Assembly (NCBI RefSeq): GCF_023115355.1
Contig: NZ_CP096019.1
Span: 2,418,001 to 2,482,000, forward strand
DNA from: Halocatena salina
GTDB taxonomy: Archaea > Halobacteriota > Halobacteria > Halobacteriales > Haloarculaceae
Reading direction: 5' to 3'
DNA length: 64,000 nucleotides
A program made the position numbers and the translations under genes. Below, piece after piece: positions 1 to 64,000 of this stretch (positions are counted from its first letter, which is position 1; every line of letters starts with the position of its first letter). Under the pieces are notes generated by a model. It worked only from the letters and a program-made list of their open reading frames with translations. It had not been told where the DNA came from and did no database searches.

Positions 1-456
1 GCGTGGGTGCCAGCATTGCTCTACGGCTCGGGCTGTCTGCTCGATTGGGCCGACGGACTCACAGCCCGCGTTCTGGGGCGAACGACGGTGCTCGGCACGA
101 AGCTGGACATGGCGTTTGATACGCTCGGCTTTCTGGTTGCTCCCGTCGTTGCCGTGCTCTGGGGTCGGCTGCCCGTCTGGTATCTGTCGCTTTCGGCCGC
201 GCGGTATCTCTTCAAGGCTGGTCGTGGACTGCGCCACCGACAGGGGAAACCGGTCGAAAAATTACCGCCAAGCGCAGTTCGGCGGCCGCTCGCAGGAGTA
301 CAGATGGTGTTCATCACTGTCGCGCTAGCCCCTGTCCTTTCACCCAAGACGGTCGAAACGCTCGCAATCGTCGTCCTTCCGCCGTCTTTGCTCGTGTTCC
401 TGCGGGATTATCTCGCCGTGGCGGGCTACCTCGATCGGCAGAAGGAACATTATTGA
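1..456 (+). CDS. CDP-alcohol phosphatidyltransferase family protein (5' end missing)
   Basis: The frame is open from base 1 and stops at 454-456, so the N-terminus lies outside the window. The visible part opens with the family signature DWADGLTAR, followed by G and two spaced Asp (GTKLDMAFD), which fits DxxDGxxAR(x)nGxxxDxxxD, the metal and CMP site. Several hydrophobic segments follow. The family transfers a phospho-alcohol from CDP-activated lipid or polyol at the membrane, in archaea for example to make archaetidyl-inositol or archaetidyl-serine phosphates. The substrate cannot be told here. A 215-bp gap separates it from the dehydrogenase operon, so co-transcription is uncertain. Confidence 0.85.
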   Translation, partial: AWVPALLYGSGCLLDWADGLTARVLGRTTVLGTKLDMAFDTLGFLVAPVVAVLWGRLPVWYLSLSAARYLFKAGRGLRHRQGKPVEKLPPSAVRRPLAGVQMVFITVALAPVLSPKTVETLAIVVLPPSLLVFLRDYLAVAGYLDRQKEHY

Positions 457-671
457 TCGAGATGTACAGTGGGTGTGAACACCACAGGCAACTGCGTGGT
501 CCCGTTTCCGATCCTCCAGATCGATTGGGGATCGTCCACCGCCATCCCTTATCTACGGCGGTCGGTTCTCGATGGGACCGTTCGCGGTCAAGTCACCGTC
601 GAAACCGGTGTAAAACGCTCATCAGCGGGGGCTGACGTCCCCATACCTCGACCACCACTGGGGGATGACCG

Positions 672-1670
672 ATGAATCGGCGGTCGCTCTATTTCACCGC
701 GCCACACGAGACCGAACTTCGGACGACGACGTTCGATCCGGCTGCGGATGAGGTAGTCGTCGAAACGCGCATTTCGGCCATCAACTGCGGCACCGAACTC
801 CTCGTTTATCGCGGAGAGGTCCCTACGGAACTTCCAGCCGATAAGACCATCGATGCACTCGATGGTGATCTCTCGTTTCCTCTCCGGTATGGGTACGCTG
901 CGGTCGGTGAGATCGTCTCGACCGGTCGAGCGGTCACTGACGACCGCATCGGCCAGCACGTCTTCGCGTTCAATCCCCACGAGTCTCGGTTCGCGACACA
1001 GCCCGATACCCTCGTTTCGGTACCCGACGACCTGACCGGGGAAACGATGGCAATACTCCCCGCAGTCGAGACGGCGACGTCGCTCGTGCTCGATGGCCGT
1101 CCGCGCGTCGGGGAACGGGTCGTCGTCTTCGGTGCAGGCGTCGTCGGACTGTGTACGATCGGGGTGCTTTCCGCGTTTCCCCTAGAGCGACTCGTCGCGG
1201 TCGACCCGCTCTCAGATCGACGTGAACACGCCCAGAAAATGGGTGCTGACGAGGCCATCGCGCCCAATGATCTCTCAGCAGTCACGAGAAACGAGGACGG
1301 GATGGATCTCGTGTACGAACTCTCCGGTCGACCGGCGGTGCTCGACGACGCGATCTCCGTGGCGGGGTATGATAGCCGTGTCGTCGTCGGATCGTGGTAC
1401 GGGATCAAGCAAGCACCGATCGATCTCGGAACGAACTTCCACCGCGATCGCATCACCATCGAATCGAGTCAGGTGAGTACACTATCACCCGAGCTTCGTG
1501 GCCGCTGGAGCAAATCACGGCGGGTCGACACCGCGCTCGATCAGCTTCGAACGCTTCCGGTCGCGTCGTTGATCACCCACCGCATTCCGTTCACAGACGC
1601 ACCGTCGGCGTACCGACTGCTCGACGAGGGGAGTGAATCCCCTTTACAAGTGCTTCTGACTTACCCATGA
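672..1670 (+). CDS. Zinc-type alcohol dehydrogenase-like (MDR) oxidoreductase
   Basis: This is a 332-residue medium-chain dehydrogenase/reductase. Cys39 in NCGTE sits where the catalytic zinc ligand lies in this superfamily. A Rossmann nucleotide-binding motif, GAGVVGL, falls near residue 152, after a GroES-like N-terminal domain. The usual four-Cys structural zinc lobe is not apparent. A G-rich stretch before the ATG (gggggatgaccg) may serve as a ribosome-binding site. Its stop overlaps the next start (ATGA at 1667-1670), so it is translationally coupled to a pterin-synthase homologue. This pairing suggests a shared small-molecule pathway. The substrate is unknown. Confidence 0.85.
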   Translation: MNRRSLYFTAPHETELRTTTFDPAADEVVVETRISAINCGTELLVYRGEVPTELPADKTIDALDGDLSFPLRYGYAAVGEIVSTGRAVTDDRIGQHVFAFNPHESRFATQPDTLVSVPDDLTGETMAILPAVETATSLVLDGRPRVGERVVVFGAGVVGLCTIGVLSAFPLERLVAVDPLSDRREHAQKMGADEAIAPNDLSAVTRNEDGMDLVYELSGRPAVLDDAISVAGYDSRVVVGSWYGIKQAPIDLGTNFHRDRITIESSQVSTLSPELRGRWSKSRRVDTALDQLRTLPVASLITHRIPFTDAPSAYRLLDEGSESPLQVLLTYP

Positions 1671-2068
1671 CGAACACGAACCACACGTACGAACTCGCGG
1701 TCACACGAGACTTCGTCGCACAGCACTATCTCACTGTCCCCGACCCGGGGGCTGAGGGTGACGTTCATAGTCACCGATACACCGTCGAACTGCGGTTCGC
1801 TGGACCGACGCTCGATGAGTACGGCTACCTCGTCGACATCGACGCCGTGAACGCTGTTCTCGACGATCTTGAAGAACGATACCGGGACGCCAAGCTCAAC
1901 GATCTTCCCGAGTTCGAGGGAACCAATCCGAGCGTCGAGCGATTTGCCCGGTTGTTCGGTGATCGCGTCGAAAACGAGATCCCCGAGCCGAATCCGACGG
2001 CTCTCGTCGTCCGTCTCTGGGAGGACGATTCGGCGTGGGCGAGCCACCACCGCTCTCTCGACGGATGA
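1667..2068 (+). CDS. 6-pyruvoyl-tetrahydropterin synthase / QueD homologue with Glu replacing catalytic Cys
   Basis: This 133-residue protein has the T-fold zinc site of the PTPS/QueD family: His20, then His34 and His36 in HSHRY. The family motif LPEFEGTNPSVE is also present. In QueD a catalytic Cys lies four residues before the first His of HGH; here that place holds Glu30. PTPS-III enzymes also carry Glu for Cys and cleave dihydroneopterin triphosphate to a hydroxymethyl-pterin rather than making pyruvoyl or carboxy pterin. The enzyme therefore probably is not queuosine QueD. It overlaps the dehydrogenase and methyltransferase genes by ATGA junctions. Confidence 0.8.
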   Translation: MTNTNHTYELAVTRDFVAQHYLTVPDPGAEGDVHSHRYTVELRFAGPTLDEYGYLVDIDAVNAVLDDLEERYRDAKLNDLPEFEGTNPSVERFARLFGDRVENEIPEPNPTALVVRLWEDDSAWASHHRSLDG

Positions 2069-2892
2069 ATCACGCCGATCCACAGTATCTCGATTCGAAA
2101 CAGTCCGTCGATCGTCGGGCACTTTCCCCACGGGTTCGAGAGCGCCTGATGGCTGCTCTTCCGGACGATCCGCGCATCCTCGAGGCCGGGTGTGGGACGG
2201 GCACGATGGTCGCTCGACTCCATGACTGGGGCGTCGATGGCGGAACGTACCGCGGTGTCGATCGGTCGCCGGCAGTGCTCGAACACGCCCGCAAACAGCG
2301 GATAGCCGAATTCGACGCCGAGCCGATCGACTCGGGATTTCGCATCGAGGGGTTGGTCGTCCGATTCGAACAGGGTGATGCCCTCTCGGCGTTCGACGGC
2401 GAGAACGCCGATCTCCTCGTTGCGGCCTCGTTCCTCGATCTCGTCCCGATTCGAGTGGCGTTCGACGCCTTCGAAGCCGCTCTTGGACCGTCCAGCCTCG
2501 TGTACGCACCACTCACGTTCGACGGCCGAACGATCTTCCAGCCCGATCACCCAGCCGACGGAGCGATCACGGCGGCGTATCACGACGCCATCGATGAACG
2601 ACCCGGACGCGACACTCACGCAGGGCGACACGTGCTCGATCATCTCCGCGAGCGCGATGGCAGTCTGCTCTCAGTCGCCTCCTCAGATTGGATCGTCCGA
2701 CCGCGGGATGGGACGTATCCCGGCGAGGAGCGAACGTTTCTCGCTGCGATCCTCGGCTTCGTCGAGACCGCTGTCGGCGATCGTTCCGAGGCGAACGACT
2801 GGCTCAAAACACGACGGCGACAGCTCGAAGCCGGAACGCTGAGCTACGTCGCCCACCAGTATGATTTCCTCTACCGTACGCCCGAACCGTGA
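2065..2892 (+). CDS. Class I SAM-dependent methyltransferase
   Basis: This 275-residue protein has methyltransferase motif I, ILEAGCGTGT, at about residues 38-47, and an acidic motif II region (YRGVDRSP) that would bind the SAM ribose. The start was set at the ATG at 2065, which overlaps the upstream TGA. The longer frame from 2035 would run into the pterin-synthase gene. Coupling to the dehydrogenase and pterin-synthase homologue suggests it methylates a product of that pathway. The target is not known. The C-terminal half contains no further domain I recognise. Confidence 0.82.
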   Translation: MNHADPQYLDSKQSVDRRALSPRVRERLMAALPDDPRILEAGCGTGTMVARLHDWGVDGGTYRGVDRSPAVLEHARKQRIAEFDAEPIDSGFRIEGLVVRFEQGDALSAFDGENADLLVAASFLDLVPIRVAFDAFEAALGPSSLVYAPLTFDGRTIFQPDHPADGAITAAYHDAIDERPGRDTHAGRHVLDHLRERDGSLLSVASSDWIVRPRDGTYPGEERTFLAAILGFVETAVGDRSEANDWLKTRRRQLEAGTLSYVAHQYDFLYRTPEP

Positions 2893-3440
2893 TGGTCCTT
2901 ACCCATATCGCCGTCGGGATGGCCCTATCGCTACCCGTAGCGGTCGTCGCGCCCGATCTCGCTGCTAGCACTGCCGTTGGAGGAGCGATCGGGGGAGCCT
3001 TCCCCGACGTAGATCTCTTGTTCGGAGACCACCGACGGACGCTTCACTTTCCCGTGTTGTACTGGCCGCCAGCGATCGCGCTCGCTGTGGTCGCGCTGGT
3101 GGTGTCACCGATCACGATCGTGGCTGCGGTCGTGGTCGGGGCCGCGGCCGTCCATTCGGCGAGCGACGTGCTCGGCGCGGGTGAGGAACTCCGGCCCTGG
3201 GAACGGACGAATCCGGACGCCGTCTACGACCATCTCCGTGGGCGGTGGCTCCGAGCCCAGTACATCGTCCGATACGACGGGGCACCCGAGGACCTCCTGC
3301 TCACAGTGGCGTTCTCGACGCCGGTCGCCGTGTGTCTCGATGGGCTGCCACGGTGGATTGCGGTTTTGACGGTCATCCTCGCCCTTCCGTACACGATCGT
3401 TCGAAAACGGCTTCCGAACCAGTTCGAGAAGATCCTGTAA
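2892..3440 (+). CDS. Membrane-bound metal-dependent hydrolase, YdjM/DUF457 family
   Basis: About 182 residues with several transmembrane segments. An early TH and the PDVDLLFGDHRRTLHFP stretch match the HxxxG, PDxD and HR..xH pattern of the DUF457 (YdjM) family of membrane proteins, often annotated as metal-dependent hydrolases. The start is taken at ATG 2892, overlapping the stop of the methyltransferase gene; an in-frame GTG lies one codon upstream at 2889. It is the last gene of the coupled dehydrogenase/pterin set. Its catalytic role is unproven in the family. Confidence 0.75.
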   Translation: MVLTHIAVGMALSLPVAVVAPDLAASTAVGGAIGGAFPDVDLLFGDHRRTLHFPVLYWPPAIALAVVALVVSPITIVAAVVVGAAAVHSASDVLGAGEELRPWERTNPDAVYDHLRGRWLRAQYIVRYDGAPEDLLLTVAFSTPVAVCLDGLPRWIAVLTVILALPYTIVRKRLPNQFEKIL

Positions 3441-3481
3441 TTCGGCGCTGTGCCGGTCACGGACGGGAGACGATCGGACGG

Positions 3482-3841
3482 CTACTCGTCACGCCGGTAG
3501 AGAACGACGAGAACCCCGATCAAAAGGAGCTGAGCGATCTTATCGATACCCTCGATCGGAGAGACCGCTGGATCTGAGCGCTGATTGATCCAGAGATACA
3601 ACACGATCTGTACGGCGACGAACGGAACACCGATCACATAGAGCGAACGGCGGTATCCCCACAACAGCAGGCCGATCCCCACGAAAAAGCCCATTCCCGC
3701 GAGCAGAAACGTGACGGGCAACACCCCGGGAAAAGACATCACACCTAACACTAGATGTATTACACCGGTGATGATCGAGAGTCCAATGGCGATCCAATGA
3801 GCTGTGGTGAGTGACTCAGTATCGATCTCGGATCGGTTCAT
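3482..3841 (-). CDS. Small four-helix membrane protein (haloarchaeal, unknown function)
   Basis: This 119-residue protein has four predicted transmembrane helices, at about residues 15-35, 40-60, 65-87 and 101-116. The N-terminus is acidic and the C-terminus ends in RRDE. I recognise the general type as a conserved haloarchaeal membrane protein, but no function follows from the sequence. It is convergent with the membrane-hydrolase gene and divergent from the MFS transporter. The 258-bp AT-rich gap to the transporter should hold both promoters. Confidence 0.7.
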   Translation of the reverse strand: MNRSEIDTESLTTAHWIAIGLSIITGVIHLVLGVMSFPGVLPVTFLLAGMGFFVGIGLLLWGYRRSLYVIGVPFVAVQIVLYLWINQRSDPAVSPIEGIDKIAQLLLIGVLVVLYRRDE

Positions 3842-4099
3842 TGTAGTATATCATCAACTGATGCTCAATAAATCGACCGTCCACAACACCGCTCATTCGT
3901 GTATCTACCGCGTTGATTCACGGATATCATTATATAAAAGATTTTATTGATGCTCGAATGAGATAGATATCTGTCCAATCTATCGCAGGTCCAGATCCGA
4001 ACGGACCTCGTCCTGTTCTGGAGTGGTGTCGCGTGTAACAACAGGTATTGTTAAATGGATTGATAATTCTTATTAGCGTCTGTCGTTGATCGTCGGACG

Positions 4100-5383
4100 A
4101 TGAGTTTTCGAACGTATCTTCCTGACTCGGTAGTAGATCTGTTCGATGGACAGAACGACGCTGAGCGGTCCACGGAGCAGGCTTCTGACAGTCGCCAGTC
4201 GGTTCCGTCTCGGTCGGGCGACGGTCACCCACGACGCGCTCGTCTCGCAGATTCGATCGTGTTTGGCATTCTCGGGGCGGTGTTTGCGACATGGGCGGTG
4301 CGTATCCCGGCGGTCAGTGGTTCGCTTGCACTTTCGGAAGGGGACATCGGGATCGCATTGCTCGGACTCGCGTTCGGGAGCATCATCGGACTGCTGACGA
4401 GTGGCGTTATCGTCACACACTACGGCGGTCGAAACGTCATTCGCGTCGGACTCGGTGTTTATAGCCTCGCACTCGTGGGAATCACAGTTACCGATGGGCT
4501 TGCAACGCTCGTTGGGGTGGCGCTCGTGTTCGGGTTCGGAAAGGGTGTGACCGATGTCGCGGCCAACGCTCAGGGCGTTCGCATCGAACGGGCCTATCCC
4601 GGCCAAATCATGGGGAGTTTCCACGCACTCTTTAGCGGTGGTGGATTGGTCGGTGCAGGATTCGGCGCGGTTGCGACCAGCGTCGGTCTCTCCGTTCGGA
4701 TGCATTTCACGCTCGTCGGCGTCGTCCTGCTCGTTACCGGACTCGTAGCGAGCGTATGGTTGCTTCCGAAAGCCCCTGACGCAGGAACGGGACGTACTGT
4801 CGTACTGCCATCCCGAACCCTGATCGGCTTCTGTGTCATCGGCTTCTGTGCGCTGTTCATCGAGGGCGTCGGCAACGATTGGAGCGCCGTGTATCTCGAA
4901 ACCAGTGCCGGTGGCACCGCAACTGTCGGTGCTCTCGGCTTCGCAGCGTTTTCCGGTACGATGATGCTCGGTCGGTTCCTCGCGGACCACGCCGTCGAAC
5001 GTGCCAATCCGAAGCGATTCCTCCGCTTTACGGCGGTCGTCGCTGCCATCGGGATCGCACTGACGCTCGTGGCTCGACCGTTGATCACAGTGGTCGGGTT
5101 CGGAGTGTTGGGTCTCGGACTCGCTGGCATGATGCCGGTTGCGCTGAGTCTCGCAGCGTCCCACGATTCCGGGCTACCCACGGAACAGGCGATCGCCGCC
5201 GTTTCGACGGCAGGCTACGGCGGATTTGCAGTCGGTCCGGTGGTGATCGGTGCCATCGCGGAAGCGACCTCGTTGCGTGTCGCGTTCGTCCCTGCGCTCG
5301 GGCTGACCGTTCTCCTCGTTGGTGTCACGGGACTGCTCCCTACTGTCGTTCGGTCAGTCAGCGAGGGCGAGACGCCCGCCTGA
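4100..5383 (+). CDS. MFS transporter, YbjJ-like
   Basis: This 427-residue major facilitator protein has about 12 helices after a roughly 45-residue hydrophilic N-terminus rich in Ser, Asp and Arg. The ANAQGVRIE stretch and the following SFHALFSGGGLVGAG resemble the YbjJ/fucose-permease-like branch of the superfamily. It probably moves a sugar or a drug-like solute across the cell membrane. The adjacent convergent TrmB-type regulator, a family that responds to sugars, weakly favours a carbohydrate substrate. Confidence 0.8.
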   Translation: MSFRTYLPDSVVDLFDGQNDAERSTEQASDSRQSVPSRSGDGHPRRARLADSIVFGILGAVFATWAVRIPAVSGSLALSEGDIGIALLGLAFGSIIGLLTSGVIVTHYGGRNVIRVGLGVYSLALVGITVTDGLATLVGVALVFGFGKGVTDVAANAQGVRIERAYPGQIMGSFHALFSGGGLVGAGFGAVATSVGLSVRMHFTLVGVVLLVTGLVASVWLLPKAPDAGTGRTVVLPSRTLIGFCVIGFCALFIEGVGNDWSAVYLETSAGGTATVGALGFAAFSGTMMLGRFLADHAVERANPKRFLRFTAVVAAIGIALTLVARPLITVVGFGVLGLGLAGMMPVALSLAASHDSGLPTEQAIAAVSTAGYGGFAVGPVVIGAIAEATSLRVAFVPALGLTVLLVGVTGLLPTVVRSVSEGETPA

Positions 5384-5407
5384 GACGTTTTAATTCGCAT
5401 ACTGCGA

Positions 5408-6478
5408 TCAATCGATCCGATCGACCGTGAATCGTTTGCCAGCGATGTCTTCTCGGTGTGCACCACGTCCGCCGACAGTGTAGACGGTCTCTTCCGTTTG
5501 GAAGTGGATCTGTGCCTCAGCAGCGAGTTTCACGAGGGATGTACCCTCCGTATCGGTCTGAGACCCTGTGTAGTTCACGGCGATGAACTCTCCCGTGAGC
5601 TGGCACTCCCGGCCGGACTCGGTGACGATCCCACGAATCCGTCCCGTTATTCGTTCTTTCCCTTCGAGGAGGGGTTCGAGGGCACGAATGCATTCGGTGA
5701 TCTCGACGAACGAGTATGGGGGCTGATCGTTCCGATCGGTGTAAATCGTCTCGTACACCTCCCAAAGCCGTGTCAGGTAATACCAGTGAAAAACGTACGC
5801 CGTCGTGTAATCGTCCACGAGGACGCCGTATTCTTGGGTCAGCCGGTCCGTCGTCGCGTAACACGCCTGTTCCCGGTCGACTAACACGAGGAACGGACCG
5901 GAGAGTTCGCGTCGCCGGACTTCGGTGCAGACGCCCTCGAACGCGGCTCTGTCGAACGGAAGCGCTTCGTCGGCGGGCGAGTAGAGCGAGAGATGCACAT
6001 GAACACCACGGTCGTAGGCCTCCGCCAGCAGCGGCTGCAGTGCCCTGAATCGGCTGGGCGTAGCTGCCACCTGAATGTGATCGTGGGCCGTCTCGATGGC
6101 GTCACGGGCATGGTCGAACACCGTTCGTAACTGCTGGACCAGGCTCACGTTACTATCGGTAACTTCCGGTTCCTGATACCGTGTTTCGATCTCCTCGATC
6201 GCAGCTTCGTACCGCTGGACGGCCGTTTTGAGTCCGGCAAGAGCGTCGTTCGGACTGTTTGCCCGAGCGTACAGCCGATCACGGTCGTACACCGTGACGT
6301 ATCCTTGCTCCTCAAGCGCGCGGAGCACGTCGTAAATTCGAGGTTGTGGAACCCCGCTCGTCGATGCGATCTCACTCGCGGCCGCAGATCCCCGCTCCAG
6401 TAGGGTTGCGTACGCGTCCGCTTGATATGGAGACAGCCCAGCATCTTCGAGGACGGCGATCAGTTCGTCGGTCTCCAT
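5408..6478 (-). CDS. TrmB-family transcriptional regulator
   Basis: This 356-residue protein begins with a TrmB winged helix at residues 1-80: a LSPYQADAYATLL start, then a recognition region VPQPRIYDVLRALEEQGYV. A coiled segment and the C-terminal TrmB sensor domain follow. TrmB proteins in haloarchaea bind sugars or metabolites and control sugar and central-metabolism genes. It converges on the MFS transporter with 24 bp between stops and is divergent from the DUF7504/CHAT pair, so its promoter shares the 127-bp gap 6479-6605 with that pair. Whether it controls either neighbour is not shown. Confidence 0.88.
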   Translation of the reverse strand: METDELIAVLEDAGLSPYQADAYATLLERGSAAASEIASTSGVPQPRIYDVLRALEEQGYVTVYDRDRLYARANSPNDALAGLKTAVQRYEAAIEEIETRYQEPEVTDSNVSLVQQLRTVFDHARDAIETAHDHIQVAATPSRFRALQPLLAEAYDRGVHVHLSLYSPADEALPFDRAAFEGVCTEVRRRELSGPFLVLVDREQACYATTDRLTQEYGVLVDDYTTAYVFHWYYLTRLWEVYETIYTDRNDQPPYSFVEITECIRALEPLLEGKERITGRIRGIVTESGRECQLTGEFIAVNYTGSQTDTEGTSLVKLAAEAQIHFQTEETVYTVGGRGAHREDIAGKRFTVDRID

Positions 6479-6605
6479 TCCCGATCACAGATTCTTTCGG
6501 GATACACATAAATACGTGCATGGCCCAGTTCGTCCCGAACACGGATATATTCCCGTCTCATACCCATAGAATATAGTTACTTGGCTCCGATAGGTTGATG
6601 TTTTA

Positions 6606-7340
6606 ATGGGAAATACTATGGACATCATGAAACACGTTTCAAACACTCCGAACGTTTCGGAGCCAACACGTACTGGGGAATCGTTCACCGCTACACTCAT
6701 GAGGCTCAAACGTCGTGGCTGTTGTGTGCTCGTGACTGGTCAGGTAGATGAACGGGTTCGAGCCGCCCAATCCCGTCGGCTCTTCGGTGAGTGTGATGAG
6801 TCTCGACAGCGCGTCCTGACGCTTACGGATGCGACACCGGGTCTCGACGCTCAGTATCTTCCCGAGAACATAACTCCGACCCATTCGAGCGTAACCGAGC
6901 TTGATTACACGGATGTCGTACGCGATGTCGCTGGTACGGTCGATCCGGCGTTCGAACACTCCCAACCGGATATCGGCTTGTCCGGGTCGATGACCGGACT
7001 CGGCGCGATCCTGTACGATTCAGTCAGAGAGACTATTCGAGACGACCGGACGAAACCGGGGGAGCTTCGGCTCGGCATCGCAACGCTTTGTGTTCTCTTG
7101 GATACCGACGGGCTTTCTGCGACTGAAACGTTCATCCGTGCCCTCCGAACTGATATCCTAGCGGTGCGCGGTATGGGCCACTTTCATCTCCCGGGTGCAC
7201 CCGATTCTGAAACGCTCGCTGCGTTGAAATCGCCGATCGACATCCATATCGAACTTCGTGAGTCGAATGGGATCGTCGAACACCAGTGGCATCTGCTCGA
7301 AACGGATCATTTGACCGATTGGCTACCCCTCCGACGATGA
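6606..7340 (+). CDS. DUF7504-like haloarchaeal protein, partner of the CHAT protein
   Basis: This 244-residue protein belongs to a haloarchaeal family I know as DUF7504. It starts with a RecA/KaiC-like first strand (GCCVLVTGQ), but the Walker A lysine-containing loop is replaced by VDERVRAAQSRRL. It ends with the family's MGHFHLPG, IDIHIELRE and a Trp-rich tail. A second member at 16556-17188 shares these blocks. It looks like a degenerate P-loop fold used for signalling rather than ATP hydrolysis; that is inference. Its stop overlaps the CHAT gene start (ATGA at 7337-7340), so the two are co-translated. In-frame ATGs at 6618 and 6627 are alternative starts. Confidence 0.75.
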   Translation: MGNTMDIMKHVSNTPNVSEPTRTGESFTATLMRLKRRGCCVLVTGQVDERVRAAQSRRLFGECDESRQRVLTLTDATPGLDAQYLPENITPTHSSVTELDYTDVVRDVAGTVDPAFEHSQPDIGLSGSMTGLGAILYDSVRETIRDDRTKPGELRLGIATLCVLLDTDGLSATETFIRALRTDILAVRGMGHFHLPGAPDSETLAALKSPIDIHIELRESNGIVEHQWHLLETDHLTDWLPLRR

Positions 7341-9526
7341 ACGGAATCGAGCTCAGAGACGCCGTTCGCGTCGTTCCCCGGTCGGGGTCTGAGCCGCCAG
7401 CGCTCGATCTCGTCGACGACATCGAGGGGGTTCGGGCCCAACTCTCGACGAGTCGACGTGTGCGGCCAGCACGCTGTCCGAGTGCTCAGTTTCGATTCCC
7501 CGTGGATGTGGCCTACGAACTGTCTCCGCTTGCGATCTGGACCAATCAGTCCAATCCGGTACTCGTTCAGGGAGATGATGGACTCGTCTGTGCCGAACTC
7601 GCAAAGCACGAGCACGCCTCGTTGTCAGCAAGGCAGCACACTGTTGATATCGCTTCGTTGGGTCTGAAGGTGTATCTGCGCGTTGAGGGCGAGATAGAGA
7701 TTTCTCACACTGACGAGCGGGGCCGGATCATCGACTGTCGAGGGGCTGAGACAGTTCAGTTGGGGCTGCGATCGTTTCACGACGCACCGGCGGCCACGGT
7801 AACGACGACCGACCAGCCTCGGGATGTCATGCGTGCGCTGTCCTGTCTGGGTTCGGCGCTGAAAACCACCTCCTGTGAGCGGTCGTTTCCGACGCTACGG
7901 GGTCATCCTCCGCTGTTCGAGCGCGGTGAGTGCTTTCAGGCGGCCACAGATCTAGAACGGACCAAGGAGACGGCGAGCGTCCGCATCGAGGTACCTCCCA
8001 CTCTTGAGACGATCTATCCGGTCGCCCCGCTGGCCTACTACCTGAACGCCGTCGTCATTCCCGGGGAGTCTCCGCGCCTCGTGGCTGGCGACAGCACCAT
8101 CCCTCTCGATCGCGGCGAGGGACTCGAACACGGCGTCGCTCGCCTGCTCAAACACGTCTTCACGCTCGATTGCATCACGCGAACGGAGGGGCTGTATCAG
8201 CTTCCACTCGGGGAACGCACAGCACTCGAAGAACGCCTCTCGGATACCATCGCGATCGATTTTGCAACACTTCACGAACGATCCCTTGCCAAACAGGTGC
8301 AGGAGTATCTCTCCGTCCCGTTCGATCTCATCGAAGATCTCGTGCCGCGCTGGCCGGTGACCGCCGACGTTCGACCGGTTGGGAACTATCTTCCATATCT
8401 CCCGTTCGTCGTTGCGAGCCTCGGCACCATCCGGTGTCTCCCGATGAGTTGCCCGTGGTCGCCTCCTTCGGATTCCCCAGAGATCGAGGCGTTCTATCGA
8501 GCGGCAGATCACGCGACCTCGTGTGAGGATGAAACACGCAGTGGAACTGGTGAGCCACTGGTGCGGTCGGGATCCCCAACTCGCTCCTCGGAAAACAGCT
8601 TCGACAGTGCCCGTTCATCGGTTATCCATAGCCCCCCATCTTCTGAGAGCATCGCCCAGCTCTGGCTTGCAGATGGGTACCCGATGCAGGGTACAAAGCC
8701 GATACTCTCCGCGTTCGAGCGCCGATTCGATCAGGTCACAGCGACTGAGTACGAAGTGGCAGTGATCAGCAACGACGTACGGATGGAGGCCGAATCGGAC
8801 GTCGCCGAACTGTACGGACAACGGGAGCAAATGGATTTCGAAGTAACAATACGTGAACAATTGTCTTGTGCCGATCTTCGAGAGCTGTTTGCCGAGGAGT
8901 ACGATCTCGTCCACTACGTGGGACACGTCGACGCAGACGGACTCCAGTGTGAGGACGGCTGGTTGGACGCTTGTACGCTCGAAACAGTCAATACCCGGAT
9001 GTTCGTTCTCAACGGCTGTCGCTCCTACGAGCAGGGCAAGGCGTTGGTGGAACGCGGTGCGGTTAGCGGGCTGTGTACGCTAGCGAACATCGGTAACACA
9101 CCGGCCACCCAGATCGGTCGCACCGTCGCACGACTACTCAATGGCGGATTCAGCCTCAGTGGTGTTCTCGATATCATCAGTGAGGATTTTCTCACCGGAC
9201 AGCAGTATATGATCGTGGGCGATCCCAGTAGAGCGGTCGTGAAACGACACGATGGTACCTCAATCCTCGCCGAAATCACGTCCGCCTCAGATGGCGACGA
9301 GTTTCTCGTGGATATTCACGGCCACCCAACGATTCGCTCACCGGTCGGTATGCTCTATGCGCCGGCCATAGACGAAGAGACGTTTTATCTCAATAGTGGT
9401 CACATGACGACGGTCACCGCTTCCCGATCAGAAATTAAAGAGTATCTTCACCACGATCGGTTTCCCGTTCGGATCAACGGATCGTTTATGTGGAGTGATG
9501 TGGTGTCTCTTGACTCGATCGAATGA
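7337..9526 (+). CDS. CHAT-domain (caspase-like) protein
   Basis: This 729-residue protein has a C-terminal CHAT/caspase-like domain. The predicted catalytic His530 is in HYVGHVDADG and Cys561 in VLNGCRSYEQG. A typical CHAT ending follows: ALVERGAVSGLC, then the nearby GRTVARLLNGGFSL. About 450 N-terminal residues form beta-rich domains I cannot assign. A Ser-rich hinge lies near residues 400-430, and about 90 residues follow the CHAT fold. CHAT peptidases in bacteria cleave effectors such as gasdermins or serve as Craspase. The start at 7337 overlaps the upstream DUF7504-like gene. The family assignment is from motifs only; activity is inferred. Confidence 0.72.
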   Translation: MNGIELRDAVRVVPRSGSEPPALDLVDDIEGVRAQLSTSRRVRPARCPSAQFRFPVDVAYELSPLAIWTNQSNPVLVQGDDGLVCAELAKHEHASLSARQHTVDIASLGLKVYLRVEGEIEISHTDERGRIIDCRGAETVQLGLRSFHDAPAATVTTTDQPRDVMRALSCLGSALKTTSCERSFPTLRGHPPLFERGECFQAATDLERTKETASVRIEVPPTLETIYPVAPLAYYLNAVVIPGESPRLVAGDSTIPLDRGEGLEHGVARLLKHVFTLDCITRTEGLYQLPLGERTALEERLSDTIAIDFATLHERSLAKQVQEYLSVPFDLIEDLVPRWPVTADVRPVGNYLPYLPFVVASLGTIRCLPMSCPWSPPSDSPEIEAFYRAADHATSCEDETRSGTGEPLVRSGSPTRSSENSFDSARSSVIHSPPSSESIAQLWLADGYPMQGTKPILSAFERRFDQVTATEYEVAVISNDVRMEAESDVAELYGQREQMDFEVTIREQLSCADLRELFAEEYDLVHYVGHVDADGLQCEDGWLDACTLETVNTRMFVLNGCRSYEQGKALVERGAVSGLCTLANIGNTPATQIGRTVARLLNGGFSLSGVLDIISEDFLTGQQYMIVGDPSRAVVKRHDGTSILAEITSASDGDEFLVDIHGHPTIRSPVGMLYAPAIDEETFYLNSGHMTTVTASRSEIKEYLHHDRFPVRINGSFMWSDVVSLDSIE

Positions 9527-9559
9527 CGCACTGATGGTTAGGTCCGACAGCGAAGTGGT

Positions 9560-9691
9560 TCACGGCCCGGGGTAGGTGGCCTCCCGAGCGATCACGACGC
9601 CACTCTGTGAGAGTACTAACAGGACCGTCAACAGTGCAGACATTAATTTTGGATGCTTTGCCACGCGCGCCGCGATTGTGTCTACGAACAT
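9560..9691 (-). CDS. 43-residue membrane peptide, DUF7503-like
   Basis: A short frame reads 43 residues, starting MFVDTIAARVAKHPK and continuing into one hydrophobic helix (LLTVLLVLSQSGVV). It ends in Gly-Pro. This layout (short basic lead with a His-Pro, LLxLLxLSQ/TQxG helix, C-terminal GP) matches small haloarchaeal proteins I know as DUF7503. A TATA-like AAATATTT lies about 30 nt upstream (near 9718-9728 on the plus strand), fitting a leaderless ATG. It converges on the CHAT gene, 33 bp from its stop. The gene is too short for most gene finders. Function unknown. Confidence 0.65.
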   Translation of the reverse strand: MFVDTIAARVAKHPKLMSALLTVLLVLSQSGVVIAREATYPGP

Positions 9692-9955
9692 TGCAATTCT
9701 ATAAACTCACTACTTGAAAAAATATTTATCTAATTGTTTTAAATAAAAAGATGTCGGATGAGAATAGCGCGTGCCGTTGGCGCCGCGGCCGACACCATCG
9801 ATCGACCGGATTCGTCAGTACCACAATAATGAACAGACGCTATCCTATCCGACGGCGGCGATGATTAGTAACTGCCCACTGATAAATACGATCCCTACGC
9901 CGGCCCGCGTGTTTCGGAACGGATACGCCGATCAGCGTCTGTATTTTTTAGGAAA

Positions 9956-12661
9956 TCAAGCGTCGCCCGGTGCGGGTGTGTTCTTTGGTTCTTCGTCGGG
10001 CACCCGCGAGCGGTTGCGAAACGACAGCAGTGCGAGCATGATCAATCCGACCAATCGGAGTCCACCAGTCATGTAGAACGCTGTCACGGGACCGGGGAGT
10101 CCGAACAGACCGAGCAGCTCATCAGCCACGAGCAAGGACAGATCCGGCACCATCAGCAGGATCGACGCGATGGCGTACGCCACCCGTTCGAAGCGATCGA
10201 TGGACGCGTACTGGTGGCCAATGATCGTCACACCCAACGCGTACACCCCGAGGAACATTCCGAGAATCGGTATCACCACTTCGGGAACGAAGTAGCTTAG
10301 TGACGTAACGTCCGATGCCGTCAGAACTCGGGCTCCGTTGTCTGTCTGGCGCAACAGGAGGATGCCGGGCGAGAAAACGAACGCGAACGGGACGAGGATC
10401 TTGTTCAGCGAGAGTAAGAACGCCTTCGTCGCCGTTGCGAACTCATCGGCTTTTGCGACACCCGCCCCGGCGAATGCAGCGACGGCGACCGGTGGCGTTA
10501 CATCGGCCATCAGTCCGAAATACAGGATATAGAGGTGTGCCCCGAGAGCCGGAATTCCGAACGCCTCTAGGGTCGGGCCGAGCATCGCAATCAGGATGAT
10601 GTACATGACGGTCGTCGGCATTCCCATCCCAAAGATGATGGCTGCGATCCCTGAAAGCAACAGCAACAACAAAAACGACTCGCCACTGACGGTCAGGATG
10701 AGCGCATTCAGGTTCGGTCCGAGCCCGGAGACGCTGATAACCCCCGGGATGACCCCTGCTGCAGCGACGGCGATGACGACGGTCGTCGCGGTCCGGGCCC
10801 CCGATTCCATCGATCGGAAGATGAACGTCCCAAAGCGATACAGCGTCGTGTCTGCGAGCGATGGCCGACCGATCTGCTCGGCACTCGCCTGTGCCGTCGC
10901 GTCGACCTGTTCGTCCAACTCGAGTAACGGTGCGTCCCGCTGTGGCCAGACCAGCAGAACGAGTACACTCACGAGAATCGTGATCGTTCCGAGATCCGAC
11001 ACTGCGGCGTACGCTCCAGCACTGAAAGACAGTCCGCCCGGCGGGTCGGCGATTCCGAGGAGGATCTCACCGGCGGTGAGGAGTCCGGTCCCATAGACCG
11101 TGTACGCCACACACTGCGCGAGCGCAAGCCCCACGATCCCGCCAACCAGGGGCAGCCGCGTACGCTCCTCGTAGGCGGCCAGCAGCGAAATCAGCGCGAT
11201 CACGGCCACGATCGTGTACCAGCCAGCCCGGTTGATCGAGAATCGGGCGACGATCAGGAAATACAGCAGGAGGACGAGCGGAAGTAGGTAGAACCAGCCT
11301 TGCCTGAAATGTTTGCGGGGATCGGGCAGGTCGACGCGTGAAAGACCACCGATGTCGCCGTTTCCAGCCTCGAAGTGGACCATCACCCACATCCCAAAGA
11401 AGAACGCTAGAGCTGGCAGCGTTGCAGCGACGATCACGTCCGGGTACGGCGTTCCAGTGAACTCCACGATGAGAAACGCGGCCGCGCCCATTACGGGAGG
11501 TAGCACCTGTCCGCCCGAAGACGAGGAGGACTCGACCGCGCCCGAAAACTCCGGCGAGTAGCCCGAGCGCTTCATCAGCGGGATCGTGAACGCACCCGTC
11601 GTTACCGTGTTGGCGATCGACGACCCCGAGAGCATCCCCATGAACCCACTAGAGACGACGCTGGCCTTGGCGGGACCGCCCTTTCTGGTTCCGGTCAGCG
11701 AGTACGCCAAGTCGATGAACCACTTCCCAGCGCCGCTCATTTCGAGGAAGGCACCGAAGAGGATGAAGATGTAGATAAATCTGACGCTGACGGAGACGGG
11801 AGTGCTAAACACGCCTGCCTCGGTCGTGTACCAGAGGTTGTACACGATGTCACCCCAACTCTCGACCGGGATCGACAGCGCCCCGAGGACCGAATCACGC
11901 GGGATGTGATAGCCCCAGCGGGCGTAGACGATGAACAGCCCGACGAGTGTCATGAGCAAGGCACCGAGCGCCCGTCTGGTCGCCTCAAGCACCAACAGGA
12001 TGCCCAGTATCCCGAGTAGATACGCGTACGATATTTCATCGAGTGGGAGACCGACGGCCGCTACTGTCGTTACGATCGGCTCCAAGACGGGATAGACCTC
12101 CTGAATCGGCCGGGCGGCGTGGATGCCGAAAATTGGAAGGCGGCGAATTTCATCGAACTCGGTAACGATGTAGTGGGCAGGGAGCAGCGAAAGCACCGCC
12201 AACAGGATGTCGATCGGGGTGATACGTGTTAACGAGGAATCGACGGCTGCCCAACGAACGCCACGAGCCAGCCGATCGGTGAGCTGCGCGAGGGGATGGT
12301 CTGCCCCGAACTGGTCGCTGACAGCGGGTGCTACCGTACCGAGTCGGCGGGAAACGAAGCCATCGCCTTGACTCGAGGGAAAGAGCAAAAACCCGAGTAC
12401 CAACGCGAACGTGACGTGAATCGCGTTGACCTGCAGTTGTTGGAGCGAGGCGATCTGAAACTCCCCAACGAAGGGAAACGCCACGCCGAATCGGTACCCA
12501 CGGGCCGCGATCCACATCTGGAACGCGGAAAACGCAATGGCGATCAGTGTGATGACTACCAGGGCCACCCCGCGAAGCGTGCGGCGATGTTCGATCTCCT
12601 GGAGGATCTCTTCTTGCTCTTCGTCGGAAATATCGTCCGCTTTGGATGTGTCGACACTCAT
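9956..12661 (-). CDS. Fused TRAP transporter permease (TAXI type)
   Basis: This 901-residue protein with about 18-20 helices fuses the small DctQ-like and large DctM-like subunits of TRAP transporters. The DctM signature appears as GMLSGSSIANTVTTGAF with SGGQVLPPVMGAAAF shortly after, near residues 340-390. A second half-repeat carries IFGMGMPTTVMYI. TRAP systems import organic acids using an ion gradient and a binding protein. It lies 15 bp after the DUF1850 gene and follows the TAXI binding protein, the standard gene order. The substrate is not predictable; TAXI systems often carry glutamate or dicarboxylates. Confidence 0.92.
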   Translation of the reverse strand: MSVDTSKADDISDEEQEEILQEIEHRRTLRGVALVVITLIAIAFSAFQMWIAARGYRFGVAFPFVGEFQIASLQQLQVNAIHVTFALVLGFLLFPSSQGDGFVSRRLGTVAPAVSDQFGADHPLAQLTDRLARGVRWAAVDSSLTRITPIDILLAVLSLLPAHYIVTEFDEIRRLPIFGIHAARPIQEVYPVLEPIVTTVAAVGLPLDEISYAYLLGILGILLVLEATRRALGALLMTLVGLFIVYARWGYHIPRDSVLGALSIPVESWGDIVYNLWYTTEAGVFSTPVSVSVRFIYIFILFGAFLEMSGAGKWFIDLAYSLTGTRKGGPAKASVVSSGFMGMLSGSSIANTVTTGAFTIPLMKRSGYSPEFSGAVESSSSSGGQVLPPVMGAAAFLIVEFTGTPYPDVIVAATLPALAFFFGMWVMVHFEAGNGDIGGLSRVDLPDPRKHFRQGWFYLLPLVLLLYFLIVARFSINRAGWYTIVAVIALISLLAAYEERTRLPLVGGIVGLALAQCVAYTVYGTGLLTAGEILLGIADPPGGLSFSAGAYAAVSDLGTITILVSVLVLLVWPQRDAPLLELDEQVDATAQASAEQIGRPSLADTTLYRFGTFIFRSMESGARTATTVVIAVAAAGVIPGVISVSGLGPNLNALILTVSGESFLLLLLLSGIAAIIFGMGMPTTVMYIILIAMLGPTLEAFGIPALGAHLYILYFGLMADVTPPVAVAAFAGAGVAKADEFATATKAFLLSLNKILVPFAFVFSPGILLLRQTDNGARVLTASDVTSLSYFVPEVVIPILGMFLGVYALGVTIIGHQYASIDRFERVAYAIASILLMVPDLSLLVADELLGLFGLPGPVTAFYMTGGLRLVGLIMLALLSFRNRSRVPDEEPKNTPAPGDA

Positions 12662-12676
12662 AGTCGAAAACGATTA

Positions 12677-13192
12677 TTATATGTCATGTTCTGGTACGAC
12701 CGAACTATTTAACGGTAGCGTATCACCGATGGATCGGTCGGTGAGCGAGATAATGATCGATCCCTCCGACAGTTCAACCAGATCGTACTGCTCGTCGCCG
12801 ACGATCAGGGTGTGGTCCGCGATCGAACCGGGCACGACCGGGAGCTTCTCGTAGGACTCGTTGGCCTGAACGACGAAGCCGTCGTCGGTTTGCTCAACCG
12901 GCTCGGTCGCCGGTAAGCCCGCGCCGTAGGAGTGAAACACCATTTTATCCATCTGTAAGTCGGTCCCGTTGACGACGTACACGTCCTGAACAGGAGTTTT
13001 CTCGACGCTGTGTGTGTACGAAAGAACCACTTCGTCGCCATCGTTGACGGGCACTTCGAGGAGATGCTCACCGGAATCAGCGTCGGCGACGACCAGCGTC
13101 GTCTCGGCCGATGCGAACGAGGCCCCAACGGCTGTTGCTACCAACACAGCGAAAACGATGACGGGAATGTGATGTTTGTTCAGCCGATCCAT
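12677..13192 (-). CDS. DUF1850 protein of a TRAP-TAXI operon
   Basis: This 171-residue protein starts with an N-terminal signal or anchor helix (residues 7-28), followed by an exported beta domain. It carries the DUF1850 hallmarks YTHSVEKTPVQD and FHSYGAGLPATEP. DUF1850 genes sit almost always between TAXI binding proteins and fused permeases, as here, and are thought to be accessory to uptake. It is 20 bp after the binding-protein gene and 15 bp before the permease gene, so the three form one operon. Confidence 0.85.
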   Translation of the reverse strand: MDRLNKHHIPVIVFAVLVATAVGASFASAETTLVVADADSGEHLLEVPVNDGDEVVLSYTHSVEKTPVQDVYVVNGTDLQMDKMVFHSYGAGLPATEPVEQTDDGFVVQANESYEKLPVVPGSIADHTLIVGDEQYDLVELSEGSIIISLTDRSIGDTLPLNSSVVPEHDI

Positions 13193-13212
13193 GGATGGTG
13201 TAGTGACGATTA

Positions 13213-14187
13213 TTAGTTGAAGTAGGCTTCTGCGCCGGGGTGGACCGGGATCGGCATCCCGTCCTGGGCGGTGTCGACGCTGATGAATTCCTGTTTGTGA
13301 GTGACCTGATCGAGGTTGTCGAAGATGGCGGTCGTGACCGCCTCGACAGTTCCCTCGTCCATCGCCTCATGGGTGGCGATCATCGCCTGAACTGACACCG
13401 TCTCAACGTCCTCCTCGATTCCGTCGTACGTGCCCCCCGGAACAGTGTCCTCGGCGAACCACTCGGCCTCGTTCATGAGGTTCTCCCGAAGCCCTCCCGA
13501 AATTTCGACGAGACCGATGTCCTCAGTCGTTGCGAGCTCCTCGACAGCACCGACGGGCCAACCCCCGACGACGAACGCGGCGTCGACATCACCGTCGCGA
13601 ATCTGGTTAGCCGCCGTCTCGAAGTCGGTGTTCTGCTCGTCAAACTCCTTGACGCCCGCCGTCTCAAGGATCTGCAACGCGTTGACTTGTGTTCCGCTGC
13701 CGAGATCACCGGTGTTGACCGATTTTCCCGATAGATCTTGAATCCGTTCGAGACCCGAGCCTGCTTGGCTGATGACGTGGATCGTTTCTGGGTACAGCGT
13801 TGCAACCCCGCGGATGTTCTCCATCGACTGGCCTTGAAACTCCTCGAGACCGGTTCCGTTGTGCGCGAAGTGCGCGATGTCGTTTTGGATCAGTGCGAAA
13901 TTGGCGTCCTCGCTGTGGAGGCTCCCGACGTTCTCGACACTGGCGCCCGTCGACTGGACCTGAAGTGAGTAGGGCGTTTCCGCGTCGACGATCGACTTGA
14001 AGTCGCCCGACAGCGGGTAGTACGTTCCGGCGGTCCCGCCCGCATGCCAGGAGAGCGGCTCGCCGTTTTCCTTGGATTCTGTCTCTGGGGTTGGCCCGGA
14101 ACCTGCTTCGTCTTCGAGGCAGCCAGCGATCCCAAAGAGCGCGAAAGTTCCAGCAATTTCGATGAATCGTCGTCGTTCGTACGACAT
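13213..14187 (-). CDS. TAXI-family TRAP solute-binding lipoprotein
   Basis: About 324 residues. The start was set at the ATG at 14187 (MSYERRRF), giving a twin-arginine-like leader and a haloarchaeal lipobox GIAGC, so the mature protein is likely lipid-anchored outside the cell. The mature part has TAXI features: HAGGTAGTYYPLSGDF for ligand binding and later DLGSGTQVNALQIL. It delivers solute to the fused permease. It heads the operon with DUF1850 and the permease. An AT-rich promoter region lies at 14188-14225. Confidence 0.9.
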   Translation of the reverse strand: MSYERRRFIEIAGTFALFGIAGCLEDEAGSGPTPETESKENGEPLSWHAGGTAGTYYPLSGDFKSIVDAETPYSLQVQSTGASVENVGSLHSEDANFALIQNDIAHFAHNGTGLEEFQGQSMENIRGVATLYPETIHVISQAGSGLERIQDLSGKSVNTGDLGSGTQVNALQILETAGVKEFDEQNTDFETAANQIRDGDVDAAFVVGGWPVGAVEELATTEDIGLVEISGGLRENLMNEAEWFAEDTVPGGTYDGIEEDVETVSVQAMIATHEAMDEGTVEAVTTAIFDNLDQVTHKQEFISVDTAQDGMPIPVHPGAEAYFN

Positions 14188-14281
14188 TACTATAACAATA
14201 TATTGAATCACTATATATCTGATCTACTTTTGCTCAACTAGGTACGCGGTCGCCGGAGTGGATCTGTCGCTGTCGATTCTG

Positions 14282-15703
14282 CTACTCCTCTTTATGGCGG
14301 TAGAGAGGAAGCTGGAATCCGAATCCCCTGTTTTGAAGCTGCCACTTGGTTTCGAGCGTGAACCACGTGAGTGCCACGAGGAGTCCGAGTGTGACGGCAG
14401 CGAACTCGCGAGCACCCATCCACACCGGGCTGACGAAATAGATCGCGTTGGTGATCCGGTGGGGCACGTTCGACTGGATGGTATCGGTGACCGTATCGAG
14501 GAGGCTGGACCCCCCGCCGTCACTTTCAGCGGCGTCGGCCGTTCGAGACTCGAAACCGAGGGTTGCTGCGCTCTCTCCCCCCGCGCTTTCGGCACCCGTT
14601 TCGAGCCGTTCGGCCTCGTAGGGCAGTGTCGACTCGACTTGCCACACGATCTCTCCGTTCGGTGCGATCTCCATCACCCGGTTTCCGTGGGTGTCGGTGA
14701 CGAGTGTGTTACCGTTTGGCAGGCGGTCGGCGTCTCGTGGCCACTGCATTCGTCTGTCGGACCACTCCCAACTCTGAGTCCAGTTGCCGTCTTCGCGCTG
14801 GAACTCTTGAATCCGTCCGTTCTCCGAATCGGCGACGACGACGGCCGGACCGCCCCTCGATTCGGGAATGTAATCGGGGTTGTGCTGTTCGAACATGACA
14901 TCGTAGTCGTCCTCAGCACCAAGGGTCCAGTTCTCCATAAGTCCCTTCTCGGGATCGATGAACGCGACTTGGTCTTGGTTCCGGAGGCTAACCATGACCC
15001 GTCCCGCGTTCGTCCCCTCTTCGATGTACTCGACGTCGTTGAGGTGTGCCCAATCGTGAGGGTACGGCCCACCACCCTCGACGGGATAGTCGCTTTGGGC
15101 GTCCCACAGCCACTCGACGATTTCCGTTTCGGTGTCAACGATGAACACCTGATCGTCAATGATGTCGGCGATCAAAACGTGTGTTTCGTTGATCCGATCC
15201 GCATCGTGCCATTCACCGGCGGTTTCCTGGTGGTCGTAGCGTTCATACAACACGTCGACCTCGCCGGTCTTGAGGTTGACACGCTCGAGGACGTTTTTCG
15301 CACACGGGGGATTACTGCACGTTGGTCCTTCGGTGTGGATCGTATCCGTTGCGGTGTATTCGACGACCATCGGATTCTCCGCGACGGGATCTGCGTCGAA
15401 GTACTTCGTGTGAGTGTTGTTGTAGTATACGATCTCACCGTTAGGAGCGTAGGCGGTGATCGTCCCTTGCCGCCCCGACTCGGTAACGACCGTGTGGTTG
15501 TCAGTCGGCGGTGCGTTCGGTGTAGCCTCTTTAGAGGCGGTCGAAACACCGCTTGAGGCTGCAGTAGCGAGTACGGCAGTCGAAAAAAGGAGTGTGACGA
15601 CGAACACGGCACGGAGCCGGTTGCGAGAGAGCGCCGATCGGATATCCCGGCGTGATGGATGCCAACGATCGATCACAGTACAGTCACTCCCGAATGTCGC
15701 CAC
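14282..15703 (-). CDS. Arylsulfotransferase-like (ASST) membrane protein
   Basis: 473 residues from a GTG start. It has an N-terminal membrane helix near residues 30-50, then a beta-propeller-type region of the ASST family: GTITAYAPNGEIVYYN, WHDADRINETHVLIAD, WAHLNDVEYI and RLPNGNTLVTDTHGNRVMEI. A C-terminal helix lies at about 435-452. The catalytic domain should face outside. The family swaps sulfate between phenolic donors and acceptors in bacteria; in haloarchaea related proteins may act as surface propellers, so enzyme activity is not assured. It lies 70 bp before the end-to-start boundary with the TRAP binding-protein gene and may belong to the same locus. The true start is uncertain. 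Confidence 0.75.
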   Translation of the reverse strand: MATFGSDCTVIDRWHPSRRDIRSALSRNRLRAVFVVTLLFSTAVLATAASSGVSTASKEATPNAPPTDNHTVVTESGRQGTITAYAPNGEIVYYNNTHTKYFDADPVAENPMVVEYTATDTIHTEGPTCSNPPCAKNVLERVNLKTGEVDVLYERYDHQETAGEWHDADRINETHVLIADIIDDQVFIVDTETEIVEWLWDAQSDYPVEGGGPYPHDWAHLNDVEYIEEGTNAGRVMVSLRNQDQVAFIDPEKGLMENWTLGAEDDYDVMFEQHNPDYIPESRGGPAVVVADSENGRIQEFQREDGNWTQSWEWSDRRMQWPRDADRLPNGNTLVTDTHGNRVMEIAPNGEIVWQVESTLPYEAERLETGAESAGGESAATLGFESRTADAAESDGGGSSLLDTVTDTIQSNVPHRITNAIYFVSPVWMGAREFAAVTLGLLVALTWFTLETKWQLQNRGFGFQLPLYRHKEE

Positions 15704-15829
15704 GGTGTCTGGGAAACCATCGAGTTTCGATTCCCGAGCAAGATATTAGGATTTTGTGAATTATGCTGGGCTGAAGACAGTGCCCGGACGATGCGAGAGG
15801 TCCGTACCAGACGCAACCGTCAGGTGAGG

Positions 15830-16453
15830 TCAGTCGGTATCGTCGTCCTCGTCGTCGTCGAGTTCTCGTTTTATCGTGTCTAACTCCTCGTCGACGCTTA
15901 TCTCCTCCTCGGAATCTGGATCGGTGTCGGGTTCGTTCACGTCGATTCTGATCGCACCGTCCGCCGAAGCCGAATCGTCGGTGGTTTTCTCAGTGCCGTT
16001 TTTTTCAGTGGTTTCGGTCGGGTTCGTGAGCCGTTCATCGATCTCCTCGCTGAGTGTTCGAGCGTCGTTCAAAAGCGCCCGTGCGTCCTCGTTCGATGGC
16101 TCTCCGTGGAGCGCTCCCTGAAGATCCGACAAGGCGCCGTCGAGTGCGTCGAGTGTTCGACGGCCGGTCTCCTGAACGCGTCGGTCCCCCCTTTGTTGAG
16201 ACGCTTCCCGTTGTTCCCGACCGTTGACCAACCCGAGCAGCCCTTGGAGGAGTTCGAGCGCGCGGATGTGCGTCTCCAACAGGGAAATGAGCGTCGGGAT
16301 CGTGTGCTCTTCGGTGAACCGGAGAAACCGACCGGGCGATGGGAGACGACGGGATTGGGGTTGATGCTCGTCGGCGAGGGTGTCCTGTAGCTCCGAGAGC
16401 GTCGTCGAAAGCTCTACGAGCAGTTCTTCGAGATCCTCGTCCTGTCTGTCCAT
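15830..16453 (-). CDS. Acidic coiled-coil haloarchaeal protein
   Basis: 207 residues from the ATG at 16453 (MDRQDEDLEELL); a frame ten codons longer lacks support. The first 55 residues are helical with a hydrophobic heptad pattern. A central helical block (HTIPTLISLLETHIRALELL) may pair with a membrane or partner. The last 70 residues are highly acidic, ending EDDDTD. I recall a haloarchaeal DUF (DUF7547) with this layout. No enzymatic motif is visible. It is divergent from the second DUF7504-like gene, with 100 bp between starts. Confidence 0.6.
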   Translation of the reverse strand: MDRQDEDLEELLVELSTTLSELQDTLADEHQPQSRRLPSPGRFLRFTEEHTIPTLISLLETHIRALELLQGLLGLVNGREQREASQQRGDRRVQETGRRTLDALDGALSDLQGALHGEPSNEDARALLNDARTLSEEIDERLTNPTETTEKNGTEKTTDDSASADGAIRIDVNEPDTDPDSEEEISVDEELDTIKRELDDDEDDDTD

Positions 16454-16555
16454 ACTGTCACTCCGGGCTCCGACGTGAAACACGTGTCGGGGATTCGGTG
16501 GTTGAGATTGCCAGAAGCTTTATAATATATACAGATAATACTATGCAATATTGGG

Positions 16556-17188
16556 ATGGATGGGGAAAATACAACCAGAGCCTTTGCTCGCTCGCTCGCT
16601 GCGCTCAAACGACAGGGATGTAGCTTGCTCATTACTGGCCCGGTCCGTGATGGCTCCCATCTCCGCCTCTCCCAGCAGTTGCTGGGCGATATCAAAACAG
16701 AACGCCGGTGGCGGATCGTCGTGGCGACCGACACCGAAGGCATCGAAACCCGCTGTCCGAAACTGGCCGATCCGCGGCAGTACCGGTTCATCGACCGACG
16801 TCACACCACGCGGAGCAGCGCGGTCCAAACGTGCTCTCCTTCACCGGTGAATCTCTTCGAGTTGGCGCGCGAGGTCTCTGAGACGGTCGATGAGTTTGAG
16901 GACGATGCTGACGGACTGTCTTCCGGAGAACTTCGGCTCTGTGTCGACTCGCTTTGTCCACTCCTCGATATCCACAGATCCGAAGCTCTCACCCGGTTCA
17001 TCGATAGCACGACCGACCGCATCTACGAAACGAACGGTATGGCCCATTTCCATCTTCCCGTCGATCCCGAACAGCCGATCGTCTCGGAACTCCTCGACTG
17101 GTTCGACGTACACATCGAACTCCGAGACGGCAATCACCGGTGGCACCTCCTCGATGACGACATCCAAACCGGCTGGCTCAGGATCTAG
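16556..17188 (+). CDS. DUF7504-like protein, second copy
   Basis: This 210-residue paralogue of the protein at 6606-7340 shares the N-terminal GCSLLITGP strand without a Walker A lysine, the central SSGELRLCVDSLCPLLD block, MAHFHLPVD, and VHIELRDGN with a terminal HWHLL-type tail. A strong TATA element (tttataatatat, about 16519-16530) lies 26-37 nt before the ATG, suggesting a leaderless transcript. No CHAT gene accompanies this copy. Downstream, 45 bp away, is a DUF7331-like small gene. The role is inferred to be regulatory. Confidence 0.68.
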   Translation: MDGENTTRAFARSLAALKRQGCSLLITGPVRDGSHLRLSQQLLGDIKTERRWRIVVATDTEGIETRCPKLADPRQYRFIDRRHTTRSSAVQTCSPSPVNLFELAREVSETVDEFEDDADGLSSGELRLCVDSLCPLLDIHRSEALTRFIDSTTDRIYETNGMAHFHLPVDPEQPIVSELLDWFDVHIELRDGNHRWHLLDDDIQTGWLRI

Positions 17189-17224
17189 GCTAACCAAAAC
17201 CCTTTTGGATTTAGGCACGCCTAA
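17188..17224. promoter_or_regulatory. Putative iron-type operator: 13-bp motif plus palindrome
   Basis: Two elements lie between the DUF7504-like stop and the small gene at 17234. The first is ggctaaccaaaac (17188-17200), identical to a site before dpsA at 18102-18114. The second is the palindrome ttaggc-ac-gcctaa (17211-17224). A third symmetry, ccaaaa-ccc-ttttgg, spans 17194-17208. TTAGG/CCTAA arms resemble DtxR/SirR-family sites, and DtxR-like Idr/SirR repressors control iron genes in haloarchaea. The link to dpsA makes iron control plausible but unproven. Confidence 0.5.
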
Positions 17225-17233
17225 TCACCGGTA

Positions 17234-17377
17234 ATGGCTACGTCCGAAACCGCAGTGGAATCCGCCGAGGCGATCGTTACCGCACACGCGACTGCGCCCG
17301 AGAAAACGGTGTTCGTCGAATCCGGCAATCACGACGCGTGGATCGCAACGGATCTGGCCGTCGATCTCGAACGATAG
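17234..17377 (+). CDS. 47-residue DUF7331-like protein
   Basis: A short frame runs from ATG 17234 to TAG 17375-17377. Its C-terminal half, VFVESGNHDAWIATDLAV, matches the pattern of a haloarchaeal small-protein family I know as DUF7331 (a hydrophobic strand, then an acidic-x-N-x-x-AWI/L turn, then S/TD.AV). It sits ten bases after a perfect TTAGGC/GCCTAA palindrome, suggesting metal-dependent control. There is no transmembrane segment and no Cys. Function unknown. Confidence 0.55.
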   Translation: MATSETAVESAEAIVTAHATAPEKTVFVESGNHDAWIATDLAVDLER

Positions 17378-17493
17378 TTCGGTACTTCTGAATCGGCCGT
17401 CTGTCCTAGCCTCAGCTTTCTCAAAAAACCGTAAAACAAGCGGAGCGGCTACTGCTGTCACGAGGTTCGGACGGAACTGACCGGGGAGAGTGG

Positions 17494-18042
17494 TCAGTGG
17501 GTTGCTTCGTCGAGGACCAGCGTATCGTCCTCGAGGTAGTGTTCGATGTGGTGAGCGTCTTCTTCGACCTCTACGAGGATGTCTCGCAGCAGTTCCCCGG
17601 TCGCGTAATCGCCGAGGTTGTCCGCAAGTTCGATGTGATCTCGAAGCGACTCGATGATGTCGCCGTACATCTCGAGGTCGTTCGCAAGCGAAAGCCGGAG
17701 GTCGTACACGTCTTCGCCCTCGAACGAGACCGTGGCCCGTTCTGCTTGGGTGGTCGGGCCAGCGACCGGCACGCCACCGAGCGCCTGGGCGCGTTCTGCG
17801 ATCTCGTCGGCTCCTCGCTCCACCGTCTCGTAGGCCTCTTCGAGGAACAGGTGGAGGTCCCGAAACTCAGCGCCTTCGGCGTCCCAGTGATGCTTTTTCA
17901 GCTGGTGGTACAGGACGTAGGCGTTCGCAAGGTCCGTATTCAGTGCATCGATGATCTGTTCGGAACGGTCGGTATCGATTCGGAGATCGTTCTCGGTCAC
18001 TGTTCCCGCTTCCTGTCGGATCCGCCCTTCTTGTGTGCTCAT
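17494..18042 (-). CDS. dpsA: DNA-protecting ferritin-like protein DpsA
   Basis: This 182-residue Dps/ferritin-like protein has a hydrophilic N-terminal tail of about 25 residues, then the four-helix fold. The ferroxidase ligands fall in YHQLKKHHWDAEG and DLHLFLEEAYE; the AERAQALGG turn is typical. DpsA dodecamers oxidise and store iron and shield DNA from oxidative stress. The promoter has a TATA-like tttaagt (about 18069-18075 in plus coordinates) and an upstream iron-regulator-like motif. It is transcribed alone, convergent with the small DUF7331-like gene. Confidence 0.93.
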   Translation of the reverse strand: MSTQEGRIRQEAGTVTENDLRIDTDRSEQIIDALNTDLANAYVLYHQLKKHHWDAEGAEFRDLHLFLEEAYETVERGADEIAERAQALGGVPVAGPTTQAERATVSFEGEDVYDLRLSLANDLEMYGDIIESLRDHIELADNLGDYATGELLRDILVEVEEDAHHIEHYLEDDTLVLDEATH

Positions 18043-18101
18043 CTCACTCGGCAGTACTCGCGCCTATCACTTAAATCTTCGTGAGACAGGAAATAATCTT
18101 C

Positions 18102-18114
18102 GGCTAACCAAAAC
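18102..18114. promoter_or_regulatory. Putative regulator site upstream of dpsA
   Basis: The 13-bp sequence ggctaaccaaaac lies 60 bp before the dpsA start, upstream of its TATA-like box, and is repeated exactly at 17188-17200 before the DUF7331-like gene. Read on the dpsA strand it gives ttggttagcc, which resembles one arm of DtxR/SirR-type sites. dpsA is iron-responsive in haloarchaea, so an iron regulator is the natural candidate. Confidence 0.45.
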
Positions 18115-18237
18115 TACAGTTTCACAAGTGCGACCAGTAACACACACATCGAAAACTCACGTCGATAGGGAGAGCGATAACACGGTCTCGTTCGTCGGTC
18201 GAGAGGAGATCGATCGCACAGCAGTGGAACCGAGAGG

Positions 18238-18723
18238 CTACTCGCGTGATTCGTTCAGGACTTCGGTGTCGTCGTGTAAGACGACGACCTGCTGTGGGGG
18301 TTCGTTTTCGAATTCGAAGACGGCGTCGTATTTGATGTCCGTTAGGCACATCGAACAAGGGCTGTCGCTCTCGCGTTTGTAGGACTGTATCGAAACGGTG
18401 AGCATCCCCGTCTCATTCACCACGCGTTTCAGCTTTGCCGTGTAACACGAATCCGACCCGGTGATAGTTCCAGAAACGCGGATGCGGGCTGTCTCGAACG
18501 ACGCGCTGCTCTCGTTTGTCCCCGCGCCACATTCGGTGGAGACCACATCGAACGAGCGGTTCGTGAGAGTCGGGCTGTCGGCGTCAGTTGCTGTGTCGGT
18601 ATCTCCCGTGTCAGATCCCGAATCGTTCTGCTCGGATCCCCTACTGCTCCGTCGAGTGATACAACCAGCCAGTCCGAACGTGGCGCTTCCACCGATGATT
18701 TTGAGAAGCGCGCGTCGGTTCAT
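18238..18723 (-). CDS. Secreted lipoprotein of unknown function
   Basis: This 161-residue protein has a Tat-like leader (MNRRALLKIIGG) and the lipobox FGLAGC, followed by a Ser/Asp/Thr-rich linker at residues 25-50, as in many haloarchaeal surface lipoproteins. The mature domain is small and beta-rich with four Cys (TECGAG, DSCYTA, SPCSMC) that may form two disulfides outside the cell. No enzyme motif is visible. It is flanked by dpsA and the biotin operon, with no obvious functional link. Confidence 0.72.
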   Translation of the reverse strand: MNRRALLKIIGGSATFGLAGCITRRSSRGSEQNDSGSDTGDTDTATDADSPTLTNRSFDVVSTECGAGTNESSASFETARIRVSGTITGSDSCYTAKLKRVVNETGMLTVSIQSYKRESDSPCSMCLTDIKYDAVFEFENEPPQQVVVLHDDTEVLNESRE

Positions 18724-18821
18724 GGTGTACTCTGTGTCACTGTTCTACAAAGGTGTTCGGAAATAACAGATGATTGTTTGATCTACTGTGGAATCGATCC
18801 GGCGGATCACGGACAACGCAG

Positions 18822-19496
18822 CTACGGGCCGAGCGCCCCACGAGCAGCGAGCGGATCGAGGTTCGGAAGCAACCGTTCGCTCGCCGTGTCGATGAGGTTG
18901 TCCCGTTCGACCGATGGCATCGTCAGCACGGGCGCGTCGATCATCGATTCCAGCGCCTCCGGATTCGATCGTTCCGCGATGGTGGTGCCCTCGTACTCGT
19001 TCAGCACGACCGCCAGCACCGGAACGTTGCGCTGTTGTAGCGCTTCGATCGTCAGCGCGGTGTGATTGAGTGTGCCAAGTCCCGAGCGCGCGACGAGTAC
19101 CGCAGAACAGTCGAGATCGGCGACGAGATCAACGACCTCCCGGTCGTCGGTGAGTGGTACACGCAATCCCCCGATCCCTTCGAGAACGCCGACAGCGACG
19201 TCCTCGAACGCGGCGACCGTCTCCTCACGAATCGATTGATAGGAGAGATCGGTGCCTTCGCGCTCGGCCGCCACGGCGGGAGCCAGTGGTTCCGTGAGAT
19301 ATCTGAGACAGACGGCGGCATCGGGATCGTCACAGACCGTGGCGATGACGTTCGCATCGTCGTCAGGGGGAAAGCCCGTTTGAGCAGGTTTTACAGCCCG
19401 AGCGTCGCATCCGTGCTCACGGAGTGCACCCACCAAGCCGGCAGTAACGATGGTCTTTCCGACGCCTGTACCGGTGCCGACGACGGCGATCCTCAT
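18822..19496 (-). CDS. bioD: Dethiobiotin synthetase
   Basis: This 224-residue enzyme is set from the ATG at 19496, where the start overlaps the bioF stop. The P-loop GTGTGVGKT is at residues 7-15, VKPAQTGF follows at about 35, and GIGGLRVPLTD marks the loop near residue 108. It carboxylates 7,8-diaminopelargonate to dethiobiotin using ATP and CO2. It is the last gene of bioB-bioU-bioF-bioD. A longer frame upstream overlaps bioF fully and is not the gene. Confidence 0.93.
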   Translation of the reverse strand: MRIAVVGTGTGVGKTIVTAGLVGALREHGCDARAVKPAQTGFPPDDDANVIATVCDDPDAAVCLRYLTEPLAPAVAAEREGTDLSYQSIREETVAAFEDVAVGVLEGIGGLRVPLTDDREVVDLVADLDCSAVLVARSGLGTLNHTALTIEALQQRNVPVLAVVLNEYEGTTIAERSNPEALESMIDAPVLTMPSVERDNLIDTASERLLPNLDPLAARGALGP

Positions 19497-20725
19497 CGTT
19501 TTTCCTCCGCTCGTTCGAACGCCGCTACGCACTGTTCGACATCGCGTTCGGTGTGGGTTGCCATCGGTGCCAATCGAATCCGGCTCGTCCCGTCGGGCAC
19601 CGTGGGCGGACGGATGGCAGGCGCGATGATGCCCGCTTCTTCGAGGTGGGTGGCGAGTTCCATCGCCTCGGTCCGGTTCCCGATCAACACTGGGACGATG
19701 TGTGTTGTTCCTAACACATCGAAGCCGAGCGATTCCAATCCGGTACGGAGCCGTTCGACGTTGTCCCACAGCTGTGTGCGCCGGGAACCGTTTCTGGCGA
19801 TCGAAAGCGCCGTTCGTGCCGCGGCCGCGGCGGGCGGTGACAGGCCGGTCGAAAAGACGAACGAACGCGCGGTGTTCGAGAGGTGTTCGATCACCGGCCC
19901 GCTGGCAGCGACGAACCCACCCTGTGCAGCCAGCGCTTTCGAGAGTGTTCCGAGCTGAACGTGCACCCTGCCGGTGAGTCCCTCGCGTTGGACGATCCCG
20001 CCACCATCTTCGAACACGCCGGTCGCGTGGGCTTCGTCGACCATCACCCACGCGCCGTACCGTTCTGCAACGTTACACACTGCTCCCAGTGGAGCGACGT
20101 CGCCGTCCATGCTGAACACCGAATCGGTGACGACGAGCCACGATTCATCACTATCAGGGGCACGATCGGCCATCGCGTCAGCCAGCGCGGTGGCGTCACA
20201 GTGGTCGTAGACGACGATCTCCGCGTCGGATAAGCGACAGCCATCGACGATGCTCGCGTGGTTGTACGCGTCCGAAAACACCACGTCCGGATCGAGCGCC
20301 GTGATAGTGCCGACGTTCGCCGCATACCCCGAGGAGAAGACAAGCGCCCGTTCGGTCCCTTTCGATTCGGCCAGATCCCGTTCGAGCGCGCGGTGGACGG
20401 GCGTATCGCCGGTGACAAGCCGGCTTGCTCCCGCTCCCGTTCCGATCGAATCGGCGACGGAGCTGGCGGCGCGTTGGACGCGTTCGTCGGTGGCTAGTCC
20501 GAGATAGTTGTTCGACGCAAACACCATCATCTCCGTCCGTTTTCCGAACACCGGTTGATCGGCACCGGGATCCTCGGCGTATCGACTTCGTTCACTCACC
20601 GATTCGACCGGGGTGAGATCTCGTCGAAGTCCCCGCTCCTTGCGGCCGTCTATCCGTGCTTCGAGATCGAACCCCCGGTCGGTGCGATCGGCGAGACGAG
20701 AGCGTTTCTCCCGGTTGTTGGTCAT
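19493..20725 (-). CDS. bioF: 8-amino-7-oxononanoate synthase
   Basis: This 410-residue alpha-oxoamine synthase depends on PLP. The PLP-binding lysine is Lys263 in LGTLSKALAAQGG, and Asp230 of VDEAHATG pairs with the cofactor nitrogen. ASNNYLGLA and GTGAGASRLVTG mark the N-terminal substrate region. It condenses pimeloyl thioester with alanine to 8-amino-7-oxononanoate. The closest alternative, glycine C-acetyltransferase (Kbl), is made unlikely by the biotin operon context. It follows bioU by 14 bp. Confidence 0.92.
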   Translation of the reverse strand: MTNNREKRSRLADRTDRGFDLEARIDGRKERGLRRDLTPVESVSERSRYAEDPGADQPVFGKRTEMMVFASNNYLGLATDERVQRAASSVADSIGTGAGASRLVTGDTPVHRALERDLAESKGTERALVFSSGYAANVGTITALDPDVVFSDAYNHASIVDGCRLSDAEIVVYDHCDATALADAMADRAPDSDESWLVVTDSVFSMDGDVAPLGAVCNVAERYGAWVMVDEAHATGVFEDGGGIVQREGLTGRVHVQLGTLSKALAAQGGFVAASGPVIEHLSNTARSFVFSTGLSPPAAAAARTALSIARNGSRRTQLWDNVERLRTGLESLGFDVLGTTHIVPVLIGNRTEAMELATHLEEAGIIAPAIRPPTVPDGTSRIRLAPMATHTERDVEQCVAAFERAEEKR

Positions 20726-20739
20726 GGATTGGCCATCAG

Positions 20740-21798
20740 TTAGAATCCCGGCAGTAGCTCTGCCGGACCGAACACGCCGTAGACGCCGTTTCGGTTCATC
20801 CGAACGCCCGTTTTCAGGTAGCCGATTGCCGGCCCGTTCACGTTCGCTTCCATGCTTGTCGCATCACCGAGTTGGAACGTGTTGGTCGCGCGCTCGCCGT
20901 CAAACGTCGTTCCAGTCACTTTCACGGTCGTTGTCGTGGGCTTTGCATCGTTGCGAACGTCGAGGACCCCGCCGACAGAAACGTCATCCGAATCGCAGAT
21001 CCCCGCCCGTTCGAGCAACACGTCGTCAGCGTGTTCCATGTCGGTGAACTCAAGCATCCCGTCGTGGTCGTCGATCACCGCCTCGATCTCCTCGTCGGTC
21101 ATCTCTCTAGCGGTTTCGATGTCGTACTCATCGAGGTGGGCGATGTCCTCCCTGACCGTCCCCCGGTTGTCCTCGTAGCCGGATTTGAGTCCCACGCCCC
21201 ACCGGATGTCGACTGACTCCACGTCAACGAACGACTGGGCAGCGAGCGCTGCTCCACCGGTGAGAAATCCGGGCGTCGCGCCCGCACCACAGACGAACGT
21301 AATCCCCGAATCGACTAATCGATCCTCCCGTTCGTCGAGCATCCCGATCACGCGCGACCGTTTTAGCACGTCGATCAACACACCGTCATACCCAGCGTCG
21401 ACGAACTGATCGGTGACACGCGGAATGAAATCGTGTTCGAGGTTCGGCAACGCCATGAGCACCGCGTCGATGAGTTCACTTTCTGCGATCACGTCGTCGA
21501 TCGGTGTTGTCGTGTGGTCTCCTTGGATCGAGGCAGCGACGCCCTCGCCTTCCCCGCTCCGTTTGATCGCAATCCCACCGTCGGTTGCCGGATCGTCTGG
21601 CTGCTCGTTCCTGCTAGCGATGTTGCCCTCCGTCGCGTCGAGAAGCTCCGTCACGTCCAGACCTTCGTGATCGACCGCGATCCCGTGACGATCACACGCC
21701 GCAACCGGCGTGAGCCATTCTTTATGAGTCGACAGTTCGAGCGCCCGTCGTCCGATACCACCCGTTCCGAGTACCGCAACTGTAATGTCGTCCATCAT
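20740..21798 (-). CDS. bioU: BioU-like 7,8-diaminopelargonate synthase (saccharopine dehydrogenase-like fold)
   Basis: This 352-residue oxidoreductase has an N-terminal Rossmann motif (VLGTGGIGRRAL) and a C-terminal domain of the saccharopine-dehydrogenase type. It is usually annotated only as an oxidoreductase. Its place between bioB and bioF, in an operon with bioD but without bioA, fits BioU, the NAD(P)H-dependent enzyme first described in cyanobacteria that makes diaminopelargonate with its own lysine as amino donor. Lys146 in DVLKRS is a candidate reactive lysine; I cannot align it to the cyanobacterial residue here. Haloarchaeal homologues may instead use a free amino donor. Confidence 0.75.
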   Translation of the reverse strand: MMDDITVAVLGTGGIGRRALELSTHKEWLTPVAACDRHGIAVDHEGLDVTELLDATEGNIASRNEQPDDPATDGGIAIKRSGEGEGVAASIQGDHTTTPIDDVIAESELIDAVLMALPNLEHDFIPRVTDQFVDAGYDGVLIDVLKRSRVIGMLDEREDRLVDSGITFVCGAGATPGFLTGGAALAAQSFVDVESVDIRWGVGLKSGYEDNRGTVREDIAHLDEYDIETAREMTDEEIEAVIDDHDGMLEFTDMEHADDVLLERAGICDSDDVSVGGVLDVRNDAKPTTTTVKVTGTTFDGERATNTFQLGDATSMEANVNGPAIGYLKTGVRMNRNGVYGVFGPAELLPGF

Positions 21799-21823
21799 GA
21801 TTGTAACGTCGTGTTTTCTCGTG

Positions 21824-22933
21824 TCAGTCGTCCTGTTGTGCGGTGCTGGTCGCCGTCCCGGCGGCGGTCTCGATGCGTGGAGAGCTGTCGCTCTGGTCTT
21901 TCACCGCTGCCGGGTCGAAGTCGTTGACAGATCGGTTGGGTTCTAACCCTGCCCGCTCGATGATCCGGATGTCCTCGCCCGGAGATTGACCCTCTGTCGT
22001 GAGATAATCCCCCGAGAGAACCCCGTCCGCGCCCGCCTCGAACGGAAGGTGTTGCTCGTCCGGGGCGAGGTTCACCTCTCGACCACCGGTGAGTCGCACC
22101 CGAGCGTGGGGATGGAGGAACCGATACACTGCGATCGTTTTGATCAGCTCGGTCGTCGAGATCAGTGCGGACTCACGCTCACCGAGCGGTGTTCCGGCTA
22201 CTGGATTGAGAACGTTCACCGGGAGTGACGACACTCCAACGTCCTGTAGTGCGATGGCGGCCTCAACCCGATCGGTCGGCGTTTCGCCCATCCCCAGAAT
22301 GACCCCGGCACACAGGTCCATTCCCGCCTCCTTTGCGACTCGGAGCGTCTTTACCCGATCCTCGAAGGTGTGGGTAGTGATGATCTCCGGGAAATATCGT
22401 GGAGAGGTCTCGATGTTGTGGTTGTAATGGTTGAGCCCCTCCTCGGCAAGGATGTCGGCTTCTTCACGAGTGAGGATGCCGAGGCTCGCATCGACTTCGA
22501 CGCTCGTTTCCTCACGAACCAACCGGATCGACCGGATGACCTGCTCCCACTCCTCGGGCCGGCGTTCCTTGCTCACACCTTTTTCCGCGACGACGATACC
22601 GAACCGCTGTGCACCGTCTCGTTCGGCGCGTTTGGCCGCCGAGAGGATCTCTTCGGGATCGAGAAATCCATACGTGTCGATTCCGGTGTCGAAGTGCACT
22701 GATTGGGCACAGAATCCACAGTCCTCCGCACAGTTCCCTGCTTTGGCGTTCACGATGCTACACGCATCGACAGTTCCGTCACTGAACCGCGACCGAACGA
22801 GATCAGCCCCCGCTGCCAGCACCCCGACTGGCTGGGCGAGCAACGCGAGTCCGTCCGTCCGGTCGAGGCTCTCACCATCGAGTACGCGCGCCACAGCGCC
22901 GTCGACTGTCTGGTTACCAGTCTCGTTAACCAC
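21824..22933 (-). CDS. bioB: Biotin synthase (radical SAM)
   Basis: The radical-SAM cluster motif is Cys68-x3-Cys72-x2-Cys75 in NCAEDCGFCAQS. Typical BioB blocks follow: YNHNIETSPRYFPEI and RLTGGREV, the Arg of which helps bind the [2Fe-2S] cluster. It inserts sulfur into dethiobiotin. I start it at GTG 22933, about 26 nt after the TATA centre, which fits a leaderless message. The open frame extends upstream to 22975 through the TATA box and operator, so that longer start is unlikely. The C-terminal 40 residues are a variable tail. Confidence 0.92.
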   Translation of the reverse strand: MVNETGNQTVDGAVARVLDGESLDRTDGLALLAQPVGVLAAGADLVRSRFSDGTVDACSIVNAKAGNCAEDCGFCAQSVHFDTGIDTYGFLDPEEILSAAKRAERDGAQRFGIVVAEKGVSKERRPEEWEQVIRSIRLVREETSVEVDASLGILTREEADILAEEGLNHYNHNIETSPRYFPEIITTHTFEDRVKTLRVAKEAGMDLCAGVILGMGETPTDRVEAAIALQDVGVSSLPVNVLNPVAGTPLGERESALISTTELIKTIAVYRFLHPHARVRLTGGREVNLAPDEQHLPFEAGADGVLSGDYLTTEGQSPGEDIRIIERAGLEPNRSVNDFDPAAVKDQSDSSPRIETAAGTATSTAQQDD

Positions 22934-22963
22934 ATAGACACAACTGGTTAACAGATTATAAAC
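22925..22963 (-). promoter_or_regulatory. Biotin operator and TATA box of the bio operon
   Basis: A perfect inverted repeat, GTTAACC (22925-22931) and GGTTAAC (22946-22952), has a 14-bp spacer. This matches the layout of BirA operators, whose bacterial form is TTGTAAACC with about 15 bp to GGTTTACAA. On the minus strand a TATA-like TTTATAATC (22955-22963) precedes it. The operator covers the expected transcription start and the GTG start of bioB, so a bound repressor would block initiation. A BirA with a DNA-binding domain should exist elsewhere in the genome. Confidence 0.7.
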
Positions 22964-23037
22964 GTTTGTGATCATGGGACAGAAATAGTGTAGAAAAACA
23001 CATTACTATCATATATTAATAAATTATTAAAATATAA

Positions 23038-23605
23038 GTTAAGGCACATTTCGTATTGAGCCACTGGAACGACAGTAACGGCGACAACGAGTACCGAACA
23101 GTTCATCGTTATCCGGAACTGTTCCGCGCGGTGTGAGGTGATTCATCGGCTTGCTCCGATCGATGCGGTGCCGGTGCGCCGTGCGGTGGGTACCACGGAA
23201 CGCCCGTCGCAGAAATCATCCCGGCCAACGACCGGAACGAGACCGTCGTCATTGGAACCGCTCCGGCTACAGAGGTCGTCGACTGTCGGGGGTTTTCGCC
23301 GAACGATACTGTCTCGTTCGGGACGGGGGTCGGGACAATGGTGTACAGCACCGAGATACGCTGTGACGCGGCGAATCTGAGCTTGGGTGTAGATCCGATT
23401 CCGCGAAACGATCGCCGTCTATTACACCAACTACAGAACGTGCCCACTCGTGGCGAACGAGCATCCCCACGACGATCCGAACCGGATCAGATCGAGGCTC
23501 AAAGGCGCTGCAGCGGTCCCCAAGGAGTTCGACAAAACACACTGCAGTGCTGGCTTCCTCAACCTACTAAATGCATTGATTAAGTGGTCATTTGCTAATT
23601 ACTAG
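23038..23605 (+). pseudogene. Decayed coding sequence, family not recognised
   Basis: One frame reads like protein from 23038 to about 23398 (for example VAEIIPANDRNETVVIG and MVYSTEIRCDAANLSLG) but is broken by TGA at 23134-23136. A +1 shift near 23390-23399 is needed to continue with FRETIAVYYTNYRTC up to the TAG at 23603-23605. No start codon is seen, and AT-rich DNA lies upstream (22976-23040). The pieces together suggest a gene that has lost its start, gained a stop and shifted frame. I do not recognise the protein. The 700-bp gap holds nothing else I can support. Confidence 0.4.
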
Positions 23606-23677
23606 TAGTACATATTCGTAGAATTATTTTATATCGTGTATAAACTTAGCCGGTACAGCTATATTGGAGAGTGTGCT

Positions 23678-24007
23678 ATGTTGTCTCAGATGGGGATTAT
23701 TAGCACGCCCTTACTGGAAGAAGCACGGTCGATTTTCAGTGATCTGGGGTACACCGTGTCCACCGCTGGGACCGAACTCCGGGCTGAGCGGAAATGGCGT
23801 GTCGTGTACGTTACGACGTCCGATCCCGATGATACCCCTAACCGGGGTGACCTTCGGTGTTTCGTGGCCCCCGAAGATCGGGCGGCGTCATTGTGTGAGG
23901 AGTTGCTCGCCCGTGCCCCCGATTATGAGTGGGCGGTGATGGAACTCGCTGACTCCGGAGGTTATCGGATCCATCACCCGAGAACGAGCGAAGGAATTTC
24001 AGCCTGA
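23678..24007 (+). CDS. Small haloarchaeal protein, DUF7116-like
   Basis: About 109 residues from ATG 23678, preceded by a GGAG ribosome-binding-like site at 23665-23668; a longer frame from 23636 is less likely. The compact alpha/beta sequence, LVEEARSIFSDLGYTV-like and then ERKWRVVYVTTSDPDD, LRCFVAPED and DYEWAVMEL, matches a conserved haloarchaeal family I recall as DUF7116. No catalytic motif is visible. Function unknown. Confidence 0.65.
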   Translation: MLSQMGIISTPLLEEARSIFSDLGYTVSTAGTELRAERKWRVVYVTTSDPDDTPNRGDLRCFVAPEDRAASLCEELLARAPDYEWAVMELADSGGYRIHHPRTSEGISA

Positions 24008-24099
24008 CAGCTCGTTCGTGGCCACCACGGTCGCTCAACGACCGTTTTTTACCAGATGATGAAGCGTACACATTTATCGATGGCGATGGTAATCAGAGT

Positions 24100-24684
24100 A
24101 TGAATACTCCTGTTCTGGATCGGATTCTTCAACATAAGCACATCAACGCGGTACTCGCGTGGTTGTTGGTCGGATTCGTCGGTGGTGTTGCCGTCGTAAA
24201 CATCGGACGGGATCCCTTGTGGGCGGGGTTTGCGGCGATCGTCGCCGTGCTCAGCGTGATCCCGGCCGTTCGGCGCCGTTCGGTGTGGACGATGCTTCCG
24301 TGGGAGGTGCTCGTGCTCGCATCGCTTCCCTTGTTGGCACGAACGTTCGGGATCCCCGGAACCGGTCGTGTCGCGACGTATCTCTCGGTTGCGACGGTTG
24401 CCCTGATCATCGCGGTCGAACTCGATGCGTTTACGTCCGTGTCGATGACCGATACGTTTGCCATCCTCTTTGTCGTCATCGCTACGATGGCTGCGTCGGG
24501 TGCTTGGGCAGTCGTTCGGTGGGGTGGCGACGTGTACATGGGGATTACGTTCCCGCTCACCGAACGGGAGTTGATGATCGAGTTCGTCGCCTCCACGGTC
24601 GCAGGAGTGTTCGCTGGCGTCGTTTTCGATCTCTACTTTCGCCGGCTCCGCCAGACGGAGGGTTCGTGGGTGAGTGAAGCATGA
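24100..24684 (+). CDS. Six-helix membrane protein, unknown function
   Basis: This 194-residue protein has about six transmembrane helices with short loops, and no charged active-site cluster. A TATA-like catttatcg at about 24071-24079 lies 25 nt before the ATG, suggesting a leaderless start. Its stop overlaps the next gene (ATGA at 24681-24684), another membrane protein, so the two likely act together. I do not recognise the family with certainty. Confidence 0.68.
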   Translation: MNTPVLDRILQHKHINAVLAWLLVGFVGGVAVVNIGRDPLWAGFAAIVAVLSVIPAVRRRSVWTMLPWEVLVLASLPLLARTFGIPGTGRVATYLSVATVALIIAVELDAFTSVSMTDTFAILFVVIATMAASGAWAVVRWGGDVYMGITFPLTERELMIEFVASTVAGVFAGVVFDLYFRRLRQTEGSWVSEA

Positions 24685-25337
24685 ACCGGCCCACGCTCCA
24701 CCTCGGGGACCGACTCGAACGGCGACTCGTCTGGGTCATGCAGGTCGGTCTCGTCGGGATGTTCTTCATCGGTCTCGACCGCCGAAACACCGGCATCATC
24801 GTCAACAGCCTCATCGGGCTGGCCGTTGCCCAACTCCCACCGCTCATGGAGCGCGATTACGACATCCCAATGGACCCTACGCTCACGTTGTGGATCACTG
24901 TCGCGGTGTTCTTTCATGCGCTCGGAACGGTCGGGATTCCGGGCGCTGATCTCTCGTTTTACCGATCGGTGTGGTGGTGGGATCATCTCACACACGCACT
25001 TTCGGCGTCGGTCGTCGCCGCCGCCGGGTACGCGACCGTTCGAGCGATCGATCTCCACACCGACAAGATTCATCTCCCGTCCAAATTCATGTTCGTGTTC
25101 TTGCTTCTGTTCGTACTCGCGTTCGGCGTGCTGTGGGAAGTTCTCGAATTCGTAGTCAGCGAAGCGGCTCGTGTCGTCGGTGGAGAGCCAATCCTCACGC
25201 AGTACGGCCTCGAGGATACGATGCTCGATCTCGTGTTCAACGCCGTCGGTGCGATCGTGGTCGCCCTCTGGGGGACGGCGTATCTCAGCGGCGTCGTCGG
25301 TGCCCTCGCCGAACAGTTCGATGACCGGAGTGGATGA
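24681..25337 (+). CDS. Membrane protein, DUF2238/YjdF-like
   Basis: This 218-residue protein has about six helices. The central WWWDHLTHALSAS, followed by LWEVLEF and DLVFNAVGAIV, carries the His/Asp/Glu placement of the YjdF (DUF2238) membrane family. The paired Asp and His within helices suggest an intramembrane polar or metal site; this is inference. It is coupled to the preceding membrane protein gene and converges on leuB with a 6-bp gap. Confidence 0.65.
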   Translation: MNRPTLHLGDRLERRLVWVMQVGLVGMFFIGLDRRNTGIIVNSLIGLAVAQLPPLMERDYDIPMDPTLTLWITVAVFFHALGTVGIPGADLSFYRSVWWWDHLTHALSASVVAAAGYATVRAIDLHTDKIHLPSKFMFVFLLLFVLAFGVLWEVLEFVVSEAARVVGGEPILTQYGLEDTMLDLVFNAVGAIVVALWGTAYLSGVVGALAEQFDDRSG

Positions 25338-25343
25338 GGGGGC

Positions 25344-26321
25344 TTAGAGCCGCTCGATAATCGCACTCGCCACGTCTTCGGTGGAAGCGCTCCCGCCGAG
25401 ATCGGGGGTGTGAGGTCCCTGTTCGAGCGTTTTCTCGACAGCCGTTCTGACCTGTGCCCCGGCGTCGTCGTAGCCGAGGTGTTCGAGCATCATCGCCGTG
25501 CTGAGAACGGTCGCGGTCGGATTTGCGATCCCCTCGCCAGCGATGTCGGGCGCGCTGCCGTGTACCGGCTCGAACAGCGCGTTTTCCGCACCAATGTTTG
25601 CGCTCGGAAGCAGTCCCAGCCCCCCAACGAGTCCGGCGGCGAGATCCGACAGCATGTCACCTGCGAGGTTCGGACAGACGACCACGCCGTATTCTTCTGG
25701 GTGCATGATGAGCTGCATGGCGAGCGCGTCCATCAGCGCCGTCTCATACTCGGCGCCGCGTTTCTCTGCGACGTCGGCGACGCTCTCGACGAACTGCCCG
25801 TCAGTGGCGCGCATGACGTTTGCCTTGTGAGCGACCGTCACCGGATCGTCGCGTTCTACGGCGTAGTCGAAGCCAAAGCGAGCGATCCGTCGGGAAGCGT
25901 CATCGGTCACGACGCGGGTGAGCGTCGTGATGCCCGGCGCGATCTCGCTTTCGATTCCGGAGTAGACGCCTTCAGTGTTTTCGCGGATGAACACGAGATC
26001 GGTCTCGGGTTTCACGGCGTCGACACCGGGATACGCTCGGGCTGGTCGGACGTTAGCGAACGAGTCGACCGCTGCTCGGAGCGGCAAAATAACGTCTGCG
26101 GCCGTCTCGCCGGCCGCGCCGAACAACGTCGCGTCGCTATCTTCGACTAACTCGACCGTACGGTCGGGAAGCGCCTCGCCCGTGTCCGAAAGCGTGTCGT
26201 CACCGGCCTCACCCATCACGAACGACAGCCCGAGATCGAGCGCGTCGAGCACACGCACCGCTGCCGGAACCACCTCCCGTCCGATCCCGTCGCCTGGAAT
26301 CACCGCGATCGTTTCGCTCAT
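25344..26321 (-). CDS. leuB: 3-isopropylmalate dehydrogenase
   Basis: This 325-residue beta-decarboxylating dehydrogenase is started at the ATG at 26321 ([12 protein letters not shown]), which overlaps the leuD stop. [10 protein letters not shown] is the N-terminal nucleotide motif. ENTEGVYSG and the lysine in [12 protein letters not shown] belong to the active site, and [22 protein letters not shown] binds metal and NAD. It oxidises 3-isopropylmalate in leucine synthesis. Isocitrate dehydrogenase is the alternative within the superfamily, but the leuC-leuD context decides for LeuB. Confidence 0.93.
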
Positions 26322-26950
26322 TGGACGTATGGAAGGTCGGCCGCCGTCGTTTCGATTGCCTGTGCGTTCGATTTCATCAGTGCTGTCGTGTCCCATATCC
26401 CCTCGACCAAGGCGGTCCGCTGGGCCGGGTCGACTGCTACGTCAAGGGTCGTGGACTGCTCGTCCGTCTCATAAGAGACTGTCTCCGTTTCGACATTCAC
26501 GGTCAGCTCGGTGTCCGGGTGGTTCTCGACGGTCGTCTGTAGCTCACTGATCGTCTCCTCGTCGGCGGTGACGGTCGGAATACCCAACGCGAGGCAGTTC
26601 CCCGCGAAGATCTCCGCGAAGCTTTCGCCGACGATGGCGTCGATCCCCCACCGCATGAGCGCTTGGGGTGCGTGCTCGCGAGAGGAGCCACAGCCAAAGT
26701 TCGCGTTGACGGCCAACACGGACGCGTCCTGAAATCGCCGTTCGTTGAACGGGTGGTCTTTCTGGTTGTCCGCGTCGTCGAACCGCTGATCGAAAAACGC
26801 GAACTCCCCTAGTCCGTCGAAGGTGACGACCTTCATGAACCGCGCGGGGATGATCTGATCGGTGTCGATGTCGTTGCCCCGGATCGGAACACCGGTTCCG
26901 GAAACGCTGTCGACCGATGGAACCGAATCCGCGTCGGAAGACCCACTCAT
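26318..26950 (-). CDS. leuD: 3-isopropylmalate dehydratase small subunit
   Basis: 210 residues from the ATG at 26950, overlapping the leuC stop. The swivel-domain motif [16 protein letters not shown] lies near residue 24, and [15 protein letters not shown] binds substrate. Together with LeuC it isomerises 2- to 3-isopropylmalate. An upstream frame extension runs through leuC in another phase and is not real. It is coupled on both sides by ATGA overlaps within leuC-leuD-leuB. Confidence 0.94.
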
Positions 26951-28368
26951 GCGACGGTCACCTCCGGCAGGGTTCGTACGTCGGTCACTTCGCCGGTAAC
27001 GGCCGCGGCCACGACCATCACGGGACTCATCAGCACGGTGCGACCGTCTTTGCTCCCTTGCCGTCCGACGAAATTTCGGTTCGAGGAGCTTGCACACGCC
27101 TCATCGCCTTCGAGTTGATCCTCGTTCATACCGAGACACATCGAACAGCCCGCACCGCGCCAGTCAAAGCCAGCATCGGTGAACACCTCATCAAGTCCTT
27201 CGGCTTCTGCAGCGGCTTTGACGCGCTGGCTGCCGGGGACGACCATCGCCCGCACATCCGGATGTACAGTCCTTCCTTCGAGGAGGCTGGCTGCGGCCCG
27301 GAGATCGCTCAGCCGCGCGTTCGTACACGAACCGAGGAAGGCGACATCGATCTCGTAGCCGTTCATCGTCTCACCCGGTTCGACCCGCATATGCTCCTGT
27401 GCGCGCCGGGCCGTCTCTCGTTTGGCCTCGGGAAGCTCGGTCGGGTCGGGGATCGGTTCGGTGACACCAACGACCTGTCCGGGAGTGGTTCCCCACGTGA
27501 CGGATGGCTCGATCTCGGAGCCGTCGATCTCGACCACGTCGTCGTATTCGGCGTCGTCGTCGCTTCTGATCGACTCCCAGTACGGTCGTAGGTCCTCGAA
27601 CCGTTCGGGATCATTCGCGAACGCTTCGGTGTCTCGAAGCCATTCGTAGGTGGTCTCGTCGGGGTTGACGTAGCCCGCCCGGGCACCCCCCTCGATCGAC
27701 ATGTTACAGATGCTCATTCGGCCCTCCATTCCGAGGGATTCGATGGCCTCACCGGCGTATTCGTACACATACCCGACGCCGCCGTCGGTGCCAAGTTCGC
27801 GGATGATCGTCAGAATGACGTCTTTGGCCCCGACGTGCGCTTCCAGCTCGCCAGTGATGCGGATCTGTCTGACCTGCTGTTTGTCCATCGCGATGGTCTG
27901 GGTGGCGAGCACGTCACGGATCTGGCTCGTCCCGATGCCAAAGGCCAGCGCACCGAACGCGCCGTGTGTGGAGGTGTGGCTGTCACCACAGACGATCGTC
28001 ATTCCAGGCTGAGTCAATCCCTGTTCGGGTCCGATGACGTGGACGATGCCTTGGTTTCCGCTCGTCGGGTCGTCAAGTTCGATACCCGCTGCCTGGGTGT
28101 TCTGTTCCAACTCGCTCATCATCTCCTCGGCCGCGTCGTCACCCAGCGGCCGGGACTGATCGGCCGTCGGAACGATATGGTCGACGGTCGCGTGTGTGAG
28201 ATCCGGGCGAGCGACCTCGATGTCTCGTTCGCGTAACATCCCGAACGCTTGGGGGCTGGTGACCTCGTGGATCAGATGCAGTCCAACGAACAGCTGGTCT
28301 TGCCCGTTGGGTAGCGTCGTGACGGTGTGTCGGTCCCACACCTTATCGTACAGCGTTCCGCGGCTCAT
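26947..28368 (-). CDS. leuC: 3-isopropylmalate dehydratase large subunit
   Basis: This 473-residue aconitase-family protein has [18 protein letters not shown], the [4Fe-4S] ligands in FLGSCTNAR and in [13 protein letters not shown], and [11 protein letters not shown]. With LeuD it catalyses the isopropylmalate isomerisation of leucine synthesis. It starts at 28368, overlapping the stop of a small conserved ORF, and its own stop overlaps leuD. The length is normal for the family. Confidence 0.95.
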
Positions 28369-28652
28369 GCGTTCTCGCCCCGGCCACGCTCGTAGATTCG
28401 ATCGCGGGCGACCCCTGCTCCATACGGCGGCGTGTGATCGATGTCGCCGAGTCGGGGGCCAGCTTCCTCGGTGGACGGTTGGCGTTCATGACCACAGCCG
28501 TGGTCGTGATCGTCCGTTGTCGGCTCGTCTCCATCCGTTGCTCCACCGTCTGTGACGACGACCGGCCCGCGCCGGTACACCATCACCGCTCCGAACACTT
28601 CTTCGGTAAACGGGTTCGTGTGATCTACCTCTCCTAACGTCTCTCGTGTCAT
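28365..28652 (-). CDS. Small conserved protein between ilvC and leuC
   Basis: 95 residues from ATG 28652; a TTG four codons earlier is possible. The sequence has two similar halves around [15 protein letters not shown] and [12 protein letters not shown], joined by an acidic/His-rich linker. Its stop overlaps the leuC start and it follows ilvC by 8 bp, so it is locked into the ilv-leu operon. I recall small haloarchaeal ORFs in this place but no assigned function. It could be an assembly or regulatory factor for the dehydratase or the synthase; this is inference. Confidence 0.65.
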
Positions 28653-28660
28653 TTTTCTCT

Positions 28661-29707
28661 TCAATCGTCTGCGGTTAATCGGTCCGTTTCGCTGTCTTCG
28701 GATTCGGTGGCTTCACTCCACGCGAACAGCTCTCTTAGTTCTTCACCGACCGCCTCGATGTCGTGGTTCTGTTCAGCCTGACGGTGGAGGGTGTAGCTCG
28801 GTCGTCCCGCGCGGTTTTCAACGATCCATTCGCGCGCGAATTCTCCGTTTTGGACGTCTTCGAGCGTCTCCTCCATGTTCTCTCGAACGTGGTCGTCGAC
28901 GATCCGGTCGCCCCGCGTCAGCCCACCGTATTCGGCCGTATCGGAGACTGAATTCCACATTCCGCCCAGTCCGCCCTCATACAACAAGTCGACGATGAGT
29001 TTCAGCTCGTTCATGCACTCGAAGTACGCCATTTCGGGACTATAGCCGGCATCGACGAGTGTTTCGTAGCCGTGTTTCACGAGACTCGTTACGCCACCGC
29101 AGAGAACGGCTTGCTCGCCGAACAGATCGGTCTCAGTCTCCTCTTGGAACGTGGTTTCGACAACACCGGCGCGCGCACAGCCGATGGCTTGGGCGTATGC
29201 GAGTCCCTCTTCCTTTGCGGTACCGGTCGAATCCTGGTAGATGGCGAGCAATCCGGGGGTCCCCTCGCCGTTCTCGTAGTTGCGCCGAACGAGATGTCCG
29301 GGGCTTTTCGGGGCGACCATCGTCACGTCGACATCTGCTGGCGGCTCGATCTGACCGTAATGGATGTTGAACCCATGGGCGAACTGGAGCGTATCGCCCG
29401 CTTCGAGACCGTCCTTGATCTCCTCGTACACCGCCGGCTGAACGGTATCGGGAACGAGCATCGATACGATGTCGGCCGCTTCGGCGGCGACCGCAGGCGT
29501 CGCTACTTCCAAGCCCGCGTCTTCGGCGGCACCACGAGAAGCGGAGTCTTCCCGAAGCCCGACGACGACGTTGATACCGCTGTCGGCCAGGTTTTGGGCG
29601 TGGGCGTGTCCCTGACTTCCGAAGCCGAGCACGGCGACGGTCTTGTTCTCGATAGCGTTTCTGTCCGCGTCTTCCGTGTAGTAGATCGTTGCGTGTGAGT
29701 CACTCAT
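28661..29707 (-). CDS. ilvC: Ketol-acid reductoisomerase
   Basis: 348 residues from ATG 29707. [13 protein letters not shown] is the N-terminal NADPH-binding motif, and [10 protein letters not shown] with [16 protein letters not shown] holds the Mg2+ and substrate residues. This is the short (class I) form. It converts acetolactate and acetohydroxybutyrate to dihydroxy acids in valine, isoleucine and leucine synthesis. A longer frame reaching 29920 overlaps ilvN and is discarded. The gap to ilvN is 19 bp. Dihydroxyacid dehydratase (ilvD) is not in the window. Confidence 0.95.
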
Positions 29708-29726
29708 TGTGATCAGTCGTGTCTGT

Positions 29727-30347
29727 CTATGTTCGTTCGTAGCGCTCTTCTTCTGCGTCTGTGGTCCACATTTCACCGCGCGCAAGCGCGGTCTGTCCAG
29801 TGCGGGCGATCTCCCGGATCCCGAACTGCGCGAACGCGTCGATCGCGTCGTCGATCTTCTGCTCGTCGCCGGTGATCTCGACGGTGATCGTCCGCGGCCC
29901 GGCGTCCAGAACTGTCCCACTGTACATCTCGGTGATGGCGTGTACCTTGTCCGGTTCTTCCCCGTGGACTTTCAGCACGACTAGCTCGCGCCGAACGGCG
30001 TCGTCGTCGAGTTCGCGCACCGAAATGACCGGGAGGAGCTTTTCGAGTTGGGTCTCGACCTGCCGGATACCCGGGGGTGACTCCTCGATGACGAGTGTGA
30101 TGCGTGCGGTCTCGGGGTTCGTCGTGGAACCGACCGTGAGGCTCTCGATGTTGAACTGTCGCCGGCTCACCAGCCCCGACACCTTCGACAACACTCCCGG
30201 CTCGTGTTGGACGAGCGCGGAGATAACGGTTCGATGACGCTCGTGATCGGCTCCGTTCTGAGGATCGAGCCGGATCCCCTCTGGGGATCGTCGTCCCTCG
30301 GGGATGTTTCGGGCTTCGGGATGGGGACCATCGAGTCCTTGACTCAT
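29727..30347 (-). CDS. ilvN: Acetolactate synthase small (regulatory) subunit
   Basis: 206 residues with an N-terminal charged extension of about 37 residues, then the ACT domain: [22 protein letters not shown] and [13 protein letters not shown]. The second domain starts near [10 protein letters not shown]. It binds valine and stimulates the catalytic subunit. Its start overlaps the ilvB stop (ATGA). The length and both domains are normal for the family. Confidence 0.93.
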
Positions 30348-32116
30348 AGTTGATCCTCCGAAAGGGCGAACTCAGCGTTGTTACCGCCGCTGGCCACCAT
30401 GGGGTAGACGTTCTCCTCCGGATCGATGAACGCGTCCACGACGCTCGGCCCGTCGTACGCCCGAGCCGCTTCGAGCGTGTCCGGGACCGCCTCGTACTCA
30501 CGGACCGTAAAGCCCTTCGCGCCGAACGCCTCGGCCAGCGTGGCGAAATCGGGCACCCACTGGTATTCGGACGCCATCCGTCGCCGATCGAAAAACGCAT
30601 CCTGCCACTGGCGAACCATCCCGACGGCCTCGTTGTTCAACACGATCACGGTGATGTCGAGTCCCTCGCGGACGGCGACGCTCAGCTCCTGGATCGTCAT
30701 CAACAACGACCCGTCGCCGTCGAAACAGACGACGTCCCGATCGGGAGCAGCAACCTTCGCGCCGATGGCCGCGGGCAGCCCGTATCCCATCGTTCCTAAT
30801 CCGTGTGAGGAGATCCACGTGTTCGGCTCCGTGTACGTCCAATACTGGGCGGCCCACATCTGGTGTTGGCCGACGCCCGTGGTGACGATAGTGTCCTCGG
30901 GTGTGAGTTCGTCCATCGCCTCCACGACGAACTGGGGTTTCAACGGCTCGTCTTCGGGTGTGGCGTACGTCATCGGATACGCCTCTTTCCACGTTTGGCA
31001 CTGCTCGCGCCATTGGTCTGCCGCCGGCTCCTCGTCCATCGCAGCCTGGAGCTGTTCGATGACGCGCGACGCATCCCCGATCAGCGGGTAGTCGGCGTGA
31101 ACGTTTTTCGAGATCTCAGAGGCATCGATGTCGACGTGGATGATCTCGGCTTCGGGCGCGAACGTCTCGATCCCGCCCGTGAGCCGGTCGTCGAACCGGG
31201 TCCCGATGGCGAGCAGACAATCACAGTGAGAGATCGCCATGTTCGCATAGCCCGTTCCATGCATCCCAGCCCACTCTAGCGCCAGTTCGTGGTCCTCTGG
31301 GAAGCTTCCGATCCCGGGCATCGTCGTCACCACAGGGATCCGGTGCTCGATGGCGAACGCCCGAAGCTCCTCGCTCGCATCACCTTTGATGACGCCGCCT
31401 CCCGAAAGGATCAACGGTTTTCGCGCGTTCGAAAGCGCTCGAACCGCGTTCTCGACGGCGCTCGCGGCTGCAGTCTCGGGGATGTCGTGGTACTCCGGCG
31501 TCGTAGGACTGACGGGGACGCTGTCCGTCGTTCCATTGGTTACATCCTTGGGAAGATCCACGAGCGTCGGCCCGGGTCTGCCCTCACGCGCGAGCGTATA
31601 CGCCTCACCGACCATGTCGCCAACCGTCTCAGCGTCGCTGGCGAAGTAGTTCGCTTTCGTGACCGGACGGGTGACGCCCACCGTGTCGGTTTCCTGGAAC
31701 GCGTCGTGACCGACGAGATCCGTGGGAACCTGTCCGGTCAGCGCGATCACCGGATCGGAATCCATGTCGGCGTCGGCGAGACCCGTCGTGAGGTTCGTCG
31801 CACCCGGTCCCGACGTCGCCATACAGACGCCCGGTTCACCGGTGAGCTGTCCGTAAGCGTCGGCGGCGTGGGCTGCTCCTTGCTCGTGAGCCATCGTGAC
31901 GTGCCGCAGCTGCTCTTGCTTTGCGTGCAACGCATCGTAGACGGGCATGATCGCGCCGCCTTGCACGCCAAACAGATGCTCGACACCGGCGTTTTTGAGC
32001 GCGGCGACGACGGCTTCTGCGCCGTTCGTGACCGGCGATGCTCCCTCGTCCGATTGTGCCTCCGTCGTGGTCGTAGTCTGTTCGTCCGTGTGAACGGTCG
32101 AGACGTGGTCACTCAT
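30344..32116 (-). CDS. ilvB: Acetolactate synthase large (catalytic) subunit
   Basis: This 590-residue ThDP-dependent enzyme has GVQGGAIMPVYDAL with the MAHEQGAAHAADAYG glutamate region, and the ThDP/Mg motif GDGSLLMTIQEL with NNEAVGMVRQWQ. The N-terminal 30 residues are Thr/Glu-rich. It condenses pyruvate to acetolactate. It has its own TATA-like element (near 32321-32329 in plus coordinates), leaving a leader of about 180 nt with a strong hairpin. The order leuA | ilvB-ilvN-ilvC-orf-leuC-leuD-leuB is all minus strand. Confidence 0.95.
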   Translation of the reverse strand: MSDHVSTVHTDEQTTTTTEAQSDEGASPVTNGAEAVVAALKNAGVEHLFGVQGGAIMPVYDALHAKQEQLRHVTMAHEQGAAHAADAYGQLTGEPGVCMATSGPGATNLTTGLADADMDSDPVIALTGQVPTDLVGHDAFQETDTVGVTRPVTKANYFASDAETVGDMVGEAYTLAREGRPGPTLVDLPKDVTNGTTDSVPVSPTTPEYHDIPETAAASAVENAVRALSNARKPLILSGGGVIKGDASEELRAFAIEHRIPVVTTMPGIGSFPEDHELALEWAGMHGTGYANMAISHCDCLLAIGTRFDDRLTGGIETFAPEAEIIHVDIDASEISKNVHADYPLIGDASRVIEQLQAAMDEEPAADQWREQCQTWKEAYPMTYATPEDEPLKPQFVVEAMDELTPEDTIVTTGVGQHQMWAAQYWTYTEPNTWISSHGLGTMGYGLPAAIGAKVAAPDRDVVCFDGDGSLLMTIQELSVAVREGLDITVIVLNNEAVGMVRQWQDAFFDRRRMASEYQWVPDFATLAEAFGAKGFTVREYEAVPDTLEAARAYDGPSVVDAFIDPEENVYPMVASGGNNAEFALSEDQL

Positions 32117-32218
32117 CAGTAATCACCTCTCGTGTCGCTCGTCATACATATCTGTGTGGTTGTCTGCTGGTGGTAGATGGCTCCAAAACGATGCAGCGAC
32201 CGTCGAATGTGAGGTGGT

Positions 32219-32240
32219 GTAGGGGCTAGTTCGCCCCTAC
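32219..32240 (-). promoter_or_regulatory. Perfect 8-bp hairpin in the ilvB 5' leader
   Basis: gtaggggc (32219-32226) and gcccctac (32233-32240) pair perfectly around a 6-nt loop. It lies about 103 nt before the ilvB start and about 80 nt after the likely TATA box (gcataaatc, 32321-32329). As RNA it would form a stable stem in the leader; as DNA it could be a dyad operator. No run of U follows it, so it is not a classical terminator. A short open frame spanning this leader is not rich in Ile, Leu or Val codons, so a peptide attenuator is not supported. Confidence 0.45.
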
Positions 32241-32349
32241 AATAATGAGAGACGCGACGCTCGATACGGCCGTACATCGGGCGACTGTGAGCGTCATTAC
32301 CGGACGATACCGTGGATGATGCATAAATCTTCCGTGCCCGGCAATTGTG

Positions 32350-32365
32350 CCGCCGCTGTCGGCGG
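32350..32365 (-). terminator. GC-rich stem-loop after leuA
   Basis: ccgccg (32350-32355) and cggcgg (32360-32365) form a six-pair stem with a 4-nt loop, 20 nt after the leuA stop. It may end or slow the leuA transcript before the ilvB promoter. It lacks a T-rich tail on the leuA strand (caattg follows), so termination is uncertain. Confidence 0.35.
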
Positions 32366-32384
32366 TGGCAAGCAGTGAGAATCA

Positions 32385-33606
32385 TCAGTTTACTCTCACC
32401 TGCTCGTTGGAAACACCCACATCACGGGCGAACTCCCGGAGTGTTTCTACCGTGATCCGTTCCTTTGCGGCCCCCGTGTCCTTGACGCGTCGTGTGAGTT
32501 CGCGGACCTCTTCGTCCGTCGGTTGGAACCCTTCGGCTTCGAGTCGTTCACGAACCGAATGCTGTCCTGTATGCTTCCCGAGTACTAGCTCCCGTTCTGC
32601 GCCGACCATCTCGGGAGTCATCACCCCCGGCTCGAACGTGTCGGAGTTTTCGATGACGCCCGCGGCGTGAATCCCCGATTCGTGGGCGAACGCGTTTTGC
32701 CCGACGACTGGTTTGTTCGCTGGAACGTCGATGTCGCTTTTCTCCTCGATCGTTCGTGACAGCTCCGTTAGCTGTCTGGTGTCGATACCGGTATCGACAT
32801 CGTACAGACAGGATAACGCGGTGAGAACCTCCTCGTATGCGGCGTTGCCCGCTCGCTCACCGATACCGTTCACGCTGACCTGTGCTTGAGCTGCGCCCGC
32901 CTCGTAGCCCGCAACGGCGTTCGCAGCGGCCAATCCGAAGTCGTCGTGGGTGTGCACGTCGACCTGCGCGTCGGTGTGCGTACAGACGGTGTCGATCAAC
33001 GCACCGAACCGACCGGGGGTCGCTACCCCACAGGTGTCGGGGATGTTGATCCAGTCGACCCCCGCCTCGCTGACGGCCTCGACGATCTCCGTCAGAAACG
33101 CCTCGTCCGTCCGTGTGGCGTCCATCGGCGAGTACATCACGTCGACGCCCGCTTCACAGACGCGCTCGACCGCGTCCACGGATCGCTCGCGGACCTCTTC
33201 GCGCGTCGAGTGCATCGAATCTTGGATCTGCACGTCGCTCGTGCTTGCGAACACGTGCACCAATTCGACGCCTGAATCGAGTGCTGCCTCGATATCCGCC
33301 TCCACGACGCGCGCCAATCCACACACTGTTGTCTCTGTACCCTCTGCAATGTCACGGACGGATTCGAACTCCGCGTCCGAATTTACGGGGAACCCCGCCT
33401 CGATGACGTGTGTTCCCATCTCGTCGAGCAGCGCCGCTATCTCCCGTTTGTCATCATAGGAGAACGAAGTTCGCGGTGACTGCTCCCCATCACGGAGCGT
33501 CGTATCGAAAATCCGTGCGTGGCTGATCTCAGAAGTTGAATCTAACGTGCCCTGGAAGAACTCGACCCGCCGGCGATGCCGACGTGTCCTCCGTACTTTC
33601 GCTCAT
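32385..33606 (-). CDS. leuA: 2-isopropylmalate synthase (LeuA family) with apparent 5' frameshift
   Basis: DRE-TIM metallolyase family. The metal/substrate motif TTLRDGEQ, VIEAGFPVNS, VHTHDDFGLA and NGIGERAGNAAYEEV are present, with GKHTGQHSVRERL near the C-terminus. TTLRDGEQ lies upstream of the first in-frame ATG (33419), in a frame with no start codon back to a TGA near 33603-33605. A separate frame from ATG 33606 (MSESTEDTSASPAGR) must join it by a shift at about 33561, next to ggtcgag. The rest is intact. The cause could be a real mutation, a sequence error or recoding. CimA/homocitrate-type synthases are the alternative. A C-terminal LeuA regulatory domain appears absent. Confidence 0.8.
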
Positions 33607-33624
33607 GTGCATTCGTCCAATATC

Positions 33625-33645
33625 CCACACCAAATATAAGTGTGG
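33625..33645 (-). promoter_or_regulatory. Palindrome over the leuA TATA box
   Basis: ccacac (33625-33630) and gtgtgg (33640-33645) flank a 9-bp AT-rich core, caaatataa, that reads TTATATTTG on the leuA strand and is the best TATA box. It sits about 25-30 nt before the ATGs at 33606 and 33612, fitting a leaderless message. A dimeric repressor, for example an Lrp-type amino-acid regulator, could occlude TBP here. Confidence 0.5.
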
Positions 33646-33901
33646 CCCTCTCGGTGATTTCTGCGTCCAGCGATCCGATCGATGATCCAGAGACCGCACG
33701 ACGTAATCGTCATCAAGGTCATCTTGATACCTTATACACACTCGTGACTCCGGGCATCCAGTTGGCAACACCAGGTTTCAAAAATGAAAAAATCAACAAT
33801 GGCACCGTGAAAATATGGTGTCGGAGAGATGGCAACCGAACCGCCGGTGGTCACGGCTGTTCATCCGTACCTATTCCTACGTCCGCATCGTGATCTGAGA
33901 C

Positions 33902-34744
33902 ATGGAACACGTCACCGCCGCCGGTCAGGCGGTTCCGACAGTCGGTCTCGGAACGTGGCAGCTGACGGGGACGGACTGTTATGAAACAGTGCAGTCGGCG
34001 ATCGATCTCGGCTACCGACACATCGACACCGCACAGGTGTACGGCAACGAGCGCGAAATCGGAGACGCGATCGGTGCGAGTGATGTCGATCGGGATTCGT
34101 TGTTTCTGACGACGAAGCTCGGCCGCGGCAGTTACAGTTACGACGCCGTACTCCGGTCGACCGACGAGAGCCTCTCGAAACTCGATACGGAGTATCTCGA
34201 TCTCCTGTTGATCCATTGGCCCGTCGATCGCCTTCCGACCGGACCCTCGCTCACCGAAACGATCGATGCAATGAACGAACTTCACCAACGGGGCAAGGTT
34301 AGACACATCGGTGTGAGCAACTTCGGTATCGATCGACTCCACCGTGCACGCACCCTCTCCGAAATACCGATTCTCACCAATCAGGTGCAGTACCACCCGT
34401 TTTGGGATCAAACACAGCTCCTCGATTACTGCCAGATACATAACGTGATACTCACCGCGTACAGCCCGTTCGGTCACGGCAGCGTAATCGGGGACAGAAC
34501 GTTGTACGAGATCGGCGAGCGATACGAGAAATCCAGCGCACAGGTCGCGCTTCGGTGGCTGCTCCAACAGGAGATGGTGTGTACCATTCCGAAGGCATCT
34601 TCGCACGACCATCTTGCGGCGAACCTCGACGTGTTCGATTTCGAACTTACCGACGAGGAGATGGAGACGATCCACCGTCCGTCCAAACTCCGGACGATTT
34701 CGAGCATGATCGCGTCGCAGTTCGGTCAGTATCGTTCCGGATGA
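33902..34744 (+). CDS. Aldo/keto reductase
   Basis: This 280-residue TIM-barrel NADPH-dependent reductase has the catalytic tetrad visible: Asp and Tyr in DTAQVYGNE, Lys in LTTKLGRG and His in LLIHWPVD. GVSNFGIDRL and the C-terminal IPKASSHDHL, which binds NADPH phosphate, also match. It reduces aldehydes or ketones; the substrate is unknown. It is a single gene divergent from leuA, sharing a 290-bp gap. A long open frame on the opposite strand is its shadow. Confidence 0.93.
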   Translation: MEHVTAAGQAVPTVGLGTWQLTGTDCYETVQSAIDLGYRHIDTAQVYGNEREIGDAIGASDVDRDSLFLTTKLGRGSYSYDAVLRSTDESLSKLDTEYLDLLLIHWPVDRLPTGPSLTETIDAMNELHQRGKVRHIGVSNFGIDRLHRARTLSEIPILTNQVQYHPFWDQTQLLDYCQIHNVILTAYSPFGHGSVIGDRTLYEIGERYEKSSAQVALRWLLQQEMVCTIPKASSHDHLAANLDVFDFELTDEEMETIHRPSKLRTISSMIASQFGQYRSG

Positions 34745-34922
34745 CACTGCCTATGGTGACTTCCTCCGAACGTCCCTGTTCGACCGATCGAGATAACTAT
34801 CGTCGTGGTGCTCCGATCAACCAGTTACGGACCCGATCGCTGTTTGGAGTCGGTAGATCGGGAGATGGGTAGCCGACAGTGTTATTCGATCTCCGAATGT
34901 ACATTATCGTTGGTGGGGTAGA

Positions 34923-35333
34923 ATGAGCAAAACAGCAGCGCAAACAACGCCAGACGGGACGACTGAGCGGGGAATGAAGTGGTTCAGCGGCGTTACAGCA
35001 GTACTCGGGCTGTGGATCGCAGTTTCGTCGTTCGTGTTTACCGGGATGAGTCAAGCGAGCTACTGGAACAACATCGTCATCGGCGTTTCGATCCTCCTGA
35101 TCGCGGGATACAACACGTATCGTCTGATGAACGGAATGTCTGCCAGCGTAGCGAGCGCCGGGTTGGTAACGATCTTGGGCCTCTGGATGATCCTCGCCCC
35201 GTTCGTCTTGGATACCTCACTCATGATGTTGCTCTGGAGCGACATCATCGCCGGCGCGCTCGTTGTGATCCTAGCGGGATACAACACGTACATGGAGCGC
35301 AAAACCCAGCAAACGATGGCGACAGGCACGTGA
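34923..35333 (+). CDS. SPW-repeat membrane protein
   Basis: This 136-residue protein has two copies of the SPW repeat. Each has a GLWIA/GLWMI helix start with a following SSFVF or APFV, then a second helix ending AGYNTY (residues about 30-65 and 80-125). SPW proteins are small four-helix membrane proteins of unknown function, common in haloarchaea and often linked to stress. The N-terminal 18 residues are hydrophilic. It is monocistronic. Confidence 0.85.
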   Translation: MSKTAAQTTPDGTTERGMKWFSGVTAVLGLWIAVSSFVFTGMSQASYWNNIVIGVSILLIAGYNTYRLMNGMSASVASAGLVTILGLWMILAPFVLDTSLMMLLWSDIIAGALVVILAGYNTYMERKTQQTMATGT

Positions 35334-35361
35334 TACACCCCTGCCGTGGTGGGTGGGTTTC

Positions 35362-35619
35362 TTAGTATTCGACCGCGGCTTCAAGCCGCTGTAGCCGAAA
35401 TTTGATCAGGTGGTATCGCGTAATAAGCACCGAAAAGCCGAGCATCACGGCGGCGAACGCTACCGCATACGTCACCGACAATCCGTTAAAAGCGCTGTTC
35501 GCTAGTTGTGCGATCGCAAGAACGAACGGCCCGACGGTGAACAAACAGCTCCTTACGGGGAGGCACCAGAACATATCAGATATAGAAACGTCATCGGTGT
35601 TCGGTCTCTTCCGCTGCAT
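35362..35619 (-). CDS. Small two-helix membrane protein
   Basis: 85 residues from ATG 35619 (MQRKRPNTDD). There are two hydrophobic helices, roughly residues 20-40 and 48-68, and a charged tail, FRLQRLEAAVEY. A longer frame to 36027 runs under the MBL-fold gene and its leader and is not supported. No family was recognised. It converges on the SPW gene. Confidence 0.5.
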   Translation of the reverse strand: MQRKRPNTDDVSISDMFWCLPVRSCLFTVGPFVLAIAQLANSAFNGLSVTYAVAFAAVMLGFSVLITRYHLIKFRLQRLEAAVEY

Positions 35620-35781
35620 TTCTGACGGTATTTCCGTGATACAGTGTGAATAACTGTTTTGGATCCATCCAGTGGTGGACCCGATTACGCTATCAATCGC
35701 CACTGATTGGCTGTAGATCGATGTCGGTCTGTTCACCGGGTGAACCATCGGATGTTTCATACTTCGCACCGTACTACCTGT

Positions 35782-36498
35782 ATGGTGTTCGAACTCACAG
35801 AGACAGAGAGGAGCGAAGCTCCTCAAGCAGCCGGGCGCAGCTCGGCGACCGCGTGGCAGCTCGATCTGATCGGTGTGAACGCGTTTCTCGTCGCCGATGG
35901 AACGGTAACACTCGTTGACACGGGAACGCCGTGGGGTGTCTCGAGGCTCGTCCGTGAGATCGAACGGACGGGACACGCTGTCAGCGACATTGACCGCGTG
36001 TTGCTCACCCATTACGATATCGATCACGTGGGCGGTCTCGGTGGGTTGGACCTCGATGTGCCGGTGTATCTCGGGATGCCAGATCGGGGGTTTCTCACCG
36101 GGCGGGAACGGCCATCCTTGTCGACGCCCAAAGGGGTGTTACACCGCGTCGTCGGTCCGTTTCTCCGCGATCGTGACCGCGTGATCGAAACTGTCGAGGA
36201 TGGTGATGAGATCGGCAGCTTCACGGCGTACCACACACCCGGACACACGCCGGGACACATGGCGTATCTCAGTGAGTCCCTTTCGATCGGCTTTCTCGGG
36301 GATCTCGTCATCGAACGCAAGGGAGAACTAGTGCCATCCCCGTGGTATCTGAGCTACGACGCCGATCAGGTCGCCGACAGCATCCACGACCTCGCCGATC
36401 GACAGCCGCCGGTCGAGACGATCGGCGTCGGGCACGGCGTGCCGTTCCTCAAAAACGGGAGTGTCCGACTGGCCGAACTCGGCCGATCGATCGCGTGA
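35782..36498 (+). CDS. MBL-fold metallo-hydrolase
   Basis: 238 residues from ATG 35782 (MVFELTE); the 25-codon upstream extension is Arg/His-rich and unlike protein. The zinc motif HxHxDH appears as THYDIDHVGG, in which the first His is preceded by Thr and the second His is replaced by Asp-flanked Tyr, so the consensus is partly altered. YHTPGHTPGHMAY and FLGDLV give the later ligands. It is likely a general hydrolase of thioester or lactone type; the substrate is unknown. Confidence 0.85.
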   Translation: MVFELTETERSEAPQAAGRSSATAWQLDLIGVNAFLVADGTVTLVDTGTPWGVSRLVREIERTGHAVSDIDRVLLTHYDIDHVGGLGGLDLDVPVYLGMPDRGFLTGRERPSLSTPKGVLHRVVGPFLRDRDRVIETVEDGDEIGSFTAYHTPGHTPGHMAYLSESLSIGFLGDLVIERKGELVPSPWYLSYDADQVADSIHDLADRQPPVETIGVGHGVPFLKNGSVRLAELGRSIA

Positions 36499-36896
36499 GT
36501 CGCGGCGTCTCGTGTCGAGTGACCACGACCTGCTCGCCAGTACTGAGGCGTACTACGCTCAGTACCGACTGGGTACGGTGATCGGTCGTGCGGGCCAGAT
36601 CACGATTCCGTTCTCCGAACACGCTGGGACGGTCGCGGGGTGGACCCGAACAGAGTGATGCCCCGAGAAGCACGTTCGACAGCGATGGAGAGCACTCGGA
36701 CGAAAAACGTCGTACTGTTCCCCGTGGGTCCTCGGAACGATCAAACACCGAGCAGTAGCGAACCCCCAAGGAAGTATCACGACTGCGTTCACCGGCCGTA
36801 TGATCGAGCGATGCAAGGAATGTCCGGATCACTGAGCCCTTCCTCCTCGCTCTGTCTGTCCACCAGCCACGCGGGAGTCCTTCGGTAGCGAGGTGA
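36499..36896 (+). other. Gap with possible 3' gene remnant
   Basis: This 398-bp gap has no complete gene. From about 36520 to the TGA at 36656-36658 one plus frame reads like protein (LLASTEAYYAQYRLG, then GRAGQITIPFSEHAG), but it has no start free of the MBL gene. It could be the 3' remnant of a lost gene. 36659-36896 shows no coding signal, RNA gene or repeat that I can support. Confidence 0.3.
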
Positions 36897-37217
36897 TCAG
36901 GCGGTGAGTTCCTCGGCGACGGTTTCGGGATCCATCAGTTCGGGATCGAGGATGAGCTCTGCGGAGGTGCGCGCGAACTCGGGGAGCGAGTCGTGGATGT
37001 AGACGACGACCCGTAGTTGGGAGTTGATCTCGTTTGCGATCGGGATCGAGGTCGCAAGCGTGGAGTCGGTTACGATCAGCAGTTCGGCGGTTTCGGCGTC
37101 CGCATCGAGGAGTTGCTCGCGCGAGGCCGTCCCTTCGGCGTGAGTGGTGTCGACACCAGCGGCTTCGAGTGCGTCACCTAGCCCCTCGTCGTCGGGTCCG
37201 ATAACGACAGCGTTCAT
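36897..37217 (-). CDS. Small Rossmann-like protein after guaA, DUF7126-like
   Basis: 106 residues from ATG 37217, overlapping the guaA stop. The sequence opens with VVIGPDDEGLGDALEAAG, like the first strand and glycine loop of a TrkA-N/NAD-binding fold. Strands LLIVTDS and LRVVVYIHD follow, ending in an acidic tail. It matches a haloarchaeal family I recall as DUF7126. The gene is co-translated with GMP synthase after pyrG, suggesting a nucleotide-linked role; this is inference. Confidence 0.65.
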   Translation of the reverse strand: MNAVVIGPDDEGLGDALEAAGVDTTHAEGTASREQLLDADAETAELLIVTDSTLATSIPIANEINSQLRVVVYIHDSLPEFARTSAELILDPELMDPETVAEELTA

Positions 37218-38134
37218 CACTCGTACTCGATGGTCGCCGGGGGTTTGTGTGTAACGTCATACAACACGCGCGAAACGTTCGGGAGTGTCCCCGTGATCCG
37301 ACTCTGGATTCGCTGGAGGACCTCCCAGTCTAGCGGCTGTGCGCGGGCGGTCATCCCATCACGGCTTTCGACCGACCGGACGGCGACCACGTGACCGTGA
37401 ACCCGGTTGTCGCCTTTCACACCGGTCGCCTTGCCGAGCACAGCCGCGAACGCCTGCCACGGTTCGTACGCTTCGAGTTCGTCCTCCACGACGGCGGTCG
37501 CCTCCCTAGCGATTTCGACCTTTTCTTCAGTCACCTCGCCAATAATACGAACGGCGAGACCCGGACCGGGGAACGGCATCCGTTCGGAGACGACCGATTC
37601 GAGACCAAGCGCACGGGCTACCTCTCGAACTTCGTCTTTGTACAGCTCTCGAACCGGTTCGACGATTCCCTCGAAATCGACGACATCGGGCAGACCACCG
37701 ACGTTGTGGTGGGATTTGATGTTGCCATCGCTTTCGATGCGATCGGGATAGATCGTCCCTTGGACGAGATACTCGGCATCGCTACTGTGAGCTTCACGCT
37801 CGAACTCGCGAATGAACTGTTCGCCGATCACGTGGCGTTTTTCCTCGGGATCGGTGACGCCCGTCAATGCTTCGAGAAACCGATCCTGTGCGGAAACGAT
37901 CCTGAGACGGTCCATATACGCGAACGTCTCCCGGATCTCGTCGGTTTCCCCTTTCCGCATCAGTCCTGTGTCGACGTACACTGGGACGAGCTGGTCGCCA
38001 ACGGCTTCGTGGGCGAGCGCCGCCGCAACCGAGGAATCCACACCACCCGACAGGGCGATGATCGCGTTCGCCGATCCGATCTCTTCGCGGATTTCGGCGA
38101 CGGCGTCCTCGATGAATTGGTCCGTTTCGACCAT
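37217..38134 (-). CDS. guaA: GMP synthase, ATP-pyrophosphatase subunit (GuaAb)
   Basis: 305 residues. The PP-loop SGGVDSS is at residues 29-35. The dimerisation domain follows, with [24 protein letters not shown]-type sequence and [15 protein letters not shown]. There is no glutamine-amidotransferase domain, as in archaea where that subunit is separate; the partner is not in the window. It amidates XMP to GMP. Its start touches the pyrG stop, so pyrG, guaA and the DUF7126-like gene form one operon. Confidence 0.95.
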
Positions 38135-39780
38135 TATCGGGCCACCTCCTCAGCTCGGTCGGTTTCACACTGCTTGATGACGGCGTCGATTAATCCGATG
38201 AATGGCGGACTCGCACGTCCGGGTCGAGACCGGAACTCCGGATGGAACTGCGTGCCGAGGAAATACGGATGATCGGGCAGTTCGAGGATCTCCATCCGGT
38301 TGCCGACACGGCCCGAAAAGCGCAGCCCGTTTTCCTCTAATTGGGCGATGTAGTTTGGATTCACCTCATACCGGTGACGGTGGCGCTCGACACACGGCCC
38401 ATCGTACAGCTGGGCGGCAAGGGTGTCGGACTGGAGCTCCGTTTCATAGGATCCGAGCCGCATCGTTCCACCCATCTCGTCGAGATCCGACTGATCGGGC
38501 AACAGATCGATCACGGGGTTGGGTGTCTCCTCCTCGAACTCCCGAGAATGAGCGGCGTCGAGACCGAGAACGTTGCGGGCGTACTCCACGACCGCGAGCT
38601 GAAAGCCCAGACACAACCCGAGATACGGGACCCCGTTTTCGCGTGCATACCGGATCGCGTCGATCTTGCCTTGGGTGCCTCGAACGCCGAAGCCACCGGG
38701 AACGACGATTCCATCGGCAGATTCGAGTCGCTGTTTGTGTTTTGCGTTCATCTCCTCGGAGTTGACCCAGCTGACGTTCACGTTGACGCGGTGGTCCAGT
38801 CCGGCGTGCTTGAGCGCTTCGTGGACCGAGAGATAAGCATCTTCGAGCGCGTATTTCCCGACGAGAGCAATATTGACCTCTCCATCGGCCTCGCGGGTGA
38901 CGATCTCCCGCCAGCCGTTGTCACGCTCGTCTTTCGGTATAGCCGACTCCTGTAGTCCAAGCTGTTCCATCACGTACTCGTCGAGTCCTTCGTCTTCGAC
39001 CATCAGCGGCACGTGATAGATATCGTCGACGTCTGGATTCGAAAACACCGCCTGCGTCGGCACGTCACAGAACAGTGCGATCTTTTCTTTCGTTTCGGGA
39101 TACAGCCGGTCGTCACACCGACCGACGAGCACGTCCGGCTGGAGACCGATGCTTCGGAGTTCCTTGACGCTGTGTTGGGTCGGCTTGGTCTTCTGCTCGC
39201 CGTTTTTCGAGTAGGGAACGAGCGTCACGTGCGTGAGAAGGAAATCCTCTGGCGGTTGCTCGTGAACGAACTGCCGGATCGCTTCGAGAAACGGCATCCC
39301 CTCGATGTCACCGACCGTTCCACCGATCTCGACGATACACACGTCGTGGCCCGATGCAGCCTCTCGAATCCGGCGTTTGATGTCGTCGGTGATGTGCGGA
39401 ATGATCTGGACCGTTTTCCCCAGATAATCTCCGGAACGTTCTTTCTCGATCACGTGCTGGTAGGTTTTTCCTGTCGTGATGTTGTGATCGGACGTCATAT
39501 CGATGTCGAGGAAGCGCTCGTAGTTCCCCAGATCTAGATCGACTTCACCACCGTCTTTTAACACGTACACCTCTCCGTGTTGAAAGGGGTTCATCGTTCC
39601 CGCGTCAACGTTCAGATACGGGTCGATCTTGACAGCAGTGACATCGAAGCCGGCGTTGGCGAGCAGTCGGCCGGTGCTCGCGGCCGTGATCCCCTTGCCG
39701 AGCCCAGACATCACGCCGCCAGTGACGAAAATAAACTTATTCCCCAATGTTGGGTCGTAGTCTGTCGGCTCCGTCGGCAT
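38134..39780 (-). CDS. pyrG: CTP synthase
   Basis: 548 residues. The N-terminal synthetase domain has [16 protein letters not shown], and [14 protein letters not shown] and [11 protein letters not shown] also match. The C-terminal class I amidotransferase has the nucleophile in LGLCLGFQ and the His-Glu pair in GTQFHPEF. It aminates UTP to CTP with glutamine and ATP. Upstream gap 39781-39871 should hold the promoter of the nucleotide operon. The length is standard. Confidence 0.97.
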
Positions 39781-39871
39781 ACTGTGGGTGGGCTACTGTC
39801 GGTGAAAACCGTTTCGGGCGCGAGCCGATGAGTGAACCGATGGCGCACCGTGATGCCCCATTCGTGTTCGC

Positions 39872-40504
39872 TCACAGCTCGTTCTGGAAGAACGTTGTCA
39901 CTCGTTCGGCAATGCTGTCGGTTTGTCCGACGAAGAAATGGTCTGCACTCATTTCGAGGGCAGTGTGGCCAGTTTCGTTCACTCGCTCTACGATCGGTTC
40001 CCACTCAGCGGTCGTATCGCGTTTGCCGTAGATGATCTGCGTCGGACACCCGACCGTTCCGAGGGCTGCGACGGCGTCCAGCTCCCCGATCCGAGCATCG
40101 GGGGCGAGCGCACAGATACACGCCACGTCAACGTCTGCGCTTCCTGCGGCCACGAGTGCGAGCGTTCCCCCGAAGCTAAACCCATACACGCCGACCCGCT
40201 CGTACCGTTCGCTGGCCCACGCGATCGCGTTCAGCGTGTCGGTGTACTCACCACGCCCCTCGTCCCACTCGCCATAATCGAACCGAAGCGAGGCGATCCC
40301 AGTGGCAGCGAGCGCGTCGGTCACCGCGGTCAACCGGCGATCCGTTCGGGTTCCACCCATCTGTGGATGGGGTGGACAAGCGACGACACACGTGGGTTCC
40401 TCTGGAGCAGTCACCGTCCCTCGCACGTCTCTCGCGCCTTCCAGAACAACAGGCTCCGAGTTCGTGGAGGAATCCTCCGCTTCGGTTCCGTTGTGGTCAG
40501 TCAT
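39872..40504 (-). CDS. Alpha/beta hydrolase (dienelactone-hydrolase-like)
   Basis: 210 residues. CPPHPQMGGTRTD gives the oxyanion region; the nucleophile elbow is GFSFGG, with Ser in the Cys/Ser position; the acid is in YGKRDTT and the His in SADHFF. The fold suits the family of small cytosolic hydrolases often called alpha/beta family hydrolases in archaea. The substrate is unknown. It is divergent from the PspA-like gene with 53 bp between starts. Confidence 0.85.
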   Translation of the reverse strand: MTDHNGTEAEDSSTNSEPVVLEGARDVRGTVTAPEEPTCVVACPPHPQMGGTRTDRRLTAVTDALAATGIASLRFDYGEWDEGRGEYTDTLNAIAWASERYERVGVYGFSFGGTLALVAAGSADVDVACICALAPDARIGELDAVAALGTVGCPTQIIYGKRDTTAEWEPIVERVNETGHTALEMSADHFFVGQTDSIAERVTTFFQNEL

Positions 40505-40557
40505 AAGTTGTGTTCGTGAGTATGTCCTTTAATAGGCTGGGTCGTTATAGTCCGACT

Positions 40558-41409
40558 ATGGGAATCCTTTCACGGACGTCATACGTCATCCGTTCGAAGA
40601 TCAATGCCCTCCTCAATCGCACTGAAGATCCCTCCGAAACGCTCGATTACTCCTACGAACAGATGCGAGACGAGCTACAGGAGGTCAAAGAGGGGATTGC
40701 CGATCTCACCACACAGAAAAAACGCCTCGAAATGCAGAAACGCCGCCTCGAGGAGAACGTCGACAAGCACAATGAGCAGGCACGTACGGCGGTCGAACAG
40801 GATCGGGAGGATCTCGCTCGTCAAGCTCTAGAGAAGAAAAAACAGAAGATGAATCAGATCGAGGATCTCGAGGGACAGATCGCCGATTTACAACAGACAC
40901 AGGATTCGCTCGTCGAGAAAAAGAATAAGCTCCAAAACCGCATCGAGGAGTTCCGCACGAAAAAGGAGTCGATGAAGGCCCGCTACGAGGCTGCCGAAGC
41001 ATCAGCTCGCGTCTCCGAAGCCGTGACCGGGGCAGGCGACGAGATGGAAAACGTCTCCCAAGCCATCGACCGCGCCGAAGAGCGCACTCAGGATATGGAA
41101 GCTCGCTCTGCGGCGCTCGACGAACTCGAAGACACGGGGGCACTCGAAAGCTCGCTGTCTGACAAAGACAGCCTCGAACGCGAACTCGATGAGATATCGG
41201 CCAACAACGAAGTCGAGGCCGAACTTGACACTCTCCGCTCGGAGATGGGCAAAGAGTCCAAAAACGAAAGCAACGACACGAAGACCGAGACCGAGACTGA
41301 GACGGATACGGATGTCGCGTCTAACTCCTCCTCGTCTAACTCCTCATCTAACTCGAACTCCGAGATCGAGAGCGAACTAGAAGAGCTTCAGGACGACAAG
41401 TCGAAGTGA
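40558..41409 (+). CDS. PspA/IM30-family coiled-coil protein
   Basis: 283 residues from ATG 40558 (MGILSRTSYVIRSKINALLN), with an amphipathic N-terminal helix able to bind membrane. Long coiled coil follows to about residue 220, including SETLDYSYEQMRDEL, the family's early signature. The last 60 residues are Glu/Thr/Asp and Ser/Asn-rich low complexity. PspA proteins stabilise membranes under stress. An upstream frame start at 40510 would add an unsupported leader. Confidence 0.9.
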   Translation: MGILSRTSYVIRSKINALLNRTEDPSETLDYSYEQMRDELQEVKEGIADLTTQKKRLEMQKRRLEENVDKHNEQARTAVEQDREDLARQALEKKKQKMNQIEDLEGQIADLQQTQDSLVEKKNKLQNRIEEFRTKKESMKARYEAAEASARVSEAVTGAGDEMENVSQAIDRAEERTQDMEARSAALDELEDTGALESSLSDKDSLERELDEISANNEVEAELDTLRSEMGKESKNESNDTKTETETETDTDVASNSSSSNSSSNSNSEIESELEELQDDKSK

Positions 41410-41461
41410 CACCTCATCTACCGATATACATTCGGTAGCCGATCGCTCTCATGGATGGGAG

Positions 41462-41484
41462 ATTGTATTGTATTGTATTGTATT
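41462..41484. repeat. Pentanucleotide tandem repeat (attgt x4)
   Basis: Four exact copies of attgt plus att lie between the convergent pspA-like and thrS stops. It may act as a pause or be a slippage product. It is intergenic and touches no coding frame. Confidence 0.8.
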
Positions 41485-41532
41485 CTCGCTACGACGTCCG
41501 TCGATCAGTACACAGTGGGCGTCCACTGAGCG

Positions 41533-43473
41533 CTATTCACTCAACGACGCGCGTTGGATATCCGGTTCGATGAGCTTTTCATCCCGTTCTCGTTCAAGAT
41601 ACCCACGGAACGCTTCGACATCGACAGCGTCGCGTTGTTGTTCCTTCCGGTCTCGAACCGAGACTGTCCCGGTCGCCTCCTCGTCGTCACCGACGATCAA
41701 CATGTAGGGAACACGGTCGTCGTGGGTAGCCTGAATCTTCTTCCCGACGGTCCATGAGCGATCCTCGATCGTCACACGGAACGAATCCAACTCGTCTTTG
41801 ACGGCCTCAGCGTACTCGATGTGGTCGTCGGTGATCGGCAGGATACGGACCTGCTCGGGGGCGAGCCAGAGCGGGAATCGACCGTTGAAATGTTCGATAA
41901 TGACGCCCATGAATCGCTCGAACGATCCCAACAACGCCCGGTGGATCATTACCGGTCGGTGTTCCTCGTTGTCCTCACCGATGTAGGTGAGTCCCAACCG
42001 CTCGGGGATGTTGAAATCCAACTGTACCGTTCCGATCGTCCACTCCCGACCGAGTGCGTCTTTGGCGTTGATGCCGATCTTCGGGCCATAGAAGGCGGCT
42101 TCGCCCGCCTCCACGTCGTAGTCGAGATCTTCCGATTCCAGCGAGTCCCGGAGTGCATCGGTGGCGTTCGTCCAGATCTCCTCGCTGCCGATCGCATTAT
42201 CCCCACGGGTTTCGAGCTTGTACACCACCTCCAAACCGACGTGTCCGTAGATCTCCTCGATGACCTGAATGGCATCGACGATCTCTCCGCGGATCTGATC
42301 GGGGCGGATGAAGGCGTGGCCGTCGTCCTGGGTGAATCCACGAACCCGGAACAAACCTGATAGCTCCCCAGACTGTTCGTTTCTATAACACGTTCCGAAC
42401 TCGGAGAACCGGATCGGGAGGTCCCGGTAAGAGTGGGTGTCCCGGCTGTAGATGTGGGCGTGGTTCGCGCAGTTCATCGGTTTCAGGCCGTACTCGGTGC
42501 CGTCCTGTTCCCAATTGAACATTTCACCTTGCTCGGTGAAGTTTTCGTAATGACCCGTCGGTTTCCAGAGCTCGGCCTTGTTGAGTTCGGGCGTCCACAC
42601 CTCTTCGTAGCCCAGCTCGTCGTTTTTGTTCCGGACGTACTCTTCGAGTTCGCGCCGGATCGTCATCCCGTTGGGATGGTAATGCACACAGCCCGGCGAG
42701 TGGTCGGGTACCGAGAAGAGATCGAGTTCCTGACCGATCTTGCGGTGGTCGCGCTCTTTGGCTTTCTCACGCTGTTCGAGGAACGACTCGAGTTCCGATT
42801 GGGATTCGAACGCCGTTCCGTACACTCGCGTGAGACTTTCGTTGTCCTCCTCGCCGCGCCAGTACGCAGAAGAGATCGACAACAGCTTGAACCCGCCGAT
42901 CTCTCCCGTCGAGTCGACGTGTGGTCCTTTACAGAGGTCTTTGAACTCCGCTTGTTCGTAGAACGACACCGGATCCTCGTCGGCTGCCTCCGTTTCGAGG
43001 ATGTCGCGTTTGAACGGGTTGTCCTGATAGATCTCGAACGCTTCCTCCCGCGAGTGGGTGACGCGCTCGATCGGGATGTCTTCCGCGATGATCTCTCTGG
43101 CTTCGTCTTCGATCTGCTCCAGTGCCGCATCGTCGAGATCCACGTTGTACACGTCGTAGTAGAACTTGTCGTCAGTCCACGGACCGATCGTGAGCTTCGC
43201 CTCGGGGTAGAGTCGGAGCAATGCCTGTGCGAAAACGTGGGCCGCCGAGTGCCGGAGCACATCGAGATACTCGTCACTGTCCTCGGTGACGATCTCGATG
43301 CGAGCACCGTCGTGAACCGGCGTCTGTGCGTCCACGAGCTCTCCGTCGACGACGCCCGCCACGGTGTCGCGCCCGAGACCGGTGCCGATCTCGTAGGCGA
43401 CGTCCGCGACAGTCGCGTCCTCCTCGACGGTGAGCTCAGATCCGTCCGGAAGCGTGACCGTGATTGCGTCCAT
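41533..43473 (-). CDS. thrS: Threonyl-tRNA synthetase
   Basis: 646 residues from ATG 43473 (MDAITVTLPDGSELTV). An N-terminal TGS domain is followed by the bacterial-type editing domain with HSAAHVFAQA, then class II core motifs (FSEFGTCYRNEQSG as motif 2; MIHRALLGSFERFMG as motif 3) and the anticodon domain starting RILPITDDH. This is the bacterial-type ThrS rather than the archaeal DTD-edited form. It charges tRNA-Thr. The open frame reaches 43614 in a run-on that lacks homology and is discarded. Confidence 0.96.
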   Translation of the reverse strand: MDAITVTLPDGSELTVEEDATVADVAYEIGTGLGRDTVAGVVDGELVDAQTPVHDGARIEIVTEDSDEYLDVLRHSAAHVFAQALLRLYPEAKLTIGPWTDDKFYYDVYNVDLDDAALEQIEDEAREIIAEDIPIERVTHSREEAFEIYQDNPFKRDILETEAADEDPVSFYEQAEFKDLCKGPHVDSTGEIGGFKLLSISSAYWRGEEDNESLTRVYGTAFESQSELESFLEQREKAKERDHRKIGQELDLFSVPDHSPGCVHYHPNGMTIRRELEEYVRNKNDELGYEEVWTPELNKAELWKPTGHYENFTEQGEMFNWEQDGTEYGLKPMNCANHAHIYSRDTHSYRDLPIRFSEFGTCYRNEQSGELSGLFRVRGFTQDDGHAFIRPDQIRGEIVDAIQVIEEIYGHVGLEVVYKLETRGDNAIGSEEIWTNATDALRDSLESEDLDYDVEAGEAAFYGPKIGINAKDALGREWTIGTVQLDFNIPERLGLTYIGEDNEEHRPVMIHRALLGSFERFMGVIIEHFNGRFPLWLAPEQVRILPITDDHIEYAEAVKDELDSFRVTIEDRSWTVGKKIQATHDDRVPYMLIVGDDEEATGTVSVRDRKEQQRDAVDVEAFRGYLERERDEKLIEPDIQRASLSE

Positions 43474-43830
43474 ACACCAGCAAACCGAGGACGGAGGATA
43501 AGTGTGTTGAGACCGTGCGAACGGTTCCAAGGGGGTAGCTCCGGACAGACATCGACGATCGGAACGAGTCCACCAGCAAACACATCGCCACGACAGAAAC
43601 TGACTGGATTCCATATTATGCTGCCGTGGGCGATCAGGGGGCTCGAGAATCCGGTGTTTGACGTAACGATCCGCGGCCGAGACGACAATGTGAGTTGGCT
43701 ATAGACGCCCTCGCCGTGACGGTGCTCGATGGGTCGGCGACAAACCCGCCAAACCGCGGTATCTCTCCCGATACGTTAGCGATCACCCGAATTTCGCGTG
43801 AGCGCCTTGCTGGACACTGTCCGTGGTGAA
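43474..43830. other. 357-bp gap with no supported gene
   Basis: Between thrS and the next minus-strand gene several short frames exist on both strands but none has a credible start, codon pattern and family. I see no RNA gene or long repeat. The thrS promoter is expected near 43480-43510. Confidence 0.5.
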
Positions 43831-44472
43831 TCAGGATTTTCGCACGCCGACATCCAGCGACGCATCGACGATTCCGTATCCAAATTCCCCGAACAAGGCC
43901 TGAACGCAACTTCCGCGAGCCACCATCTGAAGCAGCCAGAAGATGTGTTTTCGATCCACGGGTCCGCCCGCCATGGTTAGCATGGCACCCCCCTCGTCGG
44001 TAGCTTCGATCGAGACAGTGTTTCGAACGGATTCGCTCCCGTTCCTTCGTGTCCGAACGAGCAGATCGCCGTTCGACTGCTGTTCGGTCTCGTAGCTGAC
44101 CGTCCCTGTCCGCAGCCCAAACAGTGCTGAGGTTTTGTATGCTACGCCATTCTCGTGGGCTTCGGTGCCATCACCATCAGCGAGCGCGGCCGACCACGCG
44201 GCTATCGGATGATCACCGTTTTTGAACTCCTCGCGGACATCTACAGCCGAGCGGTCGGTCACGAAATGGAGTTCCGCCTTGACCGTGAAAACGGGGAGAA
44301 CGACGAGGACGGAAGCCTCCAGGGAGAAGATGATCCAAAACAGCTCTCCTTCGGTTCTGAACAGATGTATTCCTCCTCCCAGTAGTCCAGCAAGCAGTAG
44401 AATCGTTACCCAGACAACAATAACCATGCGACGATATCCCCGTCGAGGGTGCGTTGCCGCAGTTTCATCCAT
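43831..44472 (-). CDS. Membrane-anchored haloarchaeal protein, unknown function
   Basis: 213 residues with two N-terminal helices (about residues 16-36 and 43-63), then a beta-rich soluble domain with HFVTDRSAVDVREEFKNGDHPI. The layout resembles haloarchaeal membrane proteins with a signal-like domain of unknown role. No catalytic motif is visible. An ATG a few codons downstream is also possible. Confidence 0.6.
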   Translation of the reverse strand: MDETAATHPRRGYRRMVIVVWVTILLLAGLLGGGIHLFRTEGELFWIIFSLEASVLVVLPVFTVKAELHFVTDRSAVDVREEFKNGDHPIAAWSAALADGDGTEAHENGVAYKTSALFGLRTGTVSYETEQQSNGDLLVRTRRNGSESVRNTVSIEATDEGGAMLTMAGGPVDRKHIFWLLQMVARGSCVQALFGEFGYGIVDASLDVGVRKS

Positions 44473-44566
44473 ACCGGGACATCAAAGTATTGATTATAAA
44501 TGATTTCGATATGGATGTATATCGTTATGTATTTGAAAGCACACAGGTAAGTGCAAGCGGACGATC

Positions 44567-45067
44567 TCAGTCGTCACTCGGGATAGTGGCACGCTCGCCC
44601 GGTTCGGATCCCTGTCGCTCATTAGCGAGCGTCCTGATCCGGTCCATCGGTGTTGTTGGGGGGGCTTCCTCGGCGGTAGCGGACGGGACGACCCATTCGA
44701 GTTCCCCGTTGCGCCGGCAGGCCATCGCCACGCTCGGCAACGAGATGAACTCGTGGGTTTCGCCGGTGATCGCCGAATGAACGGTCTCCCGGTCGAACCC
44801 GCCTTCGAGCGTCGCACCGCACTCGGTGGCCCACTGTTTGAACTCGGCGACTCGCTCTCGGATCGTTGCCCCGGCGTCCGTACGAGCGACTGCGGGATCG
44901 GTGCTTACCCGCGAACCCCACACCGTGACTGTGTAGTCGTCGATCTCCCCATCGGTCCTGAACGCCTCGAGACGGTCGATCATCGTCTCCACTTGTACCC
45001 CGGTTCCCGAGGAAAGTGACCGAACGTACAGTTCTATTCTCGTGGACGATCTGGCATTGTCGGACAT
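44567..45067 (-). CDS. Conserved haloarchaeal protein with HTH-like N-terminus
   Basis: 166 residues from ATG 45067 (MSDNARSSTRIELYVRSLSSG); an upstream extension rich in Arg, Cys and Trp is discarded. IELYVRSL and the ALEAFRTDGEIDDYTVTVWG-like region recall a haloarchaeal family that ends in a Leu-Pro-rich C-terminal stretch. No motif defines a function. A regulator is possible but not shown. Confidence 0.55.
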   Translation of the reverse strand: MSDNARSSTRIELYVRSLSSGTGVQVETMIDRLEAFRTDGEIDDYTVTVWGSRVSTDPAVARTDAGATIRERVAEFKQWATECGATLEGGFDRETVHSAITGETHEFISLPSVAMACRRNGELEWVVPSATAEEAPPTTPMDRIRTLANERQGSEPGERATIPSDD

Positions 45068-45263
45068 CTTGTCTGTACACCACGGCGTAAACGACCAAAA
45101 ACGTTCGCTACGTTTCCTACGGTGACAATCCATCCCGCAATACATTACAAATGTACATATTTACAGGACCGGACTGGTCGATACGTATCAGTCGTGGCTA
45201 TGGTCTACTAACGTGACGGGGTACAGGAACGTCGGTGGCCTGGTGGATCATTCGCGTTTATCT

Positions 45264-46313
45264 TCATATCGGCTCCACGCCAGTTCCGGGTCGGTCGACC
45301 GTCGACAGATCGATGGTTCCCTCCGACATCCGAATTCCGTCGTAGGGGTCCTCTGCGAGGAGGAGTGATCCATCCAGGTCGGCGTAGTCGACCAGCGGCG
45401 TGAGGTGGCACGCGCTGGCGATGACGGCGTTCGTCTCGACCATACAGCCGAGCATGACCTCAAGGTCGTGCGCGCGGGCGGCATGTATCAGCCGGAGCGC
45501 TTGGAGTGGCCCGCCGCACTTCATGAGTTTGACCACGACGACGTCGGAGCGGTCGGCCACGTTCGGCACGTCAGATGGTACCACACACGACTCGTCGACG
45601 GCGATCGGGAGGCGAGCGTGTTCGTAGACGAACCGGAGGCCCTCGCTGTCAGTGGCAGCAACTGGCTGTTCGAGGAATTCGACGTCGTGTTTGGCGAGCG
45701 TTTTGCTCATTTCGACCGCTTCTCGGGGCGTCCATCCCTCGTTGGCGTCGACGCGGATCCGTGCCTCGGGGGCAGCGGTACGGACGGCCTCGACGATTTC
45801 AGGATCACGGTCGGAACCCAGTTTCATTTTCAGCACCGTGTAGCCCTCATCGACGGCATCGCGCGCGTTGTCGGCCATCGTCTGTGGATCGTCGAGACCG
45901 ACAGTGAACGAGGAGGTGATCGACCGAGATGGATCGAGACCGAAAAGCCGATACAACGGGAGATCGAGTCGTTTCCCGACGAGATCGTGAACCGCGATGG
46001 AAACCGCAGCTTTCGCTGCGGCGTTGCCCCTAACGCGGTCGTCCATCTCTCGCGTGATCGCGGTCCGGTTCAGCGGATCTCCGACCGTTTCGAGGGCATC
46101 GAACAGATCGGGCAGCACTGATTCCACGGTGGCTGGCGTTTCGCCGTAGTAGGGATCCGGTGCTGCCGCGCCGATGCCTGTTCGTTCGCCGTCGTCGATC
46201 CGAACGACGACGTTCTCAGTCGTTTCGGTCGTTCCCCGTGAGATGGTAAACGGCTGGTCGAGGGGCAACGAAACGCGTTCGAAGGAGGCTTCAAGATCGA
46301 CGCTCTGCGTCAT
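45264..46313 (-). CDS. dgcA: Enolase-superfamily epimerase, DgcA/dipeptide-epimerase type
   Basis: 349 residues from ATG 46313. Muconate-lactonising-enzyme features are visible: KMKLG (first Lys base), RVDANEGWT (first metal ligand), FLEQPV (second Glu) and AVDESC (third acid), then KLMKCGG with the second Lys. These support racemase or epimerase chemistry. It overlaps the DUF1611 gene, a pairing known from D-glutamate catabolism, where DgcA racemises N-acetyl-D-glutamate. An L-Ala-D/L-Glu epimerase role is the alternative. The symbol is by context. Confidence 0.8.
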   Translation of the reverse strand: MTQSVDLEASFERVSLPLDQPFTISRGTTETTENVVVRIDDGERTGIGAAAPDPYYGETPATVESVLPDLFDALETVGDPLNRTAITREMDDRVRGNAAAKAAVSIAVHDLVGKRLDLPLYRLFGLDPSRSITSSFTVGLDDPQTMADNARDAVDEGYTVLKMKLGSDRDPEIVEAVRTAAPEARIRVDANEGWTPREAVEMSKTLAKHDVEFLEQPVAATDSEGLRFVYEHARLPIAVDESCVVPSDVPNVADRSDVVVVKLMKCGGPLQALRLIHAARAHDLEVMLGCMVETNAVIASACHLTPLVDYADLDGSLLLAEDPYDGIRMSEGTIDLSTVDRPGTGVEPI

Positions 46314-47326
46314 GGTCGTTCCTCGATGGCCGTTACGACCTCTTCGATCCCGAACCGGATGGGATCGGTCGCAGGTGCGTCGATGGCGTTTCCGTAGGTT
46401 TCGAGGGCTTTCCGTGCGTCCGCCGTGTTGAGTGCTGCCGTGTTGAGCGCGCCACCGACGACCGAACACGGGGTGAGTGCCCCCGAGAGCGATTGGTACA
46501 GATCGGCGATCTCTGATACTGGAGGAAGAGAGAACGATTCGTATCCGTGAACGACGTCTCGACCAGCCTCGTGACAGAGAACAAGGGCATCTGCCATCGT
46601 GCCGTGGAGGATGCTGCTCGTTACCCCCGAATACGCGGGATGAACGATCGAGCCTTGTCCCTCGACGAAGAGATAGTCGTGATGCTCCCGCTCGAGTAAC
46701 ATTCGCTCCAGTGCTCCTGCCGCGAAATCGCTCACGACGCGGTCGATGACGATGCCGTCGCCGTCGAGCATCACGCCCGTCTGGCCGGTCGGAACCATTC
46801 CCGCGTCGAGTCCCCGGTCGCGGGCGGCCTCGACCAACTCCATCGTCGTGGTCATCTTTCCGACCGAACAGTCCGTCCCGACGGTGAGCACCACCGTCGC
46901 GTCGATGTCACGAGCCACGCCGTCGCTCACCGTGAGATCCTCCGGTGGGCGACGAACGTCCCAGATCCGACAGTCGTGTGTCGCTGCGAACTGTGCGAAC
47001 TCCTCGTCGTCTCTGAGATACTGATGCAGGCCGGACCACACGTCACTTCCGCGGGCGAGCGCACCAGCGATGTCCGAACGCCACGTTTCGTCGAACGTTC
47101 CACCGATCGGTGCGATCCCAACGACGAGGACGTCCATCTCCGGGACTGCCTCGATGGTGTCGACGATCGGTGCGTCCTGTACGTCCGTCAGATGGTCGCT
47201 TACCCGGCTACCGGCTGTCTCACGATCGATGACAGCGACGATGTCGTGGTCGCCGTACCGTAACAATCCTTGGGCGGTTTTGGCCCCCGATGGAAACCGA
47301 CCGTGGGCCAGTAACGCGAGTCGCAT
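46310..47326 (-). CDS. dgcN: DUF1611 protein, DgcN-type D-glutamate N-acetyltransferase
   Basis: 338 residues from ATG 47326. An N-terminal Rossmann-like DUF1611_N region (about residues 1-125) is followed by a P-loop-like domain, VGTDCSVGKMTTT, and the family blocks VPTGQTGVML and VEGQGSIVHPAYSGVT. DgcN proteins acetylate D-glutamate ahead of DgcA racemisation, letting cells use D-Glu as carbon or nitrogen. It overlaps dgcA by ATGA. Activity is inferred from the pair. Confidence 0.8.
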   Translation of the reverse strand: MRLALLAHGRFPSGAKTAQGLLRYGDHDIVAVIDRETAGSRVSDHLTDVQDAPIVDTIEAVPEMDVLVVGIAPIGGTFDETWRSDIAGALARGSDVWSGLHQYLRDDEEFAQFAATHDCRIWDVRRPPEDLTVSDGVARDIDATVVLTVGTDCSVGKMTTTMELVEAARDRGLDAGMVPTGQTGVMLDGDGIVIDRVVSDFAAGALERMLLEREHHDYLFVEGQGSIVHPAYSGVTSSILHGTMADALVLCHEAGRDVVHGYESFSLPPVSEIADLYQSLSGALTPCSVVGGALNTAALNTADARKALETYGNAIDAPATDPIRFGIEEVVTAIEERP

Positions 47327-47386
47327 ACATCCCACTTGCAGTGAACGTAGTTAACTGGCCCGACGTCGGGTAGGCCGACTGAGCCG

Positions 47387-47731
47387 TCAGATACCAGCCG
47401 CGACCCCCATCTCGACGAGCTGTGTAGCGCGGTCGGCTTTCGCCAAGAGGACTTCCCGAAGCGTCGGTGGCGTATCCAGCCGCTCGGGAAGCATCGGCTC
47501 GGGAACGGCCAACGTCCGACCCGGCACCCCAGCGTCCCCGTGAACCGCGAGGTGACGGCTCCCGAGCTTCATAACTAGTGGATTGTCGAGGCGCTCGATT
47601 CCCGCACCGGTGGCGTACAGCTGCTCGTTGACTGCCTCGTGTTGCTCGTCGTGCATCACCGGCCGGTCGCCTTGGTGTGGCTCTATGTACAACCGGCCGA
47701 GATAGTACGCCCGTGAGAACGGTTCGAACAT
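47387..47731 (-). CDS. DUF5802-like haloarchaeal protein
   Basis: 114 residues from ATG 47731 (MFEPFSRAYYLGRLYI). The start and the central LDNPLVMKLGSRHLAVHGD with VPEPMLPERL match a conserved haloarchaeal family I recall as DUF5802. No enzyme motif. It lies 60 bp from dgcN, same strand, with no clear link. Confidence 0.65.
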   Translation of the reverse strand: MFEPFSRAYYLGRLYIEPHQGDRPVMHDEQHEAVNEQLYATGAGIERLDNPLVMKLGSRHLAVHGDAGVPGRTLAVPEPMLPERLDTPPTLREVLLAKADRATQLVEMGVAAGI

Positions 47732-47870
47732 TCTTTCCACAGGTGTTTGTTAGCTATTCACATGAATAAGGGTTTGGCAGTAGATTTATATTGGCGTGCA
47801 ATCAGATCTGATCGTGGCGACGTGTGGTGAAGTCGACACCGCTTTATTCTGGGAGTGAAGGAAGTCGGTC

Positions 47871-48533
47871 ATGATCCCAAAGCGGTGGGCACAGTATTAT
47901 CTGGGCAACGGACCGAGTCTCGTCTGGCTGTTGCTGGCGAACGTGGTGGGTGTGCTCGTCGGCGTTCGGTACTACGTCGAGACGATGCCCGCTGTCTCGA
48001 CGTTTGCATGGCCGTTGTATGCGGATTCACCGACTGCCGTGTTGCTCGCAGCGTTGTCGATAACGACGTTGTTACCGAATCTCGGTCGTCGGATCGATGA
48101 CGCACCGATGAACCGTCCGCTCGCGTATCTCCACACGCTTGCGTTCGTGTGGCTCGTGAAGTACGGTCTCTGGACGGTGCTCGTGCTTAATCTCGAGTTT
48201 TCCTCGTACTATCCCGATCTATGGGCGTACTTCGGCATTATCATCACCCATCTGTTGTTCGTCGTGGAGGCGTTCCTCATTCCTCAGTACGGAGCCACGA
48301 CGCGAGGGGCACTCGTGGTTGCCCTTGGCGCGCTGTTATGCAATGATTTCGTCGATTATTGGCTCGCCGATGTCGGTGTGTGTCTGCTCGGTCAGCCGTT
48401 GGGTCGGTGTGATCTATACCCACCTTTGCGCGCTGACCCTGGTGTGATTATTCCTCTCCTAACCGTTGTGCTCTCAGTCTGTTCAGTCACGCTCGCAGCC
48501 CGATCGTTCGAACGGTTTGAACCCGGTGAATAG
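47871..48533 (+). CDS. DUF1405 membrane protein
   Basis: 220 residues with about six helices. The N-terminus PSLVWLLLANVVGVLVG followed by WPLYADSPTAVLLA and VKYGLWTV match DUF1405. Function of the family is unknown. It is divergent from the DUF5802-like gene over a 139-bp gap and 90 bp ahead of the sequon-repeat protein gene. Confidence 0.82.
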   Translation: MIPKRWAQYYLGNGPSLVWLLLANVVGVLVGVRYYVETMPAVSTFAWPLYADSPTAVLLAALSITTLLPNLGRRIDDAPMNRPLAYLHTLAFVWLVKYGLWTVLVLNLEFSSYYPDLWAYFGIIITHLLFVVEAFLIPQYGATTRGALVVALGALLCNDFVDYWLADVGVCLLGQPLGRCDLYPPLRADPGVIIPLLTVVLSVCSVTLAARSFERFEPGE

Positions 48534-48623
48534 TTTCTACCGCGGCTATCACGGATCGTTTAGGCCATAAACAGTCCGAACGGACAGCTGTCCTTTTATG
48601 TATGGGCAAAGTGGAACAGCTAA

Positions 48624-49511
48624 ATGGATCGTCACCTCACACTCGTGCTCTTAACTGCCGTAATGCTTGCTGTCGGTGTGATGCCAGGGACGGCCACAAA
48701 CGGCAGCGCACAGATGGAGGACGACGACCCGATGGGTCACTCGGTGTCGTCATTCATGCAGGTCAGCGCTGTGGAAGCTGATAGCACTGTTGACCGGGAA
48801 ATGTGGGAAGCATCATTCGAAAGTGCTGAAAACGAGTCTGAGAAAGCAGCACTGATCGAACAGCGCTCAGAACAGCTCTCAGAAGATCTGTCGGCGGTTC
48901 ACGCTCAACAAGAACAGCTCGAGAACGGAACTCTCTCCCGGGCGTACAGCGATGCACTCAACGCTCACGTTACGGAGCTTCGACAGTCCGTCCGGAACAC
49001 AAGCCAAACCGCGAACGAATCGAACATGAGCTCGAGCACGCTCTCGGCACTTCGGAAAGAGGCGTGTAACGTGACCGTTTCTAACCACTCCGAGATCGTG
49101 GTTGCCTCGAATGGGACGGATCTTCAGTGTCCGTCCCACACCCCAGGAAACATTCCAGATAACAACACGACGGTCACGCCTCCTGACACCGACAACGGGT
49201 CGAACAACACCACCACGGACACGCCACCCGCCCCCGGCAACAACACGACGGAGGTACCGGGTGCACCCGGCGACAATACGACGGAGGCACCTAGCGAACC
49301 TGGTGACAACACGACTGACACACCACAAGAGCCTAGCAATAACACGACAGAGACACCACGAGAGCCAGGTAACAACACGACTGGCACGCCACAAGAGCCT
49401 AGCAATAACACGACGAAAACCGAGACGACGAACGACTCGGGAACGATACTCGGATCTCCGCTCCAGAACAATCGGTTGATGAGGCCGACGTACGGTACTC
49501 CGCTCGGTTGA
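48624..49511 (+). CDS. Secreted protein with sequon-rich repeat stalk, DUF7096-like
   Basis: 295 residues. A signal peptide at residues 1-27 is followed by a helical domain (about 50-150) resembling the haloarchaeal DUF7096 family, then Thr/Pro/Asn-rich tandem repeats (about 204-269) and a short tail. The repeats are 11 residues long, each with one N-x-T sequon, so heavy N-glycosylation by the archaeal AglB system is expected. There is no C-terminal anchor or PGF motif. The next gene is an ArsR-like regulator on the same strand, 79 bp on. Confidence 0.7.
   Translation: MDRHLTLVLLTAVMLAVGVMPGTATNGSAQMEDDDPMGHSVSSFMQVSAVEADSTVDREMWEASFESAENESEKAALIEQRSEQLSEDLSAVHAQQEQLENGTLSRAYSDALNAHVTELRQSVRNTSQTANESNMSSSTLSALRKEACNVTVSNHSEIVVASNGTDLQCPSHTPGNIPDNNTTVTPPDTDNGSNNTTTDTPPAPGNNTTEVPGAPGDNTTEAPSEPGDNTTDTPQEPSNNTTETPREPGNNTTGTPQEPSNNTTKTETTNDSGTILGSPLQNNRLMRPTYGTPLG
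49233..49430 (+). repeat. 33-bp coding tandem repeat, six units
   Basis: Six head-to-tail 33-bp units encode PGNNTTEVPGA-like 11-mers, the last diverged. Units begin at 49233, 49266, 49299, 49332, 49365 and 49398. The conserved core is N/D-NTT. The units are coding and in frame, and there is no spacer diversity, so it is not CRISPR. Confidence 0.9.
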
Positions 49512-49590
49512 TCATTCCGAGGGGTCGGTCGATCCAGGAGACCCGAAGAGAGCGTCACGGTTTTCAGGTCGAACCACTTACTTCAGGTTA

Positions 49591-50274
49591 ATGGATTCCG
49601 CCGCGCTGCTCGATCTATTGGGGAACGAGAACCGTCGGCGCATCCTCCGTCTACTAGCGCGAAAACCGTGTTACGTCACTGAGATCAGCGAATATCTCGG
49701 AGTCAGTCCGAAAGCGGTTATCGACCATCTTCGCAAACTGGAGCAGGCTGGACTGGTCGAATCCCGCGTCGACGATCAGCGTAGAAAGTATTTTTCGATC
49801 GCTCGGAACCTCCGCTTGGAAGTGAACGTCTCTCCGTACGGGTTCGGTGCTAAAAGCGCGTATTCGGCCAGTCGCGGATTAGATATGACGCGCTGCCGAT
49901 ACCTCACCATCGACATCACATCCCCGGATCATGTGGGAGAATTGACAGAACTCACGCGTGAGTTACAACGGTTAGAAGAGCTTTCGAACGAGCTATCGAT
50001 GGCTCAACGGTGGGTTCACGGTCGGCTGACGGATGTGATGGACGGTATTTCACGCCGGATTCACGAGGACTCTGCGCTCGGGGCCCGTGAAGGGGACGAC
50101 GCTCGTTTTTACGCCGAGGTGTTGTCCGCGCTTGCGAACGGTTCGGAGCGAATCGACCAGATCAGCCGGTCGGTCGATGCGTCCCCGGATCTCGTTGAGG
50201 ATGCGCTCCAGTCGCTCGCTCGTCACGGCGTCGTCGAACAGAACGATGGAACGTGGACGCTCACCGCGGACTGA
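49591..50274 (+). CDS. ArsR-like winged-helix transcriptional regulator
   Basis: 227 residues. The N-terminal winged helix LLDLLGNENRRRILRLLARKPCYVTEISEYLGVS with VIDHLRKLEQAGLVES fits the ArsR fold. A middle segment of helical dimerisation follows, and the C-terminal 60 residues look like a second HTH (RIDQISRSVDASPDLVEDAL). No Cys metal site is evident. It sits after the sequon-repeat gene and probably regulates that surface locus. Confidence 0.85.
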   Translation: MDSAALLDLLGNENRRRILRLLARKPCYVTEISEYLGVSPKAVIDHLRKLEQAGLVESRVDDQRRKYFSIARNLRLEVNVSPYGFGAKSAYSASRGLDMTRCRYLTIDITSPDHVGELTELTRELQRLEELSNELSMAQRWVHGRLTDVMDGISRRIHEDSALGAREGDDARFYAEVLSALANGSERIDQISRSVDASPDLVEDALQSLARHGVVEQNDGTWTLTAD

Positions 50275-50279
50275 GTGGT

Positions 50280-50735
50280 TCACTCGATGTCTCGGGTCAC
50301 ACCGTCACGGAGGTCTCGTCCGAAGTAGTAGCCGAGCACTGCCACCACTATCCCGACGCCGAAGCCGACGGTAGCGAATTCCGTCACGTTAGAGCCGACA
50401 AGAGCGATCGTCATGTATCGAGAGAGGACACTCACGCCGACAGCGACCGCGCCCGCAGCACCGATTTCGAGGTACTGGCGCGTGTCCCCGATACCGCCGA
50501 GCGCGAATGCAGCGCCGAAAAGACCGACCAGACCCACACCGGGAAGGGCCGAGATGATCGGGATGAAGGAGGGTACGAACAGTCCGATCGAAAGCACCAC
50601 CAGCGCGAGCAGGAAATACCGCGGGGAAAACACGCCGGTAATCTTCGAGACGAAACGATCGCGCCGAGAACTGGCCTGTGATTCCGAGCGGGAGGCGGTC
50701 TCCTCGCGCTCGCGGAGGAGTTCGTCAGTACTCAT
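50280..50735 (-). CDS. Small membrane protein, haloarchaeal
   Basis: 151 residues with a charged N-terminal 30 residues, then four hydrophobic helices (about 38-60, 65-85, 90-110 and 118-138) with Gly-rich turns. It is convergent with the ArsR-like gene with a 5-bp gap. I do not recognise a functional family. Confidence 0.65.
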   Translation of the reverse strand: MSTDELLREREETASRSESQASSRRDRFVSKITGVFSPRYFLLALVVLSIGLFVPSFIPIISALPGVGLVGLFGAAFALGGIGDTRQYLEIGAAGAVAVGVSVLSRYMTIALVGSNVTEFATVGFGVGIVVAVLGYYFGRDLRDGVTRDIE

Positions 50736-51167
50736 ACATACATGTAGGGAACCGTGCCATATTGATCTTCTTGTGGACTACCGGTTTTCTCGGGAGGCCA
50801 GTGTAACTTCCATTGTAGCAAGCCACTTTCGAACTGCAGACACTATCTCTACCGGTCCCTGTATCAAGCGCATTGTCGTGGCGAGGGCGCACGACTGCGT
50901 GTCCACGAACGGCACGATAGTGACGTGATCCGTGGTTACTTCGGAGGATGTCACGGATCGGCCGCCATGACGGACGTGTCTGATGCGGAGAGTGCCCAGC
51001 CAGGCACGGATACCCCTAGACGAATCTACGAATCTGGGGGACGGTTGCGGCGCTGTGTAGGACGGTGAGCAGTGTGTCCACTCACCGCGAGCGGGGCGAG
51101 TGGTGCGCTTCGCGCACCCGAGCGCAAAAAAGGTGGGGTTGAAGTATGCGGTGTTGGTAGACCCGAC
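50736..51167 (+). other. 432-bp gap; palindrome-rich end before gatD
   Basis: No supported gene. Near the gatD end lie a perfect stem-loop, ggtgcgc (51102-51108) / gcgcacc (51112-51118) with a 3-nt loop, and an overlapping alternative ccactc / gagtgg pair (about 51078-51103). A purine-rich stretch, caaaaaaggtgggg, follows. It could be an RNA leader, a terminator or one of the short palindromic repeats found in haloarchaeal genomes. Confidence 0.4.
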
Positions 51168-52409
51168 ATGGACTCTGGGGATCGCATTCGGGTCGAACGC
51201 GGTGATGTAGTGTATGAGGGTGTCTGTCTCCCTTCCTCGACTGAGGAGACGGTCGTCGTGAAACTTGACGGTGGGTACAACGTCGGCATCGACCGCGAGA
51301 AAAGCAGTATCGAACTGCTTGAACCGGACGTGTACGACATCGATACCGGAACGAGTAGCGATGAATCGGCCGTGGAAACCGATCCCGATCTTCCGACGAT
51401 CTCTCTGATCTCGACGGGCGGGACGATCGCCTCCACGGTGGATTACCGGACTGGCGCGGTCACAGCCCAGTTCGACGCCGAGGACGTGTTGCGCGCAGTG
51501 CCGGATCTCGCAGGCCGGGCCAACTACCGGGGACGGGTTGTCACGAACATCCTGAGCGAGAACATGACTCCCGGAGTGTGGCAGGATCTCGCGTGGGCAG
51601 TGTACGAGGAGATCGATGCCGGAGCGGATGGCGTGGTCGTCATGCACGGTACGGATACGATGCAGTATACGGCTTCTGCGCTCTCGTTCATGCTCGATAC
51701 ACCCGTTCCGATCGTCTTCACAGGAAGCCAGCGCTCGGCCGATCGACCGTCGAGCGACAACGTAATGAACGCCGTTTGTGCGGTCGAAGCGGCAAAATCA
51801 GACTGTGCAGAGGTGCTCGTCTGCATGCACGAAACTGAAAACGACACGACGTGCGCGCTTCACCGGGGGACCCGCGTCCGGAAGAATCACACGTCACGGC
51901 GCGACGCCTTCGAGACGGTCGGCAACGAACCGCTGGGGGTGATCGACTACGACACTGAGGCGGTGTCGTTCCGGCGGGCCTACGAGCCGCGAGGTGACAC
52001 GACACTGGACATCGCGCCGGAACTCGAAACCGACGTGGAACTCCTCAAGGTCACCCCCGGAATGGACGAGGCGTTTCTCGATGTCTGTTCGGGGAAAGCT
52101 GGCGTCGTGATCGAAGGAACGGGGCTGGGCCACGTTCGTACGGACCTCATCGATCGCATCGAGACGTTGATCGAGGACGGAACGACGGTCGTGATGACTA
52201 GCCAGTGTTTGGACGGACGGATCTGCGATCGCGTGTACGACACAGGGCGCGATCTGCTCGATGCAGGCGTGATCGAAGGGGAGAACATCCTCCCTGGGAC
52301 GGCGACGGTGAAGTTAATGTGGACGCTGGCGAACCGATCGACAGTCCCTAAAGCGATGCGAACTCCGATCGCGGGCGAGGTGACCGAACGCTCGGTACCA
52401 TGGACGTGA
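51168..52409 (+). CDS. gatD: Glutamyl-tRNA(Gln) amidotransferase subunit D
   Basis: 413 residues from ATG 51168. An N-terminal GatD domain of beta strands (about 1-60) is followed by the asparaginase-type domain with STGGTIAST, MHGTDTMQYT and TGSQRSADRPSSDN. GatD releases ammonia from glutamine, which GatE uses to make Gln-tRNA(Gln) from Glu-tRNA(Gln) in archaea. gatE is not in the window. An upstream Arg-rich frame extension is rejected. Confidence 0.95.
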   Translation: MDSGDRIRVERGDVVYEGVCLPSSTEETVVVKLDGGYNVGIDREKSSIELLEPDVYDIDTGTSSDESAVETDPDLPTISLISTGGTIASTVDYRTGAVTAQFDAEDVLRAVPDLAGRANYRGRVVTNILSENMTPGVWQDLAWAVYEEIDAGADGVVVMHGTDTMQYTASALSFMLDTPVPIVFTGSQRSADRPSSDNVMNAVCAVEAAKSDCAEVLVCMHETENDTTCALHRGTRVRKNHTSRRDAFETVGNEPLGVIDYDTEAVSFRRAYEPRGDTTLDIAPELETDVELLKVTPGMDEAFLDVCSGKAGVVIEGTGLGHVRTDLIDRIETLIEDGTTVVMTSQCLDGRICDRVYDTGRDLLDAGVIEGENILPGTATVKLMWTLANRSTVPKAMRTPIAGEVTERSVPWT

Positions 52410-53317
52410 CCCAGATCGCTATCAGACCGGCCCGACCCGACGACTACGAGGCCGTCGCGGCGTTTACGCGGAACACGTGGCCCGACCGGGAGGGGACGGA
52501 CTACCTCCCTCGGATCTATCACGGCTGGATCGAGGGCGACGGAGACCGAAAGCGGACGGTCGTCGCCGATACTGGCGATGAGATCGCCGGCATCTGTCAG
52601 GCCGTCATGCTGTCGTCCCACGAAGCGTGGGCCCAAGGCATGCGCGTCAACCCCTCATACCGGGGTGAAGGGATCAGTACTGACCTTAATGCCGCGCTGT
52701 TCGAGTGGGCGCGCGATCGCGGGGCGACCGTCTGTCGGAACATGGTGTTTTCATGGAACGTCGCTGGATTGGGCGGCTCGCGGGCTGTGGGGTTCGAACC
52801 CGTCACCGAGTTCCGGTGGGCACAGCCGGATCCGGTATCCGACCCTCACGAGACGGAACTGGACATTTCGAACGACCCCGCCACGGCATGGCGCTACTGG
52901 ACCGACAGCTCGGCACGCGAACAGTTGGCTGGATTGGCACTCGATCGCGTCGAGTCGTGGGCGCTCTCGGAACTCACGCCGTCGGATCTCGAACGGGCGG
53001 CCGAAGAAACCGCCGTCGTTGCGGTGCTCGATGACGGCGTTTGTGCTATGACCTTCCGGACCGGCGTTCGGAGCACTGAGACCGACGCAGGTCAGACCGA
53101 AACTGTTGCCGAATACGGTGTCGGTGCGTGGGACGATATCGACGCTGCACGGGTGTTGTTCCGCGCTATCAAAGCCGACGCTGCCGAGGTCGGGGCGGAT
53201 CGAACGCGGGTACTCGTTCCGGAAACTCCCCGACACGTCTCCGATGTCGCGTGGCTTCGTACTGGTGTCAGCGATCATCCCGATTTCGTTCTCGCTGCCG
53301 ACCTGACCGACCGGTGA
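52400..53317 (+). CDS. GNAT-family N-acetyltransferase
   Basis: 305 residues. The N-terminal GNAT domain has IRPARPDDYEAVAAF, and the acetyl-CoA motif A region MRVNPSYRGEGISTDLNAALFEWA at residues 75-98. The NMVFSWNVAGLGGSRAVGFE stretch is motif B-like. The C-terminal 130 residues are a weaker GNAT-like half, so it may be a tandem type. The target is unknown. It overlaps the gatD 3' end. Confidence 0.85.
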   Translation: MDVTQIAIRPARPDDYEAVAAFTRNTWPDREGTDYLPRIYHGWIEGDGDRKRTVVADTGDEIAGICQAVMLSSHEAWAQGMRVNPSYRGEGISTDLNAALFEWARDRGATVCRNMVFSWNVAGLGGSRAVGFEPVTEFRWAQPDPVSDPHETELDISNDPATAWRYWTDSSAREQLAGLALDRVESWALSELTPSDLERAAEETAVVAVLDDGVCAMTFRTGVRSTETDAGQTETVAEYGVGAWDDIDAARVLFRAIKADAAEVGADRTRVLVPETPRHVSDVAWLRTGVSDHPDFVLAADLTDR

Positions 53318-53368
53318 GAGTCGGAGCCGTCACCCAGTTTTATTGTATCAGTCATCGAACCGGTGGGT

Positions 53369-53752
53369 ATGGACACCGAATCGTTCTTCGAGGAGATGCC
53401 GTTTGCGGACCTGCTCGGCGTTGAAGTGACCGACGCCGCCGACGGCCACGCCGAAGGATGGATCGAGATGCGCGACGAACTGTCGTGGAACGCCGACCGA
53501 GTCATGGCCCACGGCGGTGTGACGTTCACGCTCGCCGACACGGTCGGAGGGGCTGCGCTCGTCTCGCTTATCGACCAGCCCGTTCCGACGATCGACATGC
53601 GGATCGACTATCTGAGCGCCGGAACCGGCGACTTGTACGCGGAGGCCGACGTCGTCCGGTGTGGCAGCCACGTCGGCGTGGTGGACGTGGACGTGTTCGC
53701 CGACGACGATACACACCTCGCAGACGCGCGCGGCGTGTACAAGACGGGGTGA
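53369..53752 (+). CDS. Hotdog-fold thioesterase, PaaI type
   Basis: 127 residues from ATG 53369. The motif VMAHGGVTFTLADTVGGAA and the family positions WNADRV are clear; it should hydrolyse acyl-CoA thioesters. An in-frame GTG lies two codons earlier. It is convergent with the luciferase-family gene and 51 bp after the GNAT gene. Confidence 0.88.
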   Translation: MDTESFFEEMPFADLLGVEVTDAADGHAEGWIEMRDELSWNADRVMAHGGVTFTLADTVGGAALVSLIDQPVPTIDMRIDYLSAGTGDLYAEADVVRCGSHVGVVDVDVFADDDTHLADARGVYKTG

Positions 53753-53773
53753 AACGGAGGCTACTCGCGCTCG

Positions 53774-54796
53774 TCACTGAAACCGCGGGGCGACGTCCCG
53801 TCCGAGGCGCTCAATACACGCGCGCATGACGTCGGTCCCGATCCCGGGGTGATACGTGCGGAGGATGAAATGGACGTCGTCACCGAGCGCCACTCGATAC
53901 CGTTCGAGTTCCTCAGTGACCTGCTCGGGGGTGCCGTAGATGGCTCGATCTTTCAGCTTAGATCGGCGTTCGGCCGGGAGCTGTGAGACGGGGTCGCCCG
54001 AGAAGATCTCGGCGTACCGGCGATGGAGGTAGAGATAACCGTCTTTCATCCGCTCCCACACCGTCGCTTTGTCGTCGGCCGGATCGCCGACAAACCCGTG
54101 TTGGAGCACGTAGATCGTGAATTCACCATCGATGTCTTCTTTCTCACGGACCTCTCGGATGTCATCCACCCGCGTTTGTACCTGTTCGAGTGAGAGCGCG
54201 GACGGCGCACACCACGCGTCACCGATCCGAGCCGCCCTACGGACGGCAGGTTTCGATCCTCCGCCCAGCATGATCGGGATCTCCCTATCCGGTTTTGGCG
54301 TGACGGTCACGTCAGGCGCAACGTCGTGAAACTTCGACTCGTAGTCGATCGGGCCGTCTGACCACGACGAACGTATCACCTGCATCGCGTCGGTCAGCCG
54401 GTCGACGCGCTCGTCTGCCGACACGCCGAACGCCTCGAATTCTCTGGGGTTCGAACCGATCGCCAACCCGAGCGTGAGCCGACCATCGGCGAGCAGATCG
54501 ACCGTAGCGGCGTCCTCGGCCAGCCGAACGGGGTCGTACAACGGCGCGAGTGCGACACACGAGCCGATTTCGACGGTCTCCGTGACCGTGGCCAGTGCTC
54601 CGAGCGCGGGCATCGTCGCCGAAAGATAGCCGTCTGATTCGAAGTGGTGTTCTGATACCCACGCGCTCGCAAGATCGGCGTCGTCGATCGCGCGGCCCAG
54701 CTCCAACATCTCCTCGTAGATCTCACTCATCGATCGGTCGTCGTCGGATCGGCGTTGACAGGTGAACAGTCCGGTTCCGATCTCCATACCACTCAT
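53774..54796 (-). CDS. Luciferase-like F420-dependent oxidoreductase (TIGR04024 type)
   Basis: 340 residues with a TIM-barrel luciferase-like monooxygenase fold. SEHHF, VALAPLYDPVRLAEDAATVD and GLAIGSNPREFEAFGV are typical of the LLM family that uses coenzyme F420, and the haloarchaeal TIGR04024 group ends in TYHPGIG like this one. The substrate is unknown. An alternative ATG at 54787 (MEIGTG) fits family starts better. It is in one direction with the permease. Confidence 0.85.
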   Translation of the reverse strand: MSGMEIGTGLFTCQRRSDDDRSMSEIYEEMLELGRAIDDADLASAWVSEHHFESDGYLSATMPALGALATVTETVEIGSCVALAPLYDPVRLAEDAATVDLLADGRLTLGLAIGSNPREFEAFGVSADERVDRLTDAMQVIRSSWSDGPIDYESKFHDVAPDVTVTPKPDREIPIMLGGGSKPAVRRAARIGDAWCAPSALSLEQVQTRVDDIREVREKEDIDGEFTIYVLQHGFVGDPADDKATVWERMKDGYLYLHRRYAEIFSGDPVSQLPAERRSKLKDRAIYGTPEQVTEELERYRVALGDDVHFILRTYHPGIGTDVMRACIERLGRDVAPRFQ

Positions 54797-54827
54797 CTGA
54801 CACCGAGACGAATCAAACCCGGGGGCG

Positions 54828-56135
54828 TTACATCTCTTTTTCGACGTGTTCGAACTCCGGTTCGATCACGTCGCGCTCGAAATAGAGCAATTCGACGGCG
54901 ACCACGCCGATCACGAGGAGCATCACCAACACGAACGTGGGAAACTCGCTGGTGTACAGGTGATAGAGAAGAGCGATGGCGGCCGACGTTGATCCCACCA
55001 TCCCGACCGCGGGAACGAGCGTCGTCATCATCGAATCGCGTCGTGTCACTGCTAGCGCACTGGTCGCCCCGAAGATCGTGATGAACGCGAGCGACGCGAA
55101 GGAGCTGATCGCGTTCAGCGTCCCAAGGCTGGTCAACGCAGCCGTGAACGCGCCGAGAACGAGCAACGGGCGTATCGGCTCACTGTTGTCGATGCTCGAC
55201 AGTCTGTTTGGCAGAAAGTCGTCCCTCACCATCTTTTTCGACAGTCGCGCGGCACTGAACAGCGTGGCATTGAGCGCGCTGGCGGTGGAAAACAGCGCCG
55301 CGAGCGAAATCACCACGAAACCTGTCACACCGAAAAACGGCTCGGCAGCGATCGCCAACGCCGTATCGGCATGGCGTTTGATCATCAATGCGGACAGGAG
55401 ATTCGTGGTCACGACCCCGACGAGCACGTACAACACCGTGGCAGCGACGATCGAGACGTATACACCTCTGGGGACGGTTCGCTCCGGGTTTCGGATGCTG
55501 TCCTGATCGTAGAACAACAGCTCCCACCCCTCGAAAGCGACGAACGCGACGCCGGCTCCGATCACCGGTCCGATCCCCAGATGAGCGAACCCCGTCGTCA
55601 ACTGGCCGTGGGTCCCCGCGTAATAGACGCCGGCGATGCCGAACACGAGCAACACGAGAAGTTTCAGTCCTACGAGCACGTCTTCGAGCCGGCCGGTGGT
55701 GTGCGCCCCCACCGTGTTCAATCCGACGAACGCCGCGACGACGAGAAAAGAGACCACCGATCGGATCGGGATTCCCGCCCATGTAGTGAGATTGAAAAGC
55801 GAGCTGAAGTAGCCCCCGAACGCGAACGCATACAGCGCCATCGTTCCGATGTATCCGATGATGGATGTCCATCCGAGCATTCCCGCCAGCGTCGTCCGTC
55901 CCGTGAGCCGGTTGGTGTAAGTCATCGGACCGCCGCGGCCGTCGATCAGGCGGTTCAGTCGGACGAACGAATACCCACTACAGAGGGCGATCACTCCGGC
56001 CACGACGAACGCGAGCCACGTCAGCGTATCCGCGGCCGCCGCAACGATGCCAAGCGCAGCAAAGATTCCCCCACCGACCATTCCTCCGATGGCCATAGAC
56101 ACCGTCTCTCCAAAGCCGACCTTCTCGTCTGCCAT
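54828..56135 (-). CDS. APC-family amino-acid permease
   Basis: 435 residues from ATG 56135 (MADEKVGFGETV); a 15-codon Arg-rich upstream stretch may be skipped. About 12 helices are seen. The first helix has MAIGGMVGGGIFAALG, the substrate-binding Gly-rich turn of amino acid-polyamine-organocation transporters. It likely imports an amino acid or cationic amine. The substrate is not predictable. Confidence 0.9.
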   Translation of the reverse strand: MADEKVGFGETVSMAIGGMVGGGIFAALGIVAAAADTLTWLAFVVAGVIALCSGYSFVRLNRLIDGRGGPMTYTNRLTGRTTLAGMLGWTSIIGYIGTMALYAFAFGGYFSSLFNLTTWAGIPIRSVVSFLVVAAFVGLNTVGAHTTGRLEDVLVGLKLLVLLVFGIAGVYYAGTHGQLTTGFAHLGIGPVIGAGVAFVAFEGWELLFYDQDSIRNPERTVPRGVYVSIVAATVLYVLVGVVTTNLLSALMIKRHADTALAIAAEPFFGVTGFVVISLAALFSTASALNATLFSAARLSKKMVRDDFLPNRLSSIDNSEPIRPLLVLGAFTAALTSLGTLNAISSFASLAFITIFGATSALAVTRRDSMMTTLVPAVGMVGSTSAAIALLYHLYTSEFPTFVLVMLLVIGVVAVELLYFERDVIEPEFEHVEKEM

Positions 56136-56214
56136 CCCGTATCTATCGGTCGGGTTCCGCCTTGTACGTTGGGTGGTCACACGAGGCTTCCGACATGGAT
56201 GTGCGACGAGTAGG

Positions 56215-57030
56215 TCACTCCTCGCGGAGATCCATCACTTCGTACCCGATGTTCCCCTCGCGGAGCTGGTCCGTATGCGTCGACAGTTCGTCCGTCGATG
56301 CGAGCAACAGCACCGACTGGCCTTTCGTTGCGGCTTCCTCGACGGCCGCTTCGGTACCAAACCGGATGTCCGGATCGATACTGGCACGGTGGACCGTGGC
56401 GAGAGCTTCGGTGCCCGCAACGGCGACGAGATCGTGCTCGTCTTCGATCGGGTGGATCGCGTCCGGATCCACCGCCATGCTCCCACCGTTTTGCACCGTC
56501 GGTACCGCTACGATCGTCACCGTTCCGAGATCGTAATCGAGAACGCCCTCGAAGTTCGTGACGCCAACGTCCTGTTCCGGATCGGCCTCCGTCACTGCAA
56601 CCGCAGTTGCACCCCCGATATCCCCCGCCACCGCTCGCAACACACCGTCCTGCATTGTGAGCGTCACGGTCTCACCCTCGCTGATTTCCGTCCTCGCAAG
56701 CGCTGTTTCGATGTCGACCTGCCCGATGACGTCCTCCGAGACGTGCTGGACGAATCCGCGCAACTCGTCGGTCTGGGTGATGAGCCAATCGACACCCTCT
56801 TTGGTGATCTCATACCGACCACGTCCCTGCTTGTTGACGTATCCCTGTTCGATTAGATCCCGAAGATAGTCACTCACTGCCTGCGCCGTGATTCCGATCG
56901 CATCCGCGATCTCCTGTTGGCTTACTGCTGGTTGGTGCTCTGCGACCTGTACCAGGATCTGATATCGGGTGGCGTTCCGTTTGCTCTGGAGAACGCCGGA
57001 ATCATCCGTCCCCACAACGTCCTTCGGCAT
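56215..57030 (-). CDS. Winged-helix regulator, DUF7839-like
   Basis: 271 residues. The N-terminal winged helix has AVSQQEIADAIGITAQAVSDYL and GYVNKQGRGRYEITKEGVD. After residue 110 comes an acidic beta domain with IGGATAVAVTEAD, ending in LLLASTDELS. This is the architecture of archaeal transcription factors I know as DUF7839. It is divergent from the cobalamin operon with a 147-bp shared promoter region, a natural candidate to control it. The ligand is not known. Confidence 0.78.
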   Translation of the reverse strand: MPKDVVGTDDSGVLQSKRNATRYQILVQVAEHQPAVSQQEIADAIGITAQAVSDYLRDLIEQGYVNKQGRGRYEITKEGVDWLITQTDELRGFVQHVSEDVIGQVDIETALARTEISEGETVTLTMQDGVLRAVAGDIGGATAVAVTEADPEQDVGVTNFEGVLDYDLGTVTIVAVPTVQNGGSMAVDPDAIHPIEDEHDLVAVAGTEALATVHRASIDPDIRFGTEAAVEEAATKGQSVLLLASTDELSTHTDQLREGNIGYEVMDLREE

Positions 57031-57132
57031 TAGTGGTTCTCAGCACCGATAGCTCAAGTATTTTTGCTTTAACAACGTCGAATTTGACTTCAGCGGGCAT
57101 GTTTGGCGTTATAACCAAACTCGATTGTATTA

Positions 57133-57171
57133 CTACAACCAAAATTGTTTTACGTACCACGTGAGTTGTAG
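57133..57171. promoter_or_regulatory. Inverted repeat over the cbiT promoter
   Basis: ctacaac (57133-57139) and gttgtag (57165-57171) form a 7-bp dyad 25 bp apart, enclosing the AT-rich tract aaaattgttttacg, where the cbiT TATA box should lie. The right arm abuts the first ATG. Regulator binding here could block the cobalamin operon; the divergent winged-helix protein is the nearest candidate. Confidence 0.4.
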
Positions 57172-57177
57172 ATGCTG

Positions 57178-57744
57178 ATGTCGCGCGTATCGCTCCCACA
57201 CGACGCGAAGGCGGGGCCGACCAAGGCGGAGGTTCGGGCCGTGCTGTTGAGCAAACTCGATCTTGCGGCGACCGACCATTTCGTGGAGGTCGGTTCGTGT
57301 ACTGGTGCCGTTACCATCGAGGCGGCACGCCGCGCTGGACGAGTCACCGCACTCGAACGCAAGCCCGACCGGTTGGCGGTGACGCGGAAGAACCTGTCTG
57401 CAAACGACGTACGTGGTGATGTTACGCTTCGGGAAGCACAAGCACCGGCAGGATTACCGGAGGACGGGGATGCGTTGTTCATCGGCGGCAGCCGCAACTA
57501 CGAGTCGGTGCTCGATCACGCGGTCGAAACCGGGATCGACCGGATCGTGATGAACGTCTCCCGTCTCGAGATCGCGGGTGAAGCTGTTCAAGCGTTCCGC
57601 GAGCGAGGGTTGATCGAGGAGATCGTTCAGTTTCAGGTGAGCCACGGCTACGAGCTGGCCGGTGCGACGAGTTTCGACTCGGACAACCCGGTGTACATGG
57701 TGGTTGGCGCGACTGACGAACCGGACACCAGAGGTGGCCGATGA
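57178..57744 (+). CDS. cbiT: Cobalt-precorrin-6B C15-methyltransferase (decarboxylating)
   Basis: 188 residues from ATG 57178 (MSRVSLPHD). The SAM motif VEVGSCTGAVTIEAARR is at about residue 36, preceded by GPTKAEVRAVLLSKL, the CbiT start. It methylates C15 and decarboxylates the acetate side chain of the corrin intermediate. The alternative ATG at 57172 is two codons earlier. Its stop overlaps cbiL. Confidence 0.9.
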   Translation: MSRVSLPHDAKAGPTKAEVRAVLLSKLDLAATDHFVEVGSCTGAVTIEAARRAGRVTALERKPDRLAVTRKNLSANDVRGDVTLREAQAPAGLPEDGDALFIGGSRNYESVLDHAVETGIDRIVMNVSRLEIAGEAVQAFRERGLIEEIVQFQVSHGYELAGATSFDSDNPVYMVVGATDEPDTRGGR

Positions 57745-58469
57745 CGCTGTACGGCATCGGGTTGGGTCCGGGGCGTGCGGATCTCGTGACCGTACGCGGC
57801 AAGCAGACACTCCAGCGGGCCGACGTGGTGTACACGCCCGGTCGACTCTCCCGATCGGTCGCTTCCGAACACGTACCCGACACGCGGATTTCGGATCTCT
57901 CTTTCCCGATGACCCACGACGCGGACGAACTCCGAACGGCGTGGAAGGCGGCTGCCGGGGAGATCGCCCCGCGTGCACGCGAGGGCTGTACGGCGTTCGT
58001 AACGCTTGGTGATCCCAACGTGTATTCGACGTTCGGCCATCTCCGGCGGACGCTCGAGGCGTTTCACTCGGTCGAGATCGAGATCGTGCCCGGTGTGAGC
58101 GCCGTCACGGCGTTTACGACGGCGCTCGGGATCGAGATCACGGCTGGTTCGAGCCTCGCGCTGCGGGAGGCAGCCGGTGGTGTGGCTCCGACAGGCCCCG
58201 ACCGGATGATCCTGTTCAAAGTCACCGACGTACCGTCGACCCACGAGGGACTCATCGAGAGCGGCTACGACGTCGTGTACGGTCGTCGGCTGTTCATGGA
58301 ATCGGGTGAGACCGTCGTCACTGACGACCCCCAAGCCGTCGCCGATCGTGATTACTACACACTCGCCTACGCCGAAAAACGCGGGATCGACGACGACCCA
58401 CCGACTGCGGCGTTCGAGGGGACTGACACACGAGCCACCGATCTCGGTGGAGGCAACCACGATGAGTGA
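57741..58469 (+). CDS. cbiL: Precorrin-2 / cobalt-factor II C20-methyltransferase
   Basis: 242 residues, tetrapyrrole methylase fold. GIGLGPGRADLVTVRGKQ opens the protein, TLGDPNVYSTFGHL carries the GDP substrate loop, and VPGVSAVTAFTTALG follows. It adds the C20 methyl group. Its ATG overlaps cbiT by 4 bp, and its stop overlaps the cbiF start. Confidence 0.92.
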   Translation: MTLYGIGLGPGRADLVTVRGKQTLQRADVVYTPGRLSRSVASEHVPDTRISDLSFPMTHDADELRTAWKAAAGEIAPRAREGCTAFVTLGDPNVYSTFGHLRRTLEAFHSVEIEIVPGVSAVTAFTTALGIEITAGSSLALREAAGGVAPTGPDRMILFKVTDVPSTHEGLIESGYDVVYGRRLFMESGETVVTDDPQAVADRDYYTLAYAEKRGIDDDPPTAAFEGTDTRATDLGGGNHDE

Positions 58470-59319
58470 TCCGCAAACAGCCATCGATGCGGCCGCCACG
58501 GCCGAGCGCGATTCCCGCATTCACGAACGGACTGCTGGCGAGCGCCAGGAAGGCATTCCGTTCATCGGGGCCGGACCGGGTGATCCAGGACTGCTCACAG
58601 TCACGGGAAAAGAGCTGGTTGAAGCCGCCGATCTCGTGGTGCACGCGGGGTCGTTGGTCAACAGCGAACTCCTCACCACCTACTGCGCAGATGCCGAACA
58701 GGTGTCGAGCATCGGAAAGGATCTGGAGGAACTCGTGCCGCTAATGGTTGATGCCTACGAGGCCGGCCGATCGGTCGTTCGACTCCACAGCGGCGATCCC
58801 GCCGTCTACGGAGCGGCGCTCGAACAGATGGATGCCCTCGAACACGAAGGCGTTCCGACGTATCTCGTGCCGGGGGTGACGGCGGCGTTTGCGGCCAGTG
58901 CGAGCCTCCGGACCCAACTCACACTCAACGGTGTGGCGAATCACGTCGCGTTCACCCGACCGCAGGGGACAACGCTCGATCCGGATGACGACCACATCGG
59001 CGAGTTCGTCGGGATGGGTGACGTGACGACCTGCATCTATCTCGGGACGCACGCGATCGGCGATACGATGGACCGACTTCTCGAGGCAGGCCACGACCCC
59101 GAAACGCCGGTTGCAGTCGTCTATCACGCATCCTGGCCCGACGAGGACATCATCGAGGGAACCATCGCTACCATCGGTGACCGGATGGAAGCGGCCGGTT
59201 ATCGCGCCTCTGCGCTCGTCATCATCGGTGACGCAGCGCAGAAAGTGGGATACGAACGCTCGTATCTGTACGGCGAATGGGCCAACCGCACCACCGCAGA
59301 AGAAGAGACTAGTGACTGA
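58462..59319 (+). CDS. cbiF: Cobalt-precorrin-4 C11-methyltransferase
   Basis: 285 residues from ATG 58462, with a 33-residue N-terminal extension before FIGAGPGDPGLLTVTG. HSGDPAVYGAALEQM and VPGVTAAFAASASL give the tetrapyrrole methylase loops; HAGSLVNSELL and YHASWPDE are typical of CbiF/CobM. It methylates C11. Start chosen at the cbiL stop overlap rather than the longer frame at 58306, which lies inside cbiL. Confidence 0.93.
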   Translation: MSDPQTAIDAAATAERDSRIHERTAGERQEGIPFIGAGPGDPGLLTVTGKELVEAADLVVHAGSLVNSELLTTYCADAEQVSSIGKDLEELVPLMVDAYEAGRSVVRLHSGDPAVYGAALEQMDALEHEGVPTYLVPGVTAAFAASASLRTQLTLNGVANHVAFTRPQGTTLDPDDDHIGEFVGMGDVTTCIYLGTHAIGDTMDRLLEAGHDPETPVAVVYHASWPDEDIIEGTIATIGDRMEAAGYRASALVIIGDAAQKVGYERSYLYGEWANRTTAEEETSD

Positions 59320-59351
59320 CACACGGACGAGAACGATCACTATGGGTATGT

Positions 59352-60323
59352 ATGAGTTCGAACGATAACACGGAATCGAATGGATCGAGCCACTGTTCGA
59401 CGCCGGATTCGGACGGCGAGGTGGCCGAAGAGATCGCTATCATCAGCTTCGAGCGCAAGCTCGACACCGCCCGTACGATCGAGGCGGAGATCGAAGACGC
59501 CTACGATCGAGTTGACGTTATCGAATACCACGGCGAGGTGTTCGCCGAACAGTGGGACGAATACGACTGTTTCGTCGGGTTGATGGCCTCGGGGATTGCG
59601 TTGCGCAAGGCCGCACCGCTGCTTGCGGACAAGTGGGACGATCCGGCCATTGTGGTCGTCGACGAACAGCTCACGTGGGCGATCCCGCTCACGGGCGGCC
59701 ACCACGGCGCGAATCAAGTCGCCAACGATCTCGCGCAGTTAGGCGCGGTGCCGGCGATGACAACCGCGAGCGAGGCTGCCGGCAAGCAAGGCGTCGAGAG
59801 CAAGGCCAAAGCCCTGGATGCACACGTCGTTAACGGTGATTCGACGGTCGCAACGAATCTCGCCGTTCTGAACGACGAACTCGGACCGGTCGCCCGACTC
59901 GACGGTCCTCGTGCCGTCCTCGTTGATGACGACGTGACGGTGCTCAAACCGAACAAAGACGGCGTGGTTCTTGGCACCGGCACCGTTTCCGGCGTCCGAA
60001 AAGAGCAGGTACTCACCGCGTGGGAGACCGCACTGTCAACGTTGGAGCTAGGGTTCGAAGACGTCGAATTCGTCGCTACCGCCACCCGGAAAGAAGAGGA
60101 AACCGGGTTGTACGAGGCGGCCCAGGAGGTCGATGTTGGGATCGTGCTCTTCGGGAAGGAGACGCTCACAGAGTTCGAAGGTCCGAGTCCCTCCCGATCG
60201 AAAGAGCTCATCGGTTGGCCCGGTATCGCAGAGGCGTCGGCCATCGCTGGCGGGCGCAACCACGAACTCCTCAAGGAGAAAGCCCGCTTCGACGATGCAG
60301 TGACGGTTGCGGTGGGACGGTGA
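59352..60323 (+). CDS. cbiG: Cobalt-precorrin-5A hydrolase
   Basis: 323 residues. CbiG N-terminal and central blocks GLMASGIALRKAAPLL and PLTGGHHGANQVA are clear, and the C-terminal domain has GTGTVSGVRKEQV and WPGIAEASAIAGG. CbiG opens the delta-lactone and releases acetaldehyde from C2 after ring contraction. It follows cbiF by 32 bp and precedes cbiH by 6 bp. Confidence 0.92.
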   Translation: MSSNDNTESNGSSHCSTPDSDGEVAEEIAIISFERKLDTARTIEAEIEDAYDRVDVIEYHGEVFAEQWDEYDCFVGLMASGIALRKAAPLLADKWDDPAIVVVDEQLTWAIPLTGGHHGANQVANDLAQLGAVPAMTTASEAAGKQGVESKAKALDAHVVNGDSTVATNLAVLNDELGPVARLDGPRAVLVDDDVTVLKPNKDGVVLGTGTVSGVRKEQVLTAWETALSTLELGFEDVEFVATATRKEEETGLYEAAQEVDVGIVLFGKETLTEFEGPSPSRSKELIGWPGIAEASAIAGGRNHELLKEKARFDDAVTVAVGR

Positions 60324-60329
60324 GAAAGC

Positions 60330-61199
60330 ATGACTGACGTTGAATCCTCCGATAGCGACCGCGGCCGACTGTACGTCGTTGGGATCGGACCCGGACTCCC
60401 CGACACGATGACCCAACGCGCTCAGGAGGTGATTTCGAGCGCCGACTGTGTCATCGCATCGAACCTCTATCAGGCGTTTCTCCGGGAAGATGGGACGTTA
60501 CCAGCCACAGAGTCAGCGACCGATTCGGGCGAGGGGACGGTCGTCGTTCGGTCTGACGGCACGCGCCAAACGATCGTCCGTTCTTCGATGGGTCGGCAGG
60601 TCGAACTCGCTCGGGAAGCGTTCGAGCGAGTGCGTGACGGTCAGACCGTCGCTCACGTGTCGGGTGGTGACCCGAACGTGTACGGAAAAAGTGATCTCAT
60701 CTATCTGATGGCCGAAGAAGAGGATGCCTACGACGTTCCGATCACTGTAATTCCGGGTGTGACGGCTGCTCTTGGTGGTGCAGCGAATCTCGGTGCGCCG
60801 CTCAGTAACGATTTCTGTACAGTTTCCTTGTCTGATAAGTGGCGAGGGTGGGACGAGATCGAAGAAAAGCTGCGCGCGGCTGCGATCAGCGGATTTGTCA
60901 TTGTGCTGTACAACTGCTGGCGCAACTACCAGCGCGCGATCGGGATCCTCAGAGAGGAGCGCGCCGACCACGTTCCGGTCGGTATCTTCAACGACGCCGG
61001 TCGCGGTGCCGCCGGTCGAAACGTCGACGGTGAGACCCACACCATCACGACGCTTGGGGCGGCCACCGACCACGACGAGGAGGTCGGGGGCATGGGAACG
61101 TCGATCCTCGTCGGCACTGATGAAACCACGGTTTGGGAGAACGACCATCGAACACACCTCTACACCCCGCGCGGCGGGCGTGACGTGGAGGACTTCTAA
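60330..61199 (+). CDS. cbiH: Precorrin-3B C17-methyltransferase, first CbiH
   Basis: 289 residues. YVVGIGPGLPDTMTQRAQE opens it, then SGGDPNVYGKSDLIY and IPGVTAALGGAANLGAPLSNDF of the CbiH group. A 45-residue insertion near residues 50-95 (EDGTLPATESATDSG) is unusual. CbiH contracts the ring while methylating C17. It is followed within 5 bp by a second CbiH; the division of labour between the copies is unknown. Confidence 0.9.
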   Translation: MTDVESSDSDRGRLYVVGIGPGLPDTMTQRAQEVISSADCVIASNLYQAFLREDGTLPATESATDSGEGTVVVRSDGTRQTIVRSSMGRQVELAREAFERVRDGQTVAHVSGGDPNVYGKSDLIYLMAEEEDAYDVPITVIPGVTAALGGAANLGAPLSNDFCTVSLSDKWRGWDEIEEKLRAAAISGFVIVLYNCWRNYQRAIGILREERADHVPVGIFNDAGRGAAGRNVDGETHTITTLGAATDHDEEVGGMGTSILVGTDETTVWENDHRTHLYTPRGGRDVEDF

Positions 61200-61204
61200 C
61201 AACT

Positions 61205-62131
61205 ATGAGTAGCGACAACACCGACACGAGCACAGACCAACGAACGTGTGGCGGTTCGACATCAGAATCGGAGGCAACATCGGAATCGGCGTGTGGCGGC
61301 TCGAAGCGGACGGCGACCGACGAGCGGGTCGGATCGTCCGTCGAAGCGTTCGACGCCGATCCCGGTCGGCTGCTCGCGGTGGGACTCGGTCCCGGACAGC
61401 CCGAGGGGATGACCCAGCGCGCCCGCGCTACCCTCCTGGACGCCGAGCACATCGTCGGGTATACGACGTACATCGATCTCCTTCCCGAAGAGATCACGAA
61501 ATCGGCCGACGAGCTGTACGACACGCCGATGTGTGGGGAAGTATCCCGCACGGAGGAGGCGGTCGATCGCGCGCTCGCAGGCAACGATGTCACTATCATC
61601 GGGAGCGGCGACCCGAACGTGTACGCGCTCGCGGGGCTGGCCCTAGAGATCCTCGAATCGAAAGGTGCGACCGCAAGCATGGTCGACTTCGAGGTCGTGC
61701 CGGGCGTGCCCGCAGCCCAATCCTGTGGTGCGCGCGTGGGTGCGCCGTTGGTGAACGACAGCGTCAGCATCTCGCTGTCGGATCACCTGACGCCGATGGA
61801 AACGATCGAGTCACGGCTTCACGCCGTCGCAGCCGAAGGGTTCACGATCGCCATCTACAACCCGTGGAGTCGCAAGCGTCGAGAGAACTTCGTGCGGTGC
61901 TGTGAGATCCTCACCGAACACCGCGATCCGGAGACGCCCGTGGGAATCGTTCACGGCGCAGGCCGCGAGGACGAACGAACGGAGATCGTCGAACTGGCGG
62001 AACTAGAAGCACTCGGCGAAACGGAACTTATCGACATGACGACGACCATCATCGTCGGCAACGAGGAGACGTACGTCTGGGACGACCGCATGGTGACCCC
62101 GCGGGGGTATGAATCCAAATATGAGTACTGA
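61205..62131 (+). CDS. cbiH: Precorrin-3B C17-methyltransferase, second CbiH
   Basis: 308 residues. The core matches cobalt-factor III C17-methyltransferase: AVGLGPGQPEGMTQRARA, GSGDPNVYALAGLALEIL, VPGVPAAQSCGARVGAPLVND. A 55-residue N-terminal extension contains two CGGS boxes (residues 15-18 and 30-33), rich in Ser/Thr/Glu, of unknown use. It overlaps the ferredoxin start by 11 bp. Confidence 0.9.
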   Translation: MSSDNTDTSTDQRTCGGSTSESEATSESACGGSKRTATDERVGSSVEAFDADPGRLLAVGLGPGQPEGMTQRARATLLDAEHIVGYTTYIDLLPEEITKSADELYDTPMCGEVSRTEEAVDRALAGNDVTIIGSGDPNVYALAGLALEILESKGATASMVDFEVVPGVPAAQSCGARVGAPLVNDSVSISLSDHLTPMETIESRLHAVAAEGFTIAIYNPWSRKRRENFVRCCEILTEHRDPETPVGIVHGAGREDERTEIVELAELEALGETELIDMTTTIIVGNEETYVWDDRMVTPRGYESKYEY

Positions 62132-62366
62132 GTACTGCGTTCGGATCGATCGGACCGCCTGTGAGGGTATCTTCGCGTGTCTCGTCCGTGACGATCGGTT
62201 CGAGGAAGCTCCGGACGGACTGGTGACGATCGACGGTCCCCGAGACGCCGATGAGGCGGGTAAGATGAGTATCAGCTTTAACGACGACCGTCTTGAGGAC
62301 GCCCGCCTTGCGGCTCGTGCGTGTCCAGTCGACGCCATCGACGTGGCGGTGATCGACGATGCGTGA
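62121..62366 (+). CDS. Ferredoxin-like [3Fe-4S] protein in the cobalamin operon
   Basis: 81 residues from ATG 62121. The CEGIFACLV pair (C-x5-C) and later ARACPVDAID give three Cys in a pattern typical of single-cluster [3Fe-4S] ferredoxins of the type that feed P450s, with CP near the C-terminus. It overlaps cbiH and the following gene, so it is a planned part of the pathway and may donate electrons to a corrin reductase step or a cluster-bearing CbiX; this is inference. Confidence 0.75.
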   Translation: MSTEYCVRIDRTACEGIFACLVRDDRFEEAPDGLVTIDGPRDADEAGKMSISFNDDRLEDARLAARACPVDAIDVAVIDDA

Positions 62367-63087
62367 TCGGGATTCGGACAGAACGCCGTTGACGGACCGA
62401 CATCTCACATCGACGCCGGAGACGGCGTACTTCTGGGGTCGGGTCGCCGGCGACGGCACGGTCACGACCGATCGGGTAACTGTGCGCGTCGGCGACGAAA
62501 CTGCACTCGACGCGGTGGCCGGGATCGTCGGCGCTGATGCCAGGGAGCACACCGAACACACGGTCGCAGCCCACGAATCAGCCCACGATGCGACCGTCGT
62601 TCGCTACGAAGAGGCGTACGAACTCCGGATACCGGTGTCACCGTCGTTCGCCCAGCGCGCCACTGACGTGGGCGTGGTGACCGGAACCGATGCGCCCGAG
62701 AATCGTCGGTTCGATGGCTTCGACGACCACCGCCAACAGCTGGTGCGGGGACTGCTCGAAGCCTGTGGTACCGTCTGTTTTCGTGAATCCTCTGCGTCGG
62801 TCGGCATCTCGTTCGTTCACGACGATGCACGGCTGCTCGAAGCGCTTCGGTCGCTGCTCGGCGACGCGGCTCCCGAGATTCCTACCGCAGAGCTGTCCGA
62901 AAGTTCCTCGGGTGGCTACTGGTTCGGACTTGCATCCGACGCCGACCCCGCGGCGTTCGCGCGATGGGTGTACGCCGGAAGCGACGACTCGGAGCTGTAC
63001 GCGGCCGATAGACGCCGAAAGCTCCGGCGGAGCGTCGAACGCGCGATGGGTGGTGGTGTGGACTCACTTTCGTTCTCGGAACGATGA
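62359..63087 (+). CDS. LAGLIDADG-like protein in the cobalamin operon
   Basis: 242 residues. Two similar halves resemble the LAGLIDADG homing-endonuclease repeat: TAYFWGRVAGDGTV (about residue 22, with GDG kept) and QLVRGLLEACGTV (about residue 128, where the acid is replaced by Cys-Gly). Both are followed by a strand and a helix like ISFVHDDARLLEALRSLLG. The loss of one acid suggests no nuclease activity. It is locked between the ferredoxin and cbiX by ATGA overlaps. I have seen the family annotated only as a cobalamin biosynthesis or hypothetical protein; the role is unknown. Confidence 0.6.
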   Translation: MRDRDSDRTPLTDRHLTSTPETAYFWGRVAGDGTVTTDRVTVRVGDETALDAVAGIVGADAREHTEHTVAAHESAHDATVVRYEEAYELRIPVSPSFAQRATDVGVVTGTDAPENRRFDGFDDHRQQLVRGLLEACGTVCFRESSASVGISFVHDDARLLEALRSLLGDAAPEIPTAELSESSSGGYWFGLASDADPAAFARWVYAGSDDSELYAADRRRKLRRSVERAMGGGVDSLSFSER

Positions 63088-64000
63088 CGACGGAGACGCC
63101 CCCATCCACGGCCGCGATCGAGGACGAAGCCGTGTTGCTGATCGGTCACGGATCGCGACGGGAGAGATCGAACGAACAGGTTCGAACCCTTGCTGCCGAG
63201 TTGGAACGGCGACTCGGGATTCCGGTCGATGCGGGGTTTCTCGAACTCGCGGAACCGTCGATCTCCGAGGCGATCGCGGGACTGGCTCCTGCGGTGTCGA
63301 CGATCACGGTGGTACAGCTCTCTCTGTTCGCAGCGAGCCACGTCAAAGCTGACGTGCCGTTGGCGATCGAACAGGCTCGCGCCAAGCATTCCGACATGAC
63401 CATCCACACCGGCAGCCATCTCGGCATCCATCCAGCAATCGTCGATCTGCTCGAAGAGCGGGCCAGCGCCGTCGAGCGTCGGCTCGGCGTCGAGCGCGAC
63501 ACCGATGCCGTCACCGTCGTGCTCTGTGCTCGGGGATCCAGCGATCCGGATGCCAACGGCGACGCTCAAAAGCTGGCGCGCCTCCTGTATGAGGGGCGCG
63601 CGTTCGATCGGGTCGAGACCTGTTTCGTTGGCGTGACCGAACCAGAGCTCACCGATGCGCTTCATGCGACAGTGAAACACCGTCCTGACGCCGTCGTCGT
63701 ACTCCCGTACATGCTCGGTGACGGCGTGCTCACGCAACGTGTTCGAGATCGAACCGCCGACTTCGACGAGGAGTATCCGTACGTCACCGTCGGCGCGGGT
63801 GGCCCGTTGGGTACTGATTCTCGCCTGTTGGACGTGCTCGGCGATCGGTGGCAGGAGGCGCGCACCGACAGCGTCCAGATGTCCTGTGATACGTGTAAGT
63901 ATAAGGTCGAACTCGATGGCTACACCGAAGACGTTGGTGGTGCAAGAGCGATGCTCCGGGCGCTCACCCACCAGGCCGAACACGCTGACCGCGACGACAT
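63084..64000 (+). CDS. cbiX: Sirohydrochlorin cobaltochelatase CbiX (3' end outside window)
   Basis: The frame is open to the window edge, 305 codons so far. AVLLIGHGSRRERSNEQV gives the chelatase His; LLxHGS-type start and the second half (VVLCARGSSDPDANGD) show the fused two-domain CbiX form. Near the end, CDTCKYKVELDGY carries a CxxC pair that may bind a cluster or metal, as in haloarchaeal CbiX. It inserts cobalt into sirohydrochlorin, the entry to anaerobic B12 synthesis. It starts at 63084 overlapping the previous stop. Confidence 0.93.
   Translation, partial: MTTETPPSTAAIEDEAVLLIGHGSRRERSNEQVRTLAAELERRLGIPVDAGFLELAEPSISEAIAGLAPAVSTITVVQLSLFAASHVKADVPLAIEQARAKHSDMTIHTGSHLGIHPAIVDLLEERASAVERRLGVERDTDAVTVVLCARGSSDPDANGDAQKLARLLYEGRAFDRVETCFVGVTEPELTDALHATVKHRPDAVVVLPYMLGDGVLTQRVRDRTADFDEEYPYVTVGAGGPLGTDSRLLDVLGDRWQEARTDSVQMSCDTCKYKVELDGYTEDVGGARAMLRALTHQAEHADRDD

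Follow-up and report, generated by a model that had tools for sequence, protein, structure and literature searches.

A predicted BioU-type diaminopelargonate synthase in place of BioA in the biotin operon of Halocatena salina

BioA, the PLP-dependent diaminopelargonate aminotransferase (TIGR00508), and BioU, whose primary paper is reportedly Sakaki 2020, are presumed to carry out the same step of biotin synthesis with unrelated proteins. As described in two sources (PMC12915131, PMC7133116), the BioU of Synechocystis uses NAD(P)H to attach 8-amino-7-oxononanoate covalently to one of its lysines; carboxylation follows, then NAD(P)+-dependent release of diaminononanoate carbamate, and the reaction costs the enzyme the lysine amine. 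The protein from Synechocystis sp. PCC 6803 (Slr0355) is represented by the PDB entries 6IR4, 6ITD, 6K36, 6K37 and 6K38. Its Rossmann dehydrogenase fold recurs in saccharopine reductase and in the carboxyspermidine and lysine dehydrogenases. These enzymes also carry out secondary-amine or imine chemistry, as does BioU, but they act on free substrates and not on a lysine of their own.

The window, the whole 64,000-nucleotide stretch of Halocatena salina DNA that was analyzed, contains a gene whose open reading frame is bounded exactly by positions 20740 and 21798 on the minus strand. It comes second in a tightly packed operon on that strand, with the order bioB-bioU-bioF-bioD.

21824..22933, minus strand: bioB, biotin synthase, above the TIGR00433 cut-off, with a GTG start inside the operator
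20740..21798, minus strand: bioU, 352 amino acids, a BioU homologue and predicted diaminopelargonate (DAN) synthase replacing BioA
19493..20725, minus strand: bioF, 8-amino-7-oxononanoate synthase, best NCBIfam match TIGR00858 at 419.8 bits, slightly under its cut-off of 426.45
18822..19496, minus strand: bioD, dethiobiotin synthase, 224 amino acids, above the TIGR00347 cut-off

The bioB and bioU genes are separated by 25 bases and bioU and bioF by 14, and bioF and bioD overlap by 4. An earlier note on this DNA had described a bio operon of bioB, bioF and bioD without bioA and with a gene for a BioU-like protein between bioB and bioF, and both the reading frames and the NCBIfam matches agree with it. 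The gene for BioW (PF03744, the pimelate step) was searched for in the Halocatena salina genome and was not found. In 29 haloarchaeal loci an alpha/beta-hydrolase-like protein, named by eye, is encoded upstream of bioB and divergently from it, at a median distance of 175 bases; as the BioW search of this genome came up empty, the protein is possibly a BioH-type enzyme.

The bioU product matched the NCBIfam model NF047886, "(S)-8-amino-7-oxononanoate synthase BioU", with an E-value of 2.4e-100, and phmmer aligned it with the Slr0355 structure 6ir4 at 1.9e-85. The proposed kinship with cyanobacterial BioU is thus upheld by alignment. Strong sequence matches in the PDB were confined to the Synechocystis BioU entries 6ir4, 6k36, 6itd/6k37 and 6k38. 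The NF047886 score of 335.7 bits falls well below the naming cut-off of 600 bits, a value that none of the 391 genomes of the class passes. By that equivalog's own rule the protein lies outside it, but the threshold governs automatic naming, and we do not regard it as defining the BioU family biologically.

An AlphaFold model of the protein, built with 31 aligned sequences, had a pLDDT of 86.2 and a pTM of 0.85. Its best structural match was 6itd, with a Z score of 45.9, an rmsd of 1.5 Å over 325 aligned residues and 45% identity. Against all five BioU structures Z ranged from 45.1 to 45.9 and rmsd from 1.5 to 1.7 Å, and together with the phmmer result this shows the homology to Slr0355 to be full-length. 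The next family was carboxyspermidine dehydrogenase (Z 20.9), followed by the saccharopine reductases (Z about 17); identity to these and to lysine dehydrogenase was below 20%. It follows from this ranking that "saccharopine-dehydrogenase-like", the term used in the earlier note, describes the superfamily fold and that BioU is the specific relative. The term is sound for the fold but found no counterpart in Pfam, as a Pfam-A scan at E 0.001 matched no family. The gene adds a branch to an enzyme family that is already known and does not represent an enzyme of a new kind. The haloarchaeal protein and Slr0355 have in common the fold, the equivalents of Lys124 and His233, a Gly-rich nucleotide-binding loop and a setting in which BioA is absent. 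Unlike Slr0355, the haloarchaeal protein is acidic and lysine-poor, as a halophilic protein, and has an insert near residues 61-83, modelled at a pLDDT under 50. The haloarchaeal gene sits in an operon with bioB, bioF and bioD.

Two codons mark the residues expected to be central to the reaction.

21361..21363, minus strand: Lys146 codon (AAA); the residue corresponds to Lys124, the lysine that Synechocystis BioU sacrifices
21031..21033, minus strand: His256 codon (CAC); the residue corresponds to His233, which is mutated in PDB 6K38

In the phmmer alignment Lys146 falls on a position occupied by Ala in 6itd, an entry titled as the K124A mutant. A constant offset of 12 converts the chain positions of this lysine and of the histidine changed in 6k38 (H233A) to 124 and 233. 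Lys146 is lysine in all 151 BioU copies from the window and 150 haloarchaeal loci, in 149/149 of the full-length haloarchaeal set, and in 80/80 cyanobacterial loci; the latter are the best 80 of 455 relatives, chosen by similarity to Synechocystis, so that cyanobacterial diversity is under-sampled. His256 is likewise invariant in the 149 full-length sequences and in the same best 80 of 455. Lys146, put forward earlier as a candidate for the reactive lysine, is borne out by the alignment to the K124A chains and by this conservation. In the tblastn alignment three copies (L188, L189 and L190) showed a frameshift or a split; the full-length set omits L188, L190 and the remnant L203 and retains L189.

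Lysine makes up 1.8% of residues in haloarchaeal BioU compared to 4.1% in the cyanobacterial set. Six columns are lysine in 90% or more of the cyanobacterial sequences. Two of them, 285 and 302, have almost wholly lost it in haloarchaea and two others, 26 and 329, are relaxed, whereas 146 is kept in 149/149 and 286 in 148/149. Lys146 thus resists the general drift away from lysine, as expected of a consumed or catalytic residue. Its invariance alone does not single it out, since 83 columns are invariant in both groups.

By homology with the Synechocystis enzyme, haloarchaeal BioU probably performs the BioA step by a mechanism that sacrifices Lys146, a reading to which we assign a probability of about 0.9. 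It is built on the homology, the fold, the conserved lysine and histidine, the operon, the co-occurrence with BioD and a genome search that found no BioA-grade gene, all directly observed. In Halocatena salina the epsilon-amino group of Lys146 would condense with the ketone of the 8-amino-7-oxononanoate made by BioF, and reduction of the imine by NAD(P)H would give a covalent conjugate of enzyme and diaminononanoate. Carboxylation of this conjugate would involve His256, and oxidation by NAD(P)+ would free diaminononanoate carbamate for BioD. Lys146 would be left as allysine, and each BioU protein would work once. The counterpoints to a BioU function are the score of the protein relative to the NF047886 cut-off and 30 near-fixed differences between haloarchaeal and sampled cyanobacterial BioU, several of them beside the lysine (V144, S148, R149, V150). 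A further counterpoint is L003, an aminotransferase of the same genome that is considered below.

The 30 differences also bear on whether the enzyme might make the same product over many turnovers. Either Lys146 would still be the donor and be regenerated, with another enzyme re-converting the allysine, or the 30 substitutions would let an external amine reload it, or a free amine would serve as the donor. The invariance of Lys146 alone cannot separate a regenerated lysine from a sacrificed one, and some of the group-specific positions lie next to it. However, a free-amine enzyme would not need Lys146, which never varies in the 151 copies, and no allysine-repair gene family stood out beside the operon: when the flanking reading frames were clustered, the 14 largest clusters, which mix real and spurious frames and were named by eye, contained no suitable neighbour. 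Multiple turnover is thus unlikely; if true, it would mean that suicide and catalytic versions exist within one family. We lean toward a single-turnover archaeal BioU, given that neither the donor lysine nor His256 varies and that the neighbourhood offers no evident partner for repair.

The absence of BioA was examined in the whole genome, and by gene presence and absence BioU appears to stand in for it in a genome that has the other biotin ring genes. No protein passed the BioA cut-off (TIGR00508, 405 bits) and the best score was 229.1 bits, in keeping with the expectation that bioA would not be found elsewhere; the genome is 98.18% complete and a gene in a gap is conceivable. The four class III aminotransferases encoded in the genome all fit other families better than BioA, their best NCBIfam matches being ArgD/LysJ-type, diaminobutyrate (Dat), acetylornithine-type and HemL. 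Across the class, BioA above the cut-off was found in none of the 391 genomes. Could one of the four nevertheless do the BioA step, leaving another role for the BioU homologue? The most plausible would be L003, an acetylornithine-type enzyme for which transamination of this ketone is conceivable in principle, and four related loci have an aminotransferase gene of its type between bioU and bioF. But all four score under the cut-off and are better placed elsewhere, and BioU both co-occurs with BioD and sits between bioB and bioF, which makes this explanation quite improbable. The four related loci (L105, L108, L122 and L127) belong to genomes of one genus and carry the class III aminotransferase gene on the opposite strand; the L105 protein, the one scanned, is acetylornithine-type and under every cut-off shown.

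BioU was found in 149 of the 391 genomes (E below 1e-50), BioB in 177 (E 1e-70) and BioD in 149 (E 1e-18). BioU and BioD occurred together in 147, a near-perfect co-occurrence, although the genomes are related and the Fisher value overstates their independence. At these thresholds BioU appeared without BioD in G186, where the locus stops at a contig end, and in G324. BioD appeared without BioU in two genomes; in one of them, G265, the operon contains a bioU copy with a frameshift. BioB accompanied BioU in 148/149. Where BioB occurs without BioU, in 29 genomes, BioD is missing as well in 28. The four genes are contiguous on one strand in the order B-U-F-D in 127 of the 151 BioU loci, and in 10 more about 0.7 to 1.8 kb separates U from F. 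A saccharopine- or lysine-dehydrogenase-like amino acid enzyme that is in the operon by chance would share the BioU fold, which is common to carboxyspermidine, saccharopine, lysine and diaminopimelate dehydrogenases, but it is very hard to reconcile with this gene order, with the joint absence of BioU and BioD, and with a Z of 21 or less for those families as against 46 for BioU.

A substitute enzyme was sought in the genomes without BioU by inspecting the bioB loci of 17 of the 29 (L190-L206). One, L190, is the frameshifted BioU copy of G265 and another, L203, holds a bioU remnant. L198 and L205 have bioB-bioF without bioU or bioD. In the other 13, bioB was the only one of the four genes, as if these organisms finished biotin from scavenged dethiobiotin. 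Four other loci with bioB alone (L207-L210) are additional bioB loci in genomes that do have BioU.

The best 80 of 455 relatives all carry cyanobacterial record titles. When 54 haloarchaeal and 20 cyanobacterial sequences were placed in a tree, the two groups were split by a long branch with 100/100 support. Within the phylum, 14 of 294 sampled genomes matched at E 1e-30, all of them in the window's order. The tree and the restricted distribution are consistent with one old acquisition, possibly by the haloarchaea.

The start of the operon carries additional features that are relevant to its regulation.

22925..22952, minus strand: biotin-operator-like palindrome GTTAACC-N14-GGTTAAC, overlapping the bioB start
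22955..22962, minus strand: putative TATA box, TTTATAAT, lying some 26 bases ahead of the GTG of bioB

The distance from TTTATAAT, read as TATA-like from its letters, to the GTG is as expected of a leaderless haloarchaeal transcript. Of 167 regions upstream of bioB, 154 carry the pattern GTNAACY-N14-GGTTNAC overlapping the start of the gene; the regions are related sequences and not independent. Spacings other than 14, in the range 6 to 24, occurred in three cases (two at 13 and one at 18), and letter shuffles of the regions gave a mean of 0.01 palindromes per set. The right half-site encodes the first BioB residues, a separate constraint on the sequence; given the right half, the left half was present at spacing 14 in 149 of 163 regions. 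The whole genome has two such sites only, one at the bioB start and the other just upstream of bioY (G000:C4:363160-363187, or L304:1501-1528), and a reversed control pattern gave zero sites. The palindrome presumably resembles the bacterial BirA operators, whose form was reportedly described by Rodionov 2002. The genome also encodes a biotin protein ligase that has the BirA architecture, with an HTH_11 domain at its N terminus. The operator shared with bioY and the BirA-type ligase suggest that biotin probably controls the operon together with the transporter; such control supports a role in biotin metabolism for all of the operon's genes.

No haloarchaeal BioU was found in the literature, judged by title or start of abstract among the matches listed, in a search that subscription journals and preprints mostly fall outside. 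If the favored reading of a Lys146-sacrificing BioU is right, vitamin synthesis at the cost of an enzyme's own lysine would reach beyond cyanobacteria into a second domain of life, and the missing BioA step of haloarchaeal biotin synthesis would be filled. Whether single turnover is obligatory could then be asked in a halophilic system that is open to genetics, and the pairing of BioU with BioD would offer a simple genome marker of likely biotin prototrophy in the class. The assignment would correct public records as well. Of seven haloarchaeal plasmid records that match bioU (NZ_CP078064.1, NC_019976.1, NZ_CP111041.1 and four others), six call the gene "transcriptional regulator" and the seventh calls it "hypothetical protein"; in the three plasmid regions read, the neighbouring bioB, bioF and bioD are named. 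These three regions show that haloarchaeal megaplasmids carry complete bio operons, a possible route for the transfer of biotin prototrophy.
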